Of a stretch of 64,000 nt of DNA, positions 1 through 64,000 are shown piece by piece. Source of the stretch: an uncultured Acidimicrobiales bacterium (GTDB lineage Bacteria; Actinomycetota; Acidimicrobiia; Acidimicrobiales; SHLQ01); NCBI GenBank assembly GCA_938015295.1, contig CALLQB010000028.1:1-64000 (forward strand), read 5' to 3'. The position numbers and the translations under genes are program-made. The notes beneath the pieces were generated by a model, which saw only the letters and a list, made by a program, of their open reading frames with translations, ran no database searches and was not told where the DNA came from. Numbering within the stretch: the first letter of the stretch is position 1; the number at the start of each line of letters is the position of its first letter.

Positions 1-1599
1 GCCCAAGCCCCAGCTGAATGCAACGGCTTACCGGTAACAATCTTTGGAACCGATGGGAACGACGATCTGCTCGGCACCGACGGCGATGACGTCATCTCGT
101 TGCTCGACGGCGACGACACCGTTTCTAGCGGCGCCGGCAACGACACGATCTGCGATGGAGAAGGCGCATTCATCGTCGACGCGGGCGATGGCGATGACAC
201 CGTCATTAGCGGCGCCGGCTCACCGCTCGATGCCAACGAGATACACACAGGCCTAGGCAACGACACCGTCACACTGCTCACCGACCAATACGTACCCGTC
301 ATCGTCCGCCTCGGCCCGGGCGCAGACACCATCGATGTTGTTGGATACAGCGACAGCGTCGTGTACGGCGACGACGGCGACGATGTTCTTCGCAGTGAGG
401 ACCCAAGCTGGTCATCGTCTTCGTACTTGTACGGCGGCGCCGGCAACGACCGGATTACCGGCAACCAGGTCAGCGGCGACCAAGGTAACGATCACATCAC
501 CGTCGTGGGCCAATGGGCCTCGATATACGGCGGCGATGGCGACGACCGGATTGTTGGAAGTAGCTGGGACGACGAAATGCGCGGCGGAGCGGGCAACGAC
601 GTCCTCATCGGCAAGGGCGGAAACGACAAGCTGTATGGCCTCGACGGAGATGACCTGCTGCTCGGCGGCACCGGCACCGACCTCCTCGACGGCGCCCGAG
701 GCAACGACAAACTCAAAGGCGGCGCCCAACTCGACACACTGCAGGGAGGCTGGGGATTCGACGAGCTCTACGGCGGCTCTGGCAACGACAACATCACCGA
801 CAACAAAGAGGGCGCAATCATCCGCGGCGGCAAGGGCGCCGACACCATCGAAATCACCAGCGAGGCCGACCCGTCGACAGTAATGGGCGGGCCAGGAGCT
901 GACACGGTTGTCGCAAGGGGTTACCAGCTCGAAATCCATGGTGACGGCGGGCCCGACTCTCTCAGCCTGCAAATGAGCGATTCAACCGTCTACGGCGATG
1001 CTGGCCACGACGAGATCGTCTACAAGGCACTCGGACCCGACCTGGTCTTCTTTCTCGGCTCGGGAGACGACCTGTTGGTGGAGAAGGCCGGCCAACGACA
1101 CCTTGCCGGCATCGAAGTGTCCGCTGGTCCTGGCGACGACGTTGTCATGGGCACCAACTTCCCCGACATCCTGCGCGGCAACTCAGGTAACGACTGGATG
1201 GACGGCCGCGAAGGCGACGACATCGTCGAAGGTGGGAAGGACAACGATTGGCTTGCTGGCGGACTCGGAGCCGACGCGGTTCGAGGAGGCAGCGAAGTAG
1301 ACGGCTGTCTTCTAGGGCATCTTGACATCGTCGATGTCGATGAGCCCGGCTACACGTTCACTTGGGAGGGGCCACCTGACCAGGGCGACGTTGGCGACTG
1401 CGAGCAAACATGGGGCGAGCCCGGCTACTGGTACTACGAAACCGACCAGCTCTTTGCATCTTCGGCGATGAATGCCGCGTACTACGACAGCGCCATCAGC
1501 GTGGACGTGTACGGTCTCGACGCTGATCTTGAACCTGCAGCAACTGCCGAGGCCGATTCATCCAACCGGCCGAGGACTCGAGACCACTTCTCGGGGTAG
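1..1599 (+). CDS. Secreted RTX-type calcium-binding repeat protein, 5' end outside the window
   Basis: The frame is open from base 1, so the true start lies upstream. The first visible residues (AQAPAEC) look like the region just after a signal peptide. Residues 15-420 of the visible part are a long run of GGxGxD/GNDxI nonapeptides, the hemolysin-type Ca-binding beta-roll, interrupted by degenerate copies. The last 100 residues are acidic and aromatic, contain two cysteines (CLLG and DCEQ), and end in a Ser/Thr/Arg tail. No catalytic domain, membrane anchor or sorting motif is visible. Such proteins are exported and fold on binding calcium. No type I secretion genes are adjacent. It is convergent with the acyltransferase at 1629. 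A second RTX protein sits at 45054-47270. Confidence 0.85.
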   Translation, partial: AQAPAECNGLPVTIFGTDGNDDLLGTDGDDVISLLDGDDTVSSGAGNDTICDGEGAFIVDAGDGDDTVISGAGSPLDANEIHTGLGNDTVTLLTDQYVPVIVRLGPGADTIDVVGYSDSVVYGDDGDDVLRSEDPSWSSSSYLYGGAGNDRITGNQVSGDQGNDHITVVGQWASIYGGDGDDRIVGSSWDDEMRGGAGNDVLIGKGGNDKLYGLDGDDLLLGGTGTDLLDGARGNDKLKGGAQLDTLQGGWGFDELYGGSGNDNITDNKEGAIIRGGKGADTIEITSEADPSTVMGGPGADTVVARGYQLEIHGDGGPDSLSLQMSDSTVYGDAGHDEIVYKALGPDLVFFLGSGDDLLVEKAGQRHLAGIEVSAGPGDDVVMGTNFPDILRGNSGNDWMDGREGDDIVEGGKDNDWLAGGLGADAVRGGSEVDGCLLGHLDIVDVDEPGYTFTWEGPPDQGDVGDCEQTWGEPGYWYYETDQLFASSAMNAAYYDSAISVDVYGLDADLEPAATAEADSSNRPRTRDHFSG

Positions 1600-1628
1600 C
1601 CCGATAACCAGCACAGACTCTGGACGGA

Positions 1629-2498
1629 CTACCCGTTCGACGCGGCTTTGGACTTTCGACCTGACGGCACGGCGATCTTTGCCTGCTGGGGTCGGAGGTC
1701 GACATCGTTCGGTCCGGTCGCAGCCGAACTATCCGTCGCCTTGCGGCCAGGTGGTTTGGGGATCTTCGGTGCGTCATCGGCAACCTGTCCGGGGCGATCC
1801 GCACTGCTCGCGTAGCGGTTGACGTACGTCTGTCCGGACAGCCGCCCTATGTTAAACATCACCGCGTCGGTAAGCAGTCGGGCCACTAGCGGGTCGTCGG
1901 GATCGCCGAAATCGCCGGCGCGAAGGGGTTCGCCGAAACCAACCCTTACGGTTACGCCCCGCTTCATCATCACGGTGTCGGGCTTTTGTACTTCGAGGGT
2001 TCCCGAATGGCCGACCGGGATGATCGGCACGTCGCATTGAATGGCGAGTCGGGCCGCTCCGGTTCGCCCTTTGTGGAGGAACTCGCTGCGCGAACGGGTG
2101 CCCTCGGGGTAGATCATAAACAGGTGGCCGCCGCGCAAAACCTTCGCTGCAGTGTCGAGTGCTTCGGCTGCGGCGTCGCCGCCAGAACGGTCGACGGGGA
2201 TCATGCCGAACGCCGGAAAGAGATGTTTCGTCTTCCAGTCGTCCATATATTCGCCCTTACCAATCGCCCACGCCCGGCGTGGCAGCGCTGCTGGCACGAA
2301 CACCGAATCACAAAAGGACAAGTGATTGGGCGCAATAATTGCCGGCCCATCAAGTGGAACGTTCTCGAGGCCTTCGATCTCTACATTCCAGAAACGGTCG
2401 ATCAACGACCTGATGGCCATCAGTCCGTATTTGCTGACTCGCTCATCGCCCGGCAACTCGGGTGCGCTCTCGAAGACAAAAGGTGGAAGCTTGGTCAT
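1629..2498 (-). CDS. 1-acyl-sn-glycerol-3-phosphate acyltransferase (PlsC family)
   Basis: A 289-residue PlsC/LPLAT protein expected to acylate lysophosphatidate, or a related lysolipid, from acyl-CoA at the membrane. The HX4D catalytic motif is seen as NHLSFCD near residue 57 and the glycerophosphate-binding motif as YPEGTRS near residue 131. The last 60 residues are a low-complexity Pro/Lys/Ser tail outside the normal domain. The ATG overlaps the stop of the upstream acyl-CoA synthetase gene (ATGA), so the two are translationally coupled: one activates fatty acids and the other uses the acyl-CoA. With the fused HAD-PlsC protein at 4833 and the two WS/DGATs it fits a glycerolipid/triacylglycerol locus. 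The exact acyl acceptor cannot be read from the sequence. Confidence 0.9.
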   Translation of the reverse strand: MTKLPPFVFESAPELPGDERVSKYGLMAIRSLIDRFWNVEIEGLENVPLDGPAIIAPNHLSFCDSVFVPAALPRRAWAIGKGEYMDDWKTKHLFPAFGMIPVDRSGGDAAAEALDTAAKVLRGGHLFMIYPEGTRSRSEFLHKGRTGAARLAIQCDVPIIPVGHSGTLEVQKPDTVMMKRGVTVRVGFGEPLRAGDFGDPDDPLVARLLTDAVMFNIGRLSGQTYVNRYASSADRPGQVADDAPKIPKPPGRKATDSSAATGPNDVDLRPQQAKIAVPSGRKSKAASNG

Positions 2499-3976
2499 TG
2501 GCGCAGCTCACGACGAACGACTTTGCCATGAGCGGTAACCGGTAATTCCTCGACTAGGTGATACCTCGCCGGACATTTGTAGCGACTCAGTCGATCTCGG
2601 CAGAACTGGTCGAGTTCGTCGACGTCGACCTGCCCCGACACATGGGCTTCGACCGCTTCGCCAGTAAGGCCGTCGGCCACACCGACAACAATCGCCCCCC
2701 GCACGTTGGGGTGTTCCATCAGGATCGCTTCGACCTCGGATGGATACACGTTGAAGCCCGACACGATGATGATGTCTTTGATGCGGTCGACGAGATACAG
2801 GTAACCGTCGGCGTCAAACACGCCGATGTCGCCGGTCCAGAACCAGCCGTCGTCGGTCAAGACCTGCTCGGTCAATTCCGGCGCGTCGAGATATCCCTTG
2901 AAGATTCCTGGTCCTCGCACCACCACTTCACCGGCATCGCCCGGTTCGACCGGGGTGCCGTCTTCTTCGACCAGCACCACCTCGACACCATCGAGCGGTA
3001 CACCCACCGAGCCGGGTTTCGAGGGCACGCCCCGGCTGGAGGTGACGACCGGAGACGTCTCCGTCAGCCCGTATCCCTCGGAAAGTTCGACGCCAAACCG
3101 CTCTTTCACAAGGTCGAACGTCTCTGCCGACAGCGCTGCGGCGCCCGACGCTGCATATCGAACCGTGGCGAAGGTGTCTGCGTTAACGGCGTCGGCTTGG
3201 GCCCATTGCTGCCACATCGGTGGCGCTCCGCTCAGCGTCGTCACCTTGTGCCGACCGATGAGATTCAGGCTTTCGTCGACGTCGAACCGTCGCTGAAGCA
3301 CAACGGTGCCGCCTGCCCGAAGCGTTGACAACAACACAACGTTGAGACCAAAGATGTGCGTAAGCGGCAAAATACAGAGCGCGATGTCGTCGCTACCCAA
3401 CCCGACCTTGGGCCCGTCGATAATCGCCGACTGCACCCACAGCAGGTTGGAGTGACTCAGCATCGCCACTTTCGACTCGCTCGCAACTCCGCTGGTCAAC
3501 AAGAGGAAGGCAAGATCGTCGCCATCTACTTGGGCAATGGGCACGTCGTTTTCCGCAGGAGCCGCATCGAGTTGCGAAACCGAAACGAACTGATCGCATG
3601 GCAAAGCTTCGGCATGAGGCAGTAACCAATCAGCGGTCTCGCACAGCACGGTGACCGAGGGCCGCACCGACGTCATCTTGCGTTCGACTTCTGGCATGGG
3701 GTTGCGTGACCGGATCGGCGAAACAATCGCCCCGAGTCCCAAGATCGCGAAGGCTGCGACCACAAAGTCGGCCTCGTTTTCACCGATCAGCATCACTCGG
3801 TCGGTCGGGCCCACACCAGCAGCGGAAAGACCAGACCGAAGCCGACTGACGCGGTCGCGCAGTTCGCCGTAGGTGACCGTCGTCGCACCATCGATGAGGG
3901 CGACTGCGCCAGCGTCCTGGTCCTCGATGATTTCGGCGAGGCTGCGCGGGACAGGATTCAGATGGGCAGCACTCAC
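2495..3976 (-). CDS. AMP-forming acyl-CoA synthetase/ligase
   Basis: A 493-residue ANL-superfamily enzyme predicted to activate a carboxylic acid, probably a fatty acid, to acyl-CoA through an acyl-adenylate. Visible motifs are the P-loop-like LLLTSGVASESKVAMLSH near residues 157-174 (the usual SGTTG..KG is degenerate), GYGLTETSP near 298, WTGDIGVFDADGYLYLVDR near 385 and the C-terminal GKV lysine loop near 486. The start is a GTG at 3976 with a weak ribosome site. It is followed by the acyltransferase gene with a 4-bp overlap. A perfect CRP-type palindrome lies 66-81 bp upstream. Substrate chain length is not determinable; the loss of the canonical Ser/Thr-Gly-Thr-Thr-Gly loop is unusual. 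Confidence 0.88.
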   Translation of the reverse strand: MSAAHLNPVPRSLAEIIEDQDAGAVALIDGATTVTYGELRDRVSRLRSGLSAAGVGPTDRVMLIGENEADFVVAAFAILGLGAIVSPIRSRNPMPEVERKMTSVRPSVTVLCETADWLLPHAEALPCDQFVSVSQLDAAPAENDVPIAQVDGDDLAFLLLTSGVASESKVAMLSHSNLLWVQSAIIDGPKVGLGSDDIALCILPLTHIFGLNVVLLSTLRAGGTVVLQRRFDVDESLNLIGRHKVTTLSGAPPMWQQWAQADAVNADTFATVRYAASGAAALSAETFDLVKERFGVELSEGYGLTETSPVVTSSRGVPSKPGSVGVPLDGVEVVLVEEDGTPVEPGDAGEVVVRGPGIFKGYLDAPELTEQVLTDDGWFWTGDIGVFDADGYLYLVDRIKDIIIVSGFNVYPSEVEAILMEHPNVRGAIVVGVADGLTGEAVEAHVSGQVDVDELDQFCRDRLSRYKCPARYHLVEELPVTAHGKVVRRELRQ

Positions 3977-4041
3977 TCTTCACTACTCGATTCAGTCGTT
4001 GAGCCAAAGGGTGTTGACTCTGGACCACATGTTTGAAAGTT

Positions 4042-4057
4042 TGTGACCCGAGTCACA
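4042..4057. promoter_or_regulatory. CRP/FNR-type operator upstream of the acyl-CoA synthetase-acyltransferase operon
   Basis: The 16-mer TGTGACCCGAGTCACA matches the TGTGA-N6-TCACA consensus of CRP-family regulators at every specified position and is a perfect 6+6 inverted repeat. It lies between the stop of the TetR gene and the GTG of the synthetase, 66 bp upstream of that start. Actinobacterial CRP homologues use the same consensus. Whether it activates or represses cannot be told without a mapped start site. Confidence 0.6.
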
Positions 4058-4076
4058 TTGAACCACGCCGCAGCCA

Positions 4077-4742
4077 CTACGGCGAGTCGCGCACCATTTC
4101 GAGGTCGAGTTCGCCGAGGTGCGGTATGACCGCCATCGCCGCATCGACCAACGCCACGAAATCAGCTCGGCCGCCGCTGGCTACCCATTGGCGTGTCGCG
4201 ATACGCACCGCCGACATCGTCGCGCCGGCGATGATCTCCGGGCGAGGGTCGAGCATCGGGTCCTCGCCAAGACGTTCGGCCAAGCCCTCGATAATGGCGC
4301 GCTCCCACGACAGCTGTACGGTTGCCCGGCTGTAGGCAGAGACCGACGGATATTCCGCAGCGAGTCTGGCCTGCAGCAGCCGACCCTCACGGTGGGCTTC
4401 AAAGTTGCCCGCCAAACCCACCAGCGAGCGCCGCAGCGACGTGAACACCGGCTCGCCGGAAGGCCGCCCGGCTAGGCCCGCCCGTAGCTCATCGAGCGCT
4501 TCGTCCATGTCGCCATAAAGGAGAGCCTCTTTGGTGGCGAAATGGCGAAAAAGCGTTCGCTGCGAGACATCGGCTGCCTCAGCGATGTCGTTTGTGGTCG
4601 TTTCGTCGAAACCGCGTGAGGCGAATAAGGCCGTACCAGCCGCCAACAAGTCGGCCCGGGTTTTCGATTTCTTGCGCGCTCGACGTGCGGCGGGAACCGA
4701 CGACGTGGGCGTCTCGGGCGACCGGGGTGACACAGAAGACAT
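4077..4742 (-). CDS. TetR-family transcriptional regulator
   Basis: The N-terminal helix-turn-helix is typical of TetR (residues about 22-66 from the chosen start): ADLLAAGTALFASRGFDETT, then NDIAEAADVSQRTLFRHF and the KEALLYG segment. The C-terminal ligand domain is mostly helical and unassigned. I chose the ATG at 4742, which begins MSSVSPRSPET, because the extra 15 residues from the ATG at 4787 (MPVAAKSARMRYGW) look unlike a TetR start. The gene diverges from the HAD-PlsC/WS-DGAT operon, and two similar palindromes lie between them, so it probably represses itself and that operon in response to an acyl-CoA or fatty acid. The ligand is inference. Confidence 0.88.
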   Translation of the reverse strand: MSSVSPRSPETPTSSVPAARRARKKSKTRADLLAAGTALFASRGFDETTTNDIAEAADVSQRTLFRHFATKEALLYGDMDEALDELRAGLAGRPSGEPVFTSLRRSLVGLAGNFEAHREGRLLQARLAAEYPSVSAYSRATVQLSWERAIIEGLAERLGEDPMLDPRPEIIAGATMSAVRIATRQWVASGGRADFVALVDAAMAVIPHLGELDLEMVRDSP

Positions 4743-4788
4743 GCGCCAACCGTACCGCATCCGCGCGCTTTTGGCAGCGACAGGCATT

Positions 4789-4821
4789 TGTCAGCCGTTG
4801 ACTAATGTCAGCGACTGACAT
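4789..4821. promoter_or_regulatory. Twin palindromic operator between the TetR gene and the lipid operon
   Basis: Two related dyads lie 17 bp apart. One is an imperfect copy, TGTCAGCCGTTGACT (4789-4803). The other is a perfect one, ATGTCAG-CGA-CTGACAT (4805-4821). The perfect copy ends 11 bp before the ATG at 4833, so a bound regulator would block initiation of the + strand operon. Size, symmetry and position are those of a TetR operator. Confidence 0.65.
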
Positions 4822-4832
4822 ACCATGGGGTC

Positions 4833-6254
4833 ATGGCAATCCACGCTGCAATCTTCGACCTCGATCGCACGCTCATCGCCGGTTCCTCAGCAACGGTGGT
4901 CCAACGCCACCTCGCCGACGCTGGCATAAACAGTCGCGACATCCCCTTTGCCGACGCCTTCGCCGAGTTCTACAAGCGCTTCGGCGAGAACTGGCTTTTG
5001 ATGCAACCAGCGCGTCTCGCCGGCCGAGCCGCCAAAGGATGGGACGTCGAAACCGTCGCAATCGCCTGCAAGGCCGCCGCCGACGAGCTCTTCGATCAAC
5101 TGGCACCCTTCGCCGCTGGCGTCATCGAAGACCATCGCCGCAACGGCGCTCTCCTCGTGCTCGCCACCACGTCTCCTGAACCGTTCATCCGGCCACTGAT
5201 GGAAAAACTCGGCTTCGACGACCTCGTTTGCACCAAGTGGAAATCAGATGGCGGATCGTTCACCGGCGAACTCGACGGCCCCTTTGTGTGGGGGCGAACC
5301 AAGGCCGAGGCCGTCAAAGCGTGGGCCGACGCCAACGATGTGCACCTCGACAAGAGCTATGCGTACTCCGATAGTTACTTCGATGCCCCGCTGCTCGAAG
5401 CCGTTGGCAACCCGGTGGCAGTAAACCCCGATCTGCAGCTGTCGGCAACCGCCCGCATCAACGGTTGGAAAATTCGCCACTTCGACAAGTCCGACGGCGT
5501 CGCCAAGGTCGCTGGTCTCGAAATTCAAGACTGGACTCGGCCCTTCATGCGGCCTGAGTTCGTTGCCCCAAACGCCAAAATTCACATCACCGGCACCGAC
5601 AACATCCCCGCAGAGGGTGGTGCCCTGCTGGTGTTCAACCATCGTAGCTACTTCGACCCCACGGTCATGGGCCTCCTCATGGCGAAAGCGGGCCGCAGTG
5701 TTCGAGGTCTCGGCAAAAAAGAGGTCTTCGACACCCCGATCATTGGTCGGTTTGCCAAAGCGATCGGCGGTGTACGCGTCGAACGGGCATCCGGCTCGAA
5801 CGAGCCACTCGAGAAAGCCGCCGCTGCGCTGCGCGGTGGCGAATGCGTAATGATGGCGCCAGAAGGAACCATCCCTCGCGGACCAGCGTTCTTCAACCCC
5901 GAACTCAAAGGCCGGTGGGGGGCTGCACGTTTGGCCGCAGAAACCGGCGTGCCCGTCGTACCCATCGGCATCTGGGGCACCGAACACGTCTGGCCGCGCA
6001 ACGCCCGTCTGCCACGTCTTTCGGTTCTCGACCGCCCCGTGGTCACTGCGACCGTCGGCGAGCCATTCTTTGTTACCGATGACAATCCCGAAACAGCTAC
6101 GGCTCACATTATGAGCACCATCTCCGCGCTGCTGCCGCCCGAGGCTCACGAGCTTCGCACGCCATCGCCCGAAGAACTCGCCCGCACCTTTCCCCCCGGC
6201 TACAACGGCGACCCCACCGCCGAGTCCAGCCGCCGCCCGGGCACCGATACCTAA
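4833..6254 (+). CDS. HAD-IB phosphatase fused to lysophospholipid acyltransferase (PlsC)
   Basis: A 473-residue two-domain protein. Residues 1-220 are a HAD subfamily IB hydrolase, with motif I FDLDRTL at 8-14 and motif III/IV in the SDSYFDAPLLEAVGNP segment near 179. Residues 235-450 are a PlsC acyltransferase, with HX4D as NHRSYFD at 269-275 and APEGT at 342-346. This HAD-PlsC architecture is known in mycobacteria and relatives. The pair could link a phosphatase step to acylation in phosphatidate or diacylglycerol formation, but the HAD substrate is unproven. The C-terminus is Pro/Ser-rich. It is first gene of an operon with the two WS/DGAT genes (8-bp gap to the next), and the TetR operator lies just upstream. 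Confidence 0.9.
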   Translation: MAIHAAIFDLDRTLIAGSSATVVQRHLADAGINSRDIPFADAFAEFYKRFGENWLLMQPARLAGRAAKGWDVETVAIACKAAADELFDQLAPFAAGVIEDHRRNGALLVLATTSPEPFIRPLMEKLGFDDLVCTKWKSDGGSFTGELDGPFVWGRTKAEAVKAWADANDVHLDKSYAYSDSYFDAPLLEAVGNPVAVNPDLQLSATARINGWKIRHFDKSDGVAKVAGLEIQDWTRPFMRPEFVAPNAKIHITGTDNIPAEGGALLVFNHRSYFDPTVMGLLMAKAGRSVRGLGKKEVFDTPIIGRFAKAIGGVRVERASGSNEPLEKAAAALRGGECVMMAPEGTIPRGPAFFNPELKGRWGAARLAAETGVPVVPIGIWGTEHVWPRNARLPRLSVLDRPVVTATVGEPFFVTDDNPETATAHIMSTISALLPPEAHELRTPSPEELARTFPPGYNGDPTAESSRRPGTDT

Positions 6255-6262
6255 GGACCACC

Positions 6263-7822
6263 ATGGCCGACCGCACCCGCGACTACGACTTTGCCGACCG
6301 CATGTCCGACCACGAGTCACTGATGTGGAACATCGAGAAGGACCCCTGGCTCAACCCGAGCGGCGCGTCGCTGACGATCCTCGATGCTCCGGTTGACAGG
6401 GAGGTCTTCAAACGTCAGATCCGATTCGGCGTAGCAAAGATGCCGCGGTTGTACCAGCGGGTCGTACCGGGCATTGGTCGCCTCGCAACACCAGCATGGA
6501 TGCCCGACCCCGAATTCGACTTCGACTACCACGTCCGCACTGTCGACCTTCCAACGCCGGGCACCGACCGACAGCTGTTTGACTTGGCGGCGCAACTGTA
6601 CGCCGAGCCACTCGATCGCACTCGGCCCCTGTGGCGCTTCGTCACCATCGGCGGACTCGAAGGAGGCCGAGGGGCTATTTGGTCGCTCTTCCATCACGCC
6701 ATCAGCGACGGCATCGGCCAAATCCGTATGGCCGAGCTCTATCAGCAACTCAGCAGAGATGAGGCTCCACGACCCGAGGTCGATCTCGAAGGCGTCATCG
6801 CTGAAGCAGTGAAGGCATCATCGTCAAAGGGCTTGGGCGGCGACATCGGCAGCAGCTTCCTTGCCGCCGCCCGCTCAAGCGCATCACAGGCGCTTCGCCG
6901 TAACCTCGACCTCACCCGAAAGGTGGCCGGTTGGGCCGCCATCGTGCCTGCAGATCCGGCACGTGTTCCCGAAGCAGCGGTGAGCGCAGTTACGGCAACC
7001 AAGTCAACCATCGAGCAGCTCACCTCGTCGACGAACGAGATCCCTGGTGGATCAGAACTCTGGGCGAAACGTTCACGGCATCGCCACCTCGAATACGTGC
7101 AGGTGCCACTCGACAAGCTCAAAGCCGCAGCGAAGGACCTCGACGGCTCGGTCAACGACGCACTGTTAGCAGTGCTCACCGAAGCTGCGCACCGATATCA
7201 CGCGCAACGAGACGAAACGGTCGAAGCGTTCAACACCAGCTTCATCATGTCGACCAGATCCGACAACAACGTCGGCGGCAACTCGTTCACCCCTGTGCCT
7301 GTGCAGCTCACGGGTAACCGCGACTGCTCAACGTCGTTCGCCGACCGATTCGCCGATGTTCAAGCTGCAAGCGAGGCGGCCCGCACTCGAGCGATGCAAG
7401 GAAGCAGCATCGGCAACCTTTCAGGCATTGCCAACATGCTTCCAACGTCGGTGGTCACTCGCACCGCCCGCGCCCAAGCAGCCAAGATCGACTTTGCCAC
7501 CTCGAACCTCCGCGGCGCACCATTCGAACTGTTCTGCGCAGGCGGCAGGGTTCTTGCCACCATCTGCATGGGTCCCCTTGCGGGAACGCCGGTCAACATC
7601 ACTGTGCTGTCCTACAACGGCATGCTCGATGTCGGGCTGTTCATCGACCCGGTCGCTATCGACGATCCGCAAGATTTCCGTCATCACGTCGCCTCCTCGT
7701 TTGCCGACCTGCTCGCGCTCCACCCCGCAAAGAAGAAGACCAGAGCAGCAAAGAAGCCAACGAAACCCAAGACGAGCGCCAAAGCCACCAAAAAGACCGC
7801 ACAGAAGGCCACCAAATCGTGA
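6263..7822 (+). CDS. Wax ester synthase/acyl-CoA:diacylglycerol acyltransferase with basic tail
   Basis: A 519-residue WS/DGAT-family enzyme making triacylglycerol or wax ester from acyl-CoA and diacylglycerol or fatty alcohol. The catalytic HHxxxDG motif is HHAISDG at 144-150. The C-terminal half carries the family's NV-rich region, with NNVGGNSFTPVPVQL near 335 and FATSNLRGAP near 413. From about residue 488 the protein ends in a 30-residue Lys/Ala/Thr tail (AKKKTRAAKKPTKP and similar) resembling histone-H1-like repeats; this is not part of the enzyme fold. The ATG follows GGACCACC closely. The last four bases overlap the next gene's GTG (GTGA), so the two WS/DGATs are coupled. Substrate preference is unknown. 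Confidence 0.9.
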   Translation: MADRTRDYDFADRMSDHESLMWNIEKDPWLNPSGASLTILDAPVDREVFKRQIRFGVAKMPRLYQRVVPGIGRLATPAWMPDPEFDFDYHVRTVDLPTPGTDRQLFDLAAQLYAEPLDRTRPLWRFVTIGGLEGGRGAIWSLFHHAISDGIGQIRMAELYQQLSRDEAPRPEVDLEGVIAEAVKASSSKGLGGDIGSSFLAAARSSASQALRRNLDLTRKVAGWAAIVPADPARVPEAAVSAVTATKSTIEQLTSSTNEIPGGSELWAKRSRHRHLEYVQVPLDKLKAAAKDLDGSVNDALLAVLTEAAHRYHAQRDETVEAFNTSFIMSTRSDNNVGGNSFTPVPVQLTGNRDCSTSFADRFADVQAASEAARTRAMQGSSIGNLSGIANMLPTSVVTRTARAQAAKIDFATSNLRGAPFELFCAGGRVLATICMGPLAGTPVNITVLSYNGMLDVGLFIDPVAIDDPQDFRHHVASSFADLLALHPAKKKTRAAKKPTKPKTSAKATKKTAQKATKS

Positions 7823-9309
7823 AACAACTCACCGGTGCCGACGTTGGTTTCCTCAACCTCGAAACGGCAACCTCTTTTGGGCACGTCAGCAGCCTTTCGA
7901 TCTACGGCACCCCGGCAGACGACCCCGAGTTCGACCCGTACATCGCCTACCGCACACAACTCGAATCGGTTCTCAAAGACCTCGAACCCTTCCGTCGCCG
8001 ACTCGTCGAAGTACCGCTTGGCCTCGACCGTCCGTACTGGATCCAAGACCCCGACTTCGACCTTGATTTCCACCTACGCCATATCGCGGTACCGGGCAAG
8101 GAGTCTGCCGAACAGCTAGGCGATCTCGTCGGTCGCCTGATTGGCCGGCCAATGGATCGCCGCCGACCGCTCTGGGAGGCGTATGTCATCGAAGGACTCC
8201 CCGACGACAACTTCGCCGTATTCATGAAAATCCACCACGCAACCATCGACGGCGCTGCCGGCGCCGAGATGATGGCGATCCTCAACCAACCCGCCAGCAA
8301 CTCGGTCGATTCGTGGCGCCCCGAACGCGTGCCCACACCTGCAGAACTGTTGGCCCGAACGGCAATCGAAGTCAGCCGCACGCCGGCGAAAGCACTACGG
8401 CTGCAGATCAACGCGTTGTCAGCAGCTGGGCGAATCACCCAAACCCGAAGTTTCGACGAAGCAGCAAACCGCTTACGCAAAGGGCTCCCCGGCCCTGCCG
8501 GGAAGGCCGTTCGTCGCGTACTTGGCGACCCGAAACCAGTCGACCAAGACAAACCACCACTGCTTCCCGCTCTCGGCGGCCCCCGCACCCCATTTAATGG
8601 CACCATCACCGCACATCGCCGGTTTGCGTACCGCAGCGCGCCGCTTAGCCACATTAAGGCGATCAAGGCAGCCAGCGGCGCAACCATCAACGATGTGGTC
8701 ATGGCCATCTGTGCCGGTGCGCTCCGGCGATACCTCCTCGACCATGATGCCCTCCCTGTCGAGAACCTGATCGCCATGGTCCCGGTGTCGATTCGGACCG
8801 GCGACGAAACCGACAAGTGGTCGAACCGCGTTTCGGCGATCTTTGCCCGGCTACCAACATCGACGCCTGAACCACCTCAACGTCTAAGCGACGTTCACGA
8901 CGCGATGCAGGAGGCGAAAGGACAGTTCGATCTTGTCCCGGCCGACACCCTTCTGGAGATGAGCGAGCTCGCTCCTCCGGCGCTGGCGACGCGTGCCGCT
9001 CGACTTGCGGCCCGAACCAGGCTGGCCGACCGCACCAACCCTGCGTTTAATCTCGTGATCTCCAACGTCCCCGGGCCGCGGTCTCCACTCCAACTCATCC
9101 CTGGCGTCGACTTAAAGCACTACTACCCGGTGTCGACCATCGTCGACGGGCAGGGCCTCAACATCACCGTGCAGAGTTATGTCGACACGCTCGATTTTGG
9201 CCTGGTTGGCTGCCGCGAACTTGTGCCCGATATCTGGAAAGTCGTCGACTACTGCATCGACGAAATCAGCGTGCTGGCAGACTCGTTGGGCGTCGAGCTC
9301 GATGCCTGA
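7819..9309 (+). CDS. Second wax ester synthase/acyl-CoA:diacylglycerol acyltransferase
   Basis: A 496-residue WS/DGAT paralogue. The catalytic HHATIDG motif is at 139-145, the ND motif ATINDVVMAICAGALRRYL lies near 295, and NLVISNVPGPRSPL lies near 413, as in canonical family members. It is closer to the standard family than its upstream partner and lacks the basic tail. It starts with GTG, overlapping the previous stop by 4 bp. The next gene starts 8 bp inside its 3' end. Two adjacent WS/DGATs with a lipase-like hydrolase suggest a storage-lipid synthesis and turnover unit. Actinobacteria usually carry several copies with different substrate use, which cannot be resolved here. Confidence 0.92.
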   Translation: MKQLTGADVGFLNLETATSFGHVSSLSIYGTPADDPEFDPYIAYRTQLESVLKDLEPFRRRLVEVPLGLDRPYWIQDPDFDLDFHLRHIAVPGKESAEQLGDLVGRLIGRPMDRRRPLWEAYVIEGLPDDNFAVFMKIHHATIDGAAGAEMMAILNQPASNSVDSWRPERVPTPAELLARTAIEVSRTPAKALRLQINALSAAGRITQTRSFDEAANRLRKGLPGPAGKAVRRVLGDPKPVDQDKPPLLPALGGPRTPFNGTITAHRRFAYRSAPLSHIKAIKAASGATINDVVMAICAGALRRYLLDHDALPVENLIAMVPVSIRTGDETDKWSNRVSAIFARLPTSTPEPPQRLSDVHDAMQEAKGQFDLVPADTLLEMSELAPPALATRAARLAARTRLADRTNPAFNLVISNVPGPRSPLQLIPGVDLKHYYPVSTIVDGQGLNITVQSYVDTLDFGLVGCRELVPDIWKVVDYCIDEISVLADSLGVELDA

Positions 9310-10174
9310 ACTTCCAGCGGTCGCCAACGGCTCCTACACTTCGGACATGCCAGCCAGCTCGAGCGTAAAGGCGCCCTCCACCATTCTCACTGCGCTCGAA
9401 ACACGCGCGGCGCTCGAGTATTCCACGTGGCCGCTGCTCCGCCCGATGCTTTCGCAGCTCCGCAGCGGCGACGGCCACCCCGTGCTCATTTTGCCGGGCT
9501 TCACCGCCAGCGATCAGTCGACTGCACGACTACGAGCGCTGTTACGACGCCTCGGCTACCGAACCTATGGCTGGAAACTCGGCACCAATCTTGGCCCTAC
9601 TCCACACATCGTTTCGGGTCTCGCCGACCGGTTCGCCGACATCGTCGACCGCGAAGGCCGGCCGGTCAGCATTATTGGCTGGAGTCTTGGCGGCATCTAT
9701 GCCCGCAGCCTTGCCCGCAACAACCACGACGTCGTGCGGCAGGTCATCACTATGGGTAGCCCCATCAGGATGACCCCCAACGATTCGAGCGCGGCAAGCG
9801 GCATGTGGGACGCACTCAGCCCGCTTTTCGACCCCGACACACTCGCGGCGATGGCCGACCCCGACTGGTCGATGATGCCCGTGCCGACAACGTCGATCTA
9901 CACCCGCACCGACGGCATCGTGCACTGGCGTACGTGTCTCGAAACACGAAGCCTCACCTCAGAAAATATCGAGGTGTACGGCAGTCACTCGGGCCTTGCC
10001 TTCAACCCGTCGGTAGCTATTGCGGTGGCCGACCGGCTCGCCCAAAAAACTGGTCGCTGGAAACGGTTTCGGCCACCGATCTGGGCTGCTGCTGCATTTC
10101 CGCGGCCCGCAAACTGGCGCCCGCGCACGTCAAAGACTGACCAACAGAGCGAACCGGCTACGATTCCCGGATAA
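9302..10174 (+). CDS. Alpha/beta-fold hydrolase (lipase/esterase-like)
   Basis: A hydrolase of about 290 residues. An oxyanion-type segment HPVLILPGFTASD is followed by the nucleophile elbow GWSLGG near residue 121, then an aspartate-containing strand in IYTRTDGIVHW and a C-terminal histidine in YGSHSGLAFNP that can complete a Ser-Asp-His triad. I start it at the ATG at 9302, which overlaps the WS/DGAT stop (ATGCCTGA); the ATG at 9347 is a possible alternative. Position at the end of the WS/DGAT operon suggests a neutral-lipid or ester hydrolase, but the substrate is inferred from context only. Its 3' end overlaps the convergent gene at 10158 by 17 bp. Confidence 0.85.
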   Translation: MPELPAVANGSYTSDMPASSSVKAPSTILTALETRAALEYSTWPLLRPMLSQLRSGDGHPVLILPGFTASDQSTARLRALLRRLGYRTYGWKLGTNLGPTPHIVSGLADRFADIVDREGRPVSIIGWSLGGIYARSLARNNHDVVRQVITMGSPIRMTPNDSSAASGMWDALSPLFDPDTLAAMADPDWSMMPVPTTSIYTRTDGIVHWRTCLETRSLTSENIEVYGSHSGLAFNPSVAIAVADRLAQKTGRWKRFRPPIWAAAAFPRPANWRPRTSKTDQQSEPATIPG

Positions 10175-10493
10175 GTGAATCCATAGCAGCAGCAAACGAT
10201 TCGTCATCGTTTAGCGCGCCATGAAACTCAAGCAGGTCGTCGTGGGTGATTCGCGGACCAGACCGCTGCTCGAAAAGCTCCTGCGGTAGGTTCCACTCAT
10301 CGCAGCTGACGCCCGCTGCTTGGAGCAGGTCAAAGGTGGGGCCCGACACCGATTGTGCGGTCACTTTTGAGCACTCGGCGCAGGTGAAATGGAACTCGCC
10401 AACCGCGGTGTCGACACACAGCCGCAGGGTCAGATCGTCCACACCAAGCTGCAGGTCGCCACAGGTCTCACACGTCGCCCGAATTTCAGTCAT
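10158..10493 (-). CDS. Small zinc-ribbon-like hypothetical protein
   Basis: A 111-residue protein starting at MTEIRATCETCGDLQLG. Two CxxC pairs, CETC near residue 8 and CAEC near 40, could bind one zinc. The spacing suits a zinc-ribbon followed by an acidic helical tail (DDLLEFHGALNDDESF). The longer reading to 10658 adds about 55 Arg/Ser-rich residues that look non-coding, so I prefer the internal ATG. The function is not known to me. Its 3' end overlaps the hydrolase gene by 17 bp in convergent orientation. Confidence 0.65.
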   Translation of the reverse strand: MTEIRATCETCGDLQLGVDDLTLRLCVDTAVGEFHFTCAECSKVTAQSVSGPTFDLLQAAGVSCDEWNLPQELFEQRSGPRITHDDLLEFHGALNDDESFAAAMDSLIRES

Positions 10494-10591
10494 ATGCACC
10501 GTTCGGCAGCGGGCAACGTGACTCAAGGCGAACAACAAACAAAAAGGCGCAAAAGTTCGGCTCGACCCCGCTGAACGCACGAATTCGGCTT

Positions 10592-10631
10592 CCTGAGAGG
10601 CGTTCTCAGGAAGTCTCAGGCTCCTCTCAGG
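10592..10631. promoter_or_regulatory. TCTCAGG direct-repeat array with inverted copy upstream of the lipoprotein-ABC operon
   Basis: Three TCTCAGG copies start at 10604, 10614 and 10625, one helical turn apart. The first also forms a perfect 7-bp inverted repeat with CCTGAGA at 10592-10598. Phased direct repeats of this size are typical of OmpR/PhoB-type response regulators. The array ends 49 bp before the ATG at 10681. No such array precedes the paralogous operon at 59884. Confidence 0.55.
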
Positions 10632-10680
10632 CCGCCTGTTCGACGCTGAGCGAGACACCTCAACTCAGGAGATACGCCCT

Positions 10681-11358
10681 ATGAAGTCCCTACATCTACA
10701 ACCCCTACATCCAAAACCCCTACATCAATCCCTACATCGCAGTCGCCGCGGCCTCGGTGCCATCACCATCGCCGTCGCCTCGATCTTTGCCGCCAGCTGC
10801 GGATCGGCACCAACCACAACCGCAGCCACAGCAGCCGACGCAACCAGCGAAGAAAGCACCGAACTCCCGACGCTCGCGACCACTACCCCAGGCTCCGAGA
10901 GCGGCGAGCAGTCAGCGACAACACCGCCCGAAGAAGCCGAGACTGACCCCGAACTTGCCATGGCCGAATACGAAGCCTGCATGGACGATCTCGGCATCGA
11001 CGTTCCCGACTTCGATGGCGGCGGTGGCGTGGTCGTCGAAGAGTTTGAGGTCGATGCAGAAAGTACTGACTCGGTTGATTTCGAAGAGATGCAAGCCGCA
11101 ATGGACGAGTGCGACGATGTGCTCGAAGAGGCCTTTGGCTCCTTCGAGATGAGCCCCGAACAGGAAGCCGAGATGGCCGACCAGCTGCTCGAACTCGAGC
11201 GCTGCCTTGCCGACGCCGGCTTCGACATCGACATGAACGAAGGCGGCTTTGAACTTCCAGCCGACATCGAGTTCGAAGACTTCAACGAAGCCATGAACAA
11301 CTGCCAGCCCGATCAGGCAACCGAGATGACCGATGTCGTAGGCGGTGAGGCAGGATGA
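10681..11358 (+). CDS. Acidic secreted lipoprotein of an ABC export operon
   Basis: A 225-residue lipoprotein. After an Arg-rich N-region and hydrophobic segment, the lipobox AASC ends near residue 40, then a Thr/Ala/Ser linker and a very acidic body (Asp/Glu runs) with several cysteines in a C-M/L-x3-G pattern (ACMDDLGID, RCLADAGFD). A ribosome site AGGAG lies 7 bases upstream of the ATG. The first 60 coding bases contain four CCCTACATC copies encoding a repeated (P/S)LH motif ahead of the signal sequence, which is odd. Its stop overlaps the adaptor start (ATGA). It is likely an extracellular accessory of the transporter; a role in cation or peptide sensing is only a guess. The operon at 59884 starts with a similar protein. 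Confidence 0.8.
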   Translation: MKSLHLQPLHPKPLHQSLHRSRRGLGAITIAVASIFAASCGSAPTTTAATAADATSEESTELPTLATTTPGSESGEQSATTPPEEAETDPELAMAEYEACMDDLGIDVPDFDGGGGVVVEEFEVDAESTDSVDFEEMQAAMDECDDVLEEAFGSFEMSPEQEAEMADQLLELERCLADAGFDIDMNEGGFELPADIEFEDFNEAMNNCQPDQATEMTDVVGGEAG

Positions 11359-12485
11359 CCAGCCGAGCGAAAAGGTCGTCGATCGTTGCGCTGGCAATTC
11401 TCGCGACCGCCGTGCTGACCATCGCTGCCGGCGTTGCCGCAGCTCCGAAGTTTCGAAGCCAGGCGGCGGCAGTCGAGACGGACGGACCGTCAAGATCGAC
11501 CGAAACAGCGACGGTGACTCGACGCGACCTCGCCGAATCTGTTGAAGTGAACGCAACCATTGGGTTTGGCTCACCGCAGTCGCTCCCCATCGAGGCCTCG
11601 GGTCTGGTGACAAGCGCTCCCGAAACAGGCGACATCGTGAACCCCGGAGACGAGCTAGTACGCATCGAGGACAAGCCGGTGGTCGCCGCGGAGGGAGAGA
11701 TACCGCTCTATCGCGACCTACGGCGAACCTCTCCCGGAGAACGCGACGAAGCGGGCGAAAAACTCGGCCCGCTCACCGGACAAGACGTCGAACAACTCCA
11801 GCGGTTTCTTCTCGAACACGGCTTGACCGGCGCACTCGATGGCGAAAGCGAAGAAGACCTCGACGCGTTGGCCAAGCTGCGCAACAACCTTGAGGCCGAC
11901 GGTGTGTTCGGCAAGTCAACCGAGACCGCAGTCAAAGCCTGGCAAAAGCGCTCAGGCCACGCCGCCACTGGCACCGTTACGCGCCGCCAACTGGTGTTTG
12001 TTGCCCGAAGCGTTCGAATCGAAGCAACCCCAGCGGTGGGAACCGCGTTCAACGAGCTCACCGTCACCTCCACCGCGGCCAAGGTCACGCTCGACATTTC
12101 AGCCAAACAAAAACGACACTTCCCCGTCGACAAGACAGTCGAAATCAGCTCCGTTGATGGCTCGAGCTTCGGTGTTGTTTCCCTGAGAAAGTCCACAATC
12201 GGCAATGACGGGTCAAAACGATTCGAGGTAGAGATCGAACTCGATGATCCGCAAGCTCTCGGTGAGGCTGAGGTCGCCGAAGCAACGTCGACGACGACGA
12301 TCGCCGAAGACGTCTTGACGGTGCCGGTTCGAGCCCTTCTTGCCCTCGCCGAGGGCGGATGGGCCGTGCAGGTCAGCACCACTAACGGCGCACAGCTCAC
12401 GGCCGTCGACTTGGGCAAAGTGGTCGACGGATTCGCCGAAATCACTGGTGTCGACGAAGGCACCGACGTGGTGGTGCCAGTATGA
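11355..12485 (+). CDS. Membrane-anchored efflux adaptor (HlyD/MacA-like) with peptidoglycan-binding domain
   Basis: A 376-residue protein with an N-terminal membrane anchor (residues 9-32) and extracytoplasmic body. Residues 55-100 carry a half lipoyl/barrel region (ETGDIVNPGDELVRIEDKPV). Residues 125-210 are a PG_binding_1 domain (DVEQLQRFLLEHG..., then DGVFGKSTETAVKAWQKRSG). Residues 225-376 return to the beta-barrel/membrane-proximal region of adaptors. The PG-binding domain sits where Gram-negative MacA has its coiled-coil hairpin, so the adaptor probably docks to the cell wall rather than to an outer-membrane channel. It overlaps the lipoprotein gene and the ABC ATPase gene by 4 bp each. 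Confidence 0.82.
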   Translation: MTSRAKRSSIVALAILATAVLTIAAGVAAAPKFRSQAAAVETDGPSRSTETATVTRRDLAESVEVNATIGFGSPQSLPIEASGLVTSAPETGDIVNPGDELVRIEDKPVVAAEGEIPLYRDLRRTSPGERDEAGEKLGPLTGQDVEQLQRFLLEHGLTGALDGESEEDLDALAKLRNNLEADGVFGKSTETAVKAWQKRSGHAATGTVTRRQLVFVARSVRIEATPAVGTAFNELTVTSTAAKVTLDISAKQKRHFPVDKTVEISSVDGSSFGVVSLRKSTIGNDGSKRFEVEIELDDPQALGEAEVAEATSTTTIAEDVLTVPVRALLALAEGGWAVQVSTTNGAQLTAVDLGKVVDGFAEITGVDEGTDVVVPV

Positions 12486-13177
12486 GCACCCCGGCAATTG
12501 CCTTACGAAACGTTGTACGCACGTACCCCGGCGAGCCACCCATCGCCGCACTCGATCGAGTGGACCTTCGTATTGACCAAGGCGAAATCCTGGCAATCGT
12601 TGGGCCATCTGGATCGGGAAAGTCGACCCTCCTCAACGTGATGGGGACCCTCGACAGGCCAAGCTCGGGAGACGTTCTCATCGACGGCATCAACACCCGC
12701 GACCTCTCCGAGCGCAAACTCTGCGCGTTGCGAGCCAGGAAACTCGGTTTCGTTTTTCAGAGCTTTCATCTGCTCGAGTCCGCCCGCGTCATCGACAATG
12801 TGGCCAACGGGCTGATCTACCAGGGCATCGACCGGCGGACCCGAAACACCCGCGCCCTCAGGGCGCTCGAGTTGGTCGGCCTCGCCGACCGGGCGGCAAC
12901 CAAACCGCCCAAATTATCCGGCGGACAACGTCAGCGAGTTGCGATCGCTCGGGCAATCGTCAGCGAGCCCTCGCTCATCCTCGCCGACGAACCCACCGGA
13001 AACCTCGACTCAAAAACGAGCGCCGACGTCCTCGAGCTTTTGCATCAGCTCAACAGGAATCAAGGCGCAACGATTGCCGTGATTACCCACGACCTCGAAG
13101 TAGCCAGCCAGATGCAGCGTCGCGTTTCGGTACGCGACGGACGCATCGAACCCACCACCAGCGAAACGGCAGCCTGA
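12482..13177 (+). CDS. ABC transporter ATP-binding protein, MacB/LolD type
   Basis: A 231-residue ATPase with Walker A GPSGSGKST near 41-49, Q-loop VFQSFHLL, signature LSGGQRQRVAIARA near 147, Walker B LILADEPTGNLDS and H-loop ITHDLE. The combination FQSFHLL and DEPTGNLDSKTSADVLELL is typical of the MacB/LolD/FtsE group that powers mechanotransmission rather than substrate translocation through the membrane. It couples with the permease at 13179 (1-bp gap) and follows the adaptor with a 4-bp overlap. Confidence 0.93.
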   Translation: MSTPAIALRNVVRTYPGEPPIAALDRVDLRIDQGEILAIVGPSGSGKSTLLNVMGTLDRPSSGDVLIDGINTRDLSERKLCALRARKLGFVFQSFHLLESARVIDNVANGLIYQGIDRRTRNTRALRALELVGLADRAATKPPKLSGGQRQRVAIARAIVSEPSLILADEPTGNLDSKTSADVLELLHQLNRNQGATIAVITHDLEVASQMQRRVSVRDGRIEPTTSETAA

Positions 13178-13178
13178 T

Positions 13179-14396
13179 ATGGCCACGTCCAACCCACCCG
13201 ACGCGTCCGCTCTGGGCCGCTCACGACTGCGACTCGCCGACCGCCTCCGAACAGGCCTCGGCGGCCTCTGGTCACGGCCAGCCCGCACCCTACTCACCGC
13301 ACTCGGTATCGCTATCGGTATCGCGTCGATGGTGACCGTGGTCGGCATCTCCTCATCCTCCAAAGCCGACCTGCTGGCCGAACTCGACGAACTGGGCACC
13401 AACCTGCTGCAGATCAAACCGGGGCAGAGCCTCTTTGGCGACGAGGCCAAGTTGCCAACGTCAGCGAGCACGATGCTCGGTGCCGTTGCGACCGTTCTCG
13501 ATACCGCGGGCGTCACGACGATCAACACCGACGTGCAACGAACCACACACGACGACAGCCCGAACGGGCTCTCAGTACTTACCAGCGACGGAGACCTCGA
13601 CCGAACCCTTCAGCTCAACATCGCATCGGGAAGGTCAATCGACGCAGGCAACCAGGCACTACCGGTTGCCGTCCTTGGGGCGGTGGCCGCCGAACGGCTC
13701 GCGATTACCAACACCAGTGGCGGCCCAACCGTCGCCATAGCCGGTCGGAAAGTTCAGGTCATAGGCATCCTCGAAGCGCATCCGCTGCACCCCGACATCG
13801 ATCGGTCGGTGGTGATCGGCCACAGCTACGCCACCACTGTGCTCGGAATCGACGCCGCCCACACTGCCATCTATGTACGTGTCCGACCGTCGGCGATCGA
13901 ACAGACCCGCCCCCTCCTCGCCCGAACGGCCAACCCGACCTCGCCAACCGAGGTCCAGGTTTCACGGCCCTCTGATGCCCTCGAAGCGCAAACCAAGGTC
14001 GACCAGAACCTCCAAAACCTCTTGTTGGCACTTGGCGGGGTCGCCCTGCTGGTGGGTGGGGTGGGCATCGCCAACATCATGGTCATTTCCGTGATGGAGC
14101 GCCGGACCGAGATCGGATTGCGCCGCGCACTAGGCGCTCGAAAGGGGCACATCCGAAGCCAGTTCATCATCGAAGCAGCCGCACTGGCGACCCTCGGCGG
14201 AGCACTTGGCATCGGCAGCGGCGTTGCTGCCACAACCTTGTATGCCAACAGCCAGGACTGGACCGTATCGATCCCAGGCCAGGCGCTAGCTGGCGGGATA
14301 ATCGCCGCGCTGATCATTGGCGCAACCGCCGGGCTGTATCCGGCCGCCAAGGCAGCTCGACTCGATCCGGCCGATGCGGTCAGGCCCCAAAGCTGA
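13179..14396 (+). CDS. ABC transporter permease, MacB type (MacB_PCD + FtsX domains)
   Basis: A 405-residue permease. One TM helix at about 38-60 (SRPARTLLTALGIAIGIASM) is followed by a large extracytoplasmic MacB_PCD domain (60-275) and three C-terminal TM helices of the FtsX domain (about 283-400) with the conserved MERRTEIGLRRALGARKGHI loop. With the ATPase and adaptor it forms a MacAB-like machine for exporting or extracting peptides, lipoproteins or envelope-active compounds. The substrate is unknown. It is the last gene of this operon and converges with the gene at 14414 across a 17-bp gap. Confidence 0.9.
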   Translation: MATSNPPDASALGRSRLRLADRLRTGLGGLWSRPARTLLTALGIAIGIASMVTVVGISSSSKADLLAELDELGTNLLQIKPGQSLFGDEAKLPTSASTMLGAVATVLDTAGVTTINTDVQRTTHDDSPNGLSVLTSDGDLDRTLQLNIASGRSIDAGNQALPVAVLGAVAAERLAITNTSGGPTVAIAGRKVQVIGILEAHPLHPDIDRSVVIGHSYATTVLGIDAAHTAIYVRVRPSAIEQTRPLLARTANPTSPTEVQVSRPSDALEAQTKVDQNLQNLLLALGGVALLVGGVGIANIMVISVMERRTEIGLRRALGARKGHIRSQFIIEAAALATLGGALGIGSGVAATTLYANSQDWTVSIPGQALAGGIIAALIIGATAGLYPAAKAARLDPADAVRPQS

Positions 14397-14413
14397 CCGC
14401 GGCACCGCCAGCG

Positions 14414-14947
14414 TTACCGCGGGGCGGGCACGGCCCGAAGACCCGCTTCGATAGGCCGAACGTTGTCGATCGGCGTCGCAAGATAGGCGCCATCGACGTC
14501 GACCACCGCACGTCCGCGCAGCGCCGACCGGCCGATCAGCAGCCGGAAACCCATAAGGTCGCGATTGGTCAGTGTGACCTCGATCGGCCAACGCTGGTCG
14601 GCCAAGACGAGATCGGTCGTGACGACCGGACGCTCTTCACTGAAGCCGTTTGATGACCGCACCACTCGACGATCTACAACCACACGTTCGACAGCAACAC
14701 CATTCTTCGCCGAACCCTGGCGAGGTAAAAACAAGAACCGGCACCACTGCGAACCGTCCCGTTCGAAGAATTCGAGCTCCTCGGCATGAAGCGCCGATGT
14801 GGCCGCACCCGTATCGATCTTCGCCTTCACCCGACGGTCGGGCGAAAGGTCGGGCAAATACGCCCACTCCTTCCAACCAACGGTGAGCAAGGCCGCCACA
14901 GGAGGAGCCACAACAGGTCGTAGAAGCGACAACAGACGAGGCGCCAT
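14414..14947 (-). CDS. Retropepsin-like putative protease (ATP-dependent zinc protease/RimB-like family)
   Basis: A 177-residue protein with WKEWAYLPDL followed by VKAKIDTGAATSALHA, the DTGA active-site-like motif of the family known as ATP-dependent zinc protease (PF05618), whose fold resembles retropepsin. Downstream strands include VLADQRWPIEVTLTNRDLM and the conserved LLIGRSALRG. I start it at the ATG at 14947, which has GGAGG 10 bases upstream; the reading back to 15028 adds an unlikely 27-residue leader. Family members often accompany RimK-type ligases, but none is adjacent here. The activity is unproven. Confidence 0.8.
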   Translation of the reverse strand: MAPRLLSLLRPVVAPPVAALLTVGWKEWAYLPDLSPDRRVKAKIDTGAATSALHAEELEFFERDGSQWCRFLFLPRQGSAKNGVAVERVVVDRRVVRSSNGFSEERPVVTTDLVLADQRWPIEVTLTNRDLMGFRLLIGRSALRGRAVVDVDGAYLATPIDNVRPIEAGLRAVPAPR

Positions 14948-15042
14948 GTCTCGATAACCTCCGGGGGAACAACAAAAATCAGGTGCGCCAGCAGGCGTCG
15001 AGACAACGTACTGCACCGACCGCACCAAGTCTTGTCAGCGCT

Positions 15043-15681
15043 CTAGAGCGCAAGCGGCGCGTTGATAAACAACCCTTCACACGTCGTGATCGGCGCATCG
15101 CCAGGTGCGCCGACAGGACGACACTCGCCTTCCATGAAGATCTTTCGGCCCTCGCGCTTGGTGATCCATGCACTGAAACGGAGATCCTCCTCGAGGGGAG
15201 TCGCCGCCTTGTAGTTAATCGTTAAGAACGCCGTAAACGCGGTGTCAGCACCGAGCACCAACAAGAAGCCACAGAGGTCGTCATAAATGGCTGACACCAC
15301 TCCCCCGTGCGAACGTTTCGGTGCGCCCTCGAAGCCCCGATCCAGATTGACAGTTGTGACCGCCTTGTCGCCTTCGCGGTAGACCCGCAGCGGCACGCTC
15401 CATGGATTTCCTCGGCCCGACACCGGCCGGTCCACGTCGTTGACAAACTCTTCGCCCTCGCCTGGCACCAAAAGATCTTCAGGCGTGAGCCACCGGTCCA
15501 ACCGCTTTTCCCGCCGCTCATTCTCGGCGAGGAGATCGGCCTCTTCGCCGAGGCGTCGAGCCAACGACTCCATCGCTGCGGGGTCATGGGAACGACCGAC
15601 CAAAAGATGATGCATGCGGCGCATCTGGTCGGCTACGGCGATACGGGCAAGGTCGTCGTCTGACAGGTCGCTGGTGAACAC
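15043..15681 (-). CDS. Hotdog-fold acyl-CoA thioesterase (PaaI-like)
   Basis: A 212-residue protein whose C-terminal 130 residues are a PaaI/4HBT hotdog domain: HGGVVSAIYDDLCGFLLVLG holds the glycine-rich helix and catalytic acidic residue, followed by AFTAFLTINYKAATPLEEDL and the final FINAPL strand. The N-terminal 80 residues are helical. It starts with GTG, 52 bp after the stop of paaC, in the same orientation, so it is probably part of the paa operon and could hydrolyse stalled aryl- or ring-opened CoA esters, as PaaI does. It is longer than classic PaaI (about 140 residues). A general fatty acyl-CoA thioesterase role is the alternative. Confidence 0.82.
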   Translation of the reverse strand: MFTSDLSDDDLARIAVADQMRRMHHLLVGRSHDPAAMESLARRLGEEADLLAENERREKRLDRWLTPEDLLVPGEGEEFVNDVDRPVSGRGNPWSVPLRVYREGDKAVTTVNLDRGFEGAPKRSHGGVVSAIYDDLCGFLLVLGADTAFTAFLTINYKAATPLEEDLRFSAWITKREGRKIFMEGECRPVGAPGDAPITTCEGLFINAPLAL

Positions 15682-15733
15682 AGGCGACAGTATGGCGAGC
15701 GGTCCGGGAATGTACTAATTGTCGGCGTGGGGT

Positions 15734-16495
15734 TTACCAAACCGCGGAGTGATCGAGATCAAAGACCTCGCGCATCCGCGACATCAGCGGCGCGAAGTCG
15801 GCCGAACGAACACGACGGTCAGCCACAATCGTCTCTGGCGCTGCGACGTCGGTATCGAACCGTTCGGTCACCGCACCGGTCAACGGACCCGCAAGATCGA
15901 GTACTGATCCGCTAGCCAACCCCTCGGCGATGGCCTCGCTTTCGCCGGCCGGAGGTGACAACGAGGCGAATGCCATCGGCAACATCACATCGAGTGCGGT
16001 CAAAATTCGCAGGCGGGAGATCTGCGACGCGAGCAACGGATCGAGAAGCGCCCGTGCGTGTTGGCGGTGATACGACTCTTCGCGCTGGGCCCGGGCAGCC
16101 ACCTCGGCAAGCGGCGCAAATGACGATTGGGCGACGAGCTGCCACCGCAGGTTCTCGATGGTGTCGTACAGCCAGTGACGGACAAGAGCTTCGGCCCAAT
16201 CGGTAGTGGCGTACTCAACCAACGTGCTCGACCGGTACTGCTCGCCGCCACGAAAGTAGGCCAGCTCGTCGACCGAGCCGTCGGTTGGTTCTACACCGCG
16301 CAACTCGAGCACCAACTCGTACAACATCAGCGCATGACCCAGCTCGTCCTGGCCGATGCTCGAGAACGCCAGGTCCTCCTCCAAGAACGGGGCAACACCA
16401 ATCCATTCGGTGTGCTGCTGGCCCATCAGGTGTTCGTCGTCGGCGAAGGCGAGCAGGAATTCTTCGATACCGGTTGGTTGTGCTGCTGCGCTCAT
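15734..16495 (-). CDS. paaC: 1,2-phenylacetyl-CoA epoxidase, subunit PaaC
   Basis: A 253-residue ferritin-like protein matching PaaC, the structural partner of PaaA. It has the diagnostic helix LAFADDEHLMGQQHTEWIG, then EEDLAFSSIGQDELGHA and LRWQLVAQSSFAPLAEVAAR, with the later REESYHRQHA helix. In the known complex PaaA holds the catalytic diiron site and PaaC stabilises it. Its start overlaps the paaB stop (ATGA). Length agrees with the family (about 250). Confidence 0.93.
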   Translation of the reverse strand: MSAAAQPTGIEEFLLAFADDEHLMGQQHTEWIGVAPFLEEDLAFSSIGQDELGHALMLYELVLELRGVEPTDGSVDELAYFRGGEQYRSSTLVEYATTDWAEALVRHWLYDTIENLRWQLVAQSSFAPLAEVAARAQREESYHRQHARALLDPLLASQISRLRILTALDVMLPMAFASLSPPAGESEAIAEGLASGSVLDLAGPLTGAVTERFDTDVAAPETIVADRRVRSADFAPLMSRMREVFDLDHSAVW

Positions 16496-16767
16496 TCGCT
16501 GGCCTCTCGGTTGGCCTTCCGTCGCGCCGCGACCGCCGCACCGTCGTGATGACGGTGCGGCTTGTCAGCGTTTGGCGCAACAAAGTCGACGTCGGCGACA
16601 ATGACATGATCGCGGCGCACTAGCCACAGTCGATCGCCTTCAGCACGACGGATGTAGGTCTCTCGGGCATGCACCTCGGCGAGGGCATCGTTTGCGGCAT
16701 CGAGGGCACCGGCGTGGCGAAACTCGTCGCGGCCGTCCTTTTTCAGAAACACTTCGTAGGTATGCAT
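16492..16767 (-). CDS. paaB: 1,2-phenylacetyl-CoA epoxidase, subunit PaaB
   Basis: A 91-residue protein starting MHTYEVFLKKDGRDEFRHAG, the hallmark of PaaB, with the ETYIRRAEGDRLWLVRRDHV segment. PaaB bridges catalytic PaaAC heterodimers. I chose the ATG at 16767 because everything upstream belongs to paaD; it begins 2 bp after the paaD stop. The tail after residue 70 is His/Lys-rich. Family length is about 95. Confidence 0.93.
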   Translation of the reverse strand: MHTYEVFLKKDGRDEFRHAGALDAANDALAEVHARETYIRRAEGDRLWLVRRDHVIVADVDFVAPNADKPHRHHDGAAVAARRKANREASE

Positions 16768-16769
16768 TC

Positions 16770-17246
16770 CTAGGCCCTCATCACTTCGACGGTCTCGCCG
16801 CAGGTTGAACAGGTATTGACCGACCGACAACGGCTCGGCCCAAACATCGATTGTTCTGTTGTCGCGCTCCCGCACAGTGGACACGTTGGTGCTGATTTCC
16901 CCAGCTGCACAGCAACGGTGAAGCGATCAGCCAAAGCGGTGCGAGCCTCGCCCGAGATGCGGTTAGCTGTCCAGACTGGCGCTCGGAGCCAGTGCACCTC
17001 GACCGCATCGACTCCGACGACCTTGGCTACCGCAGCTTTGACATCAGCGGCGATCATCGACAGGGCAGGGCAGCCAGAGAAGGTAGGGATGAGCCCAACT
17101 GTCACTCGGCCGTTTGCTGATATATCGACTGTTTCGAGCAGCCCCAGCTCGACGATCGACACACCCGGATACTCCGGGTCATCAATCGATCTCACGGCCG
17201 CATGGACCTGCACGTCGAGTGATTCGGCAAGGTCGATGCCGGTCAT
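16770..17246 (-). CDS. paaD: Phenylacetyl-CoA epoxidase maturation protein PaaD
   Basis: A 158-residue protein with an N-terminal MIP18/DUF59 domain (DDPEYPGVSIVELGLLETVD, then the conserved PTFSGCPALSMI) and a C-terminal zinc ribbon with two CxxC pairs (CPLC near 129, CSTC near 149). PaaD is thought to help assemble the iron cofactor of PaaA. Its start overlaps the end of paaA by 4 bp. Placing paaD between paaA and paaB differs from the ABCDE order I know best. Confidence 0.92.
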   Translation of the reverse strand: MTGIDLAESLDVQVHAAVRSIDDPEYPGVSIVELGLLETVDISANGRVTVGLIPTFSGCPALSMIAADVKAAVAKVVGVDAVEVHWLRAPVWTANRISGEARTALADRFTVAVQLGKSAPTCPLCGSATTEQSMFGPSRCRSVNTCSTCGETVEVMRA

Positions 17247-18169
17247 GCTGGCACTGTGGCCGAGGCCTGCTCAAGGGCTTCGCGTACCCAGGCGGTGCGG
17301 TTCCAGTTGTTGGATGCCTCAGTGATGCGACGGGCCGAATCGGGGCCGCCCTGTGCGAGCGTCTTCTTCAGCGGCTCCCAATCGATTGGACCGACATCCC
17401 ACTGGTTTGTCGCCTCGTCGTAGAAGAGGTCGTCGGCAGGGATGGTGAAACCGTAGCTGTGCAGCATGGGCACGAACTTCTGCACCCAACGGTCGCGGAG
17501 CACCTCGTTGCGCTCGGATTTGATGTGCCAACGCAGCAACTTGTCGTCAGGTTTCGAATCGGGTCCGAACAGTTGCAGCGCAGGCCAAAACCATCGGTCG
17601 ATCGAATCCTGAAAGAGTTGGCGCTGCACGTCGGTGCCTTCGGCGATCCGCATCATGCGGTCTTCGCCAAGACGCATGTGGAAGCCTTCTTCGGAGATGA
17701 TGCGTTTGAGAATGCGACGATACGGACCGTACGAGCAGTTCTTAAAAACCGCCTGCTGACTGGCGAGAGCGGCGGCATCGACCAGAAAGGCGATTGCGAC
17801 CTGATCGCCCCAGGTCACCGCCTGATAATGGAAGACGTTATGAAAGCGACTCTTGCCAGCGAACAGGTCTTCGAGCATTTGCGGACGAGTCTTCACTCCC
17901 ATCGCGGCGGCGACCATATAGAGCAGATGGCCGTGGCCGATCTCGTCTTGTGTTTTGGCCAACACCGACATCTTGTGGCGAAGGCCCGGAGTTTTGGGGA
18001 TCCAGTCGCGCTCGGTCAATCCGCCCATCAATTCACTGTTGGCGTGCATTTCAATAAACGCAAAGACGGCGCGCCGGTAGTCGTCCGGCATGTCGTCGTC
18101 GGCCTCAACGATGCCGCCACCGTCAAGAAACGTCTCGAATGCATCCATCGAGTTCCAAGATCTTGGCAT
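17243..18169 (-). CDS. paaA: 1,2-phenylacetyl-CoA epoxidase, catalytic subunit PaaA
   Basis: A 308-residue diiron oxygenase subunit that epoxidises the phenylacetyl-CoA ring with O2 and electrons from a reductase (PaaE). Iron-ligand motifs are visible: EMHANSELMG, then AKTQDEIGHGHLLY (DExxH), and later SEEGFHMRLGEDRMM (ExxH). I start at the ATG at 18169 (MPRSWNSMDAFETFL) because the length then equals the family's usual 309 or so; the reading to 18220 adds a hydrophobic leader that a cytoplasmic enzyme would not have. First gene of the operon A-D-B-C, with a 9-bp inverted repeat just upstream. No paaE is present in this window. Confidence 0.93.
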   Translation of the reverse strand: MPRSWNSMDAFETFLDGGGIVEADDDMPDDYRRAVFAFIEMHANSELMGGLTERDWIPKTPGLRHKMSVLAKTQDEIGHGHLLYMVAAAMGVKTRPQMLEDLFAGKSRFHNVFHYQAVTWGDQVAIAFLVDAAALASQQAVFKNCSYGPYRRILKRIISEEGFHMRLGEDRMMRIAEGTDVQRQLFQDSIDRWFWPALQLFGPDSKPDDKLLRWHIKSERNEVLRDRWVQKFVPMLHSYGFTIPADDLFYDEATNQWDVGPIDWEPLKKTLAQGGPDSARRITEASNNWNRTAWVREALEQASATVPA

Positions 18170-18185
18170 ACAACTACCCCACAAA

Positions 18186-18229
18186 CATGATACAACAAAC
18201 AACACCCAGCGCGTAGTCAATGTATCATG
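18186..18229. promoter_or_regulatory. Long inverted repeat in the paaA promoter region
   Basis: CATGATACA (18186-18194) and TGTATCATG (18221-18229) are perfect 9-bp inverted arms separated by 26 bp, starting 17 bp upstream of the paaA ATG. The arms are AT-rich in an otherwise GC-rich strip and could be two half-sites of a regulator or the ends of a looped operator. No paa regulator gene is adjacent. Confidence 0.5.
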
Positions 18230-18311
18230 TCTGGCGTTGTTCGCCTCGACGACCGACTAGCTGCCAGCCTGCCAAAGCGATGTCTGGAGACTACGACTAG
18301 TTTCGGGCACC

Positions 18312-19343
18312 ATGTTGTTTGCAGATCTCGAAGAAGCGTGCGGCGTCGAACCAGGCCGAATTTGCCGGTTTGTGTTCGACCAAACCGACTCTGACGCCCT
18401 CGCCGTGCTTGCCGACGTCGTCCTCGCCCGAGCACTTCGCATCCTGATGATCCTTGTGGTCGCCTACCTGATCAATCGCTTGCTTCGTGGAACCATCGCA
18501 GCCTTTGGCGAACGCCTTGTTGACCAACACTCTCGCCACATGCGCCAGACGCCCCGGTCATCGGCACGACAAAAGACCCTCGTAGCGATCCTCGGTTCGG
18601 CTGCCTCAATCATCATCTGGACCATCGTGGGCCTGCTCGTCCTCGGCGAGTTCGACATCAGCATCGCACCTCTTCTGGCTGGCGCCGGTGTCGTCGGCGT
18701 TGCCTTGGGATTCGGGGCGCAATCGATCGTGGCCGACTTTCTTTCGGGCTTTTTCATGCTTGCCGAGGACCAGTTCGGCGTTGGCGACGTGATCGACGTC
18801 GGCGAGGTCTCCGGAACGGTCGAAGACGTCTCATTGCGCACCACAACGCTGCGCGACGTGCAGGGCAATGTGTGGCATGTGCCCAACTCCGAGATCCGAC
18901 GAGTCGCCAACATGTCGCAACTTTGGTCGCGAGCGGTGCTCGACATCGAGGTGGCCTACGACACCGACATCCGGCGGGCCGAGGGCGTCATTCAACGGGT
19001 GGCAGACGACCTCTGGAACGACGAATCCTTCAAGCTTGGCGACATCGTCGACCCTCCCGAAGTGTGGGGCGTCGAACGACTCGGAGCAGATGGGGTGTCC
19101 ATTCGACTTGTTGTCAAAACCGATCCAGCCGACCAGTTCATGGTCGCCAGAGAGTTACGCCTGCGGATCAAAGAAGCATTCGATGAAGCCCAGATCGAGA
19201 TTCCTTTCCCCCAGCGCACCATCTGGATCCGCCAGGACAACCCCATCCCGCGAGACGAACGCACCCCTGTACCCACCGCGAAGATCCGTTTACCAAAGGC
19301 CGACGACACCTCACAGTTGCCGCTACGAACCGACAAGGGTTAG
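18312..19343 (+). CDS. Small-conductance mechanosensitive channel, MscS family
   Basis: A 343-residue membrane protein. TM helices lie at about 36-58 and 95-115, and the pore-lining TM3 at about 118-150 (APLLAGAGVVGVALGFGAQSIVADFLSG) is Gly/Ala-rich as in MscS. The cytoplasmic beta domain follows (DVIDVGEVSGTVEDVSLRTTTLRD, then VWHVPNSEIRRVANMS) and an alpha/beta vestibule to about 310. The last 35 residues are disordered. It opens under membrane tension and releases solutes on hypo-osmotic shock. It diverges from paaA and is likely monocistronic. Confidence 0.92.
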   Translation: MLFADLEEACGVEPGRICRFVFDQTDSDALAVLADVVLARALRILMILVVAYLINRLLRGTIAAFGERLVDQHSRHMRQTPRSSARQKTLVAILGSAASIIIWTIVGLLVLGEFDISIAPLLAGAGVVGVALGFGAQSIVADFLSGFFMLAEDQFGVGDVIDVGEVSGTVEDVSLRTTTLRDVQGNVWHVPNSEIRRVANMSQLWSRAVLDIEVAYDTDIRRAEGVIQRVADDLWNDESFKLGDIVDPPEVWGVERLGADGVSIRLVVKTDPADQFMVARELRLRIKEAFDEAQIEIPFPQRTIWIRQDNPIPRDERTPVPTAKIRLPKADDTSQLPLRTDKG

Positions 19344-19408
19344 CCACACCTACCAGCTCGACACCTGCCGATTGGCTCCACCCCTCGCGCACCAGCTAGC
19401 ACAAGGCC

Positions 19409-20071
19409 ATGTCGATCTTGCCACCCGAAGATTCCCTCGAGCTCATCCACACCCGAACCTACGAAACACGGGTCTACCTGGTCGACGGAAACACCATGCT
19501 TGCCCGGGCCGCCGTGCAAGACGTCAAACCACCGAATCTCTATATCAAAGACGATCCGTTACCACTCGAGATTCACCAAATGCAGATGTTCATGAGGGTC
19601 CAGATGCCGACGCTCGAAATTCTCGACGCGGGCGTCGACTTCGAAACGCACCCTCATTCCGCCTGCCCAAGCATCGCCGTGCACTACAAAGAACTCATCG
19701 GTCTCAGCGTGGCCCGAGGTTTCACTCACAAAATTCGTGAGCTCTTCGGCGGGCCACGTGGCTGCACCCACACCACAGCGCTACTTCAGGCAATGGCGCC
19801 AGCAGTCGTACAGGCAACCTGGTCAATGGCACTTCGAAGCAGCCTCGAATCATCCTCAAGCGAAGCCGACAAAGCCAGCGCCGAAGAAGCACACAAACAA
19901 CGAATCGCCGGCAATCTCAACACCTGTCATGTGTGGGCCGAGGACGGCGAACACGTGCAACTGATCCGCACAGGCGGCCAATCCGAGACCATGATTCCGA
20001 TCGCGATCAGACTTGCCGAGCTAGGACGCTCTGAAGACGAATGGCGCGAACGGTTCACGTCCGGCGACTAA
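19409..20071 (+). CDS. DUF2889-family protein
   Basis: A 220-residue cytoplasmic protein. The conserved segment REL-FGGPRGCTHTTALLQAM near residues 110-128 with its CTH motif is what I associate with DUF2889, along with the N-terminal TRTYETRVYLVDGNTMLARAAVQD (a short beta-rich entry). No catalytic function is established to my knowledge. DUF2889 genes are often found beside CoA-metabolism genes, and a CoA-transferase gene converges here. The start at 19409 has a weak AAGG four bases upstream. Confidence 0.7.
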   Translation: MSILPPEDSLELIHTRTYETRVYLVDGNTMLARAAVQDVKPPNLYIKDDPLPLEIHQMQMFMRVQMPTLEILDAGVDFETHPHSACPSIAVHYKELIGLSVARGFTHKIRELFGGPRGCTHTTALLQAMAPAVVQATWSMALRSSLESSSSEADKASAEEAHKQRIAGNLNTCHVWAEDGEHVQLIRTGGQSETMIPIAIRLAELGRSEDEWRERFTSGD

Positions 20072-20075
20072 CGCC

Positions 20076-21155
20076 CTAACGGGCAGGCGCGCCATGGCCG
20101 CTCGTCGCAACCCGTTCCCCGTCGAAGAACGCCGGAAAACGAGGCCGCAAATAGGGCCCCAAGGCGGGATCGACCACCTGCTCATAGGTGTTGTTGTGTG
20201 CGACCTGAGCGTCGGCCATATGTTCGGCGAATGTGAGCACCGCAGTAGCCGGCACATCGGCCTGGCGAAACAGGTCTTCCCACTCAGCGGTCGGCTTCGT
20301 CAATAACACCGGACCAACGACATCGGCGAACGATTGCCACATGGCAGCGCTGCCGGCCGCAAGAATCCCATCCCATGCATCGGCACGACCTACGACGGCG
20401 AGCGCGGAACGAAGTTGACGTCCGCTCACCGGCGCCATGATGAGCCATGAGTCGAGTGTGGGCAGCGGCTCAGCAGGGTCGAGTTTGCGCGCCACCATCA
20501 GATCGGGCTCTTCATCAGCGAGGCGATGACCACCGGTGACGTCGGCGCCAAAGAAGTACGCAGCGACATCGATCATCGGCACATCACATATTGCACCTTT
20601 GCCCGTTGCCGAGCGGGCGACGAGTGCCGACGTTGCGGTCTGAGCAGCCATCATCGCCGAGACCTTGTCGGCGACAAGGTTGTTGGCGCCGCGAGGAGCA
20701 TTGTCGTCGATGCGCATCGCCCCCGACCTCGCCATGATGACCGAGTCGTACGCTGGCATGTCGGCGCTAGGACCATCGGGGCCGTAGCCAGAAACCCGGA
20801 CCCAAATGAGCGACGGGAACCGTTCGCGTACCACCTCGGCGGTGAGCCCAATGGCCGAAGCCACACTCGGACGCCAGTTTGAAATGAACACGTCAGCGTC
20901 GCGCAACAAGTCGAGAAGTTCCGCGAACCCATCGGGGCTCTTGAGATCGATAACCTGCTTGCGCTTGTTCTGGTTCGCCGCACGAAACAGCATTGAAGCG
21001 TCGCCCCGCAACTCGCCAAACTTGCGGTAAGGGTCGCCCTTCGGCGGTTCGATCTTCAAGACATCGGCGCCGAGGTCGGCGAGCATCGTGGCGGCAAAAG
21101 GGCCCGAAACGTAGCTTGCGGCCTCAACAACGCGGATTCCTGCAAGAGGGCTCAT
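20076..21155 (-). CDS. Family III CoA-transferase (CaiB/BaiF)
   Basis: A 359-residue enzyme. The N-terminus GIRVVEAASYVSGPFAATMLADLGADVLKIEPPKGD and GADPYRKFG-type region are typical of family III, followed by RKQVIDLKSPDGFAELLDLLRDADVFISNWRP and the SGYGPDGPSADMPAYD segment. It transfers CoA between a CoA ester and a free acid. It is shorter than the usual 380-430 residues, the central region being condensed. The substrate is unknown; neighbours include the paa genes and the lipid enzymes. It is convergent with the DUF2889 gene with a 4-bp gap. Confidence 0.88.
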   Translation of the reverse strand: MSPLAGIRVVEAASYVSGPFAATMLADLGADVLKIEPPKGDPYRKFGELRGDASMLFRAANQNKRKQVIDLKSPDGFAELLDLLRDADVFISNWRPSVASAIGLTAEVVRERFPSLIWVRVSGYGPDGPSADMPAYDSVIMARSGAMRIDDNAPRGANNLVADKVSAMMAAQTATSALVARSATGKGAICDVPMIDVAAYFFGADVTGGHRLADEEPDLMVARKLDPAEPLPTLDSWLIMAPVSGRQLRSALAVVGRADAWDGILAAGSAAMWQSFADVVGPVLLTKPTAEWEDLFRQADVPATAVLTFAEHMADAQVAHNNTYEQVVDPALGPYLRPRFPAFFDGERVATSGHGAPAR

Positions 21156-21180
21156 AGACAGGCAGTGTTGCCGAGGAGGA

Positions 21181-21708
21181 CTATTCGCTCAACTTCGCTG
21201 CGGTGATTTGGAACAGCTCCGCCAACGCAACCCGGTCGACCTTAGAGTCGTAGACGTCATCGCGGAGCGAATCGATGTCGGTCGACAAGTCAGACCGAGC
21301 GGCGGCAACGATCGACGAGATATTACCGCTAAGGCTTTCGACAGCGGCGTCGACCCGGTTGTCGGTGAGGTCGAGTTCGCCTTTCAACGCCTGCATCGAC
21401 TCGGCGTTCTTTTGCGCATCGGCAGTAACCCGGTCGCCCAGGTTGGCGAGTGCTTTCTCGCGTGTCTTGGTTTCGGAGGTGAGCTTCTTGTCGACCGCTT
21501 TGAACTCGTCGCGCATTTCTGTACGCAGATCGTCGATCACGCCGAGCAGCGCCTGCTCGAGTGTGTCGAGACGCTCCGCGGTGCGCCGGGCATGTTGCCC
21601 CAAAAGGAGATCCTGGATACGACCAAGGTCATCGTCGGCAAAAGCGACCATGCCGTTGCTCGTTGCGTTGTCTTCGGCGACGCCGGTGGTTGTTCCGTCT
21701 TCAGCCAT
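21181..21708 (-). CDS. Coiled-coil protein beside the Ras-like GTPase island
   Basis: A 175-residue protein not assignable to a family by eye. After an acidic Thr/Asn-rich N-terminus it has LGRIQDLLLGQHARRTAERL and then heptad-rich alpha helix to the end (TLEQALLGVIDDLRTEMRDE, then KKLTSETKTREKALANLGDR). No signal peptide or TM helix. Its opening resembles the short leader IQDLLLG/LRSLLL seen in the putative GTPase partner at 23760, suggesting a shared binding element. It is divergent from the histidine kinase at 22056 and probably belongs functionally to this island. Confidence 0.75.
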   Translation of the reverse strand: MAEDGTTTGVAEDNATSNGMVAFADDDLGRIQDLLLGQHARRTAERLDTLEQALLGVIDDLRTEMRDEFKAVDKKLTSETKTREKALANLGDRVTADAQKNAESMQALKGELDLTDNRVDAAVESLSGNISSIVAAARSDLSTDIDSLRDDVYDSKVDRVALAELFQITAAKLSE

Positions 21709-22055
21709 GCTGCATAACTCCGTTCGACGAACTGCTCTACTATCTCAATCACTAATCTCAATCACTGCTATCTCAACCAGTCCGACGAAAGCGCTCCCTT
21801 TTCGAACAGGTTCTGTGAGGCTAACCCAACGAGCCGCGTCGCCAGAGATCAGCGCTGCCAATATTGGGGTCTTTTGCCGCTGACCCTTTAGCCACTTGTG
21901 GCGATGGCGATACTGTTTGGGTAGAGCGATTTCGTTCTCGGGACAGTCCGACCATTCTGTTTCGAGTGCGTGATCCCTGTGGGTAGGTAGCAGCACGATA
22001 CCCGCCATTGTGCTGCTGCCGCCCACAACTTTCTTACCGGGTCCCAGGAGATCTC
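21709..22055. other. 347-bp divergent intergenic region with repeats
   Basis: No convincing gene. The region has lower GC than its neighbours. It holds two ATCTCAATCACT direct repeats (21742-21753, 21755-21766) plus a partial third at 21770, and a perfect 8-bp inverted repeat AGCAGCAC/GTGCTGCT (21989-21996 and 22010-22017). The stem-loop is 39 bases upstream of the kinase ATG; a GGAG ribosome site lies 6 bases before that ATG. Promoters for both divergent genes must lie here. A minus-strand reading frame of 87 codons (22008-21745) exists, but its third positions are only about 53% GC, so I do not call it. Confidence 0.6.
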
Positions 22056-23192
22056 ATGGCAGATCCTTCGATGATGCAAGACATCGTCGAACTGCTCCGA
22101 GGGGCAACCGGAGCGCACTTTGCACAGTTGGTGCTCGCTAGCGACCTGTCGGTCGCGGTGCGCGCTGGCGAGCCCACAAACTGGCTCGAGACTGGCGCCA
22201 CCGCGTCGGTGTTTCCCGAAGCGCACCTCAAGAACGATGTAGCACCCAACAGCACAACCGCCCCGTGGGTACAAAGCTATGCGACCATGCCAGTCACCGG
22301 AACTTCCGCCGAACCGGGTTACCTCGTACTAGCGAGCAGGGACGCGAACGGTGCGTCTGTCGACTGGTTCCGGCCTCTCGCGAGCGCAGCGGCGCTCATC
22401 GAAGATCGCTTGGACAGGTTGGCTGAACATCGCCGCATCGACCAGATGGCGCAGCTCCTTCGAAGTAACCAAGAGCGCCTACACGCAACCGAGGCGCAAC
22501 TGAGGGTCGCCAACGGTGAACTCGAGCAGTTTGCGTACATCGCAGCCCACGAACTCGTCGCCCCGCTTCGTGCCGTCGCGGTCTACGCCGAGGTGCTCGA
22601 AGAATTGACCAAGTCAGCAAACGACGACATCGCCGAAACGTCAAAAGCATGCGCCCGCGAGATCCGCGATGGCGTTGCGTTGATGAACCAACAGGTGAAA
22701 TACCTTCTGGAGCTGTCACAAGGCGCATCCGATGCGACCGACATCGAACCCATCGATCTCACCGACGTCGTACAACGGACCGTCGACACCCTTGCACCGG
22801 CGCTCGAAGAAGCTGCAGCAGTCGTCAACATCGGCGAACTCGCCGTAGTCCACGGGCGGCAGATTCCGCTGCAGAGCGTCTTCGCGAACCTTCTTTCCAA
22901 TGCGGTCCGCTATCGCCACCCCCATCGTCCACTGGTCCTCGATATCCGCTCGGAAGCGGTCGACGACCACGTGATCGTTACCGTCTCGGACTCGGGCGTC
23001 GGTGTTGCCGAAAGCGACCGGCAACGAATCTTCCAGCTCTTTGAGCGCGCATCCACCGACCCAGCAGGCTCCGGAATCGGGCTCGCTCTCAGCAGGCGAA
23101 TTATCGAGTCGTTCGGCGGCGAGATTGGCGTGCACCCAGCGAGTGACGCCGGGGCAAGCTTTTGGATTCGGCTCCCGCGGCTGTCCCGGTAG
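22056..23192 (+). CDS. Soluble sensor histidine kinase
   Basis: A 378-residue kinase without TM helices. The first ~100 residues look GAF-like (ELLRGATGAHFAQLVLASDL). Residues about 130-200 are a coiled dimerisation domain with the phospho-acceptor in FAYIAAHELVAPLRAVAVYA (HE rather than the usual HD). The ATPase domain follows, with N-box FANLLSNAVRYRHPHRP, G1 DSGVGV and G2 GSGIGLALSRRI. It resembles phytochrome-class kinases. Start ATG 22056 has GGAG six bases before it; the frame is open further upstream but that stretch lacks such a site. Neighbouring GTPase and NarL-type regulator suggest partners, but no cognate receiver is directly downstream. Confidence 0.88.
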   Translation: MADPSMMQDIVELLRGATGAHFAQLVLASDLSVAVRAGEPTNWLETGATASVFPEAHLKNDVAPNSTTAPWVQSYATMPVTGTSAEPGYLVLASRDANGASVDWFRPLASAAALIEDRLDRLAEHRRIDQMAQLLRSNQERLHATEAQLRVANGELEQFAYIAAHELVAPLRAVAVYAEVLEELTKSANDDIAETSKACAREIRDGVALMNQQVKYLLELSQGASDATDIEPIDLTDVVQRTVDTLAPALEEAAAVVNIGELAVVHGRQIPLQSVFANLLSNAVRYRHPHRPLVLDIRSEAVDDHVIVTVSDSGVGVAESDRQRIFQLFERASTDPAGSGIGLALSRRIIESFGGEIGVHPASDAGASFWIRLPRLSR

Positions 23193-23218
23193 CCAGAACA
23201 GCGCGACGAAATTCTGAC

Positions 23219-23737
23219 TTAGGGATTCGCTACGGCCCGCGCAAGGTGTGCGAACGCATCGGCGACGCCATCGCCGGTCTTTGCACTCGAGCGCAACCTC
23301 ATACCCACATCGAGCGCCTGGGCGGCAGGATCGACCAGCGCCCAGTCGATGTCAAGGTCGGCCTTGTTTGCCACCGCGAGTTGCACGGCCTTTGGCGATG
23401 CTTGGCGAACCTTCTGCCCAAGCGAGGCCGCCGTTTCGATCGTTTCAGGACGCGAGGCATCAAACACAAGAAGCGCAGCGGTTGCTCCACGAAGGTACGA
23501 CTCGGGGACCGACAGGCCCTCGGTTTCGCCGTGGATATCCCACAAGAGCATGGTGACGACCCCACCGGGAACCGCCACGGTCTTTCGGTCGACTTTCACA
23601 CCCAACGTTGAATGGTGTTCATCAGAAAACACGCTGTGCACGAAACGTCGAACGAGGCTGGTCTTGCCAACCGCTGGCGCCCCGAGCATGACTACCTTCG
23701 CCCGAAACAACGACCCTCCAGAACCATCGCTGCTCAT
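23219..23737 (-). CDS. Ras-like small GTPase
   Basis: A 172-residue GTPase with every G-box visible: G1 GAPAVGKTS near 18-26, G2 threonine in HHSTLGVKV, G3 WDIHG, G4 NKAD, G5 SSAKT. The residue after the G3 glycine is Glu, where Ras/Rab proteins have the catalytic Gln. I chose the ATG at 23737 (GAGGG upstream); an alternative ATG at 23788 adds a 17-residue leader. Bacterial Ras-like GTPases act as switches in polarity, motility and envelope processes. It is convergent with the histidine kinase and lies 22 bp after the stop of the membrane-anchored partner gene, in the same orientation. Confidence 0.85.
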   Translation of the reverse strand: MSSDGSGGSLFRAKVVMLGAPAVGKTSLVRRFVHSVFSDEHHSTLGVKVDRKTVAVPGGVVTMLLWDIHGETEGLSVPESYLRGATAALLVFDASRPETIETAASLGQKVRQASPKAVQLAVANKADLDIDWALVDPAAQALDVGMRLRSSAKTGDGVADAFAHLARAVANP

Positions 23738-23759
23738 ACTGCCCTCATCTCGTACATCC

Positions 23760-24611
23760 TCATAAAATGATGACCAACACAACGACAATGATCGCGATAA
23801 GCAGTAGAGCAGCCGCTACCAGCGGACCATACCTCTTCGCGACAGACGCCTTGGCGTTGTGGTACAGCTGCAGAAGTTCTGGTTCGGTCGGCGCAAAGGG
23901 GCCAACATCGCCGTTGAAGGCTTCGAGGTGTTCGGCGTACTCGACGTGGAGCTCTTCGAGATACGCGGTGGCCTGCGTGCGGTAGTTGTCGGTGGCGATG
24001 CCGTTGACCACCGAGGCAAGAACCGCGTCGGGGCCCCACTCGACCAGCACCGATGTGTCACCAACCCGTAGGTCTTGCAGGCCGTCGTGATCAGGCTTGT
24101 CGAAAGCATCCTGCACGAACATTCGAACGGCGTCGAGCATGCCCGATACGACATCGGCGTCGTCGAGTCGGGCTTTGTCGCTGGCGGCAGCGGCCAAAAG
24201 CACACCGGATTCGCGGTGGATCAGCATGACCTGATCGACCCGGAATGTTCGACCCGAAGTCGCGGAGTCGAGCGAGAACAGGCTCGCTATCGACTTGCGG
24301 ATCGCGGGGCCAATCACCGGGTACAACGCCTCAGCAAGCACGGTGCTGTCGCCGAACGCTGACTCGCGGACAGCGTGCTCGACGTCGGGCCGCAAAGCCG
24401 AACCGAGGGCGCCCGATGGTCGGCCGACTGCGTCGCCAGCAGCGACCGCATCGACCAATACACTGCCGACCGACTCTGCGAGCACCTCAGGCGGCGTTAG
24501 CAGCTCCTCAAGCTTTTCGACGCGAGCGCGCAACTCGACCAGCTCTTCGCGCTCGGAACGCAGCAGAACTGAGCGCACCTCTTCGAGTTGCTCGTCGTGA
24601 ATGTCAGTCAT
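23760..24611 (-). CDS. Membrane-anchored protein, putative partner of the Ras-like GTPase
   Basis: A 283-residue protein. Residues 1-40 are coiled-coil, 40-115 helical with AEALYPVIGPAIRKSIASLF near 96-115, and 125-235 a mixed fold with VDQVMLIHRESGVLLAAAAS, DADVVSGMLDAVRMFVQDAF and LVEWGPDAVLASVVNG. This series matches, from memory, the N-terminal region of a family of bacterial OmpA-domain proteins whose genes lie beside Ras-like GTPase genes. Here the OmpA domain is missing and the protein ends in a single TM helix (260-283) rich in Ile/Val, so it is a tail anchor with a cytoplasmic body. It probably binds the GTPase at 23219, an inference. Confidence 0.7.
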   Translation of the reverse strand: MTDIHDEQLEEVRSVLLRSEREELVELRARVEKLEELLTPPEVLAESVGSVLVDAVAAGDAVGRPSGALGSALRPDVEHAVRESAFGDSTVLAEALYPVIGPAIRKSIASLFSLDSATSGRTFRVDQVMLIHRESGVLLAAAASDKARLDDADVVSGMLDAVRMFVQDAFDKPDHDGLQDLRVGDTSVLVEWGPDAVLASVVNGIATDNYRTQATAYLEELHVEYAEHLEAFNGDVGPFAPTEPELLQLYHNAKASVAKRYGPLVAAALLLIAIIVVVLVIIL

Positions 24612-24677
24612 GTCACCTGCGATCGTAGACCGTTGACGGCACTGCAGGTTGCAATGGCCACAGTTCGTCGCCGAGCG

Positions 24678-25301
24678 CTAGCTCGGCGGAACGACAAGCC
24701 CGAGCCGGGTTGCGGTGGCGATCGCCTCAATTTGGCTGTTGACCTCGAGTTTTCGAAGTGCATGCTTGATACGCGAACGGATCGTGTGCAACGACAGATG
24801 CAGCATGTTGGCAATCTCGGCAGCGCCGTTTCCTTCCGCCAGCATCTGGAGTACCTCAAGCTCCCCGGGCGAGAGCCCCGGCACGTTGAGGTCTGAGGCG
24901 GCGGTGCTTTCAGCACACCTTGACGCGGTCGACACCTCGCCGGCCAGAATTTTTCGCATCCCGTCGACTAGTTGGTTGATCGATACATCCTTCGAAAAGA
25001 CCCAGGCGTCCTCAACCGCCGCCGCATCGGTCGACACCGATGGTGCAGCAAACCCCGTAAGAATCATCACCGGAGTCGTGATGCCATTGGTCCGCAGCGC
25101 TTTGGCGACATCGATGCCATTTTCGCCGGGAAGCCGGTAGTCGGAGACTACGAGATCGGGAGCCAAGGTTCGACAAAGGTCGATTCCCGACGTTGCGTCG
25201 GGAGCGCGGCCAGCAACCCGAAGATCATCGGTCGTCGACAAGGCAAGTCCGAACGCCTCGGCATAGGAAATCTGATCATCAATGATAACGATCGATTTCA
25301 T
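24678..25301 (-). CDS. NarL/LuxR-type response regulator
   Basis: A 207-residue two-domain regulator. The receiver (1-120) has IIDDQ acidic pocket, phosphorylatable Asp in VVSDYRLPGENG near residue 53, conserved Thr in ILTGF and Lys in FSKD. The LuxR-type HTH (140-200) has LSPGELEVLQMLAEG and HLSLHTIRSRIKHALRKL. The likely start is the ATG at 25301, preceded by AAGGGG; an ATG four codons earlier is in frame. No kinase is adjacent in the same orientation; the closest is at 22056, so cross-talk within this island is plausible. The 66-bp gap to the partner gene suggests an operon with it and the GTPase. Confidence 0.88.
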   Translation of the reverse strand: MKSIVIIDDQISYAEAFGLALSTTDDLRVAGRAPDATSGIDLCRTLAPDLVVSDYRLPGENGIDVAKALRTNGITTPVMILTGFAAPSVSTDAAAVEDAWVFSKDVSINQLVDGMRKILAGEVSTASRCAESTAASDLNVPGLSPGELEVLQMLAEGNGAAEIANMLHLSLHTIRSRIKHALRKLEVNSQIEAIATATRLGLVVPPS

Positions 25302-25364
25302 AGTCCCCTTCATGTAGAGAGGCTACCGGCGCCCAAAAACCGATCTCGGCGGCAGCCAGAATGA

Positions 25365-25378
25365 CACCATTTTTGGTG
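25365..25378. promoter_or_regulatory. Short palindrome upstream of the MFS gene
   Basis: CACCATTTTTGGTG is a perfect inverted repeat (5+5 around TTTT) ending 19 bp before the MFS ATG, in the 96-bp divergent gap with the response regulator. Position suits an operator. No ribosome site is evident before that ATG. Confidence 0.35.
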
Positions 25379-25397
25379 GTCGGGCTAGCTTCTCGCC

Positions 25398-26561
25398 ATG
25401 GATGCCACGAGCGCACAACTCGATTCAGCAAGAAGCTGGTCAGTCGCTTTCGCCGCGGCCCTCTCGACATTTGTCGTTTTCGGGGTTGCCTACAGTTTTG
25501 GCGCCTTCTTCTCGTCGATGGCCGACGAGTTCAACACTGGCAGCGGTGCAACCTCGCTCATCTTCTCGGTCACCATCAGTTTGTCGTTCGTTCTTGGGCT
25601 TTTCACCGGAAGGTGGGCTGATCGCGTCGGACCGCGACCGGTATTGGTTGCCGCCGCGGTGTCGCTAACCGGCGGACTCCTACTCACCACCCTCGTCACG
25701 TCGATCTGGCTGGGATACCTCACCTACGGCATCGGCGTCGGATTCGCCGTGGCCTGTGGCTATGTGCCCATGGTTGCGACCGTCGGTGGGTGGTTCGAGA
25801 AACACCGGTCGAGCGCGCTCGGCGTCGCCGTCGCCGGCATCGGTCTCGGGACACTCGTGGGTTCGCCGCTCGCAGCGCGGCTAATCGAGGCGACGTCATG
25901 GCGAACGACGTACGTCATCTTTGCTCTTGGAGGTGGCTTGCTACTTCTGCTTGCCGCAGCCACCGCCAAACGCGGACCCGCAGCGGTCGACGCACCCAAC
26001 CCCCGACCAATCAACGAACTCCTGCGACTGCGCGACTTTCGATTGCTGTACATCTCCTCGCTGTTCGCCACCTTCGGCCTCTTCGTGCCCTTCGTGTTCT
26101 TGACCGACTACGCCAAGAACAACAACGTCGACGATGTTGCCGCCGCAGCACTCGTGGGGTTCATCGGAGGCTCGAGCGTGGTAGGCCGACTCGGACTCGG
26201 GGCACTCGCCGACCGCCTCGGATTGCTTCGTCTGTACCGCCTGTCATTTCTTGTCATGGGCGTTAGCCATTTCATTTGGCTGGGTTCAGGCAGCAGCTAC
26301 CCGCTGATGGTTCTCTACACGCTGGTCCTCGGCATCGGCTACGGCGGCTTCATCGCACTGTCGCCAGCGGTGGTGGCCGAACGTTTCGGACTCGAAGGGC
26401 TAGGCGGCATCATCGGCACCCTCTACACCGCCGCCGCGGTCGGCAGCCTCCTTGGCCCCCCGGCCGCCGGCGCGCTCATCGATGCGTTCAACTACGAAGT
26501 CGCCATCACCTTGGCTGGCGTACTGAGTTGCGTCGCCGTCGTGGTGTTGGCCCGCTTGTAG
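25398..26561 (+). CDS. MFS transporter, monocarboxylate/oxalate-formate type
   Basis: A 387-residue protein with about 12 predicted TM helices. Between TM2 and TM3 it has the MFS signature loop GRWADRVGPRPV (residues about 68-80), and a related loop GALADRLGLLRLYRL in the second half near 270. TM1 contains GVAYSFGAFFSSM and the region after TM4 VGGWFEKHRSSALGVAVAG, as in the monocarboxylate/OFA branch. It probably exports or imports small organic acids by proton coupling. It diverges from the response-regulator gene. The substrate is unassigned. Confidence 0.9.
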   Translation: MDATSAQLDSARSWSVAFAAALSTFVVFGVAYSFGAFFSSMADEFNTGSGATSLIFSVTISLSFVLGLFTGRWADRVGPRPVLVAAAVSLTGGLLLTTLVTSIWLGYLTYGIGVGFAVACGYVPMVATVGGWFEKHRSSALGVAVAGIGLGTLVGSPLAARLIEATSWRTTYVIFALGGGLLLLLAAATAKRGPAAVDAPNPRPINELLRLRDFRLLYISSLFATFGLFVPFVFLTDYAKNNNVDDVAAAALVGFIGGSSVVGRLGLGALADRLGLLRLYRLSFLVMGVSHFIWLGSGSSYPLMVLYTLVLGIGYGGFIALSPAVVAERFGLEGLGGIIGTLYTAAAVGSLLGPPAAGALIDAFNYEVAITLAGVLSCVAVVVLARL

Positions 26562-27089
26562 CGGGTTGACGTGCTCACAAAACGACACCAACTCACCGCG
26601 GAAACCAAAGGGAGGGGGCCTAACACGGTGAGCTGATGCTGAGGACGAACCCCAGGTTTTTTCGTTCTGGTGACTGTTACCTAGGCACTACCGAAGCACC
26701 ACCGAGGGAACTGCCTTCCTAAAGGTTAGGGCTGTCGATGATGCTCCTTTTCTTCGAATGATCGTGACTGTGTCATCCCGTGAGACGCCATGCGGGAGGG
26801 GATTACCGCAGCGGCCGTGGAACCCGGCGAGAGCTGACCGATACCCGGCTTCTTTCGCTGATATGGCAAAAAGTCATGCCTGGTATCTCGTAGCGGAAGT
26901 AGTTGACGGAATTGCTGTGCCTGTTGAAGAAACATTTCAGGGGTTCGCTTTCTTTCTCTCCGGCTTTCTGCGCTCCGGTCTCGGTGGACAAGTACCTTTC
27001 TACCGACACCGGGTTACCTCGAGATTTCTCGTTTTTTACCGCAATGTGAACTCGCATCTTTCTGCGTCGAAGTCGCTAGTTTTGACGCC
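26562..27089. other. 528-bp gene-free, lower-GC region upstream of the lysin gene
   Basis: No reading frame here looks coding. It is AT-richer than its flanks. I see a perfect 7-bp inverted repeat CTCACCG/CGGTGAG (26592-26598 and 26626-26632) with a 27-base loop, and a small hairpin CGAGATTTCTCG followed by T6 (27020-27037) that could act as a weak terminator 52 bases before the lysin start. The ATG at 27090 has no ribosome site, which suggests leaderless or unusually regulated translation. It may be a long 5' leader, a small RNA gene or degraded sequence. I could match it to no riboswitch family. Confidence 0.5.
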
Positions 27090-27908
27090 ATGGCAACCTC
27101 CCCCCTCCTCCGAAAAGGCGACGGCGGCATGCGCGTCCGTCGCGTCCAACAGGCGCTCGCTGAGGCCGGCTTCAACCCCGGCAAAGTCGACGGCGATTTC
27201 GGCACCCACACCGATTCGGCCGTACGAAACTTTCAAGCGTCAGAGAAGCTCCTCGTCGACGGCATCGTTGGCCCTCGCACCCTCGCGAAACTTGGCCTAA
27301 CCAAAGAACCAAAACAACCCAGCCTTGCGTCGCTCAAACGCACGTACACGACGACTCGGGTCGCCAAGCTGTTTCCCGCTTCGTCCAAGGCCGGTATCAA
27401 GAAACATCTAGGCAATGTGCTCAAGGCACTGCATGATGAAGGCCTGTCCGACGACCTCATGGTGTTGATGGCGCTTGCCACCATTCGCGCCGAAACCACG
27501 GCGTTCGTGCCAATTCCCGAAGGGAAGTCGAAATACAACAGTTCGCCTCGTGGTCACGCCTTTGACCGCTACGACAAACGTAAGGACCTTGGCAACAAAG
27601 GAGAGCCTGACGGCGAACGCTACCGGGGTCGCGGTTTTGTGCAGCTGACCGGTCGCGCCAACTACCGCAGCATTGGCAAGCGCATCGGCCTCGGGTCCGA
27701 CCTTGAGAAAAATCCCGATCTTGGCTGCGACTCGAAAGTCGCCGCCCAAATCTTGGCGTCGTTTCTCAGCTCAAAGGAACGGCAGATCAAAGAGGCGTTG
27801 CTCGACGACGATCTCAAGGCCGCTCGGCGCCTGGTGAACGGCGGAAGCCACGGTCTTACCTCGTTTTCGACGACCTTCAAGAAGGGCGTAAAAGAGTTCA
27901 TCCGCTGA
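27090..27908 (+). CDS. Peptidoglycan-binding GH19-type lysin
   Basis: A 272-residue hydrolase without signal peptide. Residues 5-70 are a PG_binding_1 domain (DGGMRVRRVQQALAEAGFN, VDGDFGTHTDSAVRNFQ). Residues 85-272 are GH19/lysozyme-like: ALATIRAETTAF with the candidate catalytic Glu, FDRYDKRKDLGNKGEPDGER, and GRGFVQLTGRANYRSIGKRI, the most conserved GH19 string. It should cleave peptidoglycan or chitin-type glycans. The lack of a secretion signal and the domain order are those of phage-type endolysins, but no phage genes lie nearby, so it could be a domesticated lysin or reach the wall by lysis. Confidence 0.85.
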   Translation: MATSPLLRKGDGGMRVRRVQQALAEAGFNPGKVDGDFGTHTDSAVRNFQASEKLLVDGIVGPRTLAKLGLTKEPKQPSLASLKRTYTTTRVAKLFPASSKAGIKKHLGNVLKALHDEGLSDDLMVLMALATIRAETTAFVPIPEGKSKYNSSPRGHAFDRYDKRKDLGNKGEPDGERYRGRGFVQLTGRANYRSIGKRIGLGSDLEKNPDLGCDSKVAAQILASFLSSKERQIKEALLDDDLKAARRLVNGGSHGLTSFSTTFKKGVKEFIR

Positions 27909-27990
27909 CGAGTTCGTCGGCGCGTTTCAGACCACCTGGCCATTTCCGATAGAATAGGTAACCCGCCACTACTGTTATTGGAACCCACAA

Positions 27991-30147
27991 ATGGATCACT
28001 CTGGAACCGCCGAACTCCCAGACGAGCCCAAGCAGAACAAACCAGGCAAGCGATTCGCGGCGATCGCCGCGGTCGTCGCGCTGGTTGGCCTGGGCGCATT
28101 CTTTACGCGAGACCAATGGGCCTGGTACATCGAAGATGACACGGTGGTCGAGGAGGCAGTGGTTGCTCCAGAACTCGAGGCCGAGGTCGGCGATCGACTG
28201 TTCCGCATCGACCCAACACAATCGTCGGCGTCATACGCCGTCGGCGAGCGCTTGGCCGGCCAGGAGCGCGGCGTCGCTGTGGGAACGACCACCGCACTTG
28301 GCGGCGACATTATTATCGCCTCGGACGTAGCGGCCAGCGAGATCGGCACCATCGTCATCAACGTCGAACTTCTCAAGAGCGACAACAACCTTCGCGACAA
28401 ACGAATTCGTCATGACTTCCTCGAATCGAGCCATTACCGGTTCGCCGAGTTTGATCCGACTGGTATCTCTGGCCTCCCGGAAGAGATCGTCGAGGGCGAA
28501 GACTATGCGATCGAAATCACCGGCGATCTCACGCTGAAAGAAACAACCAACGAAGAGACCTTTGCCGGCACGGTCCGCCTCGACGACGAACAACTCAAAG
28601 CAACGATGACCGCAGCGGTGCTCATGAGCACCTACGACATTGGCCCGATCAGCGTCATGGCACTAGTAACGACCGAAGACGAGGTGCAACTCACGCTCGA
28701 CCTCGTAGCGCTCGACGCAACCACAGCGTCCGAGCCTCGCGATCCGGCGACCGAAGTTGTGGCATCGGACAACGTTGTCACAGCACCCGACGCCGACTTC
28801 AGCACAGCGGTGCTTCCGATCATCGAAGATCGATGCGCATCGTGTCATGTTCAGGGTGGCATTGGTTGGCAAACCATGCCCCTCGAAACAGTCGGCGACG
28901 TCGCCGCCATTGCCGACGGCATCGGCGTGGTCACCCGCAGCGGCTACATGCCCCCTTGGCCAGCTTCGGACGAGAGCGTGCTGTTCCAGCACGACTGGTC
29001 GCTCACACCTGACCAGGTAACCACCCTTGCAAACTGGAGCGCAGCAGGCGGACCAATCGATGTCGATGCCGCACAAGTACTGAACCCCACCACGGTCGCC
29101 TGGCCCGAGATGCCGCGAGATATCGTCATGCGCCAAGCCGAACCCTATGCCGGCTCGGTTGAGGTAAAGGACGACTACCGGTGCCAGATTCTCGATCCGC
29201 AGATCGACGACGTGGCGTGGGTAAAGGGCTATCACTTCGAACCAGAGATCGAAGAGGTCCACCATGTCATTGTTTCGGTCGGCGACGCCGAAGCACGCAA
29301 GCAGGCCGATCGCCTCGATGGTTCCGACGGCAAGCCGGGCTGGACCTGCTACGGCCTTTCTGGTGTGTCAGAGGGTTCGGTGCGCGGCTTTGGCGGCTGG
29401 GTTCCCGGTCAACCACCGACGACCTTCCCCGACGGTGTCGGCCGCAAACTGAATCCCGGCGATTTCTTCATCGTGCAGACCCATTTTCACTACGACCACG
29501 ATGCGCCGCTCGACGACTCGCCGATGATTCTCGATCTGGCAACCGAGGAAGAAGCCGACGGTCTCATCAACATCCGCAGTCGAACGTTGATCACGTCGGT
29601 CGAAATTCCTTGCCATGCTGACGATGCAGCAAACCCCGACTATGCCGAGGCTTGTAAGCGTGAAAACGAAATTGACCGGGTCGAGGAAGCCTTCGGACCG
29701 CTTGGTCGCCTGATTCCGATGTTCGCCAACCGCAACTGCGGCGTCACGCCAGCCGATTTCGCCCACATGGATCAGGGGGTTGCTTCCTCGAGTTGCGACC
29801 TCGAAGCCGATCTTGACGGCACCTTGTTCTCGGTGCTCGGCCACATGCACGAGCTTGGGGCGTCGTACCGCATGACGCTGAATCCCGACACACCAGAGGA
29901 ACAGGTGTTGCTCGATATTCCGCGATGGACGTTCGAATGGCAGCTGAGCTACCGGCCGCTCGAGGAGATCGCCATCAAACGAGACGACATCATTCGCTTT
30001 GAGTGCAGCTGGGACCGTTCGTTGCAGCCATCTTGGGAACCGCGCTACATCGTGTGGGCTGAAGGCACCCAAGATGAGATGTGCTTTTCGACTGTTGCGG
30101 TCATTCCTGAGGGTCCACAAGTCGAGTCGTTTAGTCCTCTCGACTAG
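27991..30147 (+). CDS. YceI-cytochrome c-copper monooxygenase fusion protein
   Basis: A 718-residue extracytoplasmic protein with an N-terminal TM anchor (22-38). Residues 67-242 are a YceI-like lipocalin domain (FRIDPTQSSASYAVGERL, RDKRIRHDFLESSHYRFAEF). At 282-286 CASCH is a c-type heme site, followed by SGYMPPWPAS. Residues 400-700 resemble the peptidylglycine/dopamine-type copper monooxygenases: HH at 424-425, QTHFHY at 496-501 and GHMHE at 617-621 offer histidine and methionine copper ligands. It may hydroxylate a lipid-like substrate bound by the YceI domain with electrons through the heme; this is inference. Promoter-like GATAGAAT lies in the short upstream gap. Confidence 0.8.
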   Translation: MDHSGTAELPDEPKQNKPGKRFAAIAAVVALVGLGAFFTRDQWAWYIEDDTVVEEAVVAPELEAEVGDRLFRIDPTQSSASYAVGERLAGQERGVAVGTTTALGGDIIIASDVAASEIGTIVINVELLKSDNNLRDKRIRHDFLESSHYRFAEFDPTGISGLPEEIVEGEDYAIEITGDLTLKETTNEETFAGTVRLDDEQLKATMTAAVLMSTYDIGPISVMALVTTEDEVQLTLDLVALDATTASEPRDPATEVVASDNVVTAPDADFSTAVLPIIEDRCASCHVQGGIGWQTMPLETVGDVAAIADGIGVVTRSGYMPPWPASDESVLFQHDWSLTPDQVTTLANWSAAGGPIDVDAAQVLNPTTVAWPEMPRDIVMRQAEPYAGSVEVKDDYRCQILDPQIDDVAWVKGYHFEPEIEEVHHVIVSVGDAEARKQADRLDGSDGKPGWTCYGLSGVSEGSVRGFGGWVPGQPPTTFPDGVGRKLNPGDFFIVQTHFHYDHDAPLDDSPMILDLATEEEADGLINIRSRTLITSVEIPCHADDAANPDYAEACKRENEIDRVEEAFGPLGRLIPMFANRNCGVTPADFAHMDQGVASSSCDLEADLDGTLFSVLGHMHELGASYRMTLNPDTPEEQVLLDIPRWTFEWQLSYRPLEEIAIKRDDIIRFECSWDRSLQPSWEPRYIVWAEGTQDEMCFSTVAVIPEGPQVESFSPLD

Positions 30148-30194
30148 TGCCCGCCCGACTACTCTCTGTGTGAACTTTTGAGCCATTTGAACTG

Positions 30195-30235
30195 TTGACA
30201 ATGTTGTTAACGTTCTTTGTGTGGATTTGGTTAAC
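30195..30235 (+). promoter_or_regulatory. AT-rich promoter region of the low-complexity secreted protein
   Basis: A perfect TTGACA (30195-30200) stands out, but no good -10 sits 17 bp downstream. Two GTTAAC hexamers at 30206-30211 and 30230-30235, 24 bp apart, flank that region and could be regulator half-sites. The ATG is at 30265. Confidence 0.35.
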
Positions 30236-30264
30236 TCTCGATATTTCCGTACTCTGTCGGTTTT

Positions 30265-31734
30265 ATGAGAACCAATCCCCCCGTTCAGAGACCCATCCAG
30301 CTGGCGATCACCGCATTGCTAGCCATCTTCATCACCGGAGCGTTCGCCGCGCTAGCACCTAACGCCGAGGCACAAGCGCTCGATGCGCCGAGTGTGTGTG
30401 CGGTTACCAACGCCGACGCAGGTGCGTTCGTGTTCTGGGAAGCCGTCAGTGGCGCGAACGAATATGTCTACGCAGCGCAGTACAACAACGGACCGGAACG
30501 CTACGCACGAACCAGTGAGTCCTCGATCTTCCTCGAGAAGGACCTCGGCCGCGTCACGGGCATGCGTGTTGCCGCAGTATCTGGCGGATCGACCTCGAAC
30601 GCAACGTTGTGTTCGGTAGATGGTCAAGGCGGGCCGCCTCCGGCAACCCAGCCACCACAGACCCAACCACCACAGACCCAACCACCACAGACCCAACCAC
30701 CGGCAACTCAGCCACCACAGACCCAGCCACCAGCAACCCAACCTCCAGCAACCCAACCACCACAGACCCAGCCACCAGCAACCCAACCACCAGCAACCCA
30801 ACCACCAGCAACCCAACCACCAGTTGACGAGACGCCCGTCGAGGATGTCCCCGAGACACCAGCTGATTCCGAGGCACCAGCCGACGAAGCACCCGAGACA
30901 CCAGCTGAACCCGAAGCACCAGCCGACGAAGCACCCGTCGAGACACCCACTGTCGACGACACGGCGCACGCCGACAATGGCAACCGTTGCAACGCCGAAC
31001 AACGCGGCAACAGCGGCAAGAACGCTAACAATGGCAACCGCTGCAACACCGAACAACGCGGCAACAGCGGCAACGCAGCAACTGGCGAGAACAACGGCAA
31101 CCGCTGCAACGCCGAACAACGCGGCAACAGCGGCAAAAACGCTAACAACGGCAACCGCTGCAACGCCGAACAACGCGGCAACAGCGCTGCCGCTGGCATG
31201 GCTGCGAGCGGCCGTAACTGCCATGCCATGACCGCCGCCGATGGCGTCGCGATCGCATGGAAACCAATGGCCGACGCTGCAGAATACGTGTACGCGATTC
31301 GTGTGAACGGTGTGACCCGCTATGACCGTGCGCAGGGCAGCACCAGCATGATCAAGGGCCTGCCTGAAGGTGCTCGAGTCAACGTGAAGGTCGGCGCCGT
31401 GTACGCCGACGGCTCCTACGGTGCGGCAGTCGAGTGCGGCGAAGCGACCAGCCCAGCGGCTGAGCGTGGCAACGGAGCGGAGAACCAAAGCCCCTGTGCA
31501 GCGAAGGCGCTTCCGGGCGCAATCTTGGTGGAGTTCGATGGCCTGGCCGACGCCGAACAGTACGCCTACACCCTTAGCGTCAACGGTGGAGAAATCCACT
31601 ACGACATCGTCGAGTACACGGCACTGAAACTCGACATCGGTTCCGGTGCAACAGGAACGGTCGAAGTAGCGCCAATTCTCGCCGACGGAAGCCAAGGCGT
31701 GTCTGTCAGCTGCGGATCCAAAACCGCCGAGTAG
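30265..31734 (+). CDS. Secreted low-complexity protein with three beta-sandwich repeats
   Basis: A 489-residue exported protein with signal peptide (about 10-38, cleavage after NAEAQA). It has three related ~75-residue domains at about 40-116, 313-393 and 408-485. Each starts with a Cys, contains an EYVYA/EQYAY core and ends in a Cys (fibronectin III-like, unproven), and a disulfide per domain is likely. Between domains 1 and 2 lie a PPATQPPQTQ stretch (about 124-186), a Glu/Pro/Ala stretch and four copies of NGNRCN(A/T)EQRGNSG (237-307). It has no anchor or sorting motif. It looks like a wall- or matrix-associated structural protein; function unknown. A strong hairpin terminator follows. Confidence 0.8.
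   Translation: MRTNPPVQRPIQLAITALLAIFITGAFAALAPNAEAQALDAPSVCAVTNADAGAFVFWEAVSGANEYVYAAQYNNGPERYARTSESSIFLEKDLGRVTGMRVAAVSGGSTSNATLCSVDGQGGPPPATQPPQTQPPQTQPPQTQPPATQPPQTQPPATQPPATQPPQTQPPATQPPATQPPATQPPVDETPVEDVPETPADSEAPADEAPETPAEPEAPADEAPVETPTVDDTAHADNGNRCNAEQRGNSGKNANNGNRCNTEQRGNSGNAATGENNGNRCNAEQRGNSGKNANNGNRCNAEQRGNSAAAGMAASGRNCHAMTAADGVAIAWKPMADAAEYVYAIRVNGVTRYDRAQGSTSMIKGLPEGARVNVKVGAVYADGSYGAAVECGEATSPAAERGNGAENQSPCAAKALPGAILVEFDGLADAEQYAYTLSVNGGEIHYDIVEYTALKLDIGSGATGTVEVAPILADGSQGVSVSCGSKTAE
30636..30822 (+). repeat. Proline-rich coding repeat (PPATQ/PPQTQ)
   Basis: Fifteen-base units of the type CCACCAGCAACCCAA and CCACCACAGACCCAA repeat in frame about a dozen times, encoding PPATQ and PPQTQ. 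Near identity at the nucleotide level suggests recent expansion by slippage or recombination. Confidence 0.85.
30974..31186 (+). repeat. Four tandem NGNRCN(A/T)EQRGNSG coding repeats
   Basis: A block of about 45 bases encoding Asn/Gly/Cys/Arg-rich NGNRCNAEQRGNSG occurs four times, separated by short KNAN or NAATGEN linkers. Each copy has one Cys. The copies are nearly identical in DNA. Confidence 0.85.
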
Positions 31735-31762
31735 CTAGCTACTACTCCAAACGACCTACCTG

Positions 31763-31792
31763 CGTGCGGGCCACTTTCGAGTGGCCCGCACG
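31763..31792 (+). terminator. Strong hairpin terminator after the low-complexity secreted protein
   Basis: A perfect 13-bp stem (CGTGCGGGCCACT/AGTGGCCCGCACG) closed by a TTCG tetraloop lies 29 bases after the stop. The following T-tract is short (GTTTTC), as is common for high-GC bacteria. Confidence 0.8.
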
Positions 31793-31871
31793 TCACGTTT
31801 TCACTGAAACATCGCCGTTTTCGCGTCCAGCTGGTCGTTTGATCAAGATTTGCTCAAGGTTTCGCGGGCAT

Positions 31872-31926
31872 AGGTCGAATGACCTGACAACAGGGTCGAA
31901 TGACCTGAGCACAGGGTCGAACGACC
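31872..31926. repeat. Three tandem 21-bp operator-like repeats
   Basis: The core GGTCGAATGACC (GGTC-GAAT-GACC) occurs at 31873-31884 and 31894-31905, and with one change as GGTCGAACGACC at 31915-31926. The cores are exactly 21 bp apart, two helical turns, joined by similar linkers (TGACAACA, TGAGCACA). They end 41 bp before the metalloprotease ATG. The frame continues through them (SNDLTTGSNDLSTG), but the signal peptide begins after them, so I read them as regulatory DNA. Equal phasing suggests cooperative binding of a dimeric regulator. Confidence 0.6.
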
Positions 31927-31967
31927 TGGCAACAGTGCCTGAGCCATCGGGCACGCGAAAGGTGAGC

Positions 31968-34436
31968 ATGCATTTACTTGGAACAGGTGGGAAGCGATTC
32001 CTTCTTTCGATCGTCACGTTGCTGCTCGTGGCGACCTCGGTGTCGACCGCGTCGGCGCAAGCCGGAGGTCCACCCCCTGACTCCCCGGGATTCACCCAGG
32101 GACAAGCAGCACTCGACCGCATCGCCGACCGACTACCCGAAGTTGCGCAGAACTATGGCATGACCGCAGCGCAGCTACGGTCGATGCTTCGCAACGATCC
32201 AACCGTCGCCGTAGACGACGATCTCGAAATTGCCTATTTCGATATGCTTGCACCCGGCGAAGCAACGGCCGTAACGGCCGCTGTTACACAAGACGCCCCA
32301 CCGGTCACCGGTGCAGAATTCCAGCTGTCGAGTCGGCCCGGCGCAGCCAAAACCATTTACCTCGACTTCGACGGACACATCACCGAAGGTACGACCTGGA
32401 ACAACGCCTACGGTGTCACAAGCATTGTGTCGCCACCATATGACACCGACCAAAGCCCCGACACCTGGTCGGCGACCGAACTCAGCGTCATCGCTAGGTC
32501 GTTCGAAGTGGTCGCCGAAGACTTCGCTCCGTGGGACATCAACGTCACCACAATCGACCCAGGAGCTGAAGCCTTGCGTCGCTCCGGTAGCGGCGACACC
32601 CAGTGGGGAGCACGCGTCGTCATTACCGCTGACACATTCGCCAACTGCGGTTGCGGCGGCCATGCCTACCTCGGTTCTTTCGACGACTCATCCGATGAAC
32701 CGACCTTTGTCTACAACTCTTCGTTCAACGGCGTGTCTGAAGCCATCTCGCATGAAGTTGGACATATGTTGCTACTCACCCACGACGGCACCTCGACCAG
32801 TTCGTACTACACCGGCCACGACGGCGAAGGCAGCACGGGCTGGGCTCCCATCATGGGCGCGGCCTATTACCAGCCGGTCGCACAGTGGAGCCAGCAGGAG
32901 TACCTCAACGCAAACAACAACACGTCGAGCGCGAACTCAGGCAATGGCCGCGACGACCTGGCGGTGATCTCCTCGCTGACCAACGGTAACGGGTTCGGCC
33001 TACGGCCTGACGATCACGGCAGCACCCTCGCAACCGCGACACCGCTAGTTGGTAGCGATCCAACCGTCAGTGGCGTGATCGGCACTAGCGCCGATGTCGA
33101 CGCCTTCAGTTTCTCGACAGGTGGCGGCGAAGTCACGTTCGAAGCGAATCCCGACGAACAGAGCGCAAACCTCGACATTGCGTTGACGCTGCGAAACAGC
33201 AGCGGCGACGCCATCGCCACGTCGAACCCGACCGGTACGCTCGCAGCGCAACTGACGACAACAGTCAGCGCTGGCAGCTACACCATCGAGGTCGATGGAG
33301 TAGGCGTCGGGGACCCCCTCGCCAGCACGCCAACCGGCTACACCGACTACGGCAGCATCGGCCAATTCACGATGGTTGGAACGCTCGGTTCGGTGAACCC
33401 ACCCGACGGCACTCCCCCGGCAGCGCCCACGGGCCTCAGCGCCACGGTCACCGAACCTGATGTGCTGCTCGCCTGGACAGCGAACACCGAAGCTGACCTC
33501 GCCGGCTACACCGTGCTTCGCAGTGAGAATGGTGGCCCCAGCATTGAGCTAGGACCCGTCGGCGCAAACGTCACGACGTTCATCGACACCCCCGGCGCTG
33601 GCGATTTCAGCTACACCATCGTCGCAACCGATTCGTCAGGAAATCGCTCAAGCCCATCGAACAGCGCGGTCGCCTCGATTGCGGTGTCGCTCTCTTCGGT
33701 GGCGAACGGTGAGCTCGCGGTTAGTGGCTCGGTAGGCGGTACGTTCACCCAAACATGGGAAGCCGACGGATCGGTACAAACCATCACTGAAGCCGAGTCT
33801 GGCGGACGACCAAACCGACGACACGACTTACTGGAACATCAGTGGGCAATCCCCGCGACCGGCGGCGCACAAACCCTGACCGTGGTGGCACAGGTCATCG
33901 ACGGCGGCGACCGCGACAACGGCGTCAATGTTGAGTGGTCCGCCAATCAAACCAGTTGGGCTCCGCTCGGCACCATCACACCTGGTGCGGTGCGAACCAT
34001 GAACTTCCCGCTCGGCGCCAACACCGGCACGATCTGGGTTCGGGTCATCGACACCAACCGGTCCGCTGGCGAGCGGTCCTTTGACCGGGTCGAGGTCGAC
34101 CTACTTCGGGTCGACGGCGAAGAACTGGGAGACGCAACCGAAACCCTGCTCAGCAGTCTGACGCTCGGAAAACAGAGCGCAGGCAAGGGACAGAGTCGAG
34201 GCACGGCGAGCGTGACCGTACAAAACGACCTCGGGCAACCAGTCGCCGGCGCCATAGTGACTGTGCAGTTCAGCGGCTCGATCAATGAAGTAGTGACCGT
34301 TACAACCGGACCTGCTGGCACCGCAACAGCGGTCACGACCGCGACAGCCAAGCGGCCGTCATTGACAGCCTGTGTCAGCTCTATCACTGCGACACCCCTG
34401 CCCTACAACGGCGGGACAGTCTGCACGGCAAACTAA
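31968..34436 (+). CDS. Secreted multidomain metzincin-type metalloprotease
   Basis: An 822-residue exported protein with signal peptide ending SASAQA (about 31). The protease domain lies at about 125-345, with zinc motif HEVGHMLLLTH at 262-272 (HExxHxxxxxH, Leu in place of the metzincin Gly) and a Met-turn APIMGAAYY near 293-301. A bacterial pre-peptidase C-terminal (PPC) domain spans 345-470 and a fibronectin III domain 480-570. A beta-rich region with WSANQTSW and a C-terminal Ig-like module (730-822) complete it. Start ATG 31968 has AAAGGTG upstream; the longer reading to 31764 would add 68 residues through the tandem repeats and terminator and is rejected. It is bounded by a strong terminator. 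Confidence 0.88.
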   Translation: MHLLGTGGKRFLLSIVTLLLVATSVSTASAQAGGPPPDSPGFTQGQAALDRIADRLPEVAQNYGMTAAQLRSMLRNDPTVAVDDDLEIAYFDMLAPGEATAVTAAVTQDAPPVTGAEFQLSSRPGAAKTIYLDFDGHITEGTTWNNAYGVTSIVSPPYDTDQSPDTWSATELSVIARSFEVVAEDFAPWDINVTTIDPGAEALRRSGSGDTQWGARVVITADTFANCGCGGHAYLGSFDDSSDEPTFVYNSSFNGVSEAISHEVGHMLLLTHDGTSTSSYYTGHDGEGSTGWAPIMGAAYYQPVAQWSQQEYLNANNNTSSANSGNGRDDLAVISSLTNGNGFGLRPDDHGSTLATATPLVGSDPTVSGVIGTSADVDAFSFSTGGGEVTFEANPDEQSANLDIALTLRNSSGDAIATSNPTGTLAAQLTTTVSAGSYTIEVDGVGVGDPLASTPTGYTDYGSIGQFTMVGTLGSVNPPDGTPPAAPTGLSATVTEPDVLLAWTANTEADLAGYTVLRSENGGPSIELGPVGANVTTFIDTPGAGDFSYTIVATDSSGNRSSPSNSAVASIAVSLSSVANGELAVSGSVGGTFTQTWEADGSVQTITEAESGGRPNRRHDLLEHQWAIPATGGAQTLTVVAQVIDGGDRDNGVNVEWSANQTSWAPLGTITPGAVRTMNFPLGANTGTIWVRVIDTNRSAGERSFDRVEVDLLRVDGEELGDATETLLSSLTLGKQSAGKGQSRGTASVTVQNDLGQPVAGAIVTVQFSGSINEVVTVTTGPAGTATAVTTATAKRPSLTACVSSITATPLPYNGGTVCTAN

Positions 34437-34458
34437 AACCAAGAACACTAAACAACCA

Positions 34459-34497
34459 GGAGCGGACCGTCCTTCGGGGCGGTCCGCTCCCGTTTTT
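34459..34497 (+). terminator. Rho-independent terminator after the metalloprotease
   Basis: The 11-bp stem GGAGCGGACCG/CGGTCCGCTCC, extendable around a TTCG loop, is followed by CGTTTTT. It starts 23 bases after the stop at 34436. Confidence 0.88.
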
Positions 34498-34655
34498 CTG
34501 AGCAACAGCCTCCCGAGCGCCCCTACCGGCACGCGAATTTCCCCTTCCGCGCGAGGGCGCGCGTGTTCTATGGTGATCGCCCTCGCAGATGTGGAGTTGC
34601 CCCTTCCGATGCGAGCAAGCGGGCCGTCCAAACCCAGCGAGGAGCCTTCCCCCAC

Positions 34656-35537
34656 ATGCCAGCCCCCACATCGTCACCGACCTTCCTTGCCGCGATCGAC
34701 CGCGTCGACCAAGCCGTCGACCGGTGCCGCAATCAGGTGCTCACCACCACGCAGTTCAGGCAAGAAGTCGTCGACATCATGCTCGAATACCTCCGCGAAG
34801 AAGATCCTCGTGACGACGTCAACGAACTGGTCGACTACATCGTCGATTGGGCCGACGCACTCGCCTCCCTCGAAATGTTTGCCGACCGGGTGCTCGTCGC
34901 CACGGTGCAGGAACATCTTCGCTGGTGTCTCGATCGCAGCGAGCTCGATGTGCACCTCGCCCGACTGATGGCCGAGCTTCGAACCGAACTCGCCGACCGG
35001 TCCTTCGACGCGACTCGACGCATCGTCGAACTCTGCGAGCGAGGTGTCGAGACCCACGAGTTGCTCTTCTCCCCGGTCGGCTCAGGTACACGTATTATCG
35101 AACTCGCCTACGAGTTCGAGGTCGTCGCAGCCCTCGACGCTGCCGTGCGACCGTGCAACCCGAACGCGCTCGGAGCCCCCTACCGCGACCAAGGCAAATC
35201 GTTCACCCTTGCGCTCGACGCGCTTGGCCACATCGCAGCGGATCCACGCGAGCAACTCGGACGCGAACGACCCGGACACGCGGCACGCCAGAGCCTTATC
35301 GAACTGTCGGCTTTCGTCGAGATTGGCGCCTGGGCAGCCATCCGCCTGCCGGTACACCTCCTCGACGATGAACAGCGCACAGAACTCATCGAGAGCTACG
35401 GACGACGCCACGACCTCGTCACCGAAGGCACCTTGCTGCCCAACGATGAATCGGCGTTACGCGAACTCGAGGTCATTCGATCGGTGGTATGGCAGACCAC
35501 CGATGCACAAACGCTTCGATGCAACCCGCCGACCTAA
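34656..35537 (+). CDS. Hypothetical helical protein
   Basis: A 293-residue protein without signal peptide or TM segment that I do not recognise. It is mostly helical and rich in Glu, Leu, Arg and Asp. N-terminal segments SSPTFLAAIDRVDQAVDRC and MLEYLREEDPRDDVNELVDY precede RSFDATRRIVELCERGVETH and SLIELSAFVEIGAWAAIRLP. I chose the ATG at 34656, 12 bases after GAGGAG; upstream sequence back to 34563 is compatible but less protein-like. It stands between the metalloprotease terminator and the convergent surface-polysaccharide operon. Confidence 0.7.
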   Translation: MPAPTSSPTFLAAIDRVDQAVDRCRNQVLTTTQFRQEVVDIMLEYLREEDPRDDVNELVDYIVDWADALASLEMFADRVLVATVQEHLRWCLDRSELDVHLARLMAELRTELADRSFDATRRIVELCERGVETHELLFSPVGSGTRIIELAYEFEVVAALDAAVRPCNPNALGAPYRDQGKSFTLALDALGHIAADPREQLGRERPGHAARQSLIELSAFVEIGAWAAIRLPVHLLDDEQRTELIESYGRRHDLVTEGTLLPNDESALRELEVIRSVVWQTTDAQTLRCNPPT

Positions 35538-35568
35538 CCCAACGGCATGGGCTCTGCAGATCAGCCCG

Positions 35569-36459
35569 CTACTGAGCTGGCGCGCAGTTCGCGGTGCGAT
35601 CGGTCATCCAAAGAAACAACGGCGACCGGCTGACCCGCTGAGCAGGCTCGGCAAAAGCCAGCCCAGCCGGTTCCTCTGGACTGATCGCTACCGCAACCGT
35701 GAACTGCTCGTGACACAACCCCTCCGGCACTTCACCAGCGATCGAGACAATCCGGTTCGAAAGCGGCGCAACCGAAACCGAAACCGACTCCCAAGACACA
35801 TCACCGATGCGTGCATCGACAACATAGGTCGCCGGCAAAGAGGTCGAGTTCACCAGCTCTACTTGAACCGTCGACTCGCTGCCCCCCACGACATCGACCT
35901 CACCCGCAACCAGAGCCCATGTGCCGGCAAAGGCGTATGCGTGAAATTCGTCTGCTGGCTTGCGTTCAAAGGCACTAGCGCCCCCGAACGCCACGGCCAT
36001 AGCCAACGCGATTGTGCAAACTCCCAGCGCCCAGGGAGGTACGTCAACCGACACCTCATCTGCGACGCGTCGCAACCAGACCTTCAGACCCAGCGAACTG
36101 AACCAGCGAGAAGAAACCCCAGCGGTGACGAAACAAAAAAGAACAACCGACACGAGCACCGACCAGCGGGTCAAACGGTTACCAGCCACCATCACCGCAA
36201 GAGCAAGAATTGGATACACACACGAACTCAGCACCGCTGATAGCGCGAGGCGTCGGGCGCCCGAGAAGACCACGGATTCGCGAAACAGGACAACCAACAG
36301 CGCATTGCCAGGGACGACAAGGGCCAATGGCAGCACCAACAAACGCCAAGCCGTCGGCAGAACTAGGGAGCCGCCGACCAAGAACCCGGCACCCGCTAGG
36401 ACCGTAATAGGGTGACTCCAGATCGAAGACGCCGACGAGGGAAATACGTGCTGGCTCAT
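35569..36459 (-). CDS. Membrane protein with extracytoplasmic C-terminal domain (DUF1616-like)
   Basis: A 296-residue protein with about four TM helices in residues 15-110 (PITVLAGAGFLVGGSLVLP, LLVLPLALVVPGNALLVVLF), a further one near 142-160, then a soluble ectodomain (170-296) of beta type (VQVELVNSTSLPATYVVDAR, NRIVSIAGEVPEGLCHEQFT). The architecture recalls DUF1616 proteins in archaeal and bacterial surface-glycan loci. It is last of four genes linked by ATGA overlaps with the flippase-BcsB, sulfotransferase and GT-C-like genes. Function unknown. Confidence 0.78.
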   Translation of the reverse strand: MSQHVFPSSASSIWSHPITVLAGAGFLVGGSLVLPTAWRLLVLPLALVVPGNALLVVLFRESVVFSGARRLALSAVLSSCVYPILALAVMVAGNRLTRWSVLVSVVLFCFVTAGVSSRWFSSLGLKVWLRRVADEVSVDVPPWALGVCTIALAMAVAFGGASAFERKPADEFHAYAFAGTWALVAGEVDVVGGSESTVQVELVNSTSLPATYVVDARIGDVSWESVSVSVAPLSNRIVSIAGEVPEGLCHEQFTVAVAISPEEPAGLAFAEPAQRVSRSPLFLWMTDRTANCAPAQ

Positions 36460-38318
36460 GGGCGGGACCTGACAAACGCGTCTGGGTCAAGCCTGTACAC
36501 CACGATGTGATCACTTTCGTACAGTCGCAAGGCGTAGGGCAGCGCATCCCACTTTGTCAGCGTCGCCATCGACAGTGGCTCGGTACGCTCAAACGCCAAC
36601 GGCTCCTGCTGGTCGAGGTAGAACTTGGTCCGGGGCACAAACTGGGATTGACGCTTGTCAATCACCACAAAGCGAAGACTTTCGTTTCGAATCTGTTCGA
36701 GAAGATCAACCGGAATCTCATCATCGCTCAGGAGAAACTCCCAGATCGGATATTTGGTGCTTGGCACGCCAAGAACGGCAAAGGCACGCGACGAAAACGC
36801 GACCTGATTGCTTCGGTCGGCAATGAGCCCCTGATCAGCACCCTGGGTGGTCCGGAACCACTCGGCAGCGGCGTTGACTTCGTTGGTCACCGAGCGGGTG
36901 TCAGATCCGTACACGTACGGGCCAGGGAACCGGTAAAGCTCGTTGGTCGCTAGCGAGATATTGCCGACCAGCAGCGCACTGGTAAACGCCACAGCTACGA
37001 CCTTCGTCGTATTGCGGACCAGTGCACGGTCGGATCGCAGCCAGGCACCGATGCCCAACGAAAGAATGACCGCGACGCCAAGGTTGCTAAATGACCAGCT
37101 TCGGCGCGCCCCTTCAGCGCCAGTCTCCGACAGCATCATCGGGAAGACGGCAAAATACATCCCGCCGGTGAGCAGCAACCCCAACATCGTCGGGCTCCGC
37201 GTCCGGCGCACCAGCAACACCATCGTGGAGACCCCGAACGCACCAGCGAGAAGTACGGGCGAGGCGAAGGCCAGCAATTTTTCGTACATCGGAATTGTGC
37301 TACCGGCAAATAGCTGCCTCGGCTGCGCAGCGTCCTGTTCGTCGAGAACATCCGGACGATCCCAGAAGGAGAGCAATCCAGCGGTCTCTTCGAAGCCTCC
37401 TTCAATGTAGGGCTGTAGGTAGGCACGAGTGTTCGGGGCTTGATACACGAACCACCCGACGGTGAACAGAATAAAGCAGCAGGCAAAGAGCACCGTTTCG
37501 GTCAAATCGACCCGGTCTCGGAGCAGTAGCCTCACCATGAATCCGGCGATCACGAACAGACCGAGGATCAAGAGCGTTACATAGCTCGAAAGATGGTGAG
37601 ATCCTGTCAAGGTGATCGCGACGACAAGCCCGACGAGAAGCCACGCTGTCCGCTCCCACGAGACCGACGATGCCTGCTGAAAATGCACTACCGCGGCGAT
37701 GACCCAGATGAACAAGACAATGGCGAATGACTCGTACGCAAACTGCGCGCTGAAGTACCAAAACCCCGGTCCAACTGCATAGAACAACGCTGCAATGCCA
37801 CCGGCATGATGCGACGAGAGTGAAACCCCGATCGAGTAGACGCCAAACAACGCCAACGCATGAAACATGATCAGCAAAGCTGCAGCAACTTCGATCGTCT
37901 CAAGGCCCGTGAGGTGCCGCACAGACGCCGCAAAAGCGTGCATCATTGGATAGTCGCTCACCACCACAACCTGGTTGTTCTGTGCGAACAGTTGACCGTC
38001 TGCAAACAGCCTTTCAACCTGGGTCCAATGCGCATACTCATCGAAGAACGCTGGCTGCCCGGGATAGGCAAGAAGTTTCGGAAACATGCTGAACGTGCCG
38101 ATGGCAGCGACGATCAGACAACGGTCGGTAGTTGACGTCCGGTGACTGAGAAGCTTGATGCTGGCCGGCAGCAAGAAGAGAAACATCGCTAGCCAGAACA
38201 GGTGAAAATGCGTGTGGGATCCTGCCGCGCTGCGGCTAGCGAGCGCCTCGGAGTAGGTCAGCAGAAAGCTCCCTGCGAACAGTCCGGCCCATACAAAGAG
38301 CATCGACCGGTCGTTCAT
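36456..38318 (-). CDS. Polytopic GT-C-like membrane protein
   Basis: A 620-residue protein with about 12 TM helices in the first 480 residues and a soluble C-terminal region (485-620). The first extracytoplasmic loop has GQPAFFDEYAHWTQVERLF (near residues 86-105), an Asp-Glu pair placed like the catalytic acidic residues of GT-C glycosyltransferases that use polyprenyl-phosphate sugars. The ATG at 38318 overlaps the sulfotransferase stop (ATGA), so I prefer it to the ATG six codons upstream. It probably adds a sugar to the exported polysaccharide or a surface glycoconjugate; the donor is unknown. Confidence 0.75.
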   Translation of the reverse strand: MNDRSMLFVWAGLFAGSFLLTYSEALASRSAAGSHTHFHLFWLAMFLFLLPASIKLLSHRTSTTDRCLIVAAIGTFSMFPKLLAYPGQPAFFDEYAHWTQVERLFADGQLFAQNNQVVVVSDYPMMHAFAASVRHLTGLETIEVAAALLIMFHALALFGVYSIGVSLSSHHAGGIAALFYAVGPGFWYFSAQFAYESFAIVLFIWVIAAVVHFQQASSVSWERTAWLLVGLVVAITLTGSHHLSSYVTLLILGLFVIAGFMVRLLLRDRVDLTETVLFACCFILFTVGWFVYQAPNTRAYLQPYIEGGFEETAGLLSFWDRPDVLDEQDAAQPRQLFAGSTIPMYEKLLAFASPVLLAGAFGVSTMVLLVRRTRSPTMLGLLLTGGMYFAVFPMMLSETGAEGARRSWSFSNLGVAVILSLGIGAWLRSDRALVRNTTKVVAVAFTSALLVGNISLATNELYRFPGPYVYGSDTRSVTNEVNAAAEWFRTTQGADQGLIADRSNQVAFSSRAFAVLGVPSTKYPIWEFLLSDDEIPVDLLEQIRNESLRFVVIDKRQSQFVPRTKFYLDQQEPLAFERTEPLSMATLTKWDALPYALRLYESDHIVVYRLDPDAFVRSRP

Positions 38319-39175
38319 TTTTGCAAGCTCGGCCAATGCGCCGTTGGTTCGTCGAGCAGTGACAACATCGCGTGTGCTTCCTCAGCGAGGCGATGCCACC
38401 TCGGGCCGAGCATCTCTCGCGTGAGCTCGGGTTTTTCGACCGGACGCGAAACGAGTCGGTGTAGCTGTTTGAGCGGTGGCCCGAGCGGCGAGTCAACCAA
38501 TTCATTGCAGGCCCGGCGGATCGGCTCATGGCCGAGAAGCCGGTCGACAAATGCTGGGTTTTGACGACGAAGGCCCGCCTCGTTCGCATGCACCGCTTCA
38601 ACATCAAAATCAGGCAAGTCCAACCACCGGACAATGTTTGATGCAACCTGCGCAGGGTTTGCCGAGAATCGCTCAAAGGATGCGACGAATACGCTTTGCG
38701 CGCCAAACGTGGAGACGAACGAGTCGTAGTGAGTTCGATACCACGTCGGCTCAATCAGGCGATCAATCGCTCTGTCGATGTCGGCGGGCAGATCGTTGCG
38801 GGGCTCGGACCGAAGCTGCAGATATCCCGAACGCATTCGTTCGATCGGATCCCGCACGAGATACACGAATCTGACATCGCCCGGCGCCAACCTCGAAATC
38901 GACGGAACAACCCAGGGGTACCGGACTGTCTGGCTGTACGACGTGGAGCCATCGATCCGGTAGCGAGCGTCCTTCGAGCTAGGGCACGCTGACGGCGAAT
39001 ACCTAGAGAGATACTCGTCGCGGGCGGCCACACTTGGATCCGCCCCCAAAAGCGAGAAAAAACCTGGCTCTTTGAGGTCGGGTCCCCAAATAGAGCGATG
39101 GCGTACCAACATTTCATAGAGCGAGGTGGTGCCGGCCTTGTGGGCGCCAATCAGAAACAAGTTCGGGCAACTCAT
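38315..39175 (-). CDS. PAPS-dependent sulfotransferase
   Basis: A 286-residue cytoplasmic sulfotransferase. The 5'-phosphosulfate loop is LFLIGAHKAGTTSLYEML (residues 6-23), the 3'-phosphate motif VYLVRDPIERMRSGY lies near 106-120, and a late helix RRACNELVDSPLGPPLKQL follows. The start ATG at 39175 overlaps the stop of the flippase-BcsB gene. Context suggests it sulfates a sugar of the surface polysaccharide made by this locus; a lipid or small molecule acceptor cannot be excluded. Sulfated polysaccharides suit a marine or saline lifestyle. Confidence 0.88.
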   Translation of the reverse strand: MSCPNLFLIGAHKAGTTSLYEMLVRHRSIWGPDLKEPGFFSLLGADPSVAARDEYLSRYSPSACPSSKDARYRIDGSTSYSQTVRYPWVVPSISRLAPGDVRFVYLVRDPIERMRSGYLQLRSEPRNDLPADIDRAIDRLIEPTWYRTHYDSFVSTFGAQSVFVASFERFSANPAQVASNIVRWLDLPDFDVEAVHANEAGLRRQNPAFVDRLLGHEPIRRACNELVDSPLGPPLKQLHRLVSRPVEKPELTREMLGPRWHRLAEEAHAMLSLLDEPTAHWPSLQK

Positions 39176-42100
39176 GACGCTGGTCCCCGCAGGCGCTCTC
39201 TTCGTCGGAGTTCTTGTCGGGCGGCACGGGTTTTCCGGCGACTCCGCATCCATAGGACGATGACGACCGAAATCATTCCTGCGACGGCGGTGATTTGTAA
39301 CGGCAGAAGGCGAGCAAAAATCGATTCGCCACCGACAGCGATGACCCTCTGGACTTGTTTGCCTCGCAGGCTCAGGCTGACCGGGGGCGACCCGTCAGAC
39401 AGGAGGTACGTGTCACCGAACAGGCGTTGAAAGCTCAGCTGGCGGGTCGAGAACGAGTCAAGAAGCTCGGTCACATGCGCGTACCCCGAACGTGGCGGGC
39501 CGCCCCCGTTCGACCATGTTAGAAGCAGCCGATCGGCGCCCGCCGATTCGTACGCTTCGAGCACTGCGTGCGGAAGGTCGACTTCGAAATCGAGCAGCTT
39601 CAGTCGCTCTTCATCGATGACCGTCATCGAATCTGTCGACAGCATTGGTCCAGCCTCGAGTACCGAGGCAGTCGTCGATGAGATCACCACAGCTGATGTC
39701 GGAGCGGACATCGCAGTGGCAACGTCGACAAACTCGGGTGAAAGGTCAACGGGGCTCAACCGCTGAAGAGCTGCGAGAAGCCGAACCGACATGGCCACAT
39801 GGTTGAGGTCATAGGTAGCGAGCCCAACGGCGAAGCCACCGAGAAGGGTTTGGGGAAATCGCGCAAATCCCGGCTCGAGCGACTGACCCCCACCGACCTC
39901 CATGAAGGACAAGTCGGGGTTGATCTGCACGTTCATCGGGATCGCCCCAAGCGTGTCGCAACCTCCCTCTGGGCTGTAATCGACGCTGAGTTGATAGTCG
40001 AAAGATCGACTGTGCATTTCCTCTGGTATCTCGAAGTCGAACTTGAAGGCGCCCTGATCACCCAGCGTCCAGCCTTGGATCATCTGGCCGCCGAGGTTGA
40101 AACTCATCGAGCCCTGAGCGCCTCCATCGATTGGTGTGTACACACCTTCGACGTGGATTCGCATGGAGCTCACGGGGCCGCCCAAGGCAGATTGGCTGAT
40201 CGAAAACGGAAGATCCATACGGCCGACGCCGGTTAGTCGCATCCGCCCAAGCTCGAGTGCGCGAAACGAGTGTCGCGACTTTGACTCGGTCGACAGAAGG
40301 GGGCCATTTCCGACATCAGAACCACCGAGATCGGATGTTCTTTCGCCAGAAGTCACATCATCGTCGAAGGCCAACACGTCAGGTACGGCGTCAGCCTCTG
40401 GTTCAGGGTCCAGATCAAACACTTCGATCGAGACAGACGTTCCGACTACCAGCGGCGAGTACGAGCTCATCAACGCCTCCGCGCTCCGGATTAGCTCAGC
40501 TCCGTCACCGCCTAGGGCCAGAACCACCCCACCCGAGCGGGTCGTGACGAGATGCACTCCAGCGGGGAGGTCTTCCGATATCGCCACAGCTCGGCCAGAG
40601 GCCTCAAGATCGACGTCTCGGACCTCGGCGTCATTCCACAACGCGGAAATGTCCAGAGTCGGCGCACCGCCAATCGCTGAGCGGGAGGCAGCGATTGCCA
40701 TCCTCGCAGCCGCTTCAGCCTCGGCTGGCGAAGTCTCCCGGGGAAGCGAGATTTCAACCCGCTCAAGGAGAGGGGGAAAGAAATTTGCGACCGTTGTCGG
40801 CACAGCCGGATCGCCACGAAGTAAGAGCACGCCGTGGGAAAGGTCAACATAGGCACCCAAGAGGTTAGTTGTGCATACCGGATCCTCGCTGCGAAGCCGG
40901 TTTCGAAAGGTGACCCGAGCCCGGTCTGACTCGACGTCGACTTCGGAGAGATCAAGCTCGACCTCGGTTACCGCGTCTCGATCCGCGCGATGCCCAAACT
41001 CGATCGCCAATGGTGACGACCCGGGCCCAAAGAACTCGACGTAACCCGTGTCAACATCGGGCGACAGCGTCAAACTGGCGCGCATCGAGACAAGTTCGAA
41101 TCCAGGTGGGACCGGAATCGACACAACGCTTTCGTTGACCTCGCCCGCCAAACGAAGCGAACGGCCGATCTCGGTCGCATCGAACGGAACTAACCACAAG
41201 CCATCGTCCACACGAACAACCGCTGGGTTCCAGAGCGGATCAAGCCGAAACTGGTCGATGGCATCAATGCTGTCAGCGGTCTTGGCTTCATCAAACCCAA
41301 CCCGTTGATACACAAGGTCCCCAGCGTCGGCCGATCCGTCTGTCGCCGTCAACGGCACCTCGTCGTTCTCCTGGTCTGTCTCGCTAGCCGAGTCGTCGGA
41401 CTGCGCGACTGCCAAACCGACATCAGCGATTACCAGCATCGGTAAAATCGTCAGGCAGATCACAAACACACCTGCGACTCTGCCCGCGGTGGCCGTTGTT
41501 CCGCGACGACTCCACAGTTCAGCTAGAGCGATATAGATGCAGCCAGTCGACTGTGCGAGTACCCAAGCCCAACCTGCCCCAACAATGCCGAGCGTGGGAG
41601 TCATGAGATACGCAAACCCAATGGCGACCGCGGCCATCATGATGTTAACCAGAGCAACATGTCCGGTCCGGCCAAGCACACGCCAACGACTAACCCACAC
41701 GTTGGTGACAGCGTCAGGCACCGCCGACAGCACAAGAACCAGCAGCAGCGGGTAGCCGCTCGTGCGGTAGCCGGGCCCGAACAAACCGAGGAGCGTCTCG
41801 CCGAACAACACAGAAAACATCATCGCGGCGATCAAGATCTGAGCGATCACACGACTTGCTCGCCGCAGTTGCCTCGCGAGCGATGCCGGTTCTGCGGCAC
41901 CTTCGGCAAACAAGGCATTTGCAATCGCGTTTGACGCCATAAAGAACATCGAACCGATCATCCAGGTGATGTAAAAAAACGCCGAAGCATCCGCACCAAC
42001 GCGAGCGATAACCACCACGGGCAGAACAAGCATGGGCAGTTGTCCACCAAGGTTGGCGACATGGTGCCACGCGCCCCGACGTAACAGCCCGCTTCGCACA

Positions 42101-42783
42101 TCGGCCCGATCAATCCCCTCAGCATCGGCATGTGCCGGCCACGGAACTACACGTCGGACAAGTACCAACGAGCAGCCGAGACACACTACCCAGCCGGTGA
42201 AAATGGCCGACGTCCCGTCTTGGACAAATGCGGCGACCAGAGGAAGAGACAAAAGTTTTGTCAGGGTAAAGGAGGTACCGCGGGCGAGGAAACCGACCGA
42301 CCGGCGGTCGCCGATGTACACCGAATCGATCAAGTTGGCCCAAACCGAAACCACCAAACCACCAGCCAACGCTAGGCGCATCGGCAGGGTGAGAACGCTC
42401 CGCAACTCCGGCACTAGCCAAGGAACCAATACCGCGAGAGTCGCGCCGCCAGCGATCGCCGATAAGGTGCCGCACTGCCACGCCGCCGCAAGCGTCGCCG
42501 ATCGACGTCGCTGCTCAGACGCCGCGCTGAGCCGGTCGATGAGCGCGGTTCCAAGGCCAAGATTGGCGACGAGCGCGCCCAGACTCATCGCGGCGATCAA
42601 CGATGCTGCACGTCCGACCTCTTCGGGCCGAAAGAGGCGAGCCGCCAACATCCAGTACAGGTAACCAACCGCAGAGTTGCAGAGCGTGGTCGCCATAACC
42701 AAGCTGCTGTTTCGTAACAGGGAATCAGTCGCCAGACTCGCAAGAGACCGGCGCGAGAGCCTCGTGAGTCGGTGGGTAGTCAT
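39172..42783 (-). CDS. Wzx/MATE-like polysaccharide flippase fused to a BcsB-like domain
   Basis: A 1203-residue fusion. Residues 20-430 form a flippase with about 12 TM helices (VMATTLCNSAVGYLYWMLAA; SLIAAMSLGALVANLGLGTA). A hydrophobic segment at 434-461 (VFVICLTILPMLVIADVGLA) leads into a 700-residue extracytoplasmic part built like BcsB of cellulose synthase: CBD-like domain 545-660 with Cys 637, flavodoxin-like domain 665-775 (FFPPLLERVEISLP; GGVVLALGGDGAELIRSAEA), second CBD 855-960 (MSFNLGGQMIQGWTLGD; LSVDYSPEGGCDTLG), second flavodoxin-like region 985-1110, then a TM helix (1161-1180) and basic tail. It likely couples membrane flipping to extracytoplasmic guidance of a glycan; I know of no described precedent. 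First gene of the coupled four-gene operon. Confidence 0.82.
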   Translation of the reverse strand: MTTHRLTRLSRRSLASLATDSLLRNSSLVMATTLCNSAVGYLYWMLAARLFRPEEVGRAASLIAAMSLGALVANLGLGTALIDRLSAASEQRRRSATLAAAWQCGTLSAIAGGATLAVLVPWLVPELRSVLTLPMRLALAGGLVVSVWANLIDSVYIGDRRSVGFLARGTSFTLTKLLSLPLVAAFVQDGTSAIFTGWVVCLGCSLVLVRRVVPWPAHADAEGIDRADVRSGLLRRGAWHHVANLGGQLPMLVLPVVVIARVGADASAFFYITWMIGSMFFMASNAIANALFAEGAAEPASLARQLRRASRVIAQILIAAMMFSVLFGETLLGLFGPGYRTSGYPLLLVLVLSAVPDAVTNVWVSRWRVLGRTGHVALVNIMMAAVAIGFAYLMTPTLGIVGAGWAWVLAQSTGCIYIALAELWSRRGTTATAGRVAGVFVICLTILPMLVIADVGLAVAQSDDSASETDQENDEVPLTATDGSADAGDLVYQRVGFDEAKTADSIDAIDQFRLDPLWNPAVVRVDDGLWLVPFDATEIGRSLRLAGEVNESVVSIPVPPGFELVSMRASLTLSPDVDTGYVEFFGPGSSPLAIEFGHRADRDAVTEVELDLSEVDVESDRARVTFRNRLRSEDPVCTTNLLGAYVDLSHGVLLLRGDPAVPTTVANFFPPLLERVEISLPRETSPAEAEAAARMAIAASRSAIGGAPTLDISALWNDAEVRDVDLEASGRAVAISEDLPAGVHLVTTRSGGVVLALGGDGAELIRSAEALMSSYSPLVVGTSVSIEVFDLDPEPEADAVPDVLAFDDDVTSGERTSDLGGSDVGNGPLLSTESKSRHSFRALELGRMRLTGVGRMDLPFSISQSALGGPVSSMRIHVEGVYTPIDGGAQGSMSFNLGGQMIQGWTLGDQGAFKFDFEIPEEMHSRSFDYQLSVDYSPEGGCDTLGAIPMNVQINPDLSFMEVGGGQSLEPGFARFPQTLLGGFAVGLATYDLNHVAMSVRLLAALQRLSPVDLSPEFVDVATAMSAPTSAVVISSTTASVLEAGPMLSTDSMTVIDEERLKLLDFEVDLPHAVLEAYESAGADRLLLTWSNGGGPPRSGYAHVTELLDSFSTRQLSFQRLFGDTYLLSDGSPPVSLSLRGKQVQRVIAVGGESIFARLLPLQITAVAGMISVVIVLWMRSRRKTRAARQELRRRERLRGPAS

Positions 42784-42791
42784 CTACCTGT

Positions 42792-42808
42792 CTATCGTCG
42801 ATCGATAG
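42792..42808. promoter_or_regulatory. Palindrome upstream of the flippase-BcsB gene
   Basis: CTATCG-TCGAT-CGATAG is a perfect 6+6 inverted repeat ending 9 bp before the ATG of the minus-strand operon, in its 155-bp divergent gap with the GT2 gene. Possible operator; no regulator gene is close. Confidence 0.35.
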
Positions 42809-42938
42809 AGGCCGATCAAGGCGCTAAGTACGAATGTCATCACATCCCGATGCGCATTGGCAGTGCCAAATGGACCGAACTTGACACCATTGTCAGCGAC
42901 CGCTCAGCAGCCAGGTTTGGCACGTCGTTTCATCTGGC

Positions 42939-43853
42939 ATGTCAGAACACGACCCGATCCAACCGGCCTCCTCCGAGCCACACGGCGAGACGAGGTACCC
43001 CACAAGACCGTCGTCAAATCGCACGATGGTCCCGATAAGCCCGACGAACACACCAAAAGTTAGCCTGGTCATACCGACGCTCAACGAGGCCGACAACCTT
43101 CCTTTACTCGCGGAGAAAATCCCCGAGATTGTCGATGAGATCGTTGTGGTCGATGGCAGAAGCGTCGATGACACAATCGAAGTCGCCCGCCGGCTGTGGC
43201 CAACTGCGCTCATTCTCCTCGAGCGACGGGCTGGAAAGGGCCGCGCTCTCGCTTCGGGTTTCGATGCGGCAACGGGGGACATCATCGTGATGATTGACGC
43301 CGACGATTCAATGAACCCACTTGAGATCAACAGCTTTGTCCGATTGCTTCGCGATGGCGCTGACTTTGTAAAGGGCAGCCGCTACCTCGATCACGGAGGC
43401 AGCAGCGATCTCACCCGAATTCGGTCGTTCGGAAATCAGGCCTTGACCAAAACGGTCAACCTGCTCTTCGGGACCAGCTACACCGATCTCTGCTACGGCT
43501 ATAACGCGTTCTGGCGTCACTGTTTGCCGTGTCTTGATGTCGATTGCGCGGGTTTCGAAGTCGAAACCCTGATGAACATTCGCGTTGCAAAGGCCGGCCT
43601 CCGGGTAGCTGAAGCACCGAGTTTTGAGTCGCATCGAGCGTTTGGCGAGTCGAACTTGAACGCCATAAGCGACGGCCTCAGAATCGCAGGCACCATCATT
43701 CGAGAGTCGACCGGTCGAACTCGCACAATGACCGACGCCGATCGACGGGCCGCCGACGAGAACAACCTGGGCCGCCGCTGGGACGACACGCAGGCAACCA
43801 ACAACGGATCTACAGATCGCGACGCACACGCTCCGCTTCGACGTACGGCCTAG
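42939..43853 (+). CDS. Family 2 glycosyltransferase, dolichol-phosphate-mannose synthase-like
   Basis: A 304-residue GT-A fold enzyme without TM helices. It has the GT2 nucleotide-binding start VSLVIPTLNEADNLP, the EIVVVDGRSVDDT strand, and DxD motif in MIDADDSMNP (near residue 110). AGKGRALASGFDAATGD is typical of polyprenyl-phosphate glycosyltransferases such as DPM1, and the tail is Arg/Asp-rich. It probably makes a polyprenyl-phosphate sugar that the GT-C-like protein could use. An alternative ATG at 43026 removes 29 N-terminal residues; neither ATG has a good ribosome site. It diverges from the flippase operon and is followed by GT4 7 bp later. Confidence 0.87.
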   Translation: MSEHDPIQPASSEPHGETRYPTRPSSNRTMVPISPTNTPKVSLVIPTLNEADNLPLLAEKIPEIVDEIVVVDGRSVDDTIEVARRLWPTALILLERRAGKGRALASGFDAATGDIIVMIDADDSMNPLEINSFVRLLRDGADFVKGSRYLDHGGSSDLTRIRSFGNQALTKTVNLLFGTSYTDLCYGYNAFWRHCLPCLDVDCAGFEVETLMNIRVAKAGLRVAEAPSFESHRAFGESNLNAISDGLRIAGTIIRESTGRTRTMTDADRRAADENNLGRRWDDTQATNNGSTDRDAHAPLRRTA

Positions 43854-43860
43854 TTCGCGC

Positions 43861-45033
43861 ATGTCTGCTCCGCCGAGAAACACCCAACTTCTGCGCATCG
43901 CGCTCGTGTGTGCCCGTTACCGACCGTCAACCGGGGGCGTACAAACCCACGTAGCAAAACTTGCGTCCGGCCTTGTTGAACGCGGGCACGAAGTAACGGT
44001 TCTGACCCATAGACTTCACGCCGATCAACGACGGTTTGAAACGTCTGACGGCGTTCGAATTGAGCGATTCAATCGGACCATTACCTCCGAACACCTTGCG
44101 ATATCGAAAGGTCTGGTTTCGGCGATTCGCCGAGGCGGTGAACGCTTCGATGTCCTGCACGCACACAGCTACCACGATTCACCGGCACTGATTGCCTCGG
44201 TGGCCTGGACCGGCCCGCTGGTCTTCACCCCGCACTATCACGGCGAGAGTAGCGACCCGGTTCGTCAAGCCCTACACATCCCCTACCGGCTACTGGCCGC
44301 GAATATCTTCCGAAGGTCCGAGCGGACCTTGTGCGTGAGCGGCGCAGAACGCGACGCAATACAGCAGGATTTCGCACGTTCTACTGGCGTAGTGGAGTTG
44401 GCGAGCAACGGCGTCGCACGAACCCGCATTCGCGACGCGTATCCACTGAGGCCGACGCCTCAACCTCTTACGCAAGTGGCGTATATCGGCCGACTCGAAG
44501 ATTACAAACAGGTCGACCTCCTTGTTCGAGCAGCTGCAATATTGCGAAGAACCCACCGCTTCCACATCATTGGCCAAGGCCCAGAACGGCCCTATCTCGA
44601 ACGGTTGGCTCGCGATCATGACCTCGACGAGGTGGTTGAGTTTCACGGCCGACTTCTTACGCAGGCGGTCTATGGCTTTCTCCGCGGCAGCGAAATCATC
44701 GTCTCCCCGTCACGTATTGAAGCCCAAGGAATCGGCTGTCTTGAGGCGCTTGCCGCAGGAGCCAACGTGGTCGCTTCCGACATCGCACCGCACCGCGAAC
44801 TTCGCCGTAACTATCCAAAGAGCGTCACGACCTTCGACGTTCGCGACGGTGTCCCCGCTCTCGTCGACGCGCTCTGGTTAGCAACGGTCGCGCCTCGAAG
44901 AGAACACGATGTTCCTACGTGGGAGGACCTGATCGACACCGTCGAGCGGACCTATCACAGCGTCATCCAACGAACGCTCACTGCACCCGACATTGACCAC
45001 CGCACAATCGTTCCCGCTACGGCGGCCGCGTAA
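43861..45033 (+). CDS. Family 4 glycosyltransferase
   Basis: A 390-residue GT-B fold enzyme. The N-terminal domain opens with the acceptor-site glycine loop PSTGGVQTHVAKLASGLVER (residues about 21-40), followed by DVLHAHSYHDS. The donor domain has AYIGRLEDYKQVDLLVRAA, FHIIGQGPERPYL and the GT4 signature PSRIEAQGIGCLEALAAGAN near 282. It likely transfers a sugar from a nucleotide donor onto a lipid-linked repeat unit. It follows the GT2 gene at 7 bp and precedes the RTX/TSP3 gene by 20 bp, so all may be co-transcribed. Confidence 0.92.
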   Translation: MSAPPRNTQLLRIALVCARYRPSTGGVQTHVAKLASGLVERGHEVTVLTHRLHADQRRFETSDGVRIERFNRTITSEHLAISKGLVSAIRRGGERFDVLHAHSYHDSPALIASVAWTGPLVFTPHYHGESSDPVRQALHIPYRLLAANIFRRSERTLCVSGAERDAIQQDFARSTGVVELASNGVARTRIRDAYPLRPTPQPLTQVAYIGRLEDYKQVDLLVRAAAILRRTHRFHIIGQGPERPYLERLARDHDLDEVVEFHGRLLTQAVYGFLRGSEIIVSPSRIEAQGIGCLEALAAGANVVASDIAPHRELRRNYPKSVTTFDVRDGVPALVDALWLATVAPRREHDVPTWEDLIDTVERTYHSVIQRTLTAPDIDHRTIVPATAAA

Positions 45034-45053
45034 ACCGAGAAGGAAACACCTGT

Positions 45054-47270
45054 ATGTCAAAGCGTCTAGCACCATCAACCACACCAGAACGACAATCGCC
45101 GACCACCAGCGTGTCGCTCCATCACAAGAGGCGTCGCGGTCTCACGGTGATCTTTCTTGTTTCGCTGGTGGTTGCCGTGGCAGCGAGTGCGACTACCCCG
45201 ATACCAGCGGCGGCCACTGCGAAAACCCGTACCTCGTGCGGAGCCGCTCCGGCCGGTTACAACATCATCGAATCGGACAACCCGACTATTCGCGGGACTC
45301 GCGGCGACGACTTCATCTGCGGAGGAGCGTCAAACAACACGATTGATGGTCGTGCCGGAAACGACATCATCAGAGGCGGAGGAGGCGACGACAACATTAA
45401 GGGCGGTGACGGAAACGACAAGCTCTATGGCCAAGCAGGCAACGACACCCTCAACGGCGGTGCCGGCGATGACCTCGCTAAGGGCGGTGCCGGTAGCGAC
45501 GTCATCTCGGGAGGTCCTGGCAACGACAAACTGTACGGACAACGCGAGAAAGACACCATCGCCGGTGGCGAAGGTAGCGACAAAATCGTCGGTGGCGGGG
45601 GTGGCGATGTCCTCGACGGGGGTCCCGGCGATGACGCGCTAAGGGGCGACAGCGGCCGCGACCGACTCTTCGGCTCGACAGGCGATGACAAACTTATCGG
45701 CGGAAAGGGAACCGACCGACTAGACGGTGGCGAGGGCTACGACAACTGTCTCAGCGGAGCACGCCTCACAGCGTGCGAGGCTCCTGACAGTGACAACGAT
45801 GGCATTGATAACGCGGTAGACAATTGTCCGACGGTAAAAAATGCCGACCAAATCGACACCGACGAAGATGGCGTCGGCGACTCGTGCGACAGTTCAAACC
45901 AAAAAGCACTGAAGGTGTCGATCAGCGCTGACACGATTTCCTCGCAAAGTGGTTGGGAGCCCGGCAACGCAGTTCTTGTGCAGATCGCAGCATCGAACGG
46001 CGATCTCCTCGAATCCATCACCGCTGTGCCTGACTCGACAGGCGGGTTTCGGGTCGGACCAACCATCATCGATCTCACGGCTGGTCTCCGAGTCGTGGCG
46101 ACCGATCCCGTAACCGGTTTCACCACCTCAACGGTTCTCGCGTCGCTAGAAATCGAGTCGATCGACACGGCAAACAACCAAGTAGTTGGCAAGGGCCCAG
46201 CTGGATCACTCGTTTCGGTGAGCGTCTACACCGAAGCCAAAGGCTGGCGAACCGACGCCGTCGTTGGAACCAATGGAACGTTTATCGCCACGTTCTCTGG
46301 CATTGTGAACTTGACCCCAGAGATGGGGGCGTCGATGTGGTGGATTGATTCACAAGGCGCCACCATCATCACCGACCGCGTCGCAAAGCCAATTCCGACC
46401 GTCAAAGTCTCGACAACTCTCAGAATCGTGACGGCTCTTGCGGGTTGGACAGGCACGGTGACAGCCGTTCTCGCGGATGCAGCAGGCCTCGAAGTGGAAC
46501 GCCATGTCGTGACTGCGACATCAGGCGGAGGGTTCGATGCGTCGTTCGACAACGAATTCCTCCCCGGAATGACCATTCGCGTGACCGACGAGAGCGGGAC
46601 ACAAAAGTCGCTGACCGTAGCGCCGCTTTCCGTCGACAAGGTCGACATCGCTGCGGGAGCGATCTCGGGGGTTGGTCCAGCGAACGCCGCAGTGACCGTT
46701 GTCGCCTACAACCTGACCACGAACGCCGTCCTTCCTGTCGTGGTCGGATCAGCCGGCGCTTTCACTGCCAGTTTCTCTAGCTCCGGTTTCGACCTCGCGC
46801 CAGATACCGGCGTTACGGTCTGGTTTAGCGACGACGATGGCGATGTCCAACTCATCGATAAGGCGGCGCCGCCGCTGCCTAGCTTTGTCGCATCACTCTC
46901 GGGCGACAACATATTTGCCTGGAAGGGATGGTCGCCGAACTCATCGGTCAGACTGCGGATCACCAACCTTTTCGGTAGCCTCGTGCACTCCCAGGACATC
47001 ACAACGACCGAGACCGGGAGCTTTGCAGTTGACGCCATCCCGGGCGTCGATCTGGTGCCTGGCATGCGGGTTGAGGTAGCCGATCCACTCACCGGTGTCA
47101 CAAAGGCTATCAATCTTGCGCCCTTCGATATAGCGGCACCAGATGGCGCCCCGTACTACATCACGTTCGAGCCTCCGGCCGAGAACGTCACGTGGCTTCC
47201 TGGATTCATCGCTTCGACTGATAACGATGGCGACCGCACTACTACCGACTACTACCTGGTGCTCCTCTAA
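45054..47270 (+). CDS. Secreted RTX/thrombospondin type 3-like repeat protein
   Basis: A 738-residue exported protein with a basic N-region and signal anchor (about 29-56). Residues 75-245 are RTX nonapeptides (GNDTLNGGAGDDLAKGGAGS). Residues 245-283 hold TSP type 3-like DNDGIDNAVDNCP and DTDEDGVGDSCD, calcium loops with paired Cys. Residues 288-700 are a chain of Ig-like beta repeats, each with an LEIESID/FVASL-type opening and GWxxG motif. No sorting signal or C-terminal TM. A ribosome site AGAAGGAA is upstream. Being inside the glycosyltransferase run it may be a calcium-dependent matrix or adhesion protein of the same surface structure. Its stop overlaps the next ATG (TAATG). Confidence 0.85.
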   Translation: MSKRLAPSTTPERQSPTTSVSLHHKRRRGLTVIFLVSLVVAVAASATTPIPAAATAKTRTSCGAAPAGYNIIESDNPTIRGTRGDDFICGGASNNTIDGRAGNDIIRGGGGDDNIKGGDGNDKLYGQAGNDTLNGGAGDDLAKGGAGSDVISGGPGNDKLYGQREKDTIAGGEGSDKIVGGGGGDVLDGGPGDDALRGDSGRDRLFGSTGDDKLIGGKGTDRLDGGEGYDNCLSGARLTACEAPDSDNDGIDNAVDNCPTVKNADQIDTDEDGVGDSCDSSNQKALKVSISADTISSQSGWEPGNAVLVQIAASNGDLLESITAVPDSTGGFRVGPTIIDLTAGLRVVATDPVTGFTTSTVLASLEIESIDTANNQVVGKGPAGSLVSVSVYTEAKGWRTDAVVGTNGTFIATFSGIVNLTPEMGASMWWIDSQGATIITDRVAKPIPTVKVSTTLRIVTALAGWTGTVTAVLADAAGLEVERHVVTATSGGGFDASFDNEFLPGMTIRVTDESGTQKSLTVAPLSVDKVDIAAGAISGVGPANAAVTVVAYNLTTNAVLPVVVGSAGAFTASFSSSGFDLAPDTGVTVWFSDDDGDVQLIDKAAPPLPSFVASLSGDNIFAWKGWSPNSSVRLRITNLFGSLVHSQDITTTETGSFAVDAIPGVDLVPGMRVEVADPLTGVTKAINLAPFDIAAPDGAPYYITFEPPAENVTWLPGFIASTDNDGDRTTTDYYLVLL

Positions 47271-48511
47271 TGAACGCTGCTGCACGAAGGATTCTTCTTG
47301 CCGTGGATTTTTACCCACCGACTATCGGCGGGATGGAGAAACACGTGCAGAGGCTCGCCGAAGCGTTGGCTAAGCTTGGCTGGGATGTTCATGTCGCCAC
47401 GCTGAGCTCCAACGCCACCTCGACCGTCGGCGTGACCGTCCATCGGGTTGCTGGATGGACACAACGGGCGGCGCGACTCCATGCGTCGAGTGAACGTCCG
47501 TTCCCTCCGCCGATGCCTGATCACGGACTCGTCATGTCGCTGAAGAACGTGATCGACGAGGTTCAGCCAGACATCGTTCACGCGCATGGCTGGATCTCCT
47601 TCAGTGCTGCCAAGGCCCGATCTACCATCGACATTCCGCTGATCATCACGGTGCATGACTCTGGCCTGATCTGTGCAAAGCGGACGAGATATGACCGGGA
47701 GCAGGCGGCATGTGTTGGGCCGTCAAGCAGTTGCTTTCGGTGCAGCGCCGACCATTACGGAGTTGCACGGGGCACGGCTCTCGTTTCGGCGTTGGCATTG
47801 GGCAAACCGTCGCTGCGCTATGCCGACCGGGTGCTTTGTGTCAGCAGCGAGCTGGCCGAAGCCAGCGGCCCTGTGCTTCGCGGCGTGCCGATCGAGGTTA
47901 TTCCAAACTTCTCGGCGCCAGCACCATCACGGCCCGGTGGACGGCAGCGTCCCGACTTTCTACCCGACGGCGATGTTGTGCTGTACGTCGGAACTCTCGC
48001 TCCATTTCGCGGTATCGACGATCTACTCGCGGTCTGGAAAACCCGTGCTCCTGCGGCACAGCTGGTGCTTGTGGGATCGAACCCAGAAGGTCTCCCGGCG
48101 GTGATGCCTGAAGGTGTCCATGTCGTACTCGACGCCCCGCACCATCACGTGCTGGATGCGTTCAGCCACGCCGCGCTCGCTGTACTGCCGTCGAGGTTCC
48201 CCGAACCGAGCCCAACGGTCGTGCTGGAGGCATTTGCACACGGTTGCCCGGTAGTCGCAACGGCGATTGGTGGCATTCCCGACATGGTCATCGACAACGT
48301 CAGCGGTCGACTGGTGCCGCCGAACAATCCGGCACGTCTCGGCCTCGCGATCGAAGAACTCCTTGCCGACCCGTGCCTACGCGGCCGCCTCGGCACACAA
48401 GCAAAAGAGCACGGCGGCCGCTACCACCAGGACGTTGTCGTGCCCCAAATCGCCGCAGCCTACGAAACTACCCTCTCCAAAGGGCCAACATCACTGGAGG
48501 TTGCGGCGTGA
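47270..48511 (+). CDS. Family 4 glycosyltransferase
   Basis: A 413-residue GT-B enzyme, second GT4 of the locus. Motifs are PPTIGGMEKHVQRLAEALAK (acceptor loop), DIVHAHGWISF, a middle ITVHDSGLICAKRTRYDREQ segment with paired Cys (ACVGPSSSCFRCS) and the signature PSRFPEPSPTVVLEAFAHGC with GGIPDMV near 340. The Cys-bearing insert resembles that of some actinobacterial GT4s and may bind zinc. It starts 1 bp inside the RTX stop and overlaps the downstream GT2 by 4 bp (GTGA). Confidence 0.92.
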   Translation: MNAAARRILLAVDFYPPTIGGMEKHVQRLAEALAKLGWDVHVATLSSNATSTVGVTVHRVAGWTQRAARLHASSERPFPPPMPDHGLVMSLKNVIDEVQPDIVHAHGWISFSAAKARSTIDIPLIITVHDSGLICAKRTRYDREQAACVGPSSSCFRCSADHYGVARGTALVSALALGKPSLRYADRVLCVSSELAEASGPVLRGVPIEVIPNFSAPAPSRPGGRQRPDFLPDGDVVLYVGTLAPFRGIDDLLAVWKTRAPAAQLVLVGSNPEGLPAVMPEGVHVVLDAPHHHVLDAFSHAALAVLPSRFPEPSPTVVLEAFAHGCPVVATAIGGIPDMVIDNVSGRLVPPNNPARLGLAIEELLADPCLRGRLGTQAKEHGGRYHQDVVVPQIAAAYETTLSKGPTSLEVAA

Positions 48512-49602
48512 ACTCGCCTTCCCAACCACAAGATCGACTTACAGCCTCTGTTGTGATCTGCGCCTACACGCTTGACCGGTGCAGCGACATCGAGGCCGCG
48601 CTTTGCGCACTCGAGAAACAATCGGTGTTGCCCTCGGAGGTATTGCTCATTGTCGACCACAACAAGCAGTTGGAGATCTGGGCGGCGGAACAGGCCCGAA
48701 AGATTGCTTGCTTTCCCGTTGAGGTGTTAGCGAATGTACACAAACAAGGCCTATCGGGCGCACGGAATTGTGGCGTCGCCGCTGCGTCGGGCGACGTCGT
48801 CGTGTTCCTCGACGACGACGCAAAGCCCGACCGGTCGTGGCTCGCCAAGCTCCTTTCGTGCTACCGCGACGAAGCCGTCATCGGCGTGGGTGGGGCGGCG
48901 ATTCCTGCCTGGCCCAACCGGGCGCCGAGCTGGTTCCCAGACGAGTTCGCGTGGGTGATCGGCTGCAGCTACGAGGGCATGCCCAAGCAGCGCGGCGAGA
49001 TTCGCAACTTCATTGGCTGCAACATGTCATTCCGACGAGCGGTTTTCACCGTGGTTGCCGGCTTTAGTGAAGACCTCGGGCGGGTTGGCACAATTCCGCT
49101 CGGCTGCGAAGAGACCGAACTTTGTATCCGTGTTCGCGAGGCATTTCCTGCTGCACTGTTGCTGTATGAGCCCGCTGCGATCGTCCATCACCGGGTCACG
49201 GCTGCACGGACCGGTTTTCGGTATTTCCGCCGTCGATGTTTCGCCGAAGGACTTTCCAAGGCAGCAATGACAGCGATGGTTGGCACCGAGAGCGGTCTTG
49301 CCTCAGAGCGTTCCTATCTCGTTCGCACCTTGCCCAAAGCTTTGGTGCGCTCAGTGCTCAACCCGCGCCACGGTGCGCGAGGTTTGGCACTCATCGCCGG
49401 CACAGGGTGCACCGTTGCCGGGTTCATACGTGGACGATTGACCTCTCGGAGTGGCACGTTGAAAACACCGTTTACACCGGGCATCACCGCTGCCAAACTC
49501 TCACCCAGTCGACGACAAGCTGCCCCGCGTCAGTCGTCGCCGCTGGCCCCTGATTCCACGTCCCAGGTTTCCCGACGCCCACCTGAAGATTTAGCCGCAT
49601 GA
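48508..49602 (+). CDS. Family 2 glycosyltransferase
   Basis: A 364-residue GT-A enzyme starting at GTG 48508 with GGAGG seven bases upstream and the previous stop overlapped by 4 bp. Motifs: TASVVICAYTLDRC, SGARNCGVAAASGDVVVFLD with DDDAKPDRSW as the metal-binding triad, and GCEETELCIRVREAFP near 205 as the base/acceptor acidic motif. It ends with a 50-residue Ser/Pro/Arg tail coded inside the 3' end of the convergent GH16 gene. It is the active relative of the degenerate paralogue at 56740. The donor sugar is unknown. Confidence 0.9.
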   Translation: MNSPSQPQDRLTASVVICAYTLDRCSDIEAALCALEKQSVLPSEVLLIVDHNKQLEIWAAEQARKIACFPVEVLANVHKQGLSGARNCGVAAASGDVVVFLDDDAKPDRSWLAKLLSCYRDEAVIGVGGAAIPAWPNRAPSWFPDEFAWVIGCSYEGMPKQRGEIRNFIGCNMSFRRAVFTVVAGFSEDLGRVGTIPLGCEETELCIRVREAFPAALLLYEPAAIVHHRVTAARTGFRYFRRRCFAEGLSKAAMTAMVGTESGLASERSYLVRTLPKALVRSVLNPRHGARGLALIAGTGCTVAGFIRGRLTSRSGTLKTPFTPGITAAKLSPSRRQAAPRQSSPLAPDSTSQVSRRPPEDLAA

Positions 49603-50902
49603 AGAAGTCCTGATCGAATGGCGCACCGTTTGTCTCGAATACATCGACGACAACATCGTCGATCAGCCAAGTAATTGACGAGTGCGACCATTCAACGCTG
49701 TAGACGTGCCAGTCGGCAATCGTGCCGTCGAGGTCGAGGACGGTCGCTTGTCCTGGGATCGAGATGCCCCGCATAGCCATGTCCTTCTCGTCGGGCCGGA
49801 CGAGATTGACGTGCGCCTTAGAAGGTTCGTGGGTGTACAACTCGACGATGTCGATCTCGCCACTTCTGGGCCAACCTCCGTACACCTCGTCAACCGGAAC
49901 CATCCAGAATGCTGGCCAGAATCCGGCCGCCGCGTTCACTCGCATCCGGGCTTCGAAGCGTCCATAGGTGAAACCGTGCTGGGCTTTGGTTTCATCGTGG
50001 TCGCGCGTTGCTGACTGGAGGTGCCCCGAGAGCCACGACTTCTGAGCGCAGCTTCCCGAACGGTCGGTCACAGCAGCGTGACGCCGGTGGGCCTCGAGAA
50101 TGAGCGCACCTTGTTCAAGTCGGACGTTTTCGGGCGTAGAGGAGTAGCACTCGCCATGCAGGGATTCAAAGAGGTCACCCTCGGCAATCGTCCACTTTGT
50201 CTGATCGACCACGTCTCCTTCAAAGTCGTCCTGCCAAACCAACGACCAGGTATCGGGAACAGTCGTTTCGGGAGGCTTCGTCACCGTCACAGGCGGCCGC
50301 TGTGCGGTGTTGACCTCGAAGAAGAATGATCCGTTGCACATCAAGATCTCCGAGGATTTGAACCCGGCAGCGCAGCCATCTTCATCGGTCCAGGTCCCCG
50401 TACTCCACGTTGTTGTCGCCTCGGTGTCGAACCGCTCCCCGCCAGCCCAAATGTGGTCGACCTCGACATTGCGATCGTAGGGCGGCTCGTAGCTGTCGTT
50501 GACAAACCGCACTTCGATGACCGTTATGGGCTGGCCATCGTTGTCTTGTGCGACCGACTCGCTTGAACCTCGTAGTTGCGGCAGCGCATACCAGGTCCAT
50601 TCCGTCGAAAGATCCGCGGTAAGCGCCAACTGTCCATCGATGTAGGTCTCAATCCGCTCATCGCCGGTTTGCCCGCGAACCCGTATGCCAGATTCCTGCT
50701 GGGGCTGATCCGGCCCGACGACAGGTGCGGAAAGCGCTGTGGGGATAGCAGTCAGGATTGCGAGGAGAAGCGATGCTGAGAGCACCGTAGCCAGCACCGT
50801 GACCAACGCTACGTGCGGGCTGTTTCCGAAATACTGTCGCCGCTTCGGGAGTCGACTAGGTGAGCGAAAGGCGCCATGGTTTCGAAATGTTCGCGAGGTC
50901 AT
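49484..50902 (-). CDS. Secreted GH16 glycoside hydrolase with N-terminal CBM
   Basis: A 472-residue exported enzyme with a TM/signal segment at about 32-58. Residues 70-160 look like a calcium-dependent carbohydrate-binding module of the CBM60 type (GIRVRGQTGDERIETYIDGQ; RFVNDSYEPPYDRNVEVDHI). Residues 215-470 are GH16: LVWQDDFEGD, YGRFEARMRV, catalytic GEIDIVELYTH with EIDIVE at 349-354, and SHSSITWLIDD. GH16 cleaves beta-1,3/1,4-glucans, galactans or carrageenan-type chains, and could trim the polysaccharide of this locus. Its last 119 bases overlap the GT2 gene in convergent orientation. Start ATG at 50902. Confidence 0.88.
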   Translation of the reverse strand: MTSRTFRNHGAFRSPSRLPKRRQYFGNSPHVALVTVLATVLSASLLLAILTAIPTALSAPVVGPDQPQQESGIRVRGQTGDERIETYIDGQLALTADLSTEWTWYALPQLRGSSESVAQDNDGQPITVIEVRFVNDSYEPPYDRNVEVDHIWAGGERFDTEATTTWSTGTWTDEDGCAAGFKSSEILMCNGSFFFEVNTAQRPPVTVTKPPETTVPDTWSLVWQDDFEGDVVDQTKWTIAEGDLFESLHGECYSSTPENVRLEQGALILEAHRRHAAVTDRSGSCAQKSWLSGHLQSATRDHDETKAQHGFTYGRFEARMRVNAAAGFWPAFWMVPVDEVYGGWPRSGEIDIVELYTHEPSKAHVNLVRPDEKDMAMRGISIPGQATVLDLDGTIADWHVYSVEWSHSSITWLIDDVVVDVFETNGAPFDQDFFMRLNLQVGVGKPGTWNQGPAATTDAGQLVVDWVRVWQR

Positions 50903-51029
50903 AGGCCTTCATCGGGATCACCGACGCGCCGTGTAGATTCTGGAGCGAAGTAATGCCATAGGTCACGCTCACCTCATGCGGCTTGTCAATGTCGTGCGGG
51001 CCCAGCGAGGCCAGAACGACGATACGCAT
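50856..51029 (-). CDS. Possible small protein (57 aa) overlapping the GH16 start
   Basis: An ATG-initiated frame of 57 codons on the minus strand (MRIVVLASLGPHDIDKPHEV, ending KPWRLSLT) with about 75% GC at third positions, like a coding frame here. It overlaps the first 47 bases of the GH16 gene in another frame. The ribosome site (GGCTCAGGG) is poor, and I know no homologue. It may be a small gene ahead of the GH16 gene or a remnant. Confidence 0.3.
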   Translation of the reverse strand: MRIVVLASLGPHDIDKPHEVSVTYGITSLQNLHGASVIPMKAYDLANISKPWRLSLT

Positions 51030-51098
51030 CCCTGAGCCCACAAAAAACAGTCGGAAAGGTGCGCTCGACCGCCGATCCTGCAAAAGTGGCGTCATCAC

Positions 51099-51112
51099 TA
51101 GAACGCGTTCTC
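51099..51112. promoter_or_regulatory. KstR-like palindrome upstream of the amidohydrolase gene
   Basis: TAGAACGCGTTCTC contains the perfect 12-bp palindrome AGAACGCGTTCT (51100-51111) and fits the mycobacterial KstR consensus TnnAACnnGTTnnA at all but the last base. It lies 33 bp before the ATG at 51145. KstR (TetR family) controls sterol catabolism; other regulators use similar AAC-N2-GTT palindromes, so this is tentative. Confidence 0.45.
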
Positions 51113-51144
51113 GTTCGAGGACATACCACCAAAGGCTGCGGTAT

Positions 51145-52419
51145 ATGAGCGACCTCACAAATCCGACCGATCCCTACATCGTGGTGTCAAGCGATACCCA
51201 CGCTGGCCTCAACTGCGAGGAGTATCGGCCCTATCTTGAATCGTCTTTGCACGAAGAGTTCGACCAGTACGTCGCCGAGCGGCATGAGCATCGCCGGATT
51301 GCCGAAGAGATCAACGCCGACTTCATCGCCGAATGGGAAGGCAACAACGCCGAAGGGCTACGCGGCGCATACGACCCGGAGGTCCGCGACAAAGAACTCG
51401 ATGCTGACGGCATTGCGGGCGAGGTGATCTTCGCCGACGGCGACGCCGTTACCGGGCAGGAATCTCCACCATTTGGTGCCGGGCTCGCAGCTGGCCAGAT
51501 CACCGATCCAAAGAAGGCATTTGGCGGGGCGCGAGCCCACAACCGGTGGCTCGAAGAGTTCTGTGCGACCAACCCACCCCGCCGCGCTGGCGTCGCTCTC
51601 GTACCGATCACCCACGACGTCGACGAAGCGGTGAAAGAGATCGAATCGCTGGCCGGAAAACCCGGGATCAAAGGCATTATGGTGCCGACGATGTGGCACG
51701 GCTTTCCCGCCTACGGCAGTGGCCACTATGACCGGGTGTGGGCTGCATGCGCCGAAACCGGCCTCGTTGTGCACACGCACTCTGGTGAAGCCGACTTCGA
51801 AAGCTACGGCGACAACGTCGCCATGTACATCCGCGAGGTGCCGTTCTGGACCCACCGCATTCTTTGGCAGTTGCTCTTTAGCGGCAAGTTCGATCAATTC
51901 CCCGGCCTCAAGTACGCCGTGGTCGAATGCGGTTCGTTCTGGGTGGGCGACATCCTCTGGAAAGCCGATGTCAATTTCGGCGCAAGCAGCAAGATCAAAA
52001 AGATGGGCTCGCGCATGAAGGGCCTTATCAGTCGCCTGCCGTCGGAGTATTTCGGCACCAACGTTTTCATTGGCGCATCGACAATGAGCAAAGAAGAGAT
52101 CCGCCGCCGACAGGTCAACGGTATCGACGCGTTGATGTGGGGTACCGACTATCCGCACCCCGAAGGCTCGTGGCCTCACACCCGCGAGCGCCTCGAAAAC
52201 GACTTCCGCGACGTGTCCATCGAGGACACTCGCCGCCTACTCGGCCTCAACGCAGTCGAGTGCTACGACCTTGACCTGCCCGGTCTCACCGAAATCGCTA
52301 GCCGAATCGGGCCAACCCCCGAGTCGCTCCATCAAGACGTGAACCTGCGCACCGCACCCGATGCGCAGCGCACAGCACGCTGGTGGCTCGACGAGTACGG
52401 CTGCGAGATGCAGTACTAG
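51145..52419 (+). CDS. Amidohydrolase-2 (ACMSD-like) family enzyme
   Basis: A 424-residue TIM-barrel metal hydrolase/decarboxylase of the amidohydrolase-2 family. It begins YIVVSSDTHAGLNCEEYRP (SDTH replaces the usual HxH), then VVHTHSGEADFESYGDN with a metal-binding His near residue 209, and ends the barrel with GTDYPHPEGSWPHT near 331 (Asp-x-Pro-His). Such enzymes hydrolyse or decarboxylate aromatic or ring-opened acids. I use ATG 51145; the frame is open further upstream to 50983 but this ATG follows AAAGG and fits the family's start. A similar gene follows 72 bp later. Confidence 0.85.
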   Translation: MSDLTNPTDPYIVVSSDTHAGLNCEEYRPYLESSLHEEFDQYVAERHEHRRIAEEINADFIAEWEGNNAEGLRGAYDPEVRDKELDADGIAGEVIFADGDAVTGQESPPFGAGLAAGQITDPKKAFGGARAHNRWLEEFCATNPPRRAGVALVPITHDVDEAVKEIESLAGKPGIKGIMVPTMWHGFPAYGSGHYDRVWAACAETGLVVHTHSGEADFESYGDNVAMYIREVPFWTHRILWQLLFSGKFDQFPGLKYAVVECGSFWVGDILWKADVNFGASSKIKKMGSRMKGLISRLPSEYFGTNVFIGASTMSKEEIRRRQVNGIDALMWGTDYPHPEGSWPHTRERLENDFRDVSIEDTRRLLGLNAVECYDLDLPGLTEIASRIGPTPESLHQDVNLRTAPDAQRTARWWLDEYGCEMQY

Positions 52420-52491
52420 GCAACCACCGGTTGCAGAAGCAGCCGAGCGGGCTTCGCCCAGATGCACCAGTTCCGGAAATAGAGAAGAAGC

Positions 52492-53805
52492 ATGCAACTA
52501 CCAGACACCGACCATCACATCGTTATCTCGGCCGACTCGCACTGCGGCGCCGATCTCCGCGACTACAAGCCGTACCTTGAGGCGAAGTACCACGCCGACT
52601 TCGACGAGTGGGCCGACTTCATCGAGGAGTCCGCCAAACGCACCGAAGCGATGTTCAAGGCAAAGGCCGGCTCGGGCGACCGCACCGTTCGTAACGTTGG
52701 CATCGACGGCGATCCTGCTGTGGATGCCAACAAGAACTTCTCGAGCGAGCGACGACTCCGCGAACAGTCCGAAGATGGCGTGGTTGCCACCGTGTTGTTT
52801 CCCAACACCCAGCCACCCTTCGCTCCGCCAGCGGCGACCCAGTTCGAGGCACCGCCCTACAGCGACGATATGGACAAACGGTGGGCAGGACTCCGTGCGC
52901 ACAACCGGTGGCTTCTCGACTTTGTCAACGAAGCGCCAGAACGTCGCGCTGGCATCGCACAAATCTTCCTCGGCGATGTCGAAGGTTCAGTAAAAGAAAT
53001 CGAATGGGCCGCGGCTAACGGACTTCGCGGCGGCATTCTTGTGCCCGGCGCACCACCAGACTCGCCGTTTGAACCGCTGTACTCAGCCTCCTACGAGCCC
53101 ATCTGGGCCGCAGCGCAGGCCAACAACATGACCCTCAATCATCACGCTGGTGGCGCCACACCTAGCTTCGGAAACCATTTCCCAGCTTCACTTGCTGTCT
53201 TCATGCTCGAGGTCACCTGGTGGTCGCAACGAGCGTTGTGGCACCTCATGTTCAGCGGCGTGTTCGAACGGTTCCCCGAACTCCGGTGGGTCAATACCGA
53301 AACCGGCACCGCCTGGGTTCCCGAAACCCTCGACCGACTCGACAACTTCTACCACCGCATGAAGTACAGCGAATACGGGTCCGAGTCGATCTTTGGCGGT
53401 ATGGCCGTGGCGGGCATGTCACTCAAACCGAGCGAGTACTGGCAGCGACAGTGTTACGTGGGTGCAAGCTTTCTTCGCCCGACCGAAGCACCGCTATGCA
53501 GCGAGGTCGGCATCGACAACATTATGTGGGGATCGGACTACCCCCACATCGAGGGTTCGCATCCCTTCACCAAAGAGCACCTGCGGCTGACCTTTGCCGG
53601 GCTTCCGGTCGACGATGCGGTCAAACTTCTCACCACCAACGTGTGCAAGGTGTACAACTTCGATCCGGCAGCATTGCTGCCGCTGGCCGAGAAGTACTGC
53701 CTCACCAAAGAAGAGGTGGCGACGCCGATCAGCTACGCCGACATCCCCGAAGAAGCGAAAGGCTGCCCGGGAATGAATCCACTCAACCAGGTGCAATCGG
53801 TCTGA
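52492..53805 (+). CDS. Amidohydrolase-2 family enzyme (paralogue of the upstream gene)
   Basis: A 437-residue protein similar in plan to the one upstream: HHIVISADSHCGADLRDYKP at the start, LNHHAGGATPSFGNHFPASL at the central metal site (near 216-235), and GSDYPHIEGSHPFT near 348. It differs by longer loops and the RNVGIDGDPAVDANKNFSSE segment. The ribosome site GAGAAG is five bases upstream. Sequential paralogues suggest consecutive or alternative steps on related substrates. It is convergent with the kinase-like gene at 53809 across a 3-bp gap. Confidence 0.88.
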   Translation: MQLPDTDHHIVISADSHCGADLRDYKPYLEAKYHADFDEWADFIEESAKRTEAMFKAKAGSGDRTVRNVGIDGDPAVDANKNFSSERRLREQSEDGVVATVLFPNTQPPFAPPAATQFEAPPYSDDMDKRWAGLRAHNRWLLDFVNEAPERRAGIAQIFLGDVEGSVKEIEWAAANGLRGGILVPGAPPDSPFEPLYSASYEPIWAAAQANNMTLNHHAGGATPSFGNHFPASLAVFMLEVTWWSQRALWHLMFSGVFERFPELRWVNTETGTAWVPETLDRLDNFYHRMKYSEYGSESIFGGMAVAGMSLKPSEYWQRQCYVGASFLRPTEAPLCSEVGIDNIMWGSDYPHIEGSHPFTKEHLRLTFAGLPVDDAVKLLTTNVCKVYNFDPAALLPLAEKYCLTKEEVATPISYADIPEEAKGCPGMNPLNQVQSV

Positions 53806-53808
53806 CGA

Positions 53809-55017
53809 TCAGAAGCTGAGCTTGTTGGGGGTTGGATTGTCGATCTCCAGCAATCTGCTCAGTGCGGCGGTGACCATGTTGCCGACCGCCGGGTTCATGC
53901 CGTCGGGCACCAGTCCCGACGCTACCAACCGATCGCCAAGGCGAATGAAGATGGCGGCGAACCGCATCGCGGCGAACACTTCCCAGAAGTGTGGGTTTCG
54001 CACCTCGTTGCCCGACACCTTCTCGTAGTAGGCGATCATCTCTTCGCGGGTGGGGAAACCCTCCATCCGGTCGGCGCCTATGTCGTCGAAGGTCATCCGG
54101 TCGAACATCAGCCACCAGCCGACGTCGGCCTCGGTTGGCGAAAGTGCGCACGCCTCCCAATCGAGTACGGCAGCCGCGGTGTAGTCCTGCCAAATGATGT
54201 TTCCGTGGCGCGCATCTCCCCAGCTGAGCCCAACCCGGTCATCGTTGGGGTCGTTTGCTTCGAGCCAATCAAGCGTGGTCATCAACACCGGATGGTCGCG
54301 TCCGGCGAGCTCAGTTTCGATGTACTGGCGGTACAGCTCGAGCTGGTCAGACAACTGGGGGTTGCCGGTACCACTACGGTCAAGCCAGTCGAGCCCAGCC
54401 GCTTTCCAGTCGATCTGATGGATTGCAGCCATCGCGTCGAGACCGCTTTCGTTCATTCGTCGACGATCATCCGGTGTTGCTTCGTCGATGAGGAAGCCCT
54501 CCTGGGAATACCGAGGGTGGTCGGGAGGAATAACACCCTCGACGAACCCCATCGCAAAGAACGGGCGGTCCATGACGGCCGGATCGGCTTCATAGGGAAG
54601 AAGCGGCGGTATGGGCGCCTGCGAATGCTCGGCGACCACGGCCATAATGCGGTGCTGCAGCTCTGCGGAAACAGCGCATGCCGGTGTCTGGATGGGGAAC
54701 ATCCCGCCATCGGCGGGTTCGATGCGGCCAACAAACCGGTCGGAATGCGCGGCACCGTCCTCGGTCCATCTGACCGTGAACATCACGGTTTCGTTCGAAA
54801 AACCGGTGGAAACCGGAATATCGAGATCGACGACTTCGACATCGGTTCGGTCCGCAAAGTGCGAGGCGAACCATGCAGCAAGTTTGCTGTTGTAGCTGCT
54901 GCGGTCGACGGTGAACTTCGGCGCGTGACCGCGATCGGCAGTGCTACCAGCCGCCGTTTCCGCATGATCGGCGGATTCGTCGTCGTCTTCTTCTTTGTAC
55001 TCAGCTCCGGTATTCAC
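53809..55017 (-). CDS. Phosphotransferase-fold protein (APH/ACAD10-like)
   Basis: A 402-residue protein with aminoglycoside phosphotransferase/choline kinase fold. Brenner-type motif LSWGDARHGNIIWQD (near residues 269-283; the catalytic Asp is in WGDARHGN) and metal-binding LDWEACALSP follow an N-lobe with STGFSNETVMFTVRW. An acidic N-terminal extension (EEDDDESADHAETA) is unusual. Relatives near acyl-CoA genes are linked to hydroxyacyl-CoA breakdown, so small-molecule phosphorylation is likelier than antibiotic resistance. The substrate is unknown. Confidence 0.83.
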   Translation of the reverse strand: MNTGAEYKEEDDDESADHAETAAGSTADRGHAPKFTVDRSSYNSKLAAWFASHFADRTDVEVVDLDIPVSTGFSNETVMFTVRWTEDGAAHSDRFVGRIEPADGGMFPIQTPACAVSAELQHRIMAVVAEHSQAPIPPLLPYEADPAVMDRPFFAMGFVEGVIPPDHPRYSQEGFLIDEATPDDRRRMNESGLDAMAAIHQIDWKAAGLDWLDRSGTGNPQLSDQLELYRQYIETELAGRDHPVLMTTLDWLEANDPNDDRVGLSWGDARHGNIIWQDYTAAAVLDWEACALSPTEADVGWWLMFDRMTFDDIGADRMEGFPTREEMIAYYEKVSGNEVRNPHFWEVFAAMRFAAIFIRLGDRLVASGLVPDGMNPAVGNMVTAALSRLLEIDNPTPNKLSF

Positions 55018-55069
55018 GCCATGTGCTTAATCGATAGCGAACGCAGACGCCAGATAGGCAGGCTCGATC

Positions 55070-55744
55070 TCAACGGCGAGGAAGGCGCACGCGAACCCGT
55101 GCACCTCCCGTAGACGAAGTCTCGATGCGCGCCGTTCCGCGAAACGACGCCGCTCGAACCCCAATGTTTTGCAGGCCACAGCCAAGTTCAACTGCGTCAA
55201 CATCGAACCCTTGACCATCATCATCGATGGTCAAGTCGACGTGGCCAACGCTGACGACGAATTCGATAGCGGCGTTCTCCGCCCGCGAGTGTCGCGCCAC
55301 GTTGGTGAGAGCTTCGCGTGTGATCGAAAGTAGGGCCGACATCACCTTTCGATCGAGGACGGCCGGATCACCTCCTACGCGACAATCGATTTTCATCGGG
55401 AGCGATCGGTTCAGATCTGCAACCAGGTCCATCAACGATTGTGTCGTCTCGTCAGGTGTCCCGCAATTGAGTTCCACGATCGCATCGCGAAGGCTCACCA
55501 TGATCGCCTCGACTCGATCGAGAACTACCTGCATGGTTTCGTTGACGGTGCCGCTGCTGGCTGCCGACTGCAGGTGCAGCCTCGCTGCGAACGCTATGCC
55601 GAGCGTTTCATCATGCAGACGCCTGGCGACTGAGTGATTCGTGTCGCTGACATCTCTGTTTGGTCTGTTTGGCAAATCACCGCTACCTCGGCCGACCACC
55701 GATTGAGATGTTGGCTCTCCAACCACCGGATGTAGTGCTGTCAT
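55070..55744 (-). CDS. Histidine kinase core, NarX/DegS type, without sensor domain
   Basis: A 224-residue protein consisting only of the HisKA_3/HATPase core. The H-box is ARRLHDETLGIAFAARLHLQ (phospho-His near 42), N-box ITREALTNVARHSRAENAAI, and the ATP lid IDDDGQGFD and GLQNIGVRAASF. No TM or PAS/GAF segment precedes it, so its signal must come from a partner protein. It is divergent from the NarL-type regulator at 55988, the likely partner, across a 243-bp gap with palindromes. Confidence 0.88.
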   Translation of the reverse strand: MTALHPVVGEPTSQSVVGRGSGDLPNRPNRDVSDTNHSVARRLHDETLGIAFAARLHLQSAASSGTVNETMQVVLDRVEAIMVSLRDAIVELNCGTPDETTQSLMDLVADLNRSLPMKIDCRVGGDPAVLDRKVMSALLSITREALTNVARHSRAENAAIEFVVSVGHVDLTIDDDGQGFDVDAVELGCGLQNIGVRAASFRGTARIETSSTGGARVRVRLPRR

Positions 55745-55769
55745 AGTTACCCACCGTTCCTAGACACTG

Positions 55770-55793
55770 ATTCGACGCCGAGTGACGTCGAAT
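55770..55793. promoter_or_regulatory. ATTCGACG/CGTCGAAT inverted repeat beside the kinase start
   Basis: ATTCGACG (55770-55777) and CGTCGAAT (55786-55793) form a perfect 8-bp inverted repeat with an 8-base spacer, followed by TTTT on the + strand. It is 25 bp upstream of the minus-strand kinase ATG, placed for an operator. Confidence 0.4.
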
Positions 55794-55935
55794 TTTTGAT
55801 TTGGCAAACACCCGACATAACTACGATATCCGGCGTTACACTTTCATTCGACAGCGACGCTCAGGCAGAAGTACTTGCCCGGAACCAAGCTGCTATTTGT
55901 AATGGTCGGCCCAACCGGGTCCGTTTCTAAGCCAC

Positions 55936-55953
55936 AAATGACGAATGTCATTT
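55936..55953. promoter_or_regulatory. AAATGAC-GAAT-GTCATTT palindrome before the response regulator
   Basis: A perfect 7+7 inverted repeat around GAAT, 34 bp upstream of the GTG at 55988. NarL-type regulators bind inverted heptamers, so this could be an autoregulatory site. Confidence 0.5.
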
Positions 55954-55987
55954 CAGAATCTCGGGACAGAGAGAAGAATGATTCCAC

Positions 55988-56632
55988 GTGACCAAACCTA
56001 TTCAAGTGTTGGTGGTCGATGACCATCCGCTCGTCGTCGAAGGGCTCTGCGCCCTCCTCACCCCAGTAGATACCGTCGAGGTCGCTGGCGCTGCGCAGAC
56101 TACGTCGCAAGCCAAAGAACTTCTCCATCAAGGTGACTTCGACGTCGTCATCGTCGACCTCCGCATCGGGCAGGAATCCGGCTCAGAACTCGTCGAGGAC
56201 ATCACGAAACACGGCGGCCCGCCTGTCCTTGTCTTGTCCGCAGCCGAGGATCCGGCCTCTATCACCGAAGCCATCAACGCCGGCGCTCGCGGTTACCTTG
56301 GCAAAAGAACTTCACTCGGACTCATCGTTCGTGCAATAAGTGACGTGCACGCAGGCCGAAGTTTCGTCGATCCCGCTCTTGCCTCATCGTTAATTTCGCA
56401 TGAAGCAGCAAGGGCCGAAAAACGACAGACAAGCCACGACCTTTCTGAGCGCGATACACAGATCGCGAAACTTGTTGCAAAGGGCCAAAGTAACCGCGCT
56501 ATCGCCTCGGAGATGTTCCTCTCGGAACGCACCGTGAAGAATTACGTCTCGCAGTTGCTACGCGCTTTACAACTCGACAATCGCACAATGTTGGCACTTT
56601 GGGCGCTCGATAACCTCGAGACTGACGCCTAA
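55988..56632 (+). CDS. NarL/LuxR-type response regulator
   Basis: A 214-residue regulator with receiver pocket VVDDHPLVVEG, phosphorylation site Asp in VIVDLRIGQESG (near residue 56), Ser in VLSAAEDP, Lys in LGKRTS, and a LuxR HTH with LSERDTQIAKLVAKGQSNRA and FLSERTVKNYVSQLLRAL. It starts with GTG. It diverges from the sensorless kinase at 55070, the natural partner. Targets are unknown; the surface-polysaccharide genes are nearby. Confidence 0.9.
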   Translation: MTKPIQVLVVDDHPLVVEGLCALLTPVDTVEVAGAAQTTSQAKELLHQGDFDVVIVDLRIGQESGSELVEDITKHGGPPVLVLSAAEDPASITEAINAGARGYLGKRTSLGLIVRAISDVHAGRSFVDPALASSLISHEAARAEKRQTSHDLSERDTQIAKLVAKGQSNRAIASEMFLSERTVKNYVSQLLRALQLDNRTMLALWALDNLETDA

Positions 56633-56739
56633 CTCCATCTCGACAACGCATCGGGAAGTAGTAGAAGTAGTAAACGCCTACCGGTATTTGGCCAAAGTCA
56701 CTTCGGTCATGGCTTCGGCAACATCCAACTCGGGTAACC

Positions 56740-57654
56740 GTGAATTACTGCCGTTGTGTTGGCATGGCGCATGCGTTCGACCCTCCTGATCAACGACTTT
56801 CCGTCGTGATGTGGGGCAGTACCTATACCGATCAAGACGACTATTGCGCTGCTCTTCGGGCGCTCGGCGTCCAATCGAGACCTCCAGACGAAGTCGTTAT
56901 CGTCGTCGACAACCACTCGATAGAGCCAGCCATTCGATCGAGCCAGGAGGTACCAAGCGTGCCCCTTGTTTTTGTCGACGTTCAACGACGCACTCCCGAC
57001 TACCAGGAGCTCTCTGATCTACACGCCGGACTCCGAGCTGCGAGCGGCGACATCGTGCTGTTTCTCGCAGCTGATGCCTCGCCTCACAAAGGCTGGGTTG
57101 AAGGTCACCTCTCGTGTTTTCTCCAACCGTCCGTTGTCGCCGCCTACGGCCCAATGGTCCCGAGTTGGCACCTCAATCGGCCAACCTGGCTACCCGACAG
57201 GTGGCTCTGGGCGCTTGGGTTTTCAACCGGACAGCAGGCCGTGCTCCCAGCAAGCAACACGTCCTATCGGCGACACCCGCTGCTAGGCATCGGCGGCATC
57301 GGATCGGGTCTCGACGCCAATGCATTCGCGAACGCTTCTGGATCAGCTGTCGCCTTCAGTCGCAATGCAATCGTGCGGCGGCGAATCCGTCCACACCAAA
57401 CCTCGATGCTCGCATTCGCCGCGGCCTGCCGAAGCCAAGGTCGAGTCCTCGCCGCGGGGTCCGACCCACAGGTTCCTCGAACAGGAGCACTGCATGACGT
57501 ACCAGGCGGCAAGCCAAGTGTGCGTGAAACTCTTCGGTTGACGAGGGCCAGCAACGGCAGCCGTGAAACCTACCCACTTCGTCAACGGTGCGCTTCGGCA
57601 ATTGGCACCCTTGCTCTCTTGATTGGCTTCATCGGCAGGTCGTTGTTGCATTGA
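56740..57654 (+). CDS. Degenerate GT2-like protein, probable pseudoenzyme
   Basis: A 304-residue protein clearly related to the GT2 at 48508: both share SGDxVxF, a SCF/SCY helix, (A/P)W..NR(A/P)(S/T)W(F/L)PD and a WA(L/V)I/G segment. But the metal-binding DDD of the active enzyme reads AAD here (LAADASPHKGW), and the later GCEETELC motif is absent, replaced by GSGLDANAFANAS. I therefore expect loss of normal catalysis. It starts with GTG at 56740 (an ATG at 56764 is possible) and ends in a short hydrophobic stretch (LLIGFIGRSLL). It stands away from the other glycosyltransferases. Confidence 0.72.
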   Translation: MNYCRCVGMAHAFDPPDQRLSVVMWGSTYTDQDDYCAALRALGVQSRPPDEVVIVVDNHSIEPAIRSSQEVPSVPLVFVDVQRRTPDYQELSDLHAGLRAASGDIVLFLAADASPHKGWVEGHLSCFLQPSVVAAYGPMVPSWHLNRPTWLPDRWLWALGFSTGQQAVLPASNTSYRRHPLLGIGGIGSGLDANAFANASGSAVAFSRNAIVRRRIRPHQTSMLAFAAACRSQGRVLAAGSDPQVPRTGALHDVPGGKPSVRETLRLTRASNGSRETYPLRQRCASAIGTLALLIGFIGRSLLH

Positions 57655-57726
57655 CCTGCGGTGCTCATGGGAGACTCTGCCCATGAGTGCACAGGATTTG
57701 GCAACCAACTTCGAGCGCGGGCCGGC

Positions 57727-58794
57727 GTGACCGACCTCAAACTCGGTTACGGCCTTGAGTTATACCGGGGCGCCGACCTCGCTGTTCCCGTCGAGACCGT
57801 GCAGCTGTGCGAATCGCTTGGGTACGACGTCGTGTGGACCGCCGAGGCATACGGCTCTGACGCAATGACCCCGCTGGCATACCTTGCGGCAGTAACCAAA
57901 CGTATTCGGCTTGGCACAGCGGTCGTTCAGATTGCCGCTCGAACCCCAGCCGCTACCGCGATGCAGGCAATGACGATCGATGCAATGGCTGGTGGCAACC
58001 GTGTAGTTGTCGGCCTTGGCGTGTCGGGTCCACAGATTGTCGAAGGCTGGTACGGCCGTCCCTGGGGTAAGCCCAACACCATGCTTCGCGACTACGTCAA
58101 CATCATGCGACAAGTCTTTCGTCGCGAAGGCCCCGTCGAACATGCTGGCTCCCAGATCGCTCTCCCCTACCGCGGGCCTGGTTCGATTGGGCAGGGCAAA
58201 GCGCTCAAGTCGATCATGCACGGCAACGCAGAGATTCCAATTTGGCTTGCGTCGGGGGCTCCACTCAACACCCAACTGGCGGCCGAGGTGGCCGATGGCT
58301 GGTTGCCGATGGGTTACGGGCCCGACGGCGCCGACGTGTTCGCCGAGCCGCTCGACCGAGGCTTCGCTAAACGCGACGCCCGTCTTGGCGACCGTGAGTC
58401 GTTCGAAACGTTCGTCAACCTCACCGTCGAGATCACCGACGATGTCGCAGCCGCAATCGCCCGACGAAAACCGCTTCGCACGATGTACATAGGCGGCATG
58501 GGGAGCCAAACCCACAATTATCATCGCGACGCCATGGCCCGGGCTGGTTTCCCCGATGAGGCGGCCCAAATTCAAGAGCTCGTCCTCGCTGGTCGCCGCG
58601 ACGAGGCGATCGCCGTCATGCCCGACGAGTACATCGAACAGGGGTCATTGTTTGGCAGCACACGACGCATTACCGAGAAGTTCGCGGCAGCGGTGCCAAA
58701 GGGTGCGACAGGCGTAACGATTCGAACCGACCAGACCGAGGCACTCGAGTTACTCGCCGACCTCGCTGGCACCCGAGACACCAACCAGATCTAA
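57727..58794 (+). CDS. LLM-class F420-dependent oxidoreductase
   Basis: A 355-residue TIM-barrel oxidoreductase of the luciferase-like monooxygenase family in its F420 branch. It begins VTDLKLGYGLELYRGADLAV and has DVVWTAEAYGSDAMTPLAYLAA, RIRLGTAVVQIAARTPAATA, the LGVSGPQIVEGWYGRPWGKP segment and PIWLASGAPLNTQLAAEVAD, all typical. The start is GTG 57727; the frame upstream to 57661 is not protein-like. It probably transfers hydride from reduced F420 to a CoA ester or ketone. It is followed at 16 bp by the enoyl-CoA hydratase gene, so the two may be co-transcribed. Confidence 0.88.
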   Translation: MTDLKLGYGLELYRGADLAVPVETVQLCESLGYDVVWTAEAYGSDAMTPLAYLAAVTKRIRLGTAVVQIAARTPAATAMQAMTIDAMAGGNRVVVGLGVSGPQIVEGWYGRPWGKPNTMLRDYVNIMRQVFRREGPVEHAGSQIALPYRGPGSIGQGKALKSIMHGNAEIPIWLASGAPLNTQLAAEVADGWLPMGYGPDGADVFAEPLDRGFAKRDARLGDRESFETFVNLTVEITDDVAAAIARRKPLRTMYIGGMGSQTHNYHRDAMARAGFPDEAAQIQELVLAGRRDEAIAVMPDEYIEQGSLFGSTRRITEKFAAAVPKGATGVTIRTDQTEALELLADLAGTRDTNQI

Positions 58795-58810
58795 GGACAA
58801 GTCCGAGCCA

Positions 58811-59614
58811 ATGTCTTCCACCACCTATGAGTTCATCGTCGTCGACGAGCCAGCGACCCACGTTCGTCGCATTACCCTCAATCGACCGGACAAACGCAAC
58901 GCCATCTCAACGCCGATGCGAACCGAGGTGCTCGACGCGCTGCAGCGCCACGATCACGATCCCGAGGTGCGAGTAACCATCATCTGTGGCGCCGGTAAGT
59001 GTTTCTCGTCGGGGTACGACATCGGAACCGGCTCACTCATGGATGACCCGCCGATCTACAGCGCACCTGGCGATGGCGTGTGGGCCCGCCAGGCAACCGA
59101 AAGCTGGTTCAGCATTTGGGATCTGGCCAAGCCCGTCATCGCGCAGGTTCACGGATACGCCATGGCCGGCGCTACCGAGTTCGTTTCGGCATGTGACCTT
59201 GTCTATATGGCCGACGACGCGGTGATTGGGTATCCGGTGGTGCGCGTGATGAGTCCACCCGACTGGCAGTTTCACACCCCCCTCGTGGGCCTTCGCGCCG
59301 CGATGGAAATGATGCTGACCGGCAACAGCTACAGCGCTGCCGAGGCCGTACAGGTCGGGTTCGCTAACCGGGCATTCCCGGCCGACGACCTCGAAAACGA
59401 AGTCCTCACGATGGCGAAAGCCGTGGCAAAGGTTCCTTCTGACCTCCAACAGATCAACAAACGTTCTGTCCACCGGTCATTCGATGTCTGGGGCGCTCGC
59501 GCAGCAATGCGGGCCGGACAGGAGTTCCAAGCGCTCGCCGGCCATCAGGCCTCGGTACAACGTGCTCGACAAAACCCGCTCGAGGCCATTAAAACAGCGT
59601 TCGACGACTCGTAG
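58811..59614 (+). CDS. Enoyl-CoA hydratase/isomerase family protein
   Basis: A 267-residue crotonase-fold enzyme. The CoA-binding/oxyanion segments are RITLNRPDKRNAIS, GAGKCFSSGYDIGTG (residues 60-74) and AQVHGYAMAGATEFVSACDL (near 112-131), followed by the KRSVHRSF region. The catalytic Glu position is occupied by VIGYPVVRVM, without an obvious pair of Glu residues, so the reaction could be isomerase-like or an atypical hydration. Possible partner of the LLM oxidoreductase in a degradation pathway of a CoA ester. Confidence 0.87.
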   Translation: MSSTTYEFIVVDEPATHVRRITLNRPDKRNAISTPMRTEVLDALQRHDHDPEVRVTIICGAGKCFSSGYDIGTGSLMDDPPIYSAPGDGVWARQATESWFSIWDLAKPVIAQVHGYAMAGATEFVSACDLVYMADDAVIGYPVVRVMSPPDWQFHTPLVGLRAAMEMMLTGNSYSAAEAVQVGFANRAFPADDLENEVLTMAKAVAKVPSDLQQINKRSVHRSFDVWGARAAMRAGQEFQALAGHQASVQRARQNPLEAIKTAFDDS

Positions 59615-59632
59615 AAAAACTTAACGGCGGTG

Positions 59633-59773
59633 TCACCCGCCGAGCACGGTGACGGAGTCGTATACCCGGATGCACAGGCAGTAGCGACGACACGCGGCGT
59701 CGGTGAAAGTTTCCCCTTCAGGATCGAACCAAAACCGACCCCAGAGCGTCTTTGCTTTGTAGTGCCACCACAT
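59633..59773 (-). CDS. Possible small protein (46 aa), Trp/Cys-rich
   Basis: An ATG-initiated minus-strand frame encoding MWWHYKAKTLWGRFWFDPEG followed by TDAACRRYCLCIRVYDSVTV. Third positions are about 74% GC while first and second are near 52%, as expected for a coding frame in this genome. Three Cys, five Trp and several aromatics would be unusual in random sequence. It has no clear ribosome site and lies in the gap between the hydratase and the lipoprotein gene. Unknown family. Confidence 0.4.
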   Translation of the reverse strand: MWWHYKAKTLWGRFWFDPEGETFTDAACRRYCLCIRVYDSVTVLGG

Positions 59774-59883
59774 GGCGTTTCTTCATAGCGGCGGAACACT
59801 ACCGATAGATAACGATCAGATTCACTCGCGTTTTGCTTGTCGTTCGCGGCAGGTGGGCCGAGCGACTCATAAAGGGCTTCTCA

Positions 59884-61101
59884 ATGACTTCACGGACAAA
59901 ACTCTTCCTTGCGGTGCTCCTCTCGCTCGCTCTGCTGGCTTCGGCTTGCGGCTCGGGATCTTCAGGCGACGCTGCAACCTCGACCGACAGCGACTCGGTT
60001 TCTACCAGTGACGCTGACTCCGAGGGATCTGAGGGATCTGAGGGATCTGACGGATCTGACTCCGACGATTCGAGTGACGCCGATGACGAAACGGCGTCCA
60101 TCTCGCCAATTTCTGACTTCCTTGGCGTGCCGAGCTTTGATCCGAGTAACCCTGAAGAATCGCAAGCGATCTTTGAGCAACAAGAACGCGAGCGCGAAGA
60201 AGCAATTGCGTTGTGTATGCGGGCCGAAGGGTTCGAATACACACCTCGAGACCCATCCGAATACAACTTCTTCGAAGACGACGGTGGTCTCGAATGGGGA
60301 TCTGACGAATGGGTGCAAACGTACGGATTTGGCGTGACAACCCAATCGTTCTCTCAAAGCGAGGTCGGTGATGGTCTGATCGGCTACGACGACAGCCGCT
60401 TCGAGGACTTTGAAGAAGAAGCCGAAGAAGACCCCAACTGGGAGTACCAAGAGTCGCTTCCCGAAGCCGAACGAATCGCGTACGAAGAGACGCTATGGGG
60501 CGAGGAGCCCGACCTCGACTTCGAGGCAATGACCGAAGAAGAAATCAACGAGTTCTACGAGACCTTCGAATGGACCGGCTGCGCCAACGTCGCAAACGAA
60601 GACGACATCCAGCAACAGTTCTACACCGAGTTCGGCGATGCAATGGGCGAGATGTACGAGGCGATGGAGGCCGACCCTCGGATAGTTGAGGCGCAAGCGA
60701 AGATCGAAGAATGTGTGGTTGGTAAAGGCGTGGAGTTTGTGTCCGAGCAAGATGCTTGGGAGCACTGGGAAGATCAGCTTTCCCCCATGCGCGACCGTCT
60801 CTACGGAGCGTTCGACGAGCCGAACTTCGGTGGCCAGGAAGATGTCGATTTCGAAGCGATGACCGACGAGGAAATCAACGACTTCTACGAGAGCCTCCCG
60901 CAACCCGAGCTCACTGCCGAAGACAAAGTACTTCTCGCCGAACTCCAGCAAGAAGAGATCGCGATCGCCGTTGCCAACGCTGAGTGCGGGGGCGGCTACG
61001 CCAATCAGGAGGAACTTTACCGCGAACTCCTTGTTGAGTACGAGCAGCGTTTCTTGGAAGACAACGCCGCTGCACTCGAAGCCTTCCAGGCCGCCGAGTA
61101 G
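59884..61101 (+). CDS. Acidic secreted lipoprotein of the second ABC export operon
   Basis: A 405-residue lipoprotein whose lipobox ASAC ends near residue 22 after a clear hydrophobic signal (LFLAVLLSLALLASAC). Then comes a Ser/Asp/Gly linker with four 9-bp repeats (GAGGGATCT at 60022-60048 plus GACGGATCT) and a strongly acidic body. The motif DFEAMTEEEINEFYETFEW occurs twice (the second as DFEAMTDEEINDFYESLPQ), an internal duplication. Cys residues in CMRAEGFEY and CANV/CVVG resemble the first operon's lipoprotein. I start at ATG 59884 (AAGGG upstream). Followed by adaptor, ATPase and permease. Confidence 0.85.
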   Translation: MTSRTKLFLAVLLSLALLASACGSGSSGDAATSTDSDSVSTSDADSEGSEGSEGSDGSDSDDSSDADDETASISPISDFLGVPSFDPSNPEESQAIFEQQEREREEAIALCMRAEGFEYTPRDPSEYNFFEDDGGLEWGSDEWVQTYGFGVTTQSFSQSEVGDGLIGYDDSRFEDFEEEAEEDPNWEYQESLPEAERIAYEETLWGEEPDLDFEAMTEEEINEFYETFEWTGCANVANEDDIQQQFYTEFGDAMGEMYEAMEADPRIVEAQAKIEECVVGKGVEFVSEQDAWEHWEDQLSPMRDRLYGAFDEPNFGGQEDVDFEAMTDEEINDFYESLPQPELTAEDKVLLAELQQEEIAIAVANAECGGGYANQEELYRELLVEYEQRFLEDNAAALEAFQAAE

Positions 61102-61136
61102 TCCACCGACCTCACCGGATTTCGGATCAATACAGT

Positions 61137-62885
61137 ATGGGTAGACGAACAGTTCTTGCAGTAGTCACCGTGGTTGCAGTGCTCTCGGCCGTAGTCGGTT
61201 GGGTCGCTGGCCAGCGCATTTCATCGCCGGCGCAAGTCGCCGCCAACACTGCGGCGCCCGAGCCATCGCTCATCACCGTGCCGATCGAATCTGCCGAGCT
61301 ATCGGTCGACGTCGTTGTACGTGGCACCCTGCAGTTCTCCGACACCGAGACCCTCGACGTGCAGCCGACCACCATCGATGGCACAACGATCATCACGAGG
61401 ACGTTGGTCGAAGTTGGCGACGAGTTGGCCGAGGGCGACGTCATGATCGAAGTCGCTGGACGGCCGGTCTTTGTGCTCGAAGGCCAGCTCCCGGAGTACC
61501 GCTCGCTACGTCCAGCCGCCGAGGGACCCGATGTGTTACAGCTCGAAGAAGCCCTCGCCCGCCTCGGACTCGATCCAGGGCCGGTTGATGGCGAGTACAC
61601 CGAAGCAACCGAGGCTGCGATTCAGGCGCTCTATTTTCAGGCTGGCTACACCGCAAATCTTCCGTCACCCGACGAAACCTCCGAGCTCGATGGGTTGAGA
61701 GACCAAGTGGCAGCGGCCGAACGGGACCTCAGCGACTTGCTCACCACGGGCGACGATGGCTCGGGGCCTTCCCGGTCGACAATCATTCGAGCCGAAGAAA
61801 GCGTTCGGCTCGCGAACCTTGCGCACGCACAGGCAAAAGAACAGCAGTCAGCGGCAAACGCCGTGGCCGCACGAGCTCTCAACGACGCTACCAGCACCCT
61901 CGCGACGCTAGACGCACAGTTGACCGAGTCGAAGAAACGACTGCGCGAGGCGCGTGAAGGGATCCACCCTGATACCGGCCAGGCTCCAACCGCAGCCGAG
62001 CTGCAGCAACTCATCGACGTGCGAGACGCTCTTCGAATTGATCGCGACGCAGCGCTGGCAGTTCGCGATGAGTTGGCGGCAGAAAAGTCACGGGTAGCGA
62101 CCGAGCAGGCTGAGTTCGTTCGAGCGGCCGCAATAGAAGTACAGATAGCAAACGCCGACCTCACCGATCTCCGCAACCCCCCCAGCAGCTCCGCTGGAAG
62201 TTCAGCCGACCAGGTCACGCGGGCCCGGGAAAGTGTCGCAGATGCTCGCAAATCGCTCGCCCAGGCCGAGGAACGTATCGGCACCACCTTGCCCGCAGCC
62301 GAGTTCCGTTTCCTACCCACGCTCCCCCGCACTGTGCAACGAGTTTTCGCCGATCGAGGCGATGCACCCACCGGCGCGGTGATGGAAGTGTCGGGAGCTG
62401 GCGTTTCAGTGACCTCAAGCGTCTCGACCACCGACCGATCGCTTCTCGAAGAAGGCCTGCAGGCGACCTATGAGATCGACGACCTCGGCATAAGCATTCC
62501 TCTTGAGATCTCGTTGCTTGCTGACGAGCCGGGCGGCGGCGATCTCGGAGCCGATCGTTACCTCATGCGCATGGTGCCGGTTGACGACATTGTGCCGGAA
62601 GAGGCCTACGGGCAATCGGCACGAGTCACCATTCCGGTCGGATCGACCAGCGGAGAAGTTCTAGCCGTGCCACTCGCTGCGCTCTCCGCCGGCGCAGATG
62701 GCACCTCGAGAGTCGAGGTCGAAACGTCGACCGGCGAAACCTCGTTCGTCAAGGTCGCCACTGGCCTCAAAGCGCTCGGCCTGATCGAAATCACGGCCCT
62801 CGATGGCGCCGATCTTTCGGTCGGCGACCGCGTCGTTGTCGGCCGCGATTCCGCCAGCACAACCGAATCCGAAGGCGACGGGTGA
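61137..62885 (+). CDS. Efflux adaptor (MacA-like) with peptidoglycan-binding and coiled-coil regions
   Basis: A 582-residue protein with an N-terminal anchor (about 5-24). Barrel/lipoyl half at 45-115 (LVEVGDELAEGDVMIEVAGR), PG_binding_1 domain at about 130-175 (DVLQLEEALARLGLDPGPVD; TEATEAAIQALYFQAGY), a helical coiled-coil insert at about 185-385 (EESVRLANLAHAQAKEQQSA; ADLTDLRNPPSSSAG) and the C-terminal barrel and membrane-proximal regions to 582. It has both the wall-binding domain of the paralogue at 11355 and the hairpin of classic MacA, so it is longer. Start 35 bp after the lipoprotein; stop overlaps the ATPase start (GTGA). Confidence 0.84.
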   Translation: MGRRTVLAVVTVVAVLSAVVGWVAGQRISSPAQVAANTAAPEPSLITVPIESAELSVDVVVRGTLQFSDTETLDVQPTTIDGTTIITRTLVEVGDELAEGDVMIEVAGRPVFVLEGQLPEYRSLRPAAEGPDVLQLEEALARLGLDPGPVDGEYTEATEAAIQALYFQAGYTANLPSPDETSELDGLRDQVAAAERDLSDLLTTGDDGSGPSRSTIIRAEESVRLANLAHAQAKEQQSAANAVAARALNDATSTLATLDAQLTESKKRLREAREGIHPDTGQAPTAAELQQLIDVRDALRIDRDAALAVRDELAAEKSRVATEQAEFVRAAAIEVQIANADLTDLRNPPSSSAGSSADQVTRARESVADARKSLAQAEERIGTTLPAAEFRFLPTLPRTVQRVFADRGDAPTGAVMEVSGAGVSVTSSVSTTDRSLLEEGLQATYEIDDLGISIPLEISLLADEPGGGDLGADRYLMRMVPVDDIVPEEAYGQSARVTIPVGSTSGEVLAVPLAALSAGADGTSRVEVETSTGETSFVKVATGLKALGLIEITALDGADLSVGDRVVVGRDSASTTESEGDG

Positions 62886-63571
62886 GCGCTCCAGTCGTCG
62901 AACTTCAAGGGGTAACCCGAACGTTCGACGCAACACCGCCCGTCGAGGCCCTCAAGGCCACCAACCTCGTCATCAACGACGGCGACTATCTCTCGATCGT
63001 CGGCCCATCGGGCTCCGGTAAGTCGACGATGCTGAACGTTCTCGGCCTCCTCGACTCGCCCACCGACGGCACCTACCTTCTCGACGGCACCGACATCTCC
63101 AGACTGGGCGAACGTCAACTAGCGGGCCTTCGCGCCACCAAGATCGGCTTTGTGTTCCAATCGTTCCACCTTCTCGCCCATCGCTCAGCCACCGAAAACG
63201 TGATGCTTGCCGAGCTGTACAGTGGCCGCGACCGAGGGGGTCGACGACCCCGTGCTATCGCAGCGCTTGAAAAGGTCGGTCTTGGTCATCGACTCGATGC
63301 CTTTCCACCAACGATGTCAGGCGGCGAACGCCAGCGAGTCGCCATTGCTCGTGCGCTCACCGCCGAACCATCGCTCCTCCTTGCCGACGAGCCGACGGGA
63401 AATCTCGACACGGTGACATCCGAGGCCATCCTCGAGCTATTCGACGACCTGCACGCCGCTGGCCTTACCGTTGCGGTCATTACCCACGACACCGACGTTG
63501 CACAGCGGGCAGAGCGCACGATCAACATTCGCGACGGCATCGTCACCGAAACAGCGCGTGCCGCTTCATGA
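62882..63571 (+). CDS. ABC transporter ATP-binding protein, MacB/LolD type
   Basis: A 229-residue ATPase with Walker A GPSGSGKST (near 40-48), FQSFHLL Q-loop, MSGGERQRVAIARA signature, LLLADEPTGNLDT Walker B and ITHDTD H-loop. Close relative of the ATPase at 12482. GTG start overlaps the adaptor stop by 4 bp; the permease ATG overlaps its stop (ATGA). Confidence 0.93.
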   Translation: MSAPVVELQGVTRTFDATPPVEALKATNLVINDGDYLSIVGPSGSGKSTMLNVLGLLDSPTDGTYLLDGTDISRLGERQLAGLRATKIGFVFQSFHLLAHRSATENVMLAELYSGRDRGGRRPRAIAALEKVGLGHRLDAFPPTMSGGERQRVAIARALTAEPSLLLADEPTGNLDTVTSEAILELFDDLHAAGLTVAVITHDTDVAQRAERTINIRDGIVTETARAAS

Positions 63572-64000
63572 CCACTCCCGAACTCGAACCATTGCCAGTA
63601 CTCCCCGATGCAAACAACCCGCATCCGGTTGCGGCCTCGTCGCACCTTGGCATCGTCGACCTCTTGTCCGAATCGGTTACTGCGCTTACCTCGCGCCCCG
63701 CTCGCACACTCCTCACGGCCCTCGGCACCATCCTTGGAGTTGCGGCGCTGGTCGCGACGCTCGGCTTGGCCAAAACTGCCGGCAATCAGATCGTCGGACG
63801 ATTCGACGAGCTCGCAGCCACCGAAGTTTCGATCGCACCCGAGTCTCGGGGCTTCGGCTCGGGCAACCGCACTATCAGCGTGATCCCCTGGGACGCAGGC
63901 GACCGCCTGCAACGCCTCAACGGTGTCGTCGCTGCGGGCACAAAATCCGACGTCGACGTCGGTAGCGACCTGGCACGAGCGGTGCCTGTCATCGATCCGC
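63568..64000 (+). CDS. ABC transporter permease, MacB type, truncated by window end
   Basis: Only the first 144 codons are in the window and the frame is open to the last base. The N-terminus has a TM helix near residues 46-68 (SRPARTLLTALGTILGVAAL), nearly identical to that of the permease at 13179 (SRPARTLLTALGIAIGIASM), followed by the start of the extracytoplasmic MacB_PCD domain (DELAATEVSIAPESRG). Fourth gene of the duplicated operon. Confidence 0.9.
   Translation, partial: MTTPELEPLPVLPDANNPHPVAASSHLGIVDLLSESVTALTSRPARTLLTALGTILGVAALVATLGLAKTAGNQIVGRFDELAATEVSIAPESRGFGSGNRTISVIPWDAGDRLQRLNGVVAAGTKSDVDVGSDLARAVPVIDP

Follow-up and report, generated by a model that had tools for sequence, protein, structure and literature searches.

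Gene set and motifs place an Acidimicrobiales small GTPase cassette in the Group 1 Rup system, with a membrane partner predicted to fold as a longin

Results

Genes and features of the cassette

The window, a 64,000-nucleotide stretch of DNA, comes from an actinobacterium, as the original prediction had it, and its nearest relatives are Acidimicrobiales. ORF listing and Pfam searches confirmed all five ORFs of positions 21181-25301 with the expected domains, and thus agreed with the five genes in about 4 kb that had been proposed: a GTPase, a tail-anchored partner, a coiled-coil protein, a soluble kinase and a NarL-type regulator. Three of them run head to tail on the minus strand in the order regulator (24678..25301, or to 25313), partner (23760..24611) and GTPase (23219..23737), separated by gaps of 66 bp and then 22 bp. 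The kinase gene (22056..23192, plus strand) is convergent with this run, and the gene for the coiled-coil protein (21181..21708, minus strand) is divergent from the kinase gene. Between these last two genes lies a hairpin (21978..22027, no strand assigned) with a stem of about 20 bp and a 7-nt loop, ACCCGCC; its folding energy is -35 kcal/mol (z -7.7) and it is present in a single copy in the genome. The hairpin is conserved in this position in two further genomes of the genus, the three sequences being too few for an informative shuffle control. Words shared among the intergenic sequences were not clearly above shuffles, with the top words falling in the hairpin, and a search against Rfam gave no match.

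The GTPase is a single-domain protein of 172 aa (Pfam Ras, E=1e-25) of the Ras/Rab-like, Rup type, in which the G1-G5 motifs can be read (GAPAVGKTS, WDIHGE, NKAD, SSAKTG). The closest solved sequence is Rab23 (E 4e-36). The position equivalent to Gln61 is occupied by Glu in the window GTPase, as it is in 17 of 20 GTPases from Acidimicrobiales and 45 of 59 others, and the Gly12 position carries Pro here and mostly Phe elsewhere. Because the catalytic glutamine is absent, slow intrinsic hydrolysis and a long-lived GTP state are expected, unless a partner within the module completes the site. This is the one convincing Ras-like small GTPase of the genome; the Ras profile otherwise gave two weak matches, to ORFs 487 and 962 aa long. 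The whole genome, which is 95% complete, gave no match to the roadblock profile (Robl_LC7).

The kinase (378 aa) combines HisKA (2e-5) with HATPase_c (1e-22) in Pfam; H165 and the ATP-binding motifs are conserved, and neither a convincing transmembrane segment nor a HAMP match was found. Its N-terminus had been described as GAF-like, a detail that found little backing: of seven orthologues, one gave a GAF_3 match (E=0.02), and the window protein itself had none. A glutamine in this kinase, Q139, does not vary among the seven closest orthologues but is not kept by all twelve. The regulator matches Response_reg (1e-15) and GerE (3e-12) in Pfam and, with D54, T82 and K104, keeps the catalytic and phosphoacceptor residues.

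The coiled-coil protein (175 aa) carries the N-terminal motif of its family, DDDLGRIQDLLLG. Its N-terminus and that of the partner have a common pattern, L-x-x-[IV]-R-x-[IL]-L-F-G followed by R-[LIV]-x-x-L-E. When a profile of the coiled-coil motif was run on the partners, it gave E-values of 7e-9 and 5e-8 for two of them and close to 2e-4 for several more, while most did not rise above shuffles. The common pattern is a hint that the two proteins may dock to one another, or both to a shared surface.

Conservation in Acidimicrobiales

The gene neighbourhood was compared in eleven related genomes first, and then in 20 Acidimicrobiales loci, the window included. The genes for the coiled-coil protein, the partner and the GTPase occur together in all 20 loci, with varying flanking genes, and the partner gene adjoins the GTPase gene in every one. 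A kinase orthologue was found in 19 loci, and in the remaining one (L056) the sequence ends first. An orthologue of the NarL-type regulator lies in the GTPase operon in 16 loci; it is not nearby in three that do have the kinase (L040, L060 and L097), and another (L048) is at a contig edge. The gene set is thus conserved in relatives, well above chance and against changing flanks, as had been proposed, and the five genes make up a conserved module. The regulator was added in the Acidimicrobiales clade and is not a universal member. Wherever a locus offers enough sequence the partner and GTPase genes are adjacent, often with a 4-bp overlap, even where the coiled-coil gene has moved off.

Two layouts were seen. 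One is that of the window, regulator-partner-GTPase / kinase / coiled-coil; the other reads (regulator)-coiled-coil-partner-GTPase / kinase, has the same order as the loci of other phyla, and is probably ancestral.

The family is patchy, with 12 clear cases among 248 genomes of the order. When both proteins were searched, strong matches to the partner and to the GTPase fell in the same seven of 148 genomes of the order. The module is carried by 10 of 19 genomes of the host's family, and by the window's own genome alone in a sample of 396 genomes of the phylum. A partial match to the partner was also obtained in one genome (G090, E 6e-5). In other genomes of the order the GTPase search also gave weak matches (E > 1e-6) to ORFs 439-603 aa long; these probably represent Der/EngA-type proteins and were set aside.

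Relatives in other phyla and assignment to the Group 1 Rup system

A search of named genomes with the partner alignment returned 214 relatives, of which 80 were kept. Beyond Acidimicrobiales these come from Acidobacteriota, Pseudomonadota, Thermodesulfobacteriota, Myxococcota, Gemmatimonadota, Planctomycetota, Cyanobacteriota, Chloroflexota, Bacteroidota, Spirochaetales and Latescibacterota. Most of the non-Acidimicrobiales partners extend beyond the membrane helix, 49 of 64 having an OmpA-like end, and Pfam OmpA was present in all three OmpA-ended partners that were scanned. Aliterella atlantica and Thiolinea disciformis are two of the species whose partner has the OmpA form. The original prediction that the window partner resembles the N-terminal part of GTPase-linked OmpA proteins, with OmpA absent, was borne out as true homology, with the helix at the C-terminal end. 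In the window protein (283 aa) this hydrophobic helix (residues 262-283; 23763..23828, minus strand; hydropathy 3.67) is followed by zero residues, and all Acidimicrobiales partners, which form one clade in the tree (support 100/100), end 0-8 residues past it. A Dehalococcoidia partner (L096) also ends at the helix; because it branches among the longer partners, the tree keeps the two short forms apart. Bacteria of both lineages are generally taken to have a single membrane.

The coiled-coil protein is homologous to those of other phyla, mostly at E 1e-10 to 1e-23 (HMM), its gene lying beside the partner gene in most loci. Partner and GTPase, too, are homologous to their counterparts there. 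In the loci of other phyla that were read, the output gene encodes a class III cyclase, a kinase or, by reading of the sequence, an HD-GYP-like protein. A profile search detected no homology between the N-terminus of the window kinase and either N-domain of these output proteins.

The order coiled-coil, partner, GTPase is found in about 49 of 62 non-Acidimicrobiales loci and matches a published set. The Group 1 Rup system was defined from genomes by Wuichet and Sogaard-Andersen in 2014 as a Rup GTPase whose G3 glutamine is missing, together with a coiled-coil protein and a protein that has a conserved domain and a membrane helix, often with OmpA; its output is a kinase or a cyclic-di-GMP protein with an invariant N-terminal glutamine (PMC4316618). 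Not every orthologue of the window kinase shows this glutamine. By gene set and motifs we assign the cassette to this system as an Acidimicrobiales variant. The signalling island that had been proposed thus stands as a conserved module and not as a new kind of island: the gene set is already known in kind, and what is new is the OmpA-less, regulator-linked form. At the time of that definition none of the Rup GTPases had yet been characterised, and a literature search found no later study of one.

The partner domain is predicted to be a longin

Searches of the partner with sequence profiles gave no match in Pfam, NCBIfam or PDB sequences; longins diverge strongly in sequence. The protein was modelled with AlphaFold2 from a 75-sequence alignment (mean pLDDT 84.8 overall). 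In the model, N-terminal helices precede the elements b1-b2-a1-b3-b4-b5-a2-a3 (residues 124-255, by DSSP), which are followed by the membrane helix. An earlier model from 12 sequences (pLDDT 63), too weak alone, had the same order of elements. When residues 121-258 (23838..24251, minus strand) were compared with known structures by VIA-align, longins filled the list from Z 13.8 to 9.7, headed by VAMP7 (Z 13.8, rmsd 2.4 over 119 residues) and including Sec22b (13.1), a TRAPP subunit (12.6), Fuzzy (12.4), Ykt6 (12.1), a Lokiarchaeal longin (11.9), Mon1-Ccz1 (11.3) and SRalpha (11.0). Foldseek pointed to the same superfamily with modest E-values, and ranked some roadblock chains high. The conserved domain of unknown function in the partner is therefore predicted to fold as a canonical longin domain.

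As a side observation, roadblock chains were missing from the top 50 of VIA-align, to which we give no weight as evidence.

In the alignment of 75 partners R105 is invariant, and Q127 is conserved in at least 90%. We speculate that these two residues are candidates to complete the GTPase site.

Discussion

Of the results presented here the most interesting, and a new one, is that the partner family is predicted to have a longin domain. Small GTPases usually have longin or roadblock domains as their platforms, and the published view derives longins from prokaryotic roadblocks in the eukaryotic or Asgard line (PMC3521125, PMC10933270). A literature search, which covered few subscription journals, found no published report of longins in bacteria. 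If the model is right, bacteria of some ten phyla would have canonical longins, which would regularly serve Rab-like (Rup) GTPases as membrane partners. Neither Asgard archaea nor eukaryotes would then have invented the pairing of a longin with a small GTPase, and the cassette of Acidimicrobiales would be a pared-down version for a single membrane, linked with a two-component system. We regard this proposal as evenly poised between right and wrong.

For the cassette itself we lean, by a little, towards a Group 1 Rup variant with a longin membrane platform for its GTPase, coupled to a kinase-regulator output, for which we infer binding, signal direction and phosphotransfer. The tail-anchored longin protein would keep the soluble GTPase on the cytoplasmic side of the membrane and serve as its binding platform. 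Most likely it would also control the exchange of nucleotide or its hydrolysis, in the way that longins act on the Rab and SRbeta GTPases. The GTP state would persist unless a module partner completed the site. With the coiled-coil protein as an adaptor, the GTP-bound complex may tune the soluble histidine kinase, which would in turn phosphorylate the NarL-type regulator and so change transcription. In species with an outer membrane, the OmpA domain of the partner would tie the complex to peptidoglycan, and single-membrane lineages would do without it.

The main rival reverses the direction of the signal. Wired like a conservon, the kinase and the partner would act upstream, the GTPase would be the output, and the NarL-type regulator would be a side branch or an autoregulator. 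In actinobacterial conservons a kinase is indeed coupled to a small GTPase and no regulator takes part (PMC4316618, PMC13343842), three of the Acidimicrobiales loci lack a neighbouring regulator gene, and the fourth gene in other phyla may itself be a kinase. In many cases, however, that fourth protein is an enzyme which has an output of its own, such as a cyclase or an HD-GYP-like protein, which suggests a place downstream of the GTPase, and the regulator gene sits within the GTPase operon in 16 of the 20 loci; on balance we consider conservon-like wiring rather unlikely. It is also conceivable that the longin-like domain serves structure or dimerisation and does not bind the GTPase, whose real partner would then be the coiled-coil protein or the kinase. 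Not every longin of a SNARE or an adaptor binds a GTPase (PMC10933270), yet the adjacency of partner and GTPase genes in every locus with enough sequence, whether or not the coiled-coil gene is displaced, makes such a role improbable.

A further explanation, that kinase and regulator form a two-component pair of the ordinary sort and neighbour the GTPase operon by chance, could draw on the opposite strand of the kinase gene, on the commonness of such pairs and on the three loci from which the regulator is missing. It seems very improbable against the persistence of the kinase in 19 and of the regulator in 16 of 20 loci while other neighbours change. Returning to the longin platform, the predicted fold would give the partner domain a concrete role, and it bears on the origin of the longin-GTPase pairing in eukaryotic membrane traffic. 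The Acidimicrobiales cassette is small and has no periplasmic part, and should therefore be a convenient minimal version for reconstitution.

Comparison with known systems

The cassette resembles the conservons CvnA-D (MglA Group 2) in that a small GTPase is encoded with a histidine kinase in actinobacteria. It differs from them in having no roadblock protein and no CvnC-type gene, in a GTPase with the Ras-type G3 Asp rather than the MglA type, and in the presence of a response regulator. Membership in the conservons was rejected, since the genome gave no roadblock match and the kinase is soluble, with no match to HAMP.

With Group 1 Rup the cassette has in common a Rup-type GTPase without the G3 glutamine, a cytoplasmic coiled-coil protein, a partner made of a conserved domain and a membrane helix, a kinase as the signalling protein, and the lack of MglB. 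In contrast to that system, the Acidimicrobiales partner has no periplasmic or OmpA part (the definition itself says "often" of OmpA), a NarL-type regulator belongs to the operon, and the kinase gene is convergent rather than downstream in the operon. The host, moreover, is a member of Acidimicrobiales, whereas no actinobacteria were among the Rup taxa named in 2014.

Finally, the predicted longin fold of the partner and its Rab-like GTPase recall the longin platforms of eukaryotes and Asgard archaea, such as TRAPP, Mon1-Ccz1, Fuzzy-Inturned and SRalpha. Unlike these, the partner has no detected sequence similarity to known longins; it is bacterial, tail-anchored or OmpA-linked, and joined to bacterial signalling enzymes.

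A conserved hairpin between the coiled-coil and kinase genes

The intergenic region that separates the coiled-coil gene from the kinase gene contains a strong hairpin (window 21978-22027; -35 kcal/mol; loop ACCCGCC). Present as a single copy in the window's genome, this hairpin is kept in two further genomes of the genus, with two double-sided pair changes; the remainder of the intergenic region shows no conservation. The hairpin might serve as a leader element in the kinase mRNA or, alternatively, as a palindromic operator.

Elsewhere in the window, a four-gene row on the minus strand (35569-42696), possibly involved in surface polysaccharide synthesis, gives a sulfotransferase match and weak polysaccharide-synthesis and DUF1616 matches, and encodes a 1174-aa protein. 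A second NarL-type response regulator (55988-56632, plus strand) does not lie near the module.

Partners and output proteins in other lineages

In other phyla, the output proteins encoded beside Rup GTPases have at their N-terminus one or two conserved domains that Pfam does not name (for example, L111:9211-10236, L062:7217-8308 and L083:9189-10730, among others). The consensus of the first includes WGG, FLEGLLP and QQKxNEL, and that of the second FPFLENFL with SGPW; they are joined to cyclase, HD-GYP-like or kinase modules.

Partner architecture also varied. Zetaproteobacterial partners (loci L062, L065-L067, L075, L081, L087, L109 and L118) have long periplasmic parts, which did not match the OmpA profile built in the present analysis. 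Parabeggiatoa-type genomes encode two partners in tandem, some with large insertions, followed by a single GTPase gene (L082:2619-8941 and L124:1936-8944). Finally, a short partner from Dehalococcoidia (Chloroflexota; L096:6869-7912) is placed separately from the Acidimicrobiales clade in the tree and, as in Acidimicrobiales, ends directly after the membrane helix.

Follow-up and report, generated by a model that had tools for sequence, protein, structure and literature searches.

The recognized role of BcsB is that of a partner to the cellulose synthase BcsA, so a gene that reads through from a polysaccharide flippase into a BcsB-like module raises the question of what such a module might do in the absence of a synthase. 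We found this gene in a stretch of 64,000 nucleotides (the window), which represents contig C28 in a MAG that totals 5.0 Mb in 140 contigs and is 95% complete. Gene content and the kinship to L019, a locus labeled Actinomycetota, mark the organism as an actinobacterium, probably a member of the Acidimicrobiia. The hand-over of flipped glycans to enzymes on the outer face is poorly understood, and a flippase with a tethered guide would gather this step into one testable protein. The features of the fusion gene and of the locus around it are collected in Table 1.

Table 1. Position of the fusion gene, its parts and the neighboring genes in the window.
Feature	Position	Strand	Basis
Whole fusion gene	39172..42783	(-)	1203 aa, ATG start, stop-free frame
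Wzx/MOP-type flippase domain, residues 1-431	41490..42783	(-)	PF13440/PF01943, hydropathy, AF2 and Foldseek
Joint: basic cytosolic tail and former BcsB signal peptide	41398..41490	(-)	hydropathy, frames, sequence
BcsB-like extracytoplasmic region CBD1-FD1-CBD2-FD2, residues ~521-1148	39340..41223	(-)	AF2, Foldseek, VIA
TM14 (1159-1177) and basic cytosolic tail, C-terminal	39172..39309	(-)	hydropathy, charge count
Sulfotransferase, second operon gene	38315..39175	(-)	PF13469, 46.1 bits; ATGA overlap with fusion
626-aa membrane protein, at least 11 TMs, conserved FDExxHW loop	36456..38318	(-)	kept in relatives; no Pfam match
DUF1616-like membrane protein	35569..36459	(-)	PF07760, 28.2 bits, below cut-off; kept in relatives
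GT2, polyprenyl-phosphate-hexose-synthase-like (AglJ-like)	42939..43853	(+)	PF00535, 80.1 bits; TIGR04182, 123 bits, below cut-off
GT4 glycosyltransferase	43861..45033	(+)	PF13439
GT4 glycosyltransferase	47270..48511	(+)	comes after flippase gene in relatives
GT2 glycosyltransferase (AglG-like)	48500..49602, start tentative	(+)	comes after GT4 in relatives

One Frame Encodes a Flippase Fold and a BcsB Fold

In the N-terminal half, the Pfam family PF13440 (Polysacc_synt_3) covered residues 48-333 with 22.9 bits against a cut-off of 23, and a sequence-profile search of the PDB with the flippase gave no match. Hydropathy, on the other hand, placed 12 TM segments up to residue 416, with both ends of the domain inside. 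When an AF2 model of residues 1-1196 (model 2) was compared using Foldseek, BcsB chains came first, followed by MATE, WzxE, and MurJ chains, and WzxE (9g9p_A) had the best TM-score by target, 0.74, among the matches listed. Hydropathy, AF2, and Foldseek all find in this half the 12-14 TM MOP fold of Wzx/MOP proteins, and the model indicates that residues 1-430 take the fold of MOP-superfamily flippases (WzxE, MATE, MurJ), as a sequence-only reading of the window had proposed for the first ~430 residues. The same reading had left room for the export of a finished chain, which is not favored because MOP flippases with this fold are transporters of lipid-linked units. Taken alone, the fold would also be compatible with a degenerate flippase domain that is a mere membrane anchor for the BcsB-like part. 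We consider this highly improbable, as all 12 TMs are retained, the identity of the flippase to its unfused relatives (50, 42, and 39%, full length) is about the same as that of the BcsB part (50, 39, and 35%), and a second close copy of the flippase subfamily was not found in the same genome.

The C-terminal half missed the curated threshold of PF03170 (BcsB), with 11.5 bits against a cut-off of 21, and the profile matched 8 of the 24 family members (best 4.3e-8). A sequence-profile search of the PDB returned chance matches to MHC tails only and no BcsB, so structure comparison was required. An AF2 model of residues 461-1203, built on an alignment of 24 homologues, had a pLDDT of 77.9 and the order beta-sandwich, alpha/beta, beta-sandwich, alpha/beta, and long TM helix. 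With this model the top 22 Foldseek matches in the PDB were all BcsB (best E 1.6e-27), after which E fell to 1.8e-07 for unrelated folds. VIA aligned it to E. coli BcsB (6yg8_D) with Z 23.6 and rmsd 5.1 over 546 residues, compared with Z 9.4 over 126 residues for the best non-BcsB entry; most rows below rank 9 match one beta-sandwich domain only and were left out. The two CBD and flavodoxin-like repeats and the C-terminal TM anchor of BcsB are thus all present, and residues ~520-1145 are predicted to fold as BcsB, a relationship barely visible from sequence alone. The earlier claim that one protein of 1203 residues joins a flippase to a full CBD-flavodoxin-CBD-flavodoxin-TM module of the BcsB kind is borne out by the single frame and by the matches to both folds.

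Compared with the BcsB of cellulose synthase (PF03170; 6yg8, 7l2z, 9fmt, 4hg6), the fusion has the same CBD-FD-CBD-FD order, the C-terminal TM, and a full-length fold match, but its BcsB part is 12-14% identical, its locus holds no BcsA, and it is fused to a flippase or, in relatives, adjacent to one. With WzxE and other MOP polysaccharide flippases it shares the 12-TM fold and a locus with GT2 and GT4 enzymes, whereas the C-terminal extension of ~770 residues with its extracytoplasmic module sets it apart.

The Joint and the Membrane Topology

A strong TM segment, TM13, occupies residues 439-457 and a further one, TM14, residues 1159-1177, and the count of K+R is 2 before TM13, 0 after it, and 6 after TM14. 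According to the positive-inside rule, this pattern and the 12 preceding TMs place the BcsB part outside: the chain would start inside, cross the membrane 12 times, return to the cytosol, leave it through TM13, and come back in through TM14. TM counting and the K+R distribution therefore agree with the outer-face location that had been suggested before. The TM13 region ends GLAVAQSDD and aligns with the N-terminal start of unfused BcsB proteins, which identifies TM13 as the former BcsB signal peptide, and the signal-peptidase-like site AVA-QS that follows it is intact. A joint had been expected near residue 450; it is there, but because the old signal peptide of BcsB (~439-462) was kept we restate its position as residues ~425-462. 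Across residues 430-500 the pLDDT of model 2 is ~27-46 and its pTM is 0.58, and therefore the model shows no packing between the halves.

The sequence of the joint also bears on whether the fusion is real. It comes from a single MAG, the operon has 4-base ATGA overlaps elsewhere, and inside the joint a +1-frame TGA overlaps an in-frame GTG (GTGA), so that one indel could merge two separate, tandem-overlapping genes, a flippase and a BcsB, through a one-base error of assembly or sequencing. Such an error at the joint is unlikely, since ~20 conserved genes of the MAG showed no frame change when compared with relatives, and since one frame holds both stretches of basic residues, the flippase tail (SRRG) and the n-region of the signal peptide; a start at the GTG would cut the basic n-region off the signal peptide. 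Even two separate genes would put the flippase, inverted, in tandem with BcsB, so that a rearrangement would have occurred in either case.

Relatives Keep the Two Halves as Neighboring Genes

In four relatives (G007, G123, G1031, and L019) the BcsB and the flippase are encoded by separate, divergent neighbor genes, and the same GT4 and GT2 genes come after the flippase gene. The DUF1616, 626-aa, GT4, and GT2 genes stand in one order in G007, G123, and G1031, the contig of L019 being too short. The genes of this locus are present in the window yet rearranged, and the orientation of the flippase relative to BcsB is reversed. In the BcsB tree, the window falls in a 100/100 clade whose members have unfused Wzx neighbors, as sister to L019 (98/97), and this clade is separate from that of the BcsA-adjacent BcsB proteins, which holds the second copy of the same genome. 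Because the relatives keep the halves as separate neighbors and the window has the same genes rearranged, parsimony identifies the fusion as the derived state, in which the flippase was inverted and joined in frame to BcsB. By this comparison, the fusion would have united two genes that were already in joint use.

Only a single MAG contained the fusion, and the locus was absent from same-genus genomes. No further flippase-BcsB fusions were found in draws of 397 genomes of the order, 395 of the class, and 396 of the phylum, nor in 39 genomes of the family of G123, the genome contig collection, or viral contigs, and the BcsB family profile found no BcsB part in long-frame flippases elsewhere. 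The search for the same fusion in other genomes, as the sequence-only reading had proposed, therefore returned none in ~1,000 genomes and, in the four relatives, the adjacent unfused pair. That reading had pictured a glycan export machine with a fused guide; the idea of a pair survives in the adjacency conserved in four relatives, but the gene comparison makes the unfused pair the conserved unit and the fused form the rearrangement of one lineage. A search of open-access papers yielded no account of a flippase-BcsB fusion. We also rejected a phase-variable inversion of the flippase, as the borders at 41450 and 42850 have no long inverted repeats, and a chimeric contig, since every homologue of the conserved locus falls at 35-50 kb in the window.

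BcsB-Like Genes Without a Close BcsA Homologue

None of the window ORFs of at least 200 aa contains Q..RW, the motif that marks processive GT2 synthases, in agreement with the earlier statement that the window encodes no BcsA-like synthase. The GT2 enzymes of the locus have no TMs and no Q..RW, and therefore none of them is a BcsA-type synthase; likewise, no such synthase is encoded nearby in the loci of the relatives. Elsewhere in the same genome, on C60 (L024), a GT2 with QRIRW and TMs adjoins a gene for a BcsB-like protein which is related in sequence but belongs to another clade, an arrangement not shared by the BcsB part of the fusion, and another GT2 match lies on C1. These synthase candidates, together with the intact signal peptide and AVA-QS site, would fit a real fusion that is nevertheless a cotranslational accident, in which the site is cut and the two proteins function separately, the BcsB-like part serving, for example, the C60 synthase. 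We regard this as unlikely, given that the C60 synthase has its own adjacent BcsB-like gene, that G007 has a Wzx-type BcsB-like gene and no match to a C60-type BcsA, and that the neighborhood links the BcsB clade of the fusion to a flippase locus.

At E<=1e-15, a C60-type BcsA had no match in G007, G700, or G992, all of which carry BcsB-like genes; this threshold caught 34%-identical homologues of the C60 BcsA elsewhere, and more distant synthases may be beyond its reach. In G700, from another actinobacterial family, Wzz, Wzy, GT2, and Wzx genes run divergently from the BcsB-like gene; the BcsB-like gene of G992 is divergent from Wzz, with a Wzx gene ~12 kb away. Together with the loci of the window's clade, these show BcsB-like and Wzx-type genes side by side in two or more actinobacterial groups, on different branches of the tree. 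The proposed tie between flipping and an outer-face BcsB-like guide is thus upheld indirectly, by the neighbors in four relatives and by the BcsB-like genes beside Wzz or Wzz/Wzy/Wzx in another actinobacterial family, while binding and coupling are predictions. From these gene neighborhoods, the general finding appears to be that Wzx-type export has a BcsB-like partner on the outer face, to which the fusion is the strongest link. The fusion and the conserved adjacency without BcsA suggest a further role for the BcsB fold, in the export of lipid-linked glycans. Tentatively, there may be a second, synthase-independent class of BcsB-fold proteins that act as outer-face guides of Wzx-type export in Actinomycetota, whose fused form would couple flipping to capture.

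Further BcsB-like genes were observed in both genomes. One in G700 (L077:6610-8679(+)) has ribosomal protein genes on one side and an arylsulfatase-like gene on the other, and in G992 (L085:1033-2964(-) and L074:11300-13033(-)) a second BcsB-like gene comes directly before a PMT-like membrane protein, with an overlap of a few bases.

The Locus and a Proposed Role for the Fusion

The fusion is the head of an operon that continues with the sulfotransferase, the 626-aa membrane protein, and the DUF1616-like protein, with ATGA overlaps at all three downstream joints. Divergent from it, 155 bases off, run the genes of a GT2, a GT4, an RTX-repeat protein, a GT4, and a GT2. Pfam gave no match to Wzy or Wzz among the scanned locus genes. 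Because the FDExxHW loop of the 626-aa protein is kept across relatives we read this protein as GT-C-like, and the motif suggests an enzyme that uses polyprenyl-phosphate sugars, for which the AglJ-like GT2 would supply the donor.

The fusion itself and its neighborhood point to halves that work together, and we think it probable that the protein flips lipid-linked oligosaccharides and brings its own glycan guide for the outer face. Cytosolic GT4 and GT2 enzymes would build a polyprenyl-linked oligosaccharide, which the flippase domain would turn outward, and the tethered BcsB-like part would bind the emerging glycan and steer it toward the outer-face GT-C-like enzyme or a polymerase. When cellulose is made, BcsB is positioned above the BcsA exit, where it directs the chain (PMC11379886). 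The tethered module would, by analogy, take over the flipped glycan and lead it toward outer-face enzymes, the BcsB fold operating here without a BcsA synthase. If signal peptidase cuts at AVA-QS, the fusion would be a precursor that delivers both parts 1:1.

Two other genes of the window had no counterpart in the loci of the relatives: a surface protein with RTX and thrombospondin-3 repeats (45054-47270(+)), which sits between the two glycosyltransferase pairs, and a GH16 glycanase, secreted and bearing a CBM60 module (49484-50902(-)), at the edge of the locus.

Other Flippase Fusions

The MurJ-like MviN of M. tuberculosis, a membrane protein of peptidoglycan synthesis, carries a pseudokinase domain together with one that binds carbohydrate (PMC12599244). 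MviN and the fusion are alike in being MOP-type membrane proteins of glycan pathways with an added carbohydrate-binding module (binding by the fusion being predicted), but the pseudokinase of MviN is cytosolic and its binding domain is another, smaller one, whereas the fusion lacks a kinase and carries the BcsB module in full. In MviN, the carbohydrate-binding module forms the C-terminus and lies outside, separated from the rest by a single TM. An outer carbohydrate-binding part on a flippase thus has a precedent, while a complete BcsB module on a flippase is unprecedented as far as we could search the open-access literature.

Finally, flippases joined to other domains were also observed in relatives. 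In the same genus, the 1891-aa frame L070:3353-9028(+) (G002:C262) has an AftD-type GT-C domain (PF11847, 262.7 bits) before a flippase, so that the genus has another kind of flippase fusion besides the one with BcsB. At L092:1444-4200(+), L101:382-2775(-), and L103:1462-3849(+), flippases of the same subfamily continue in frame into an APH-like kinase domain (PF01636; weak in L103).
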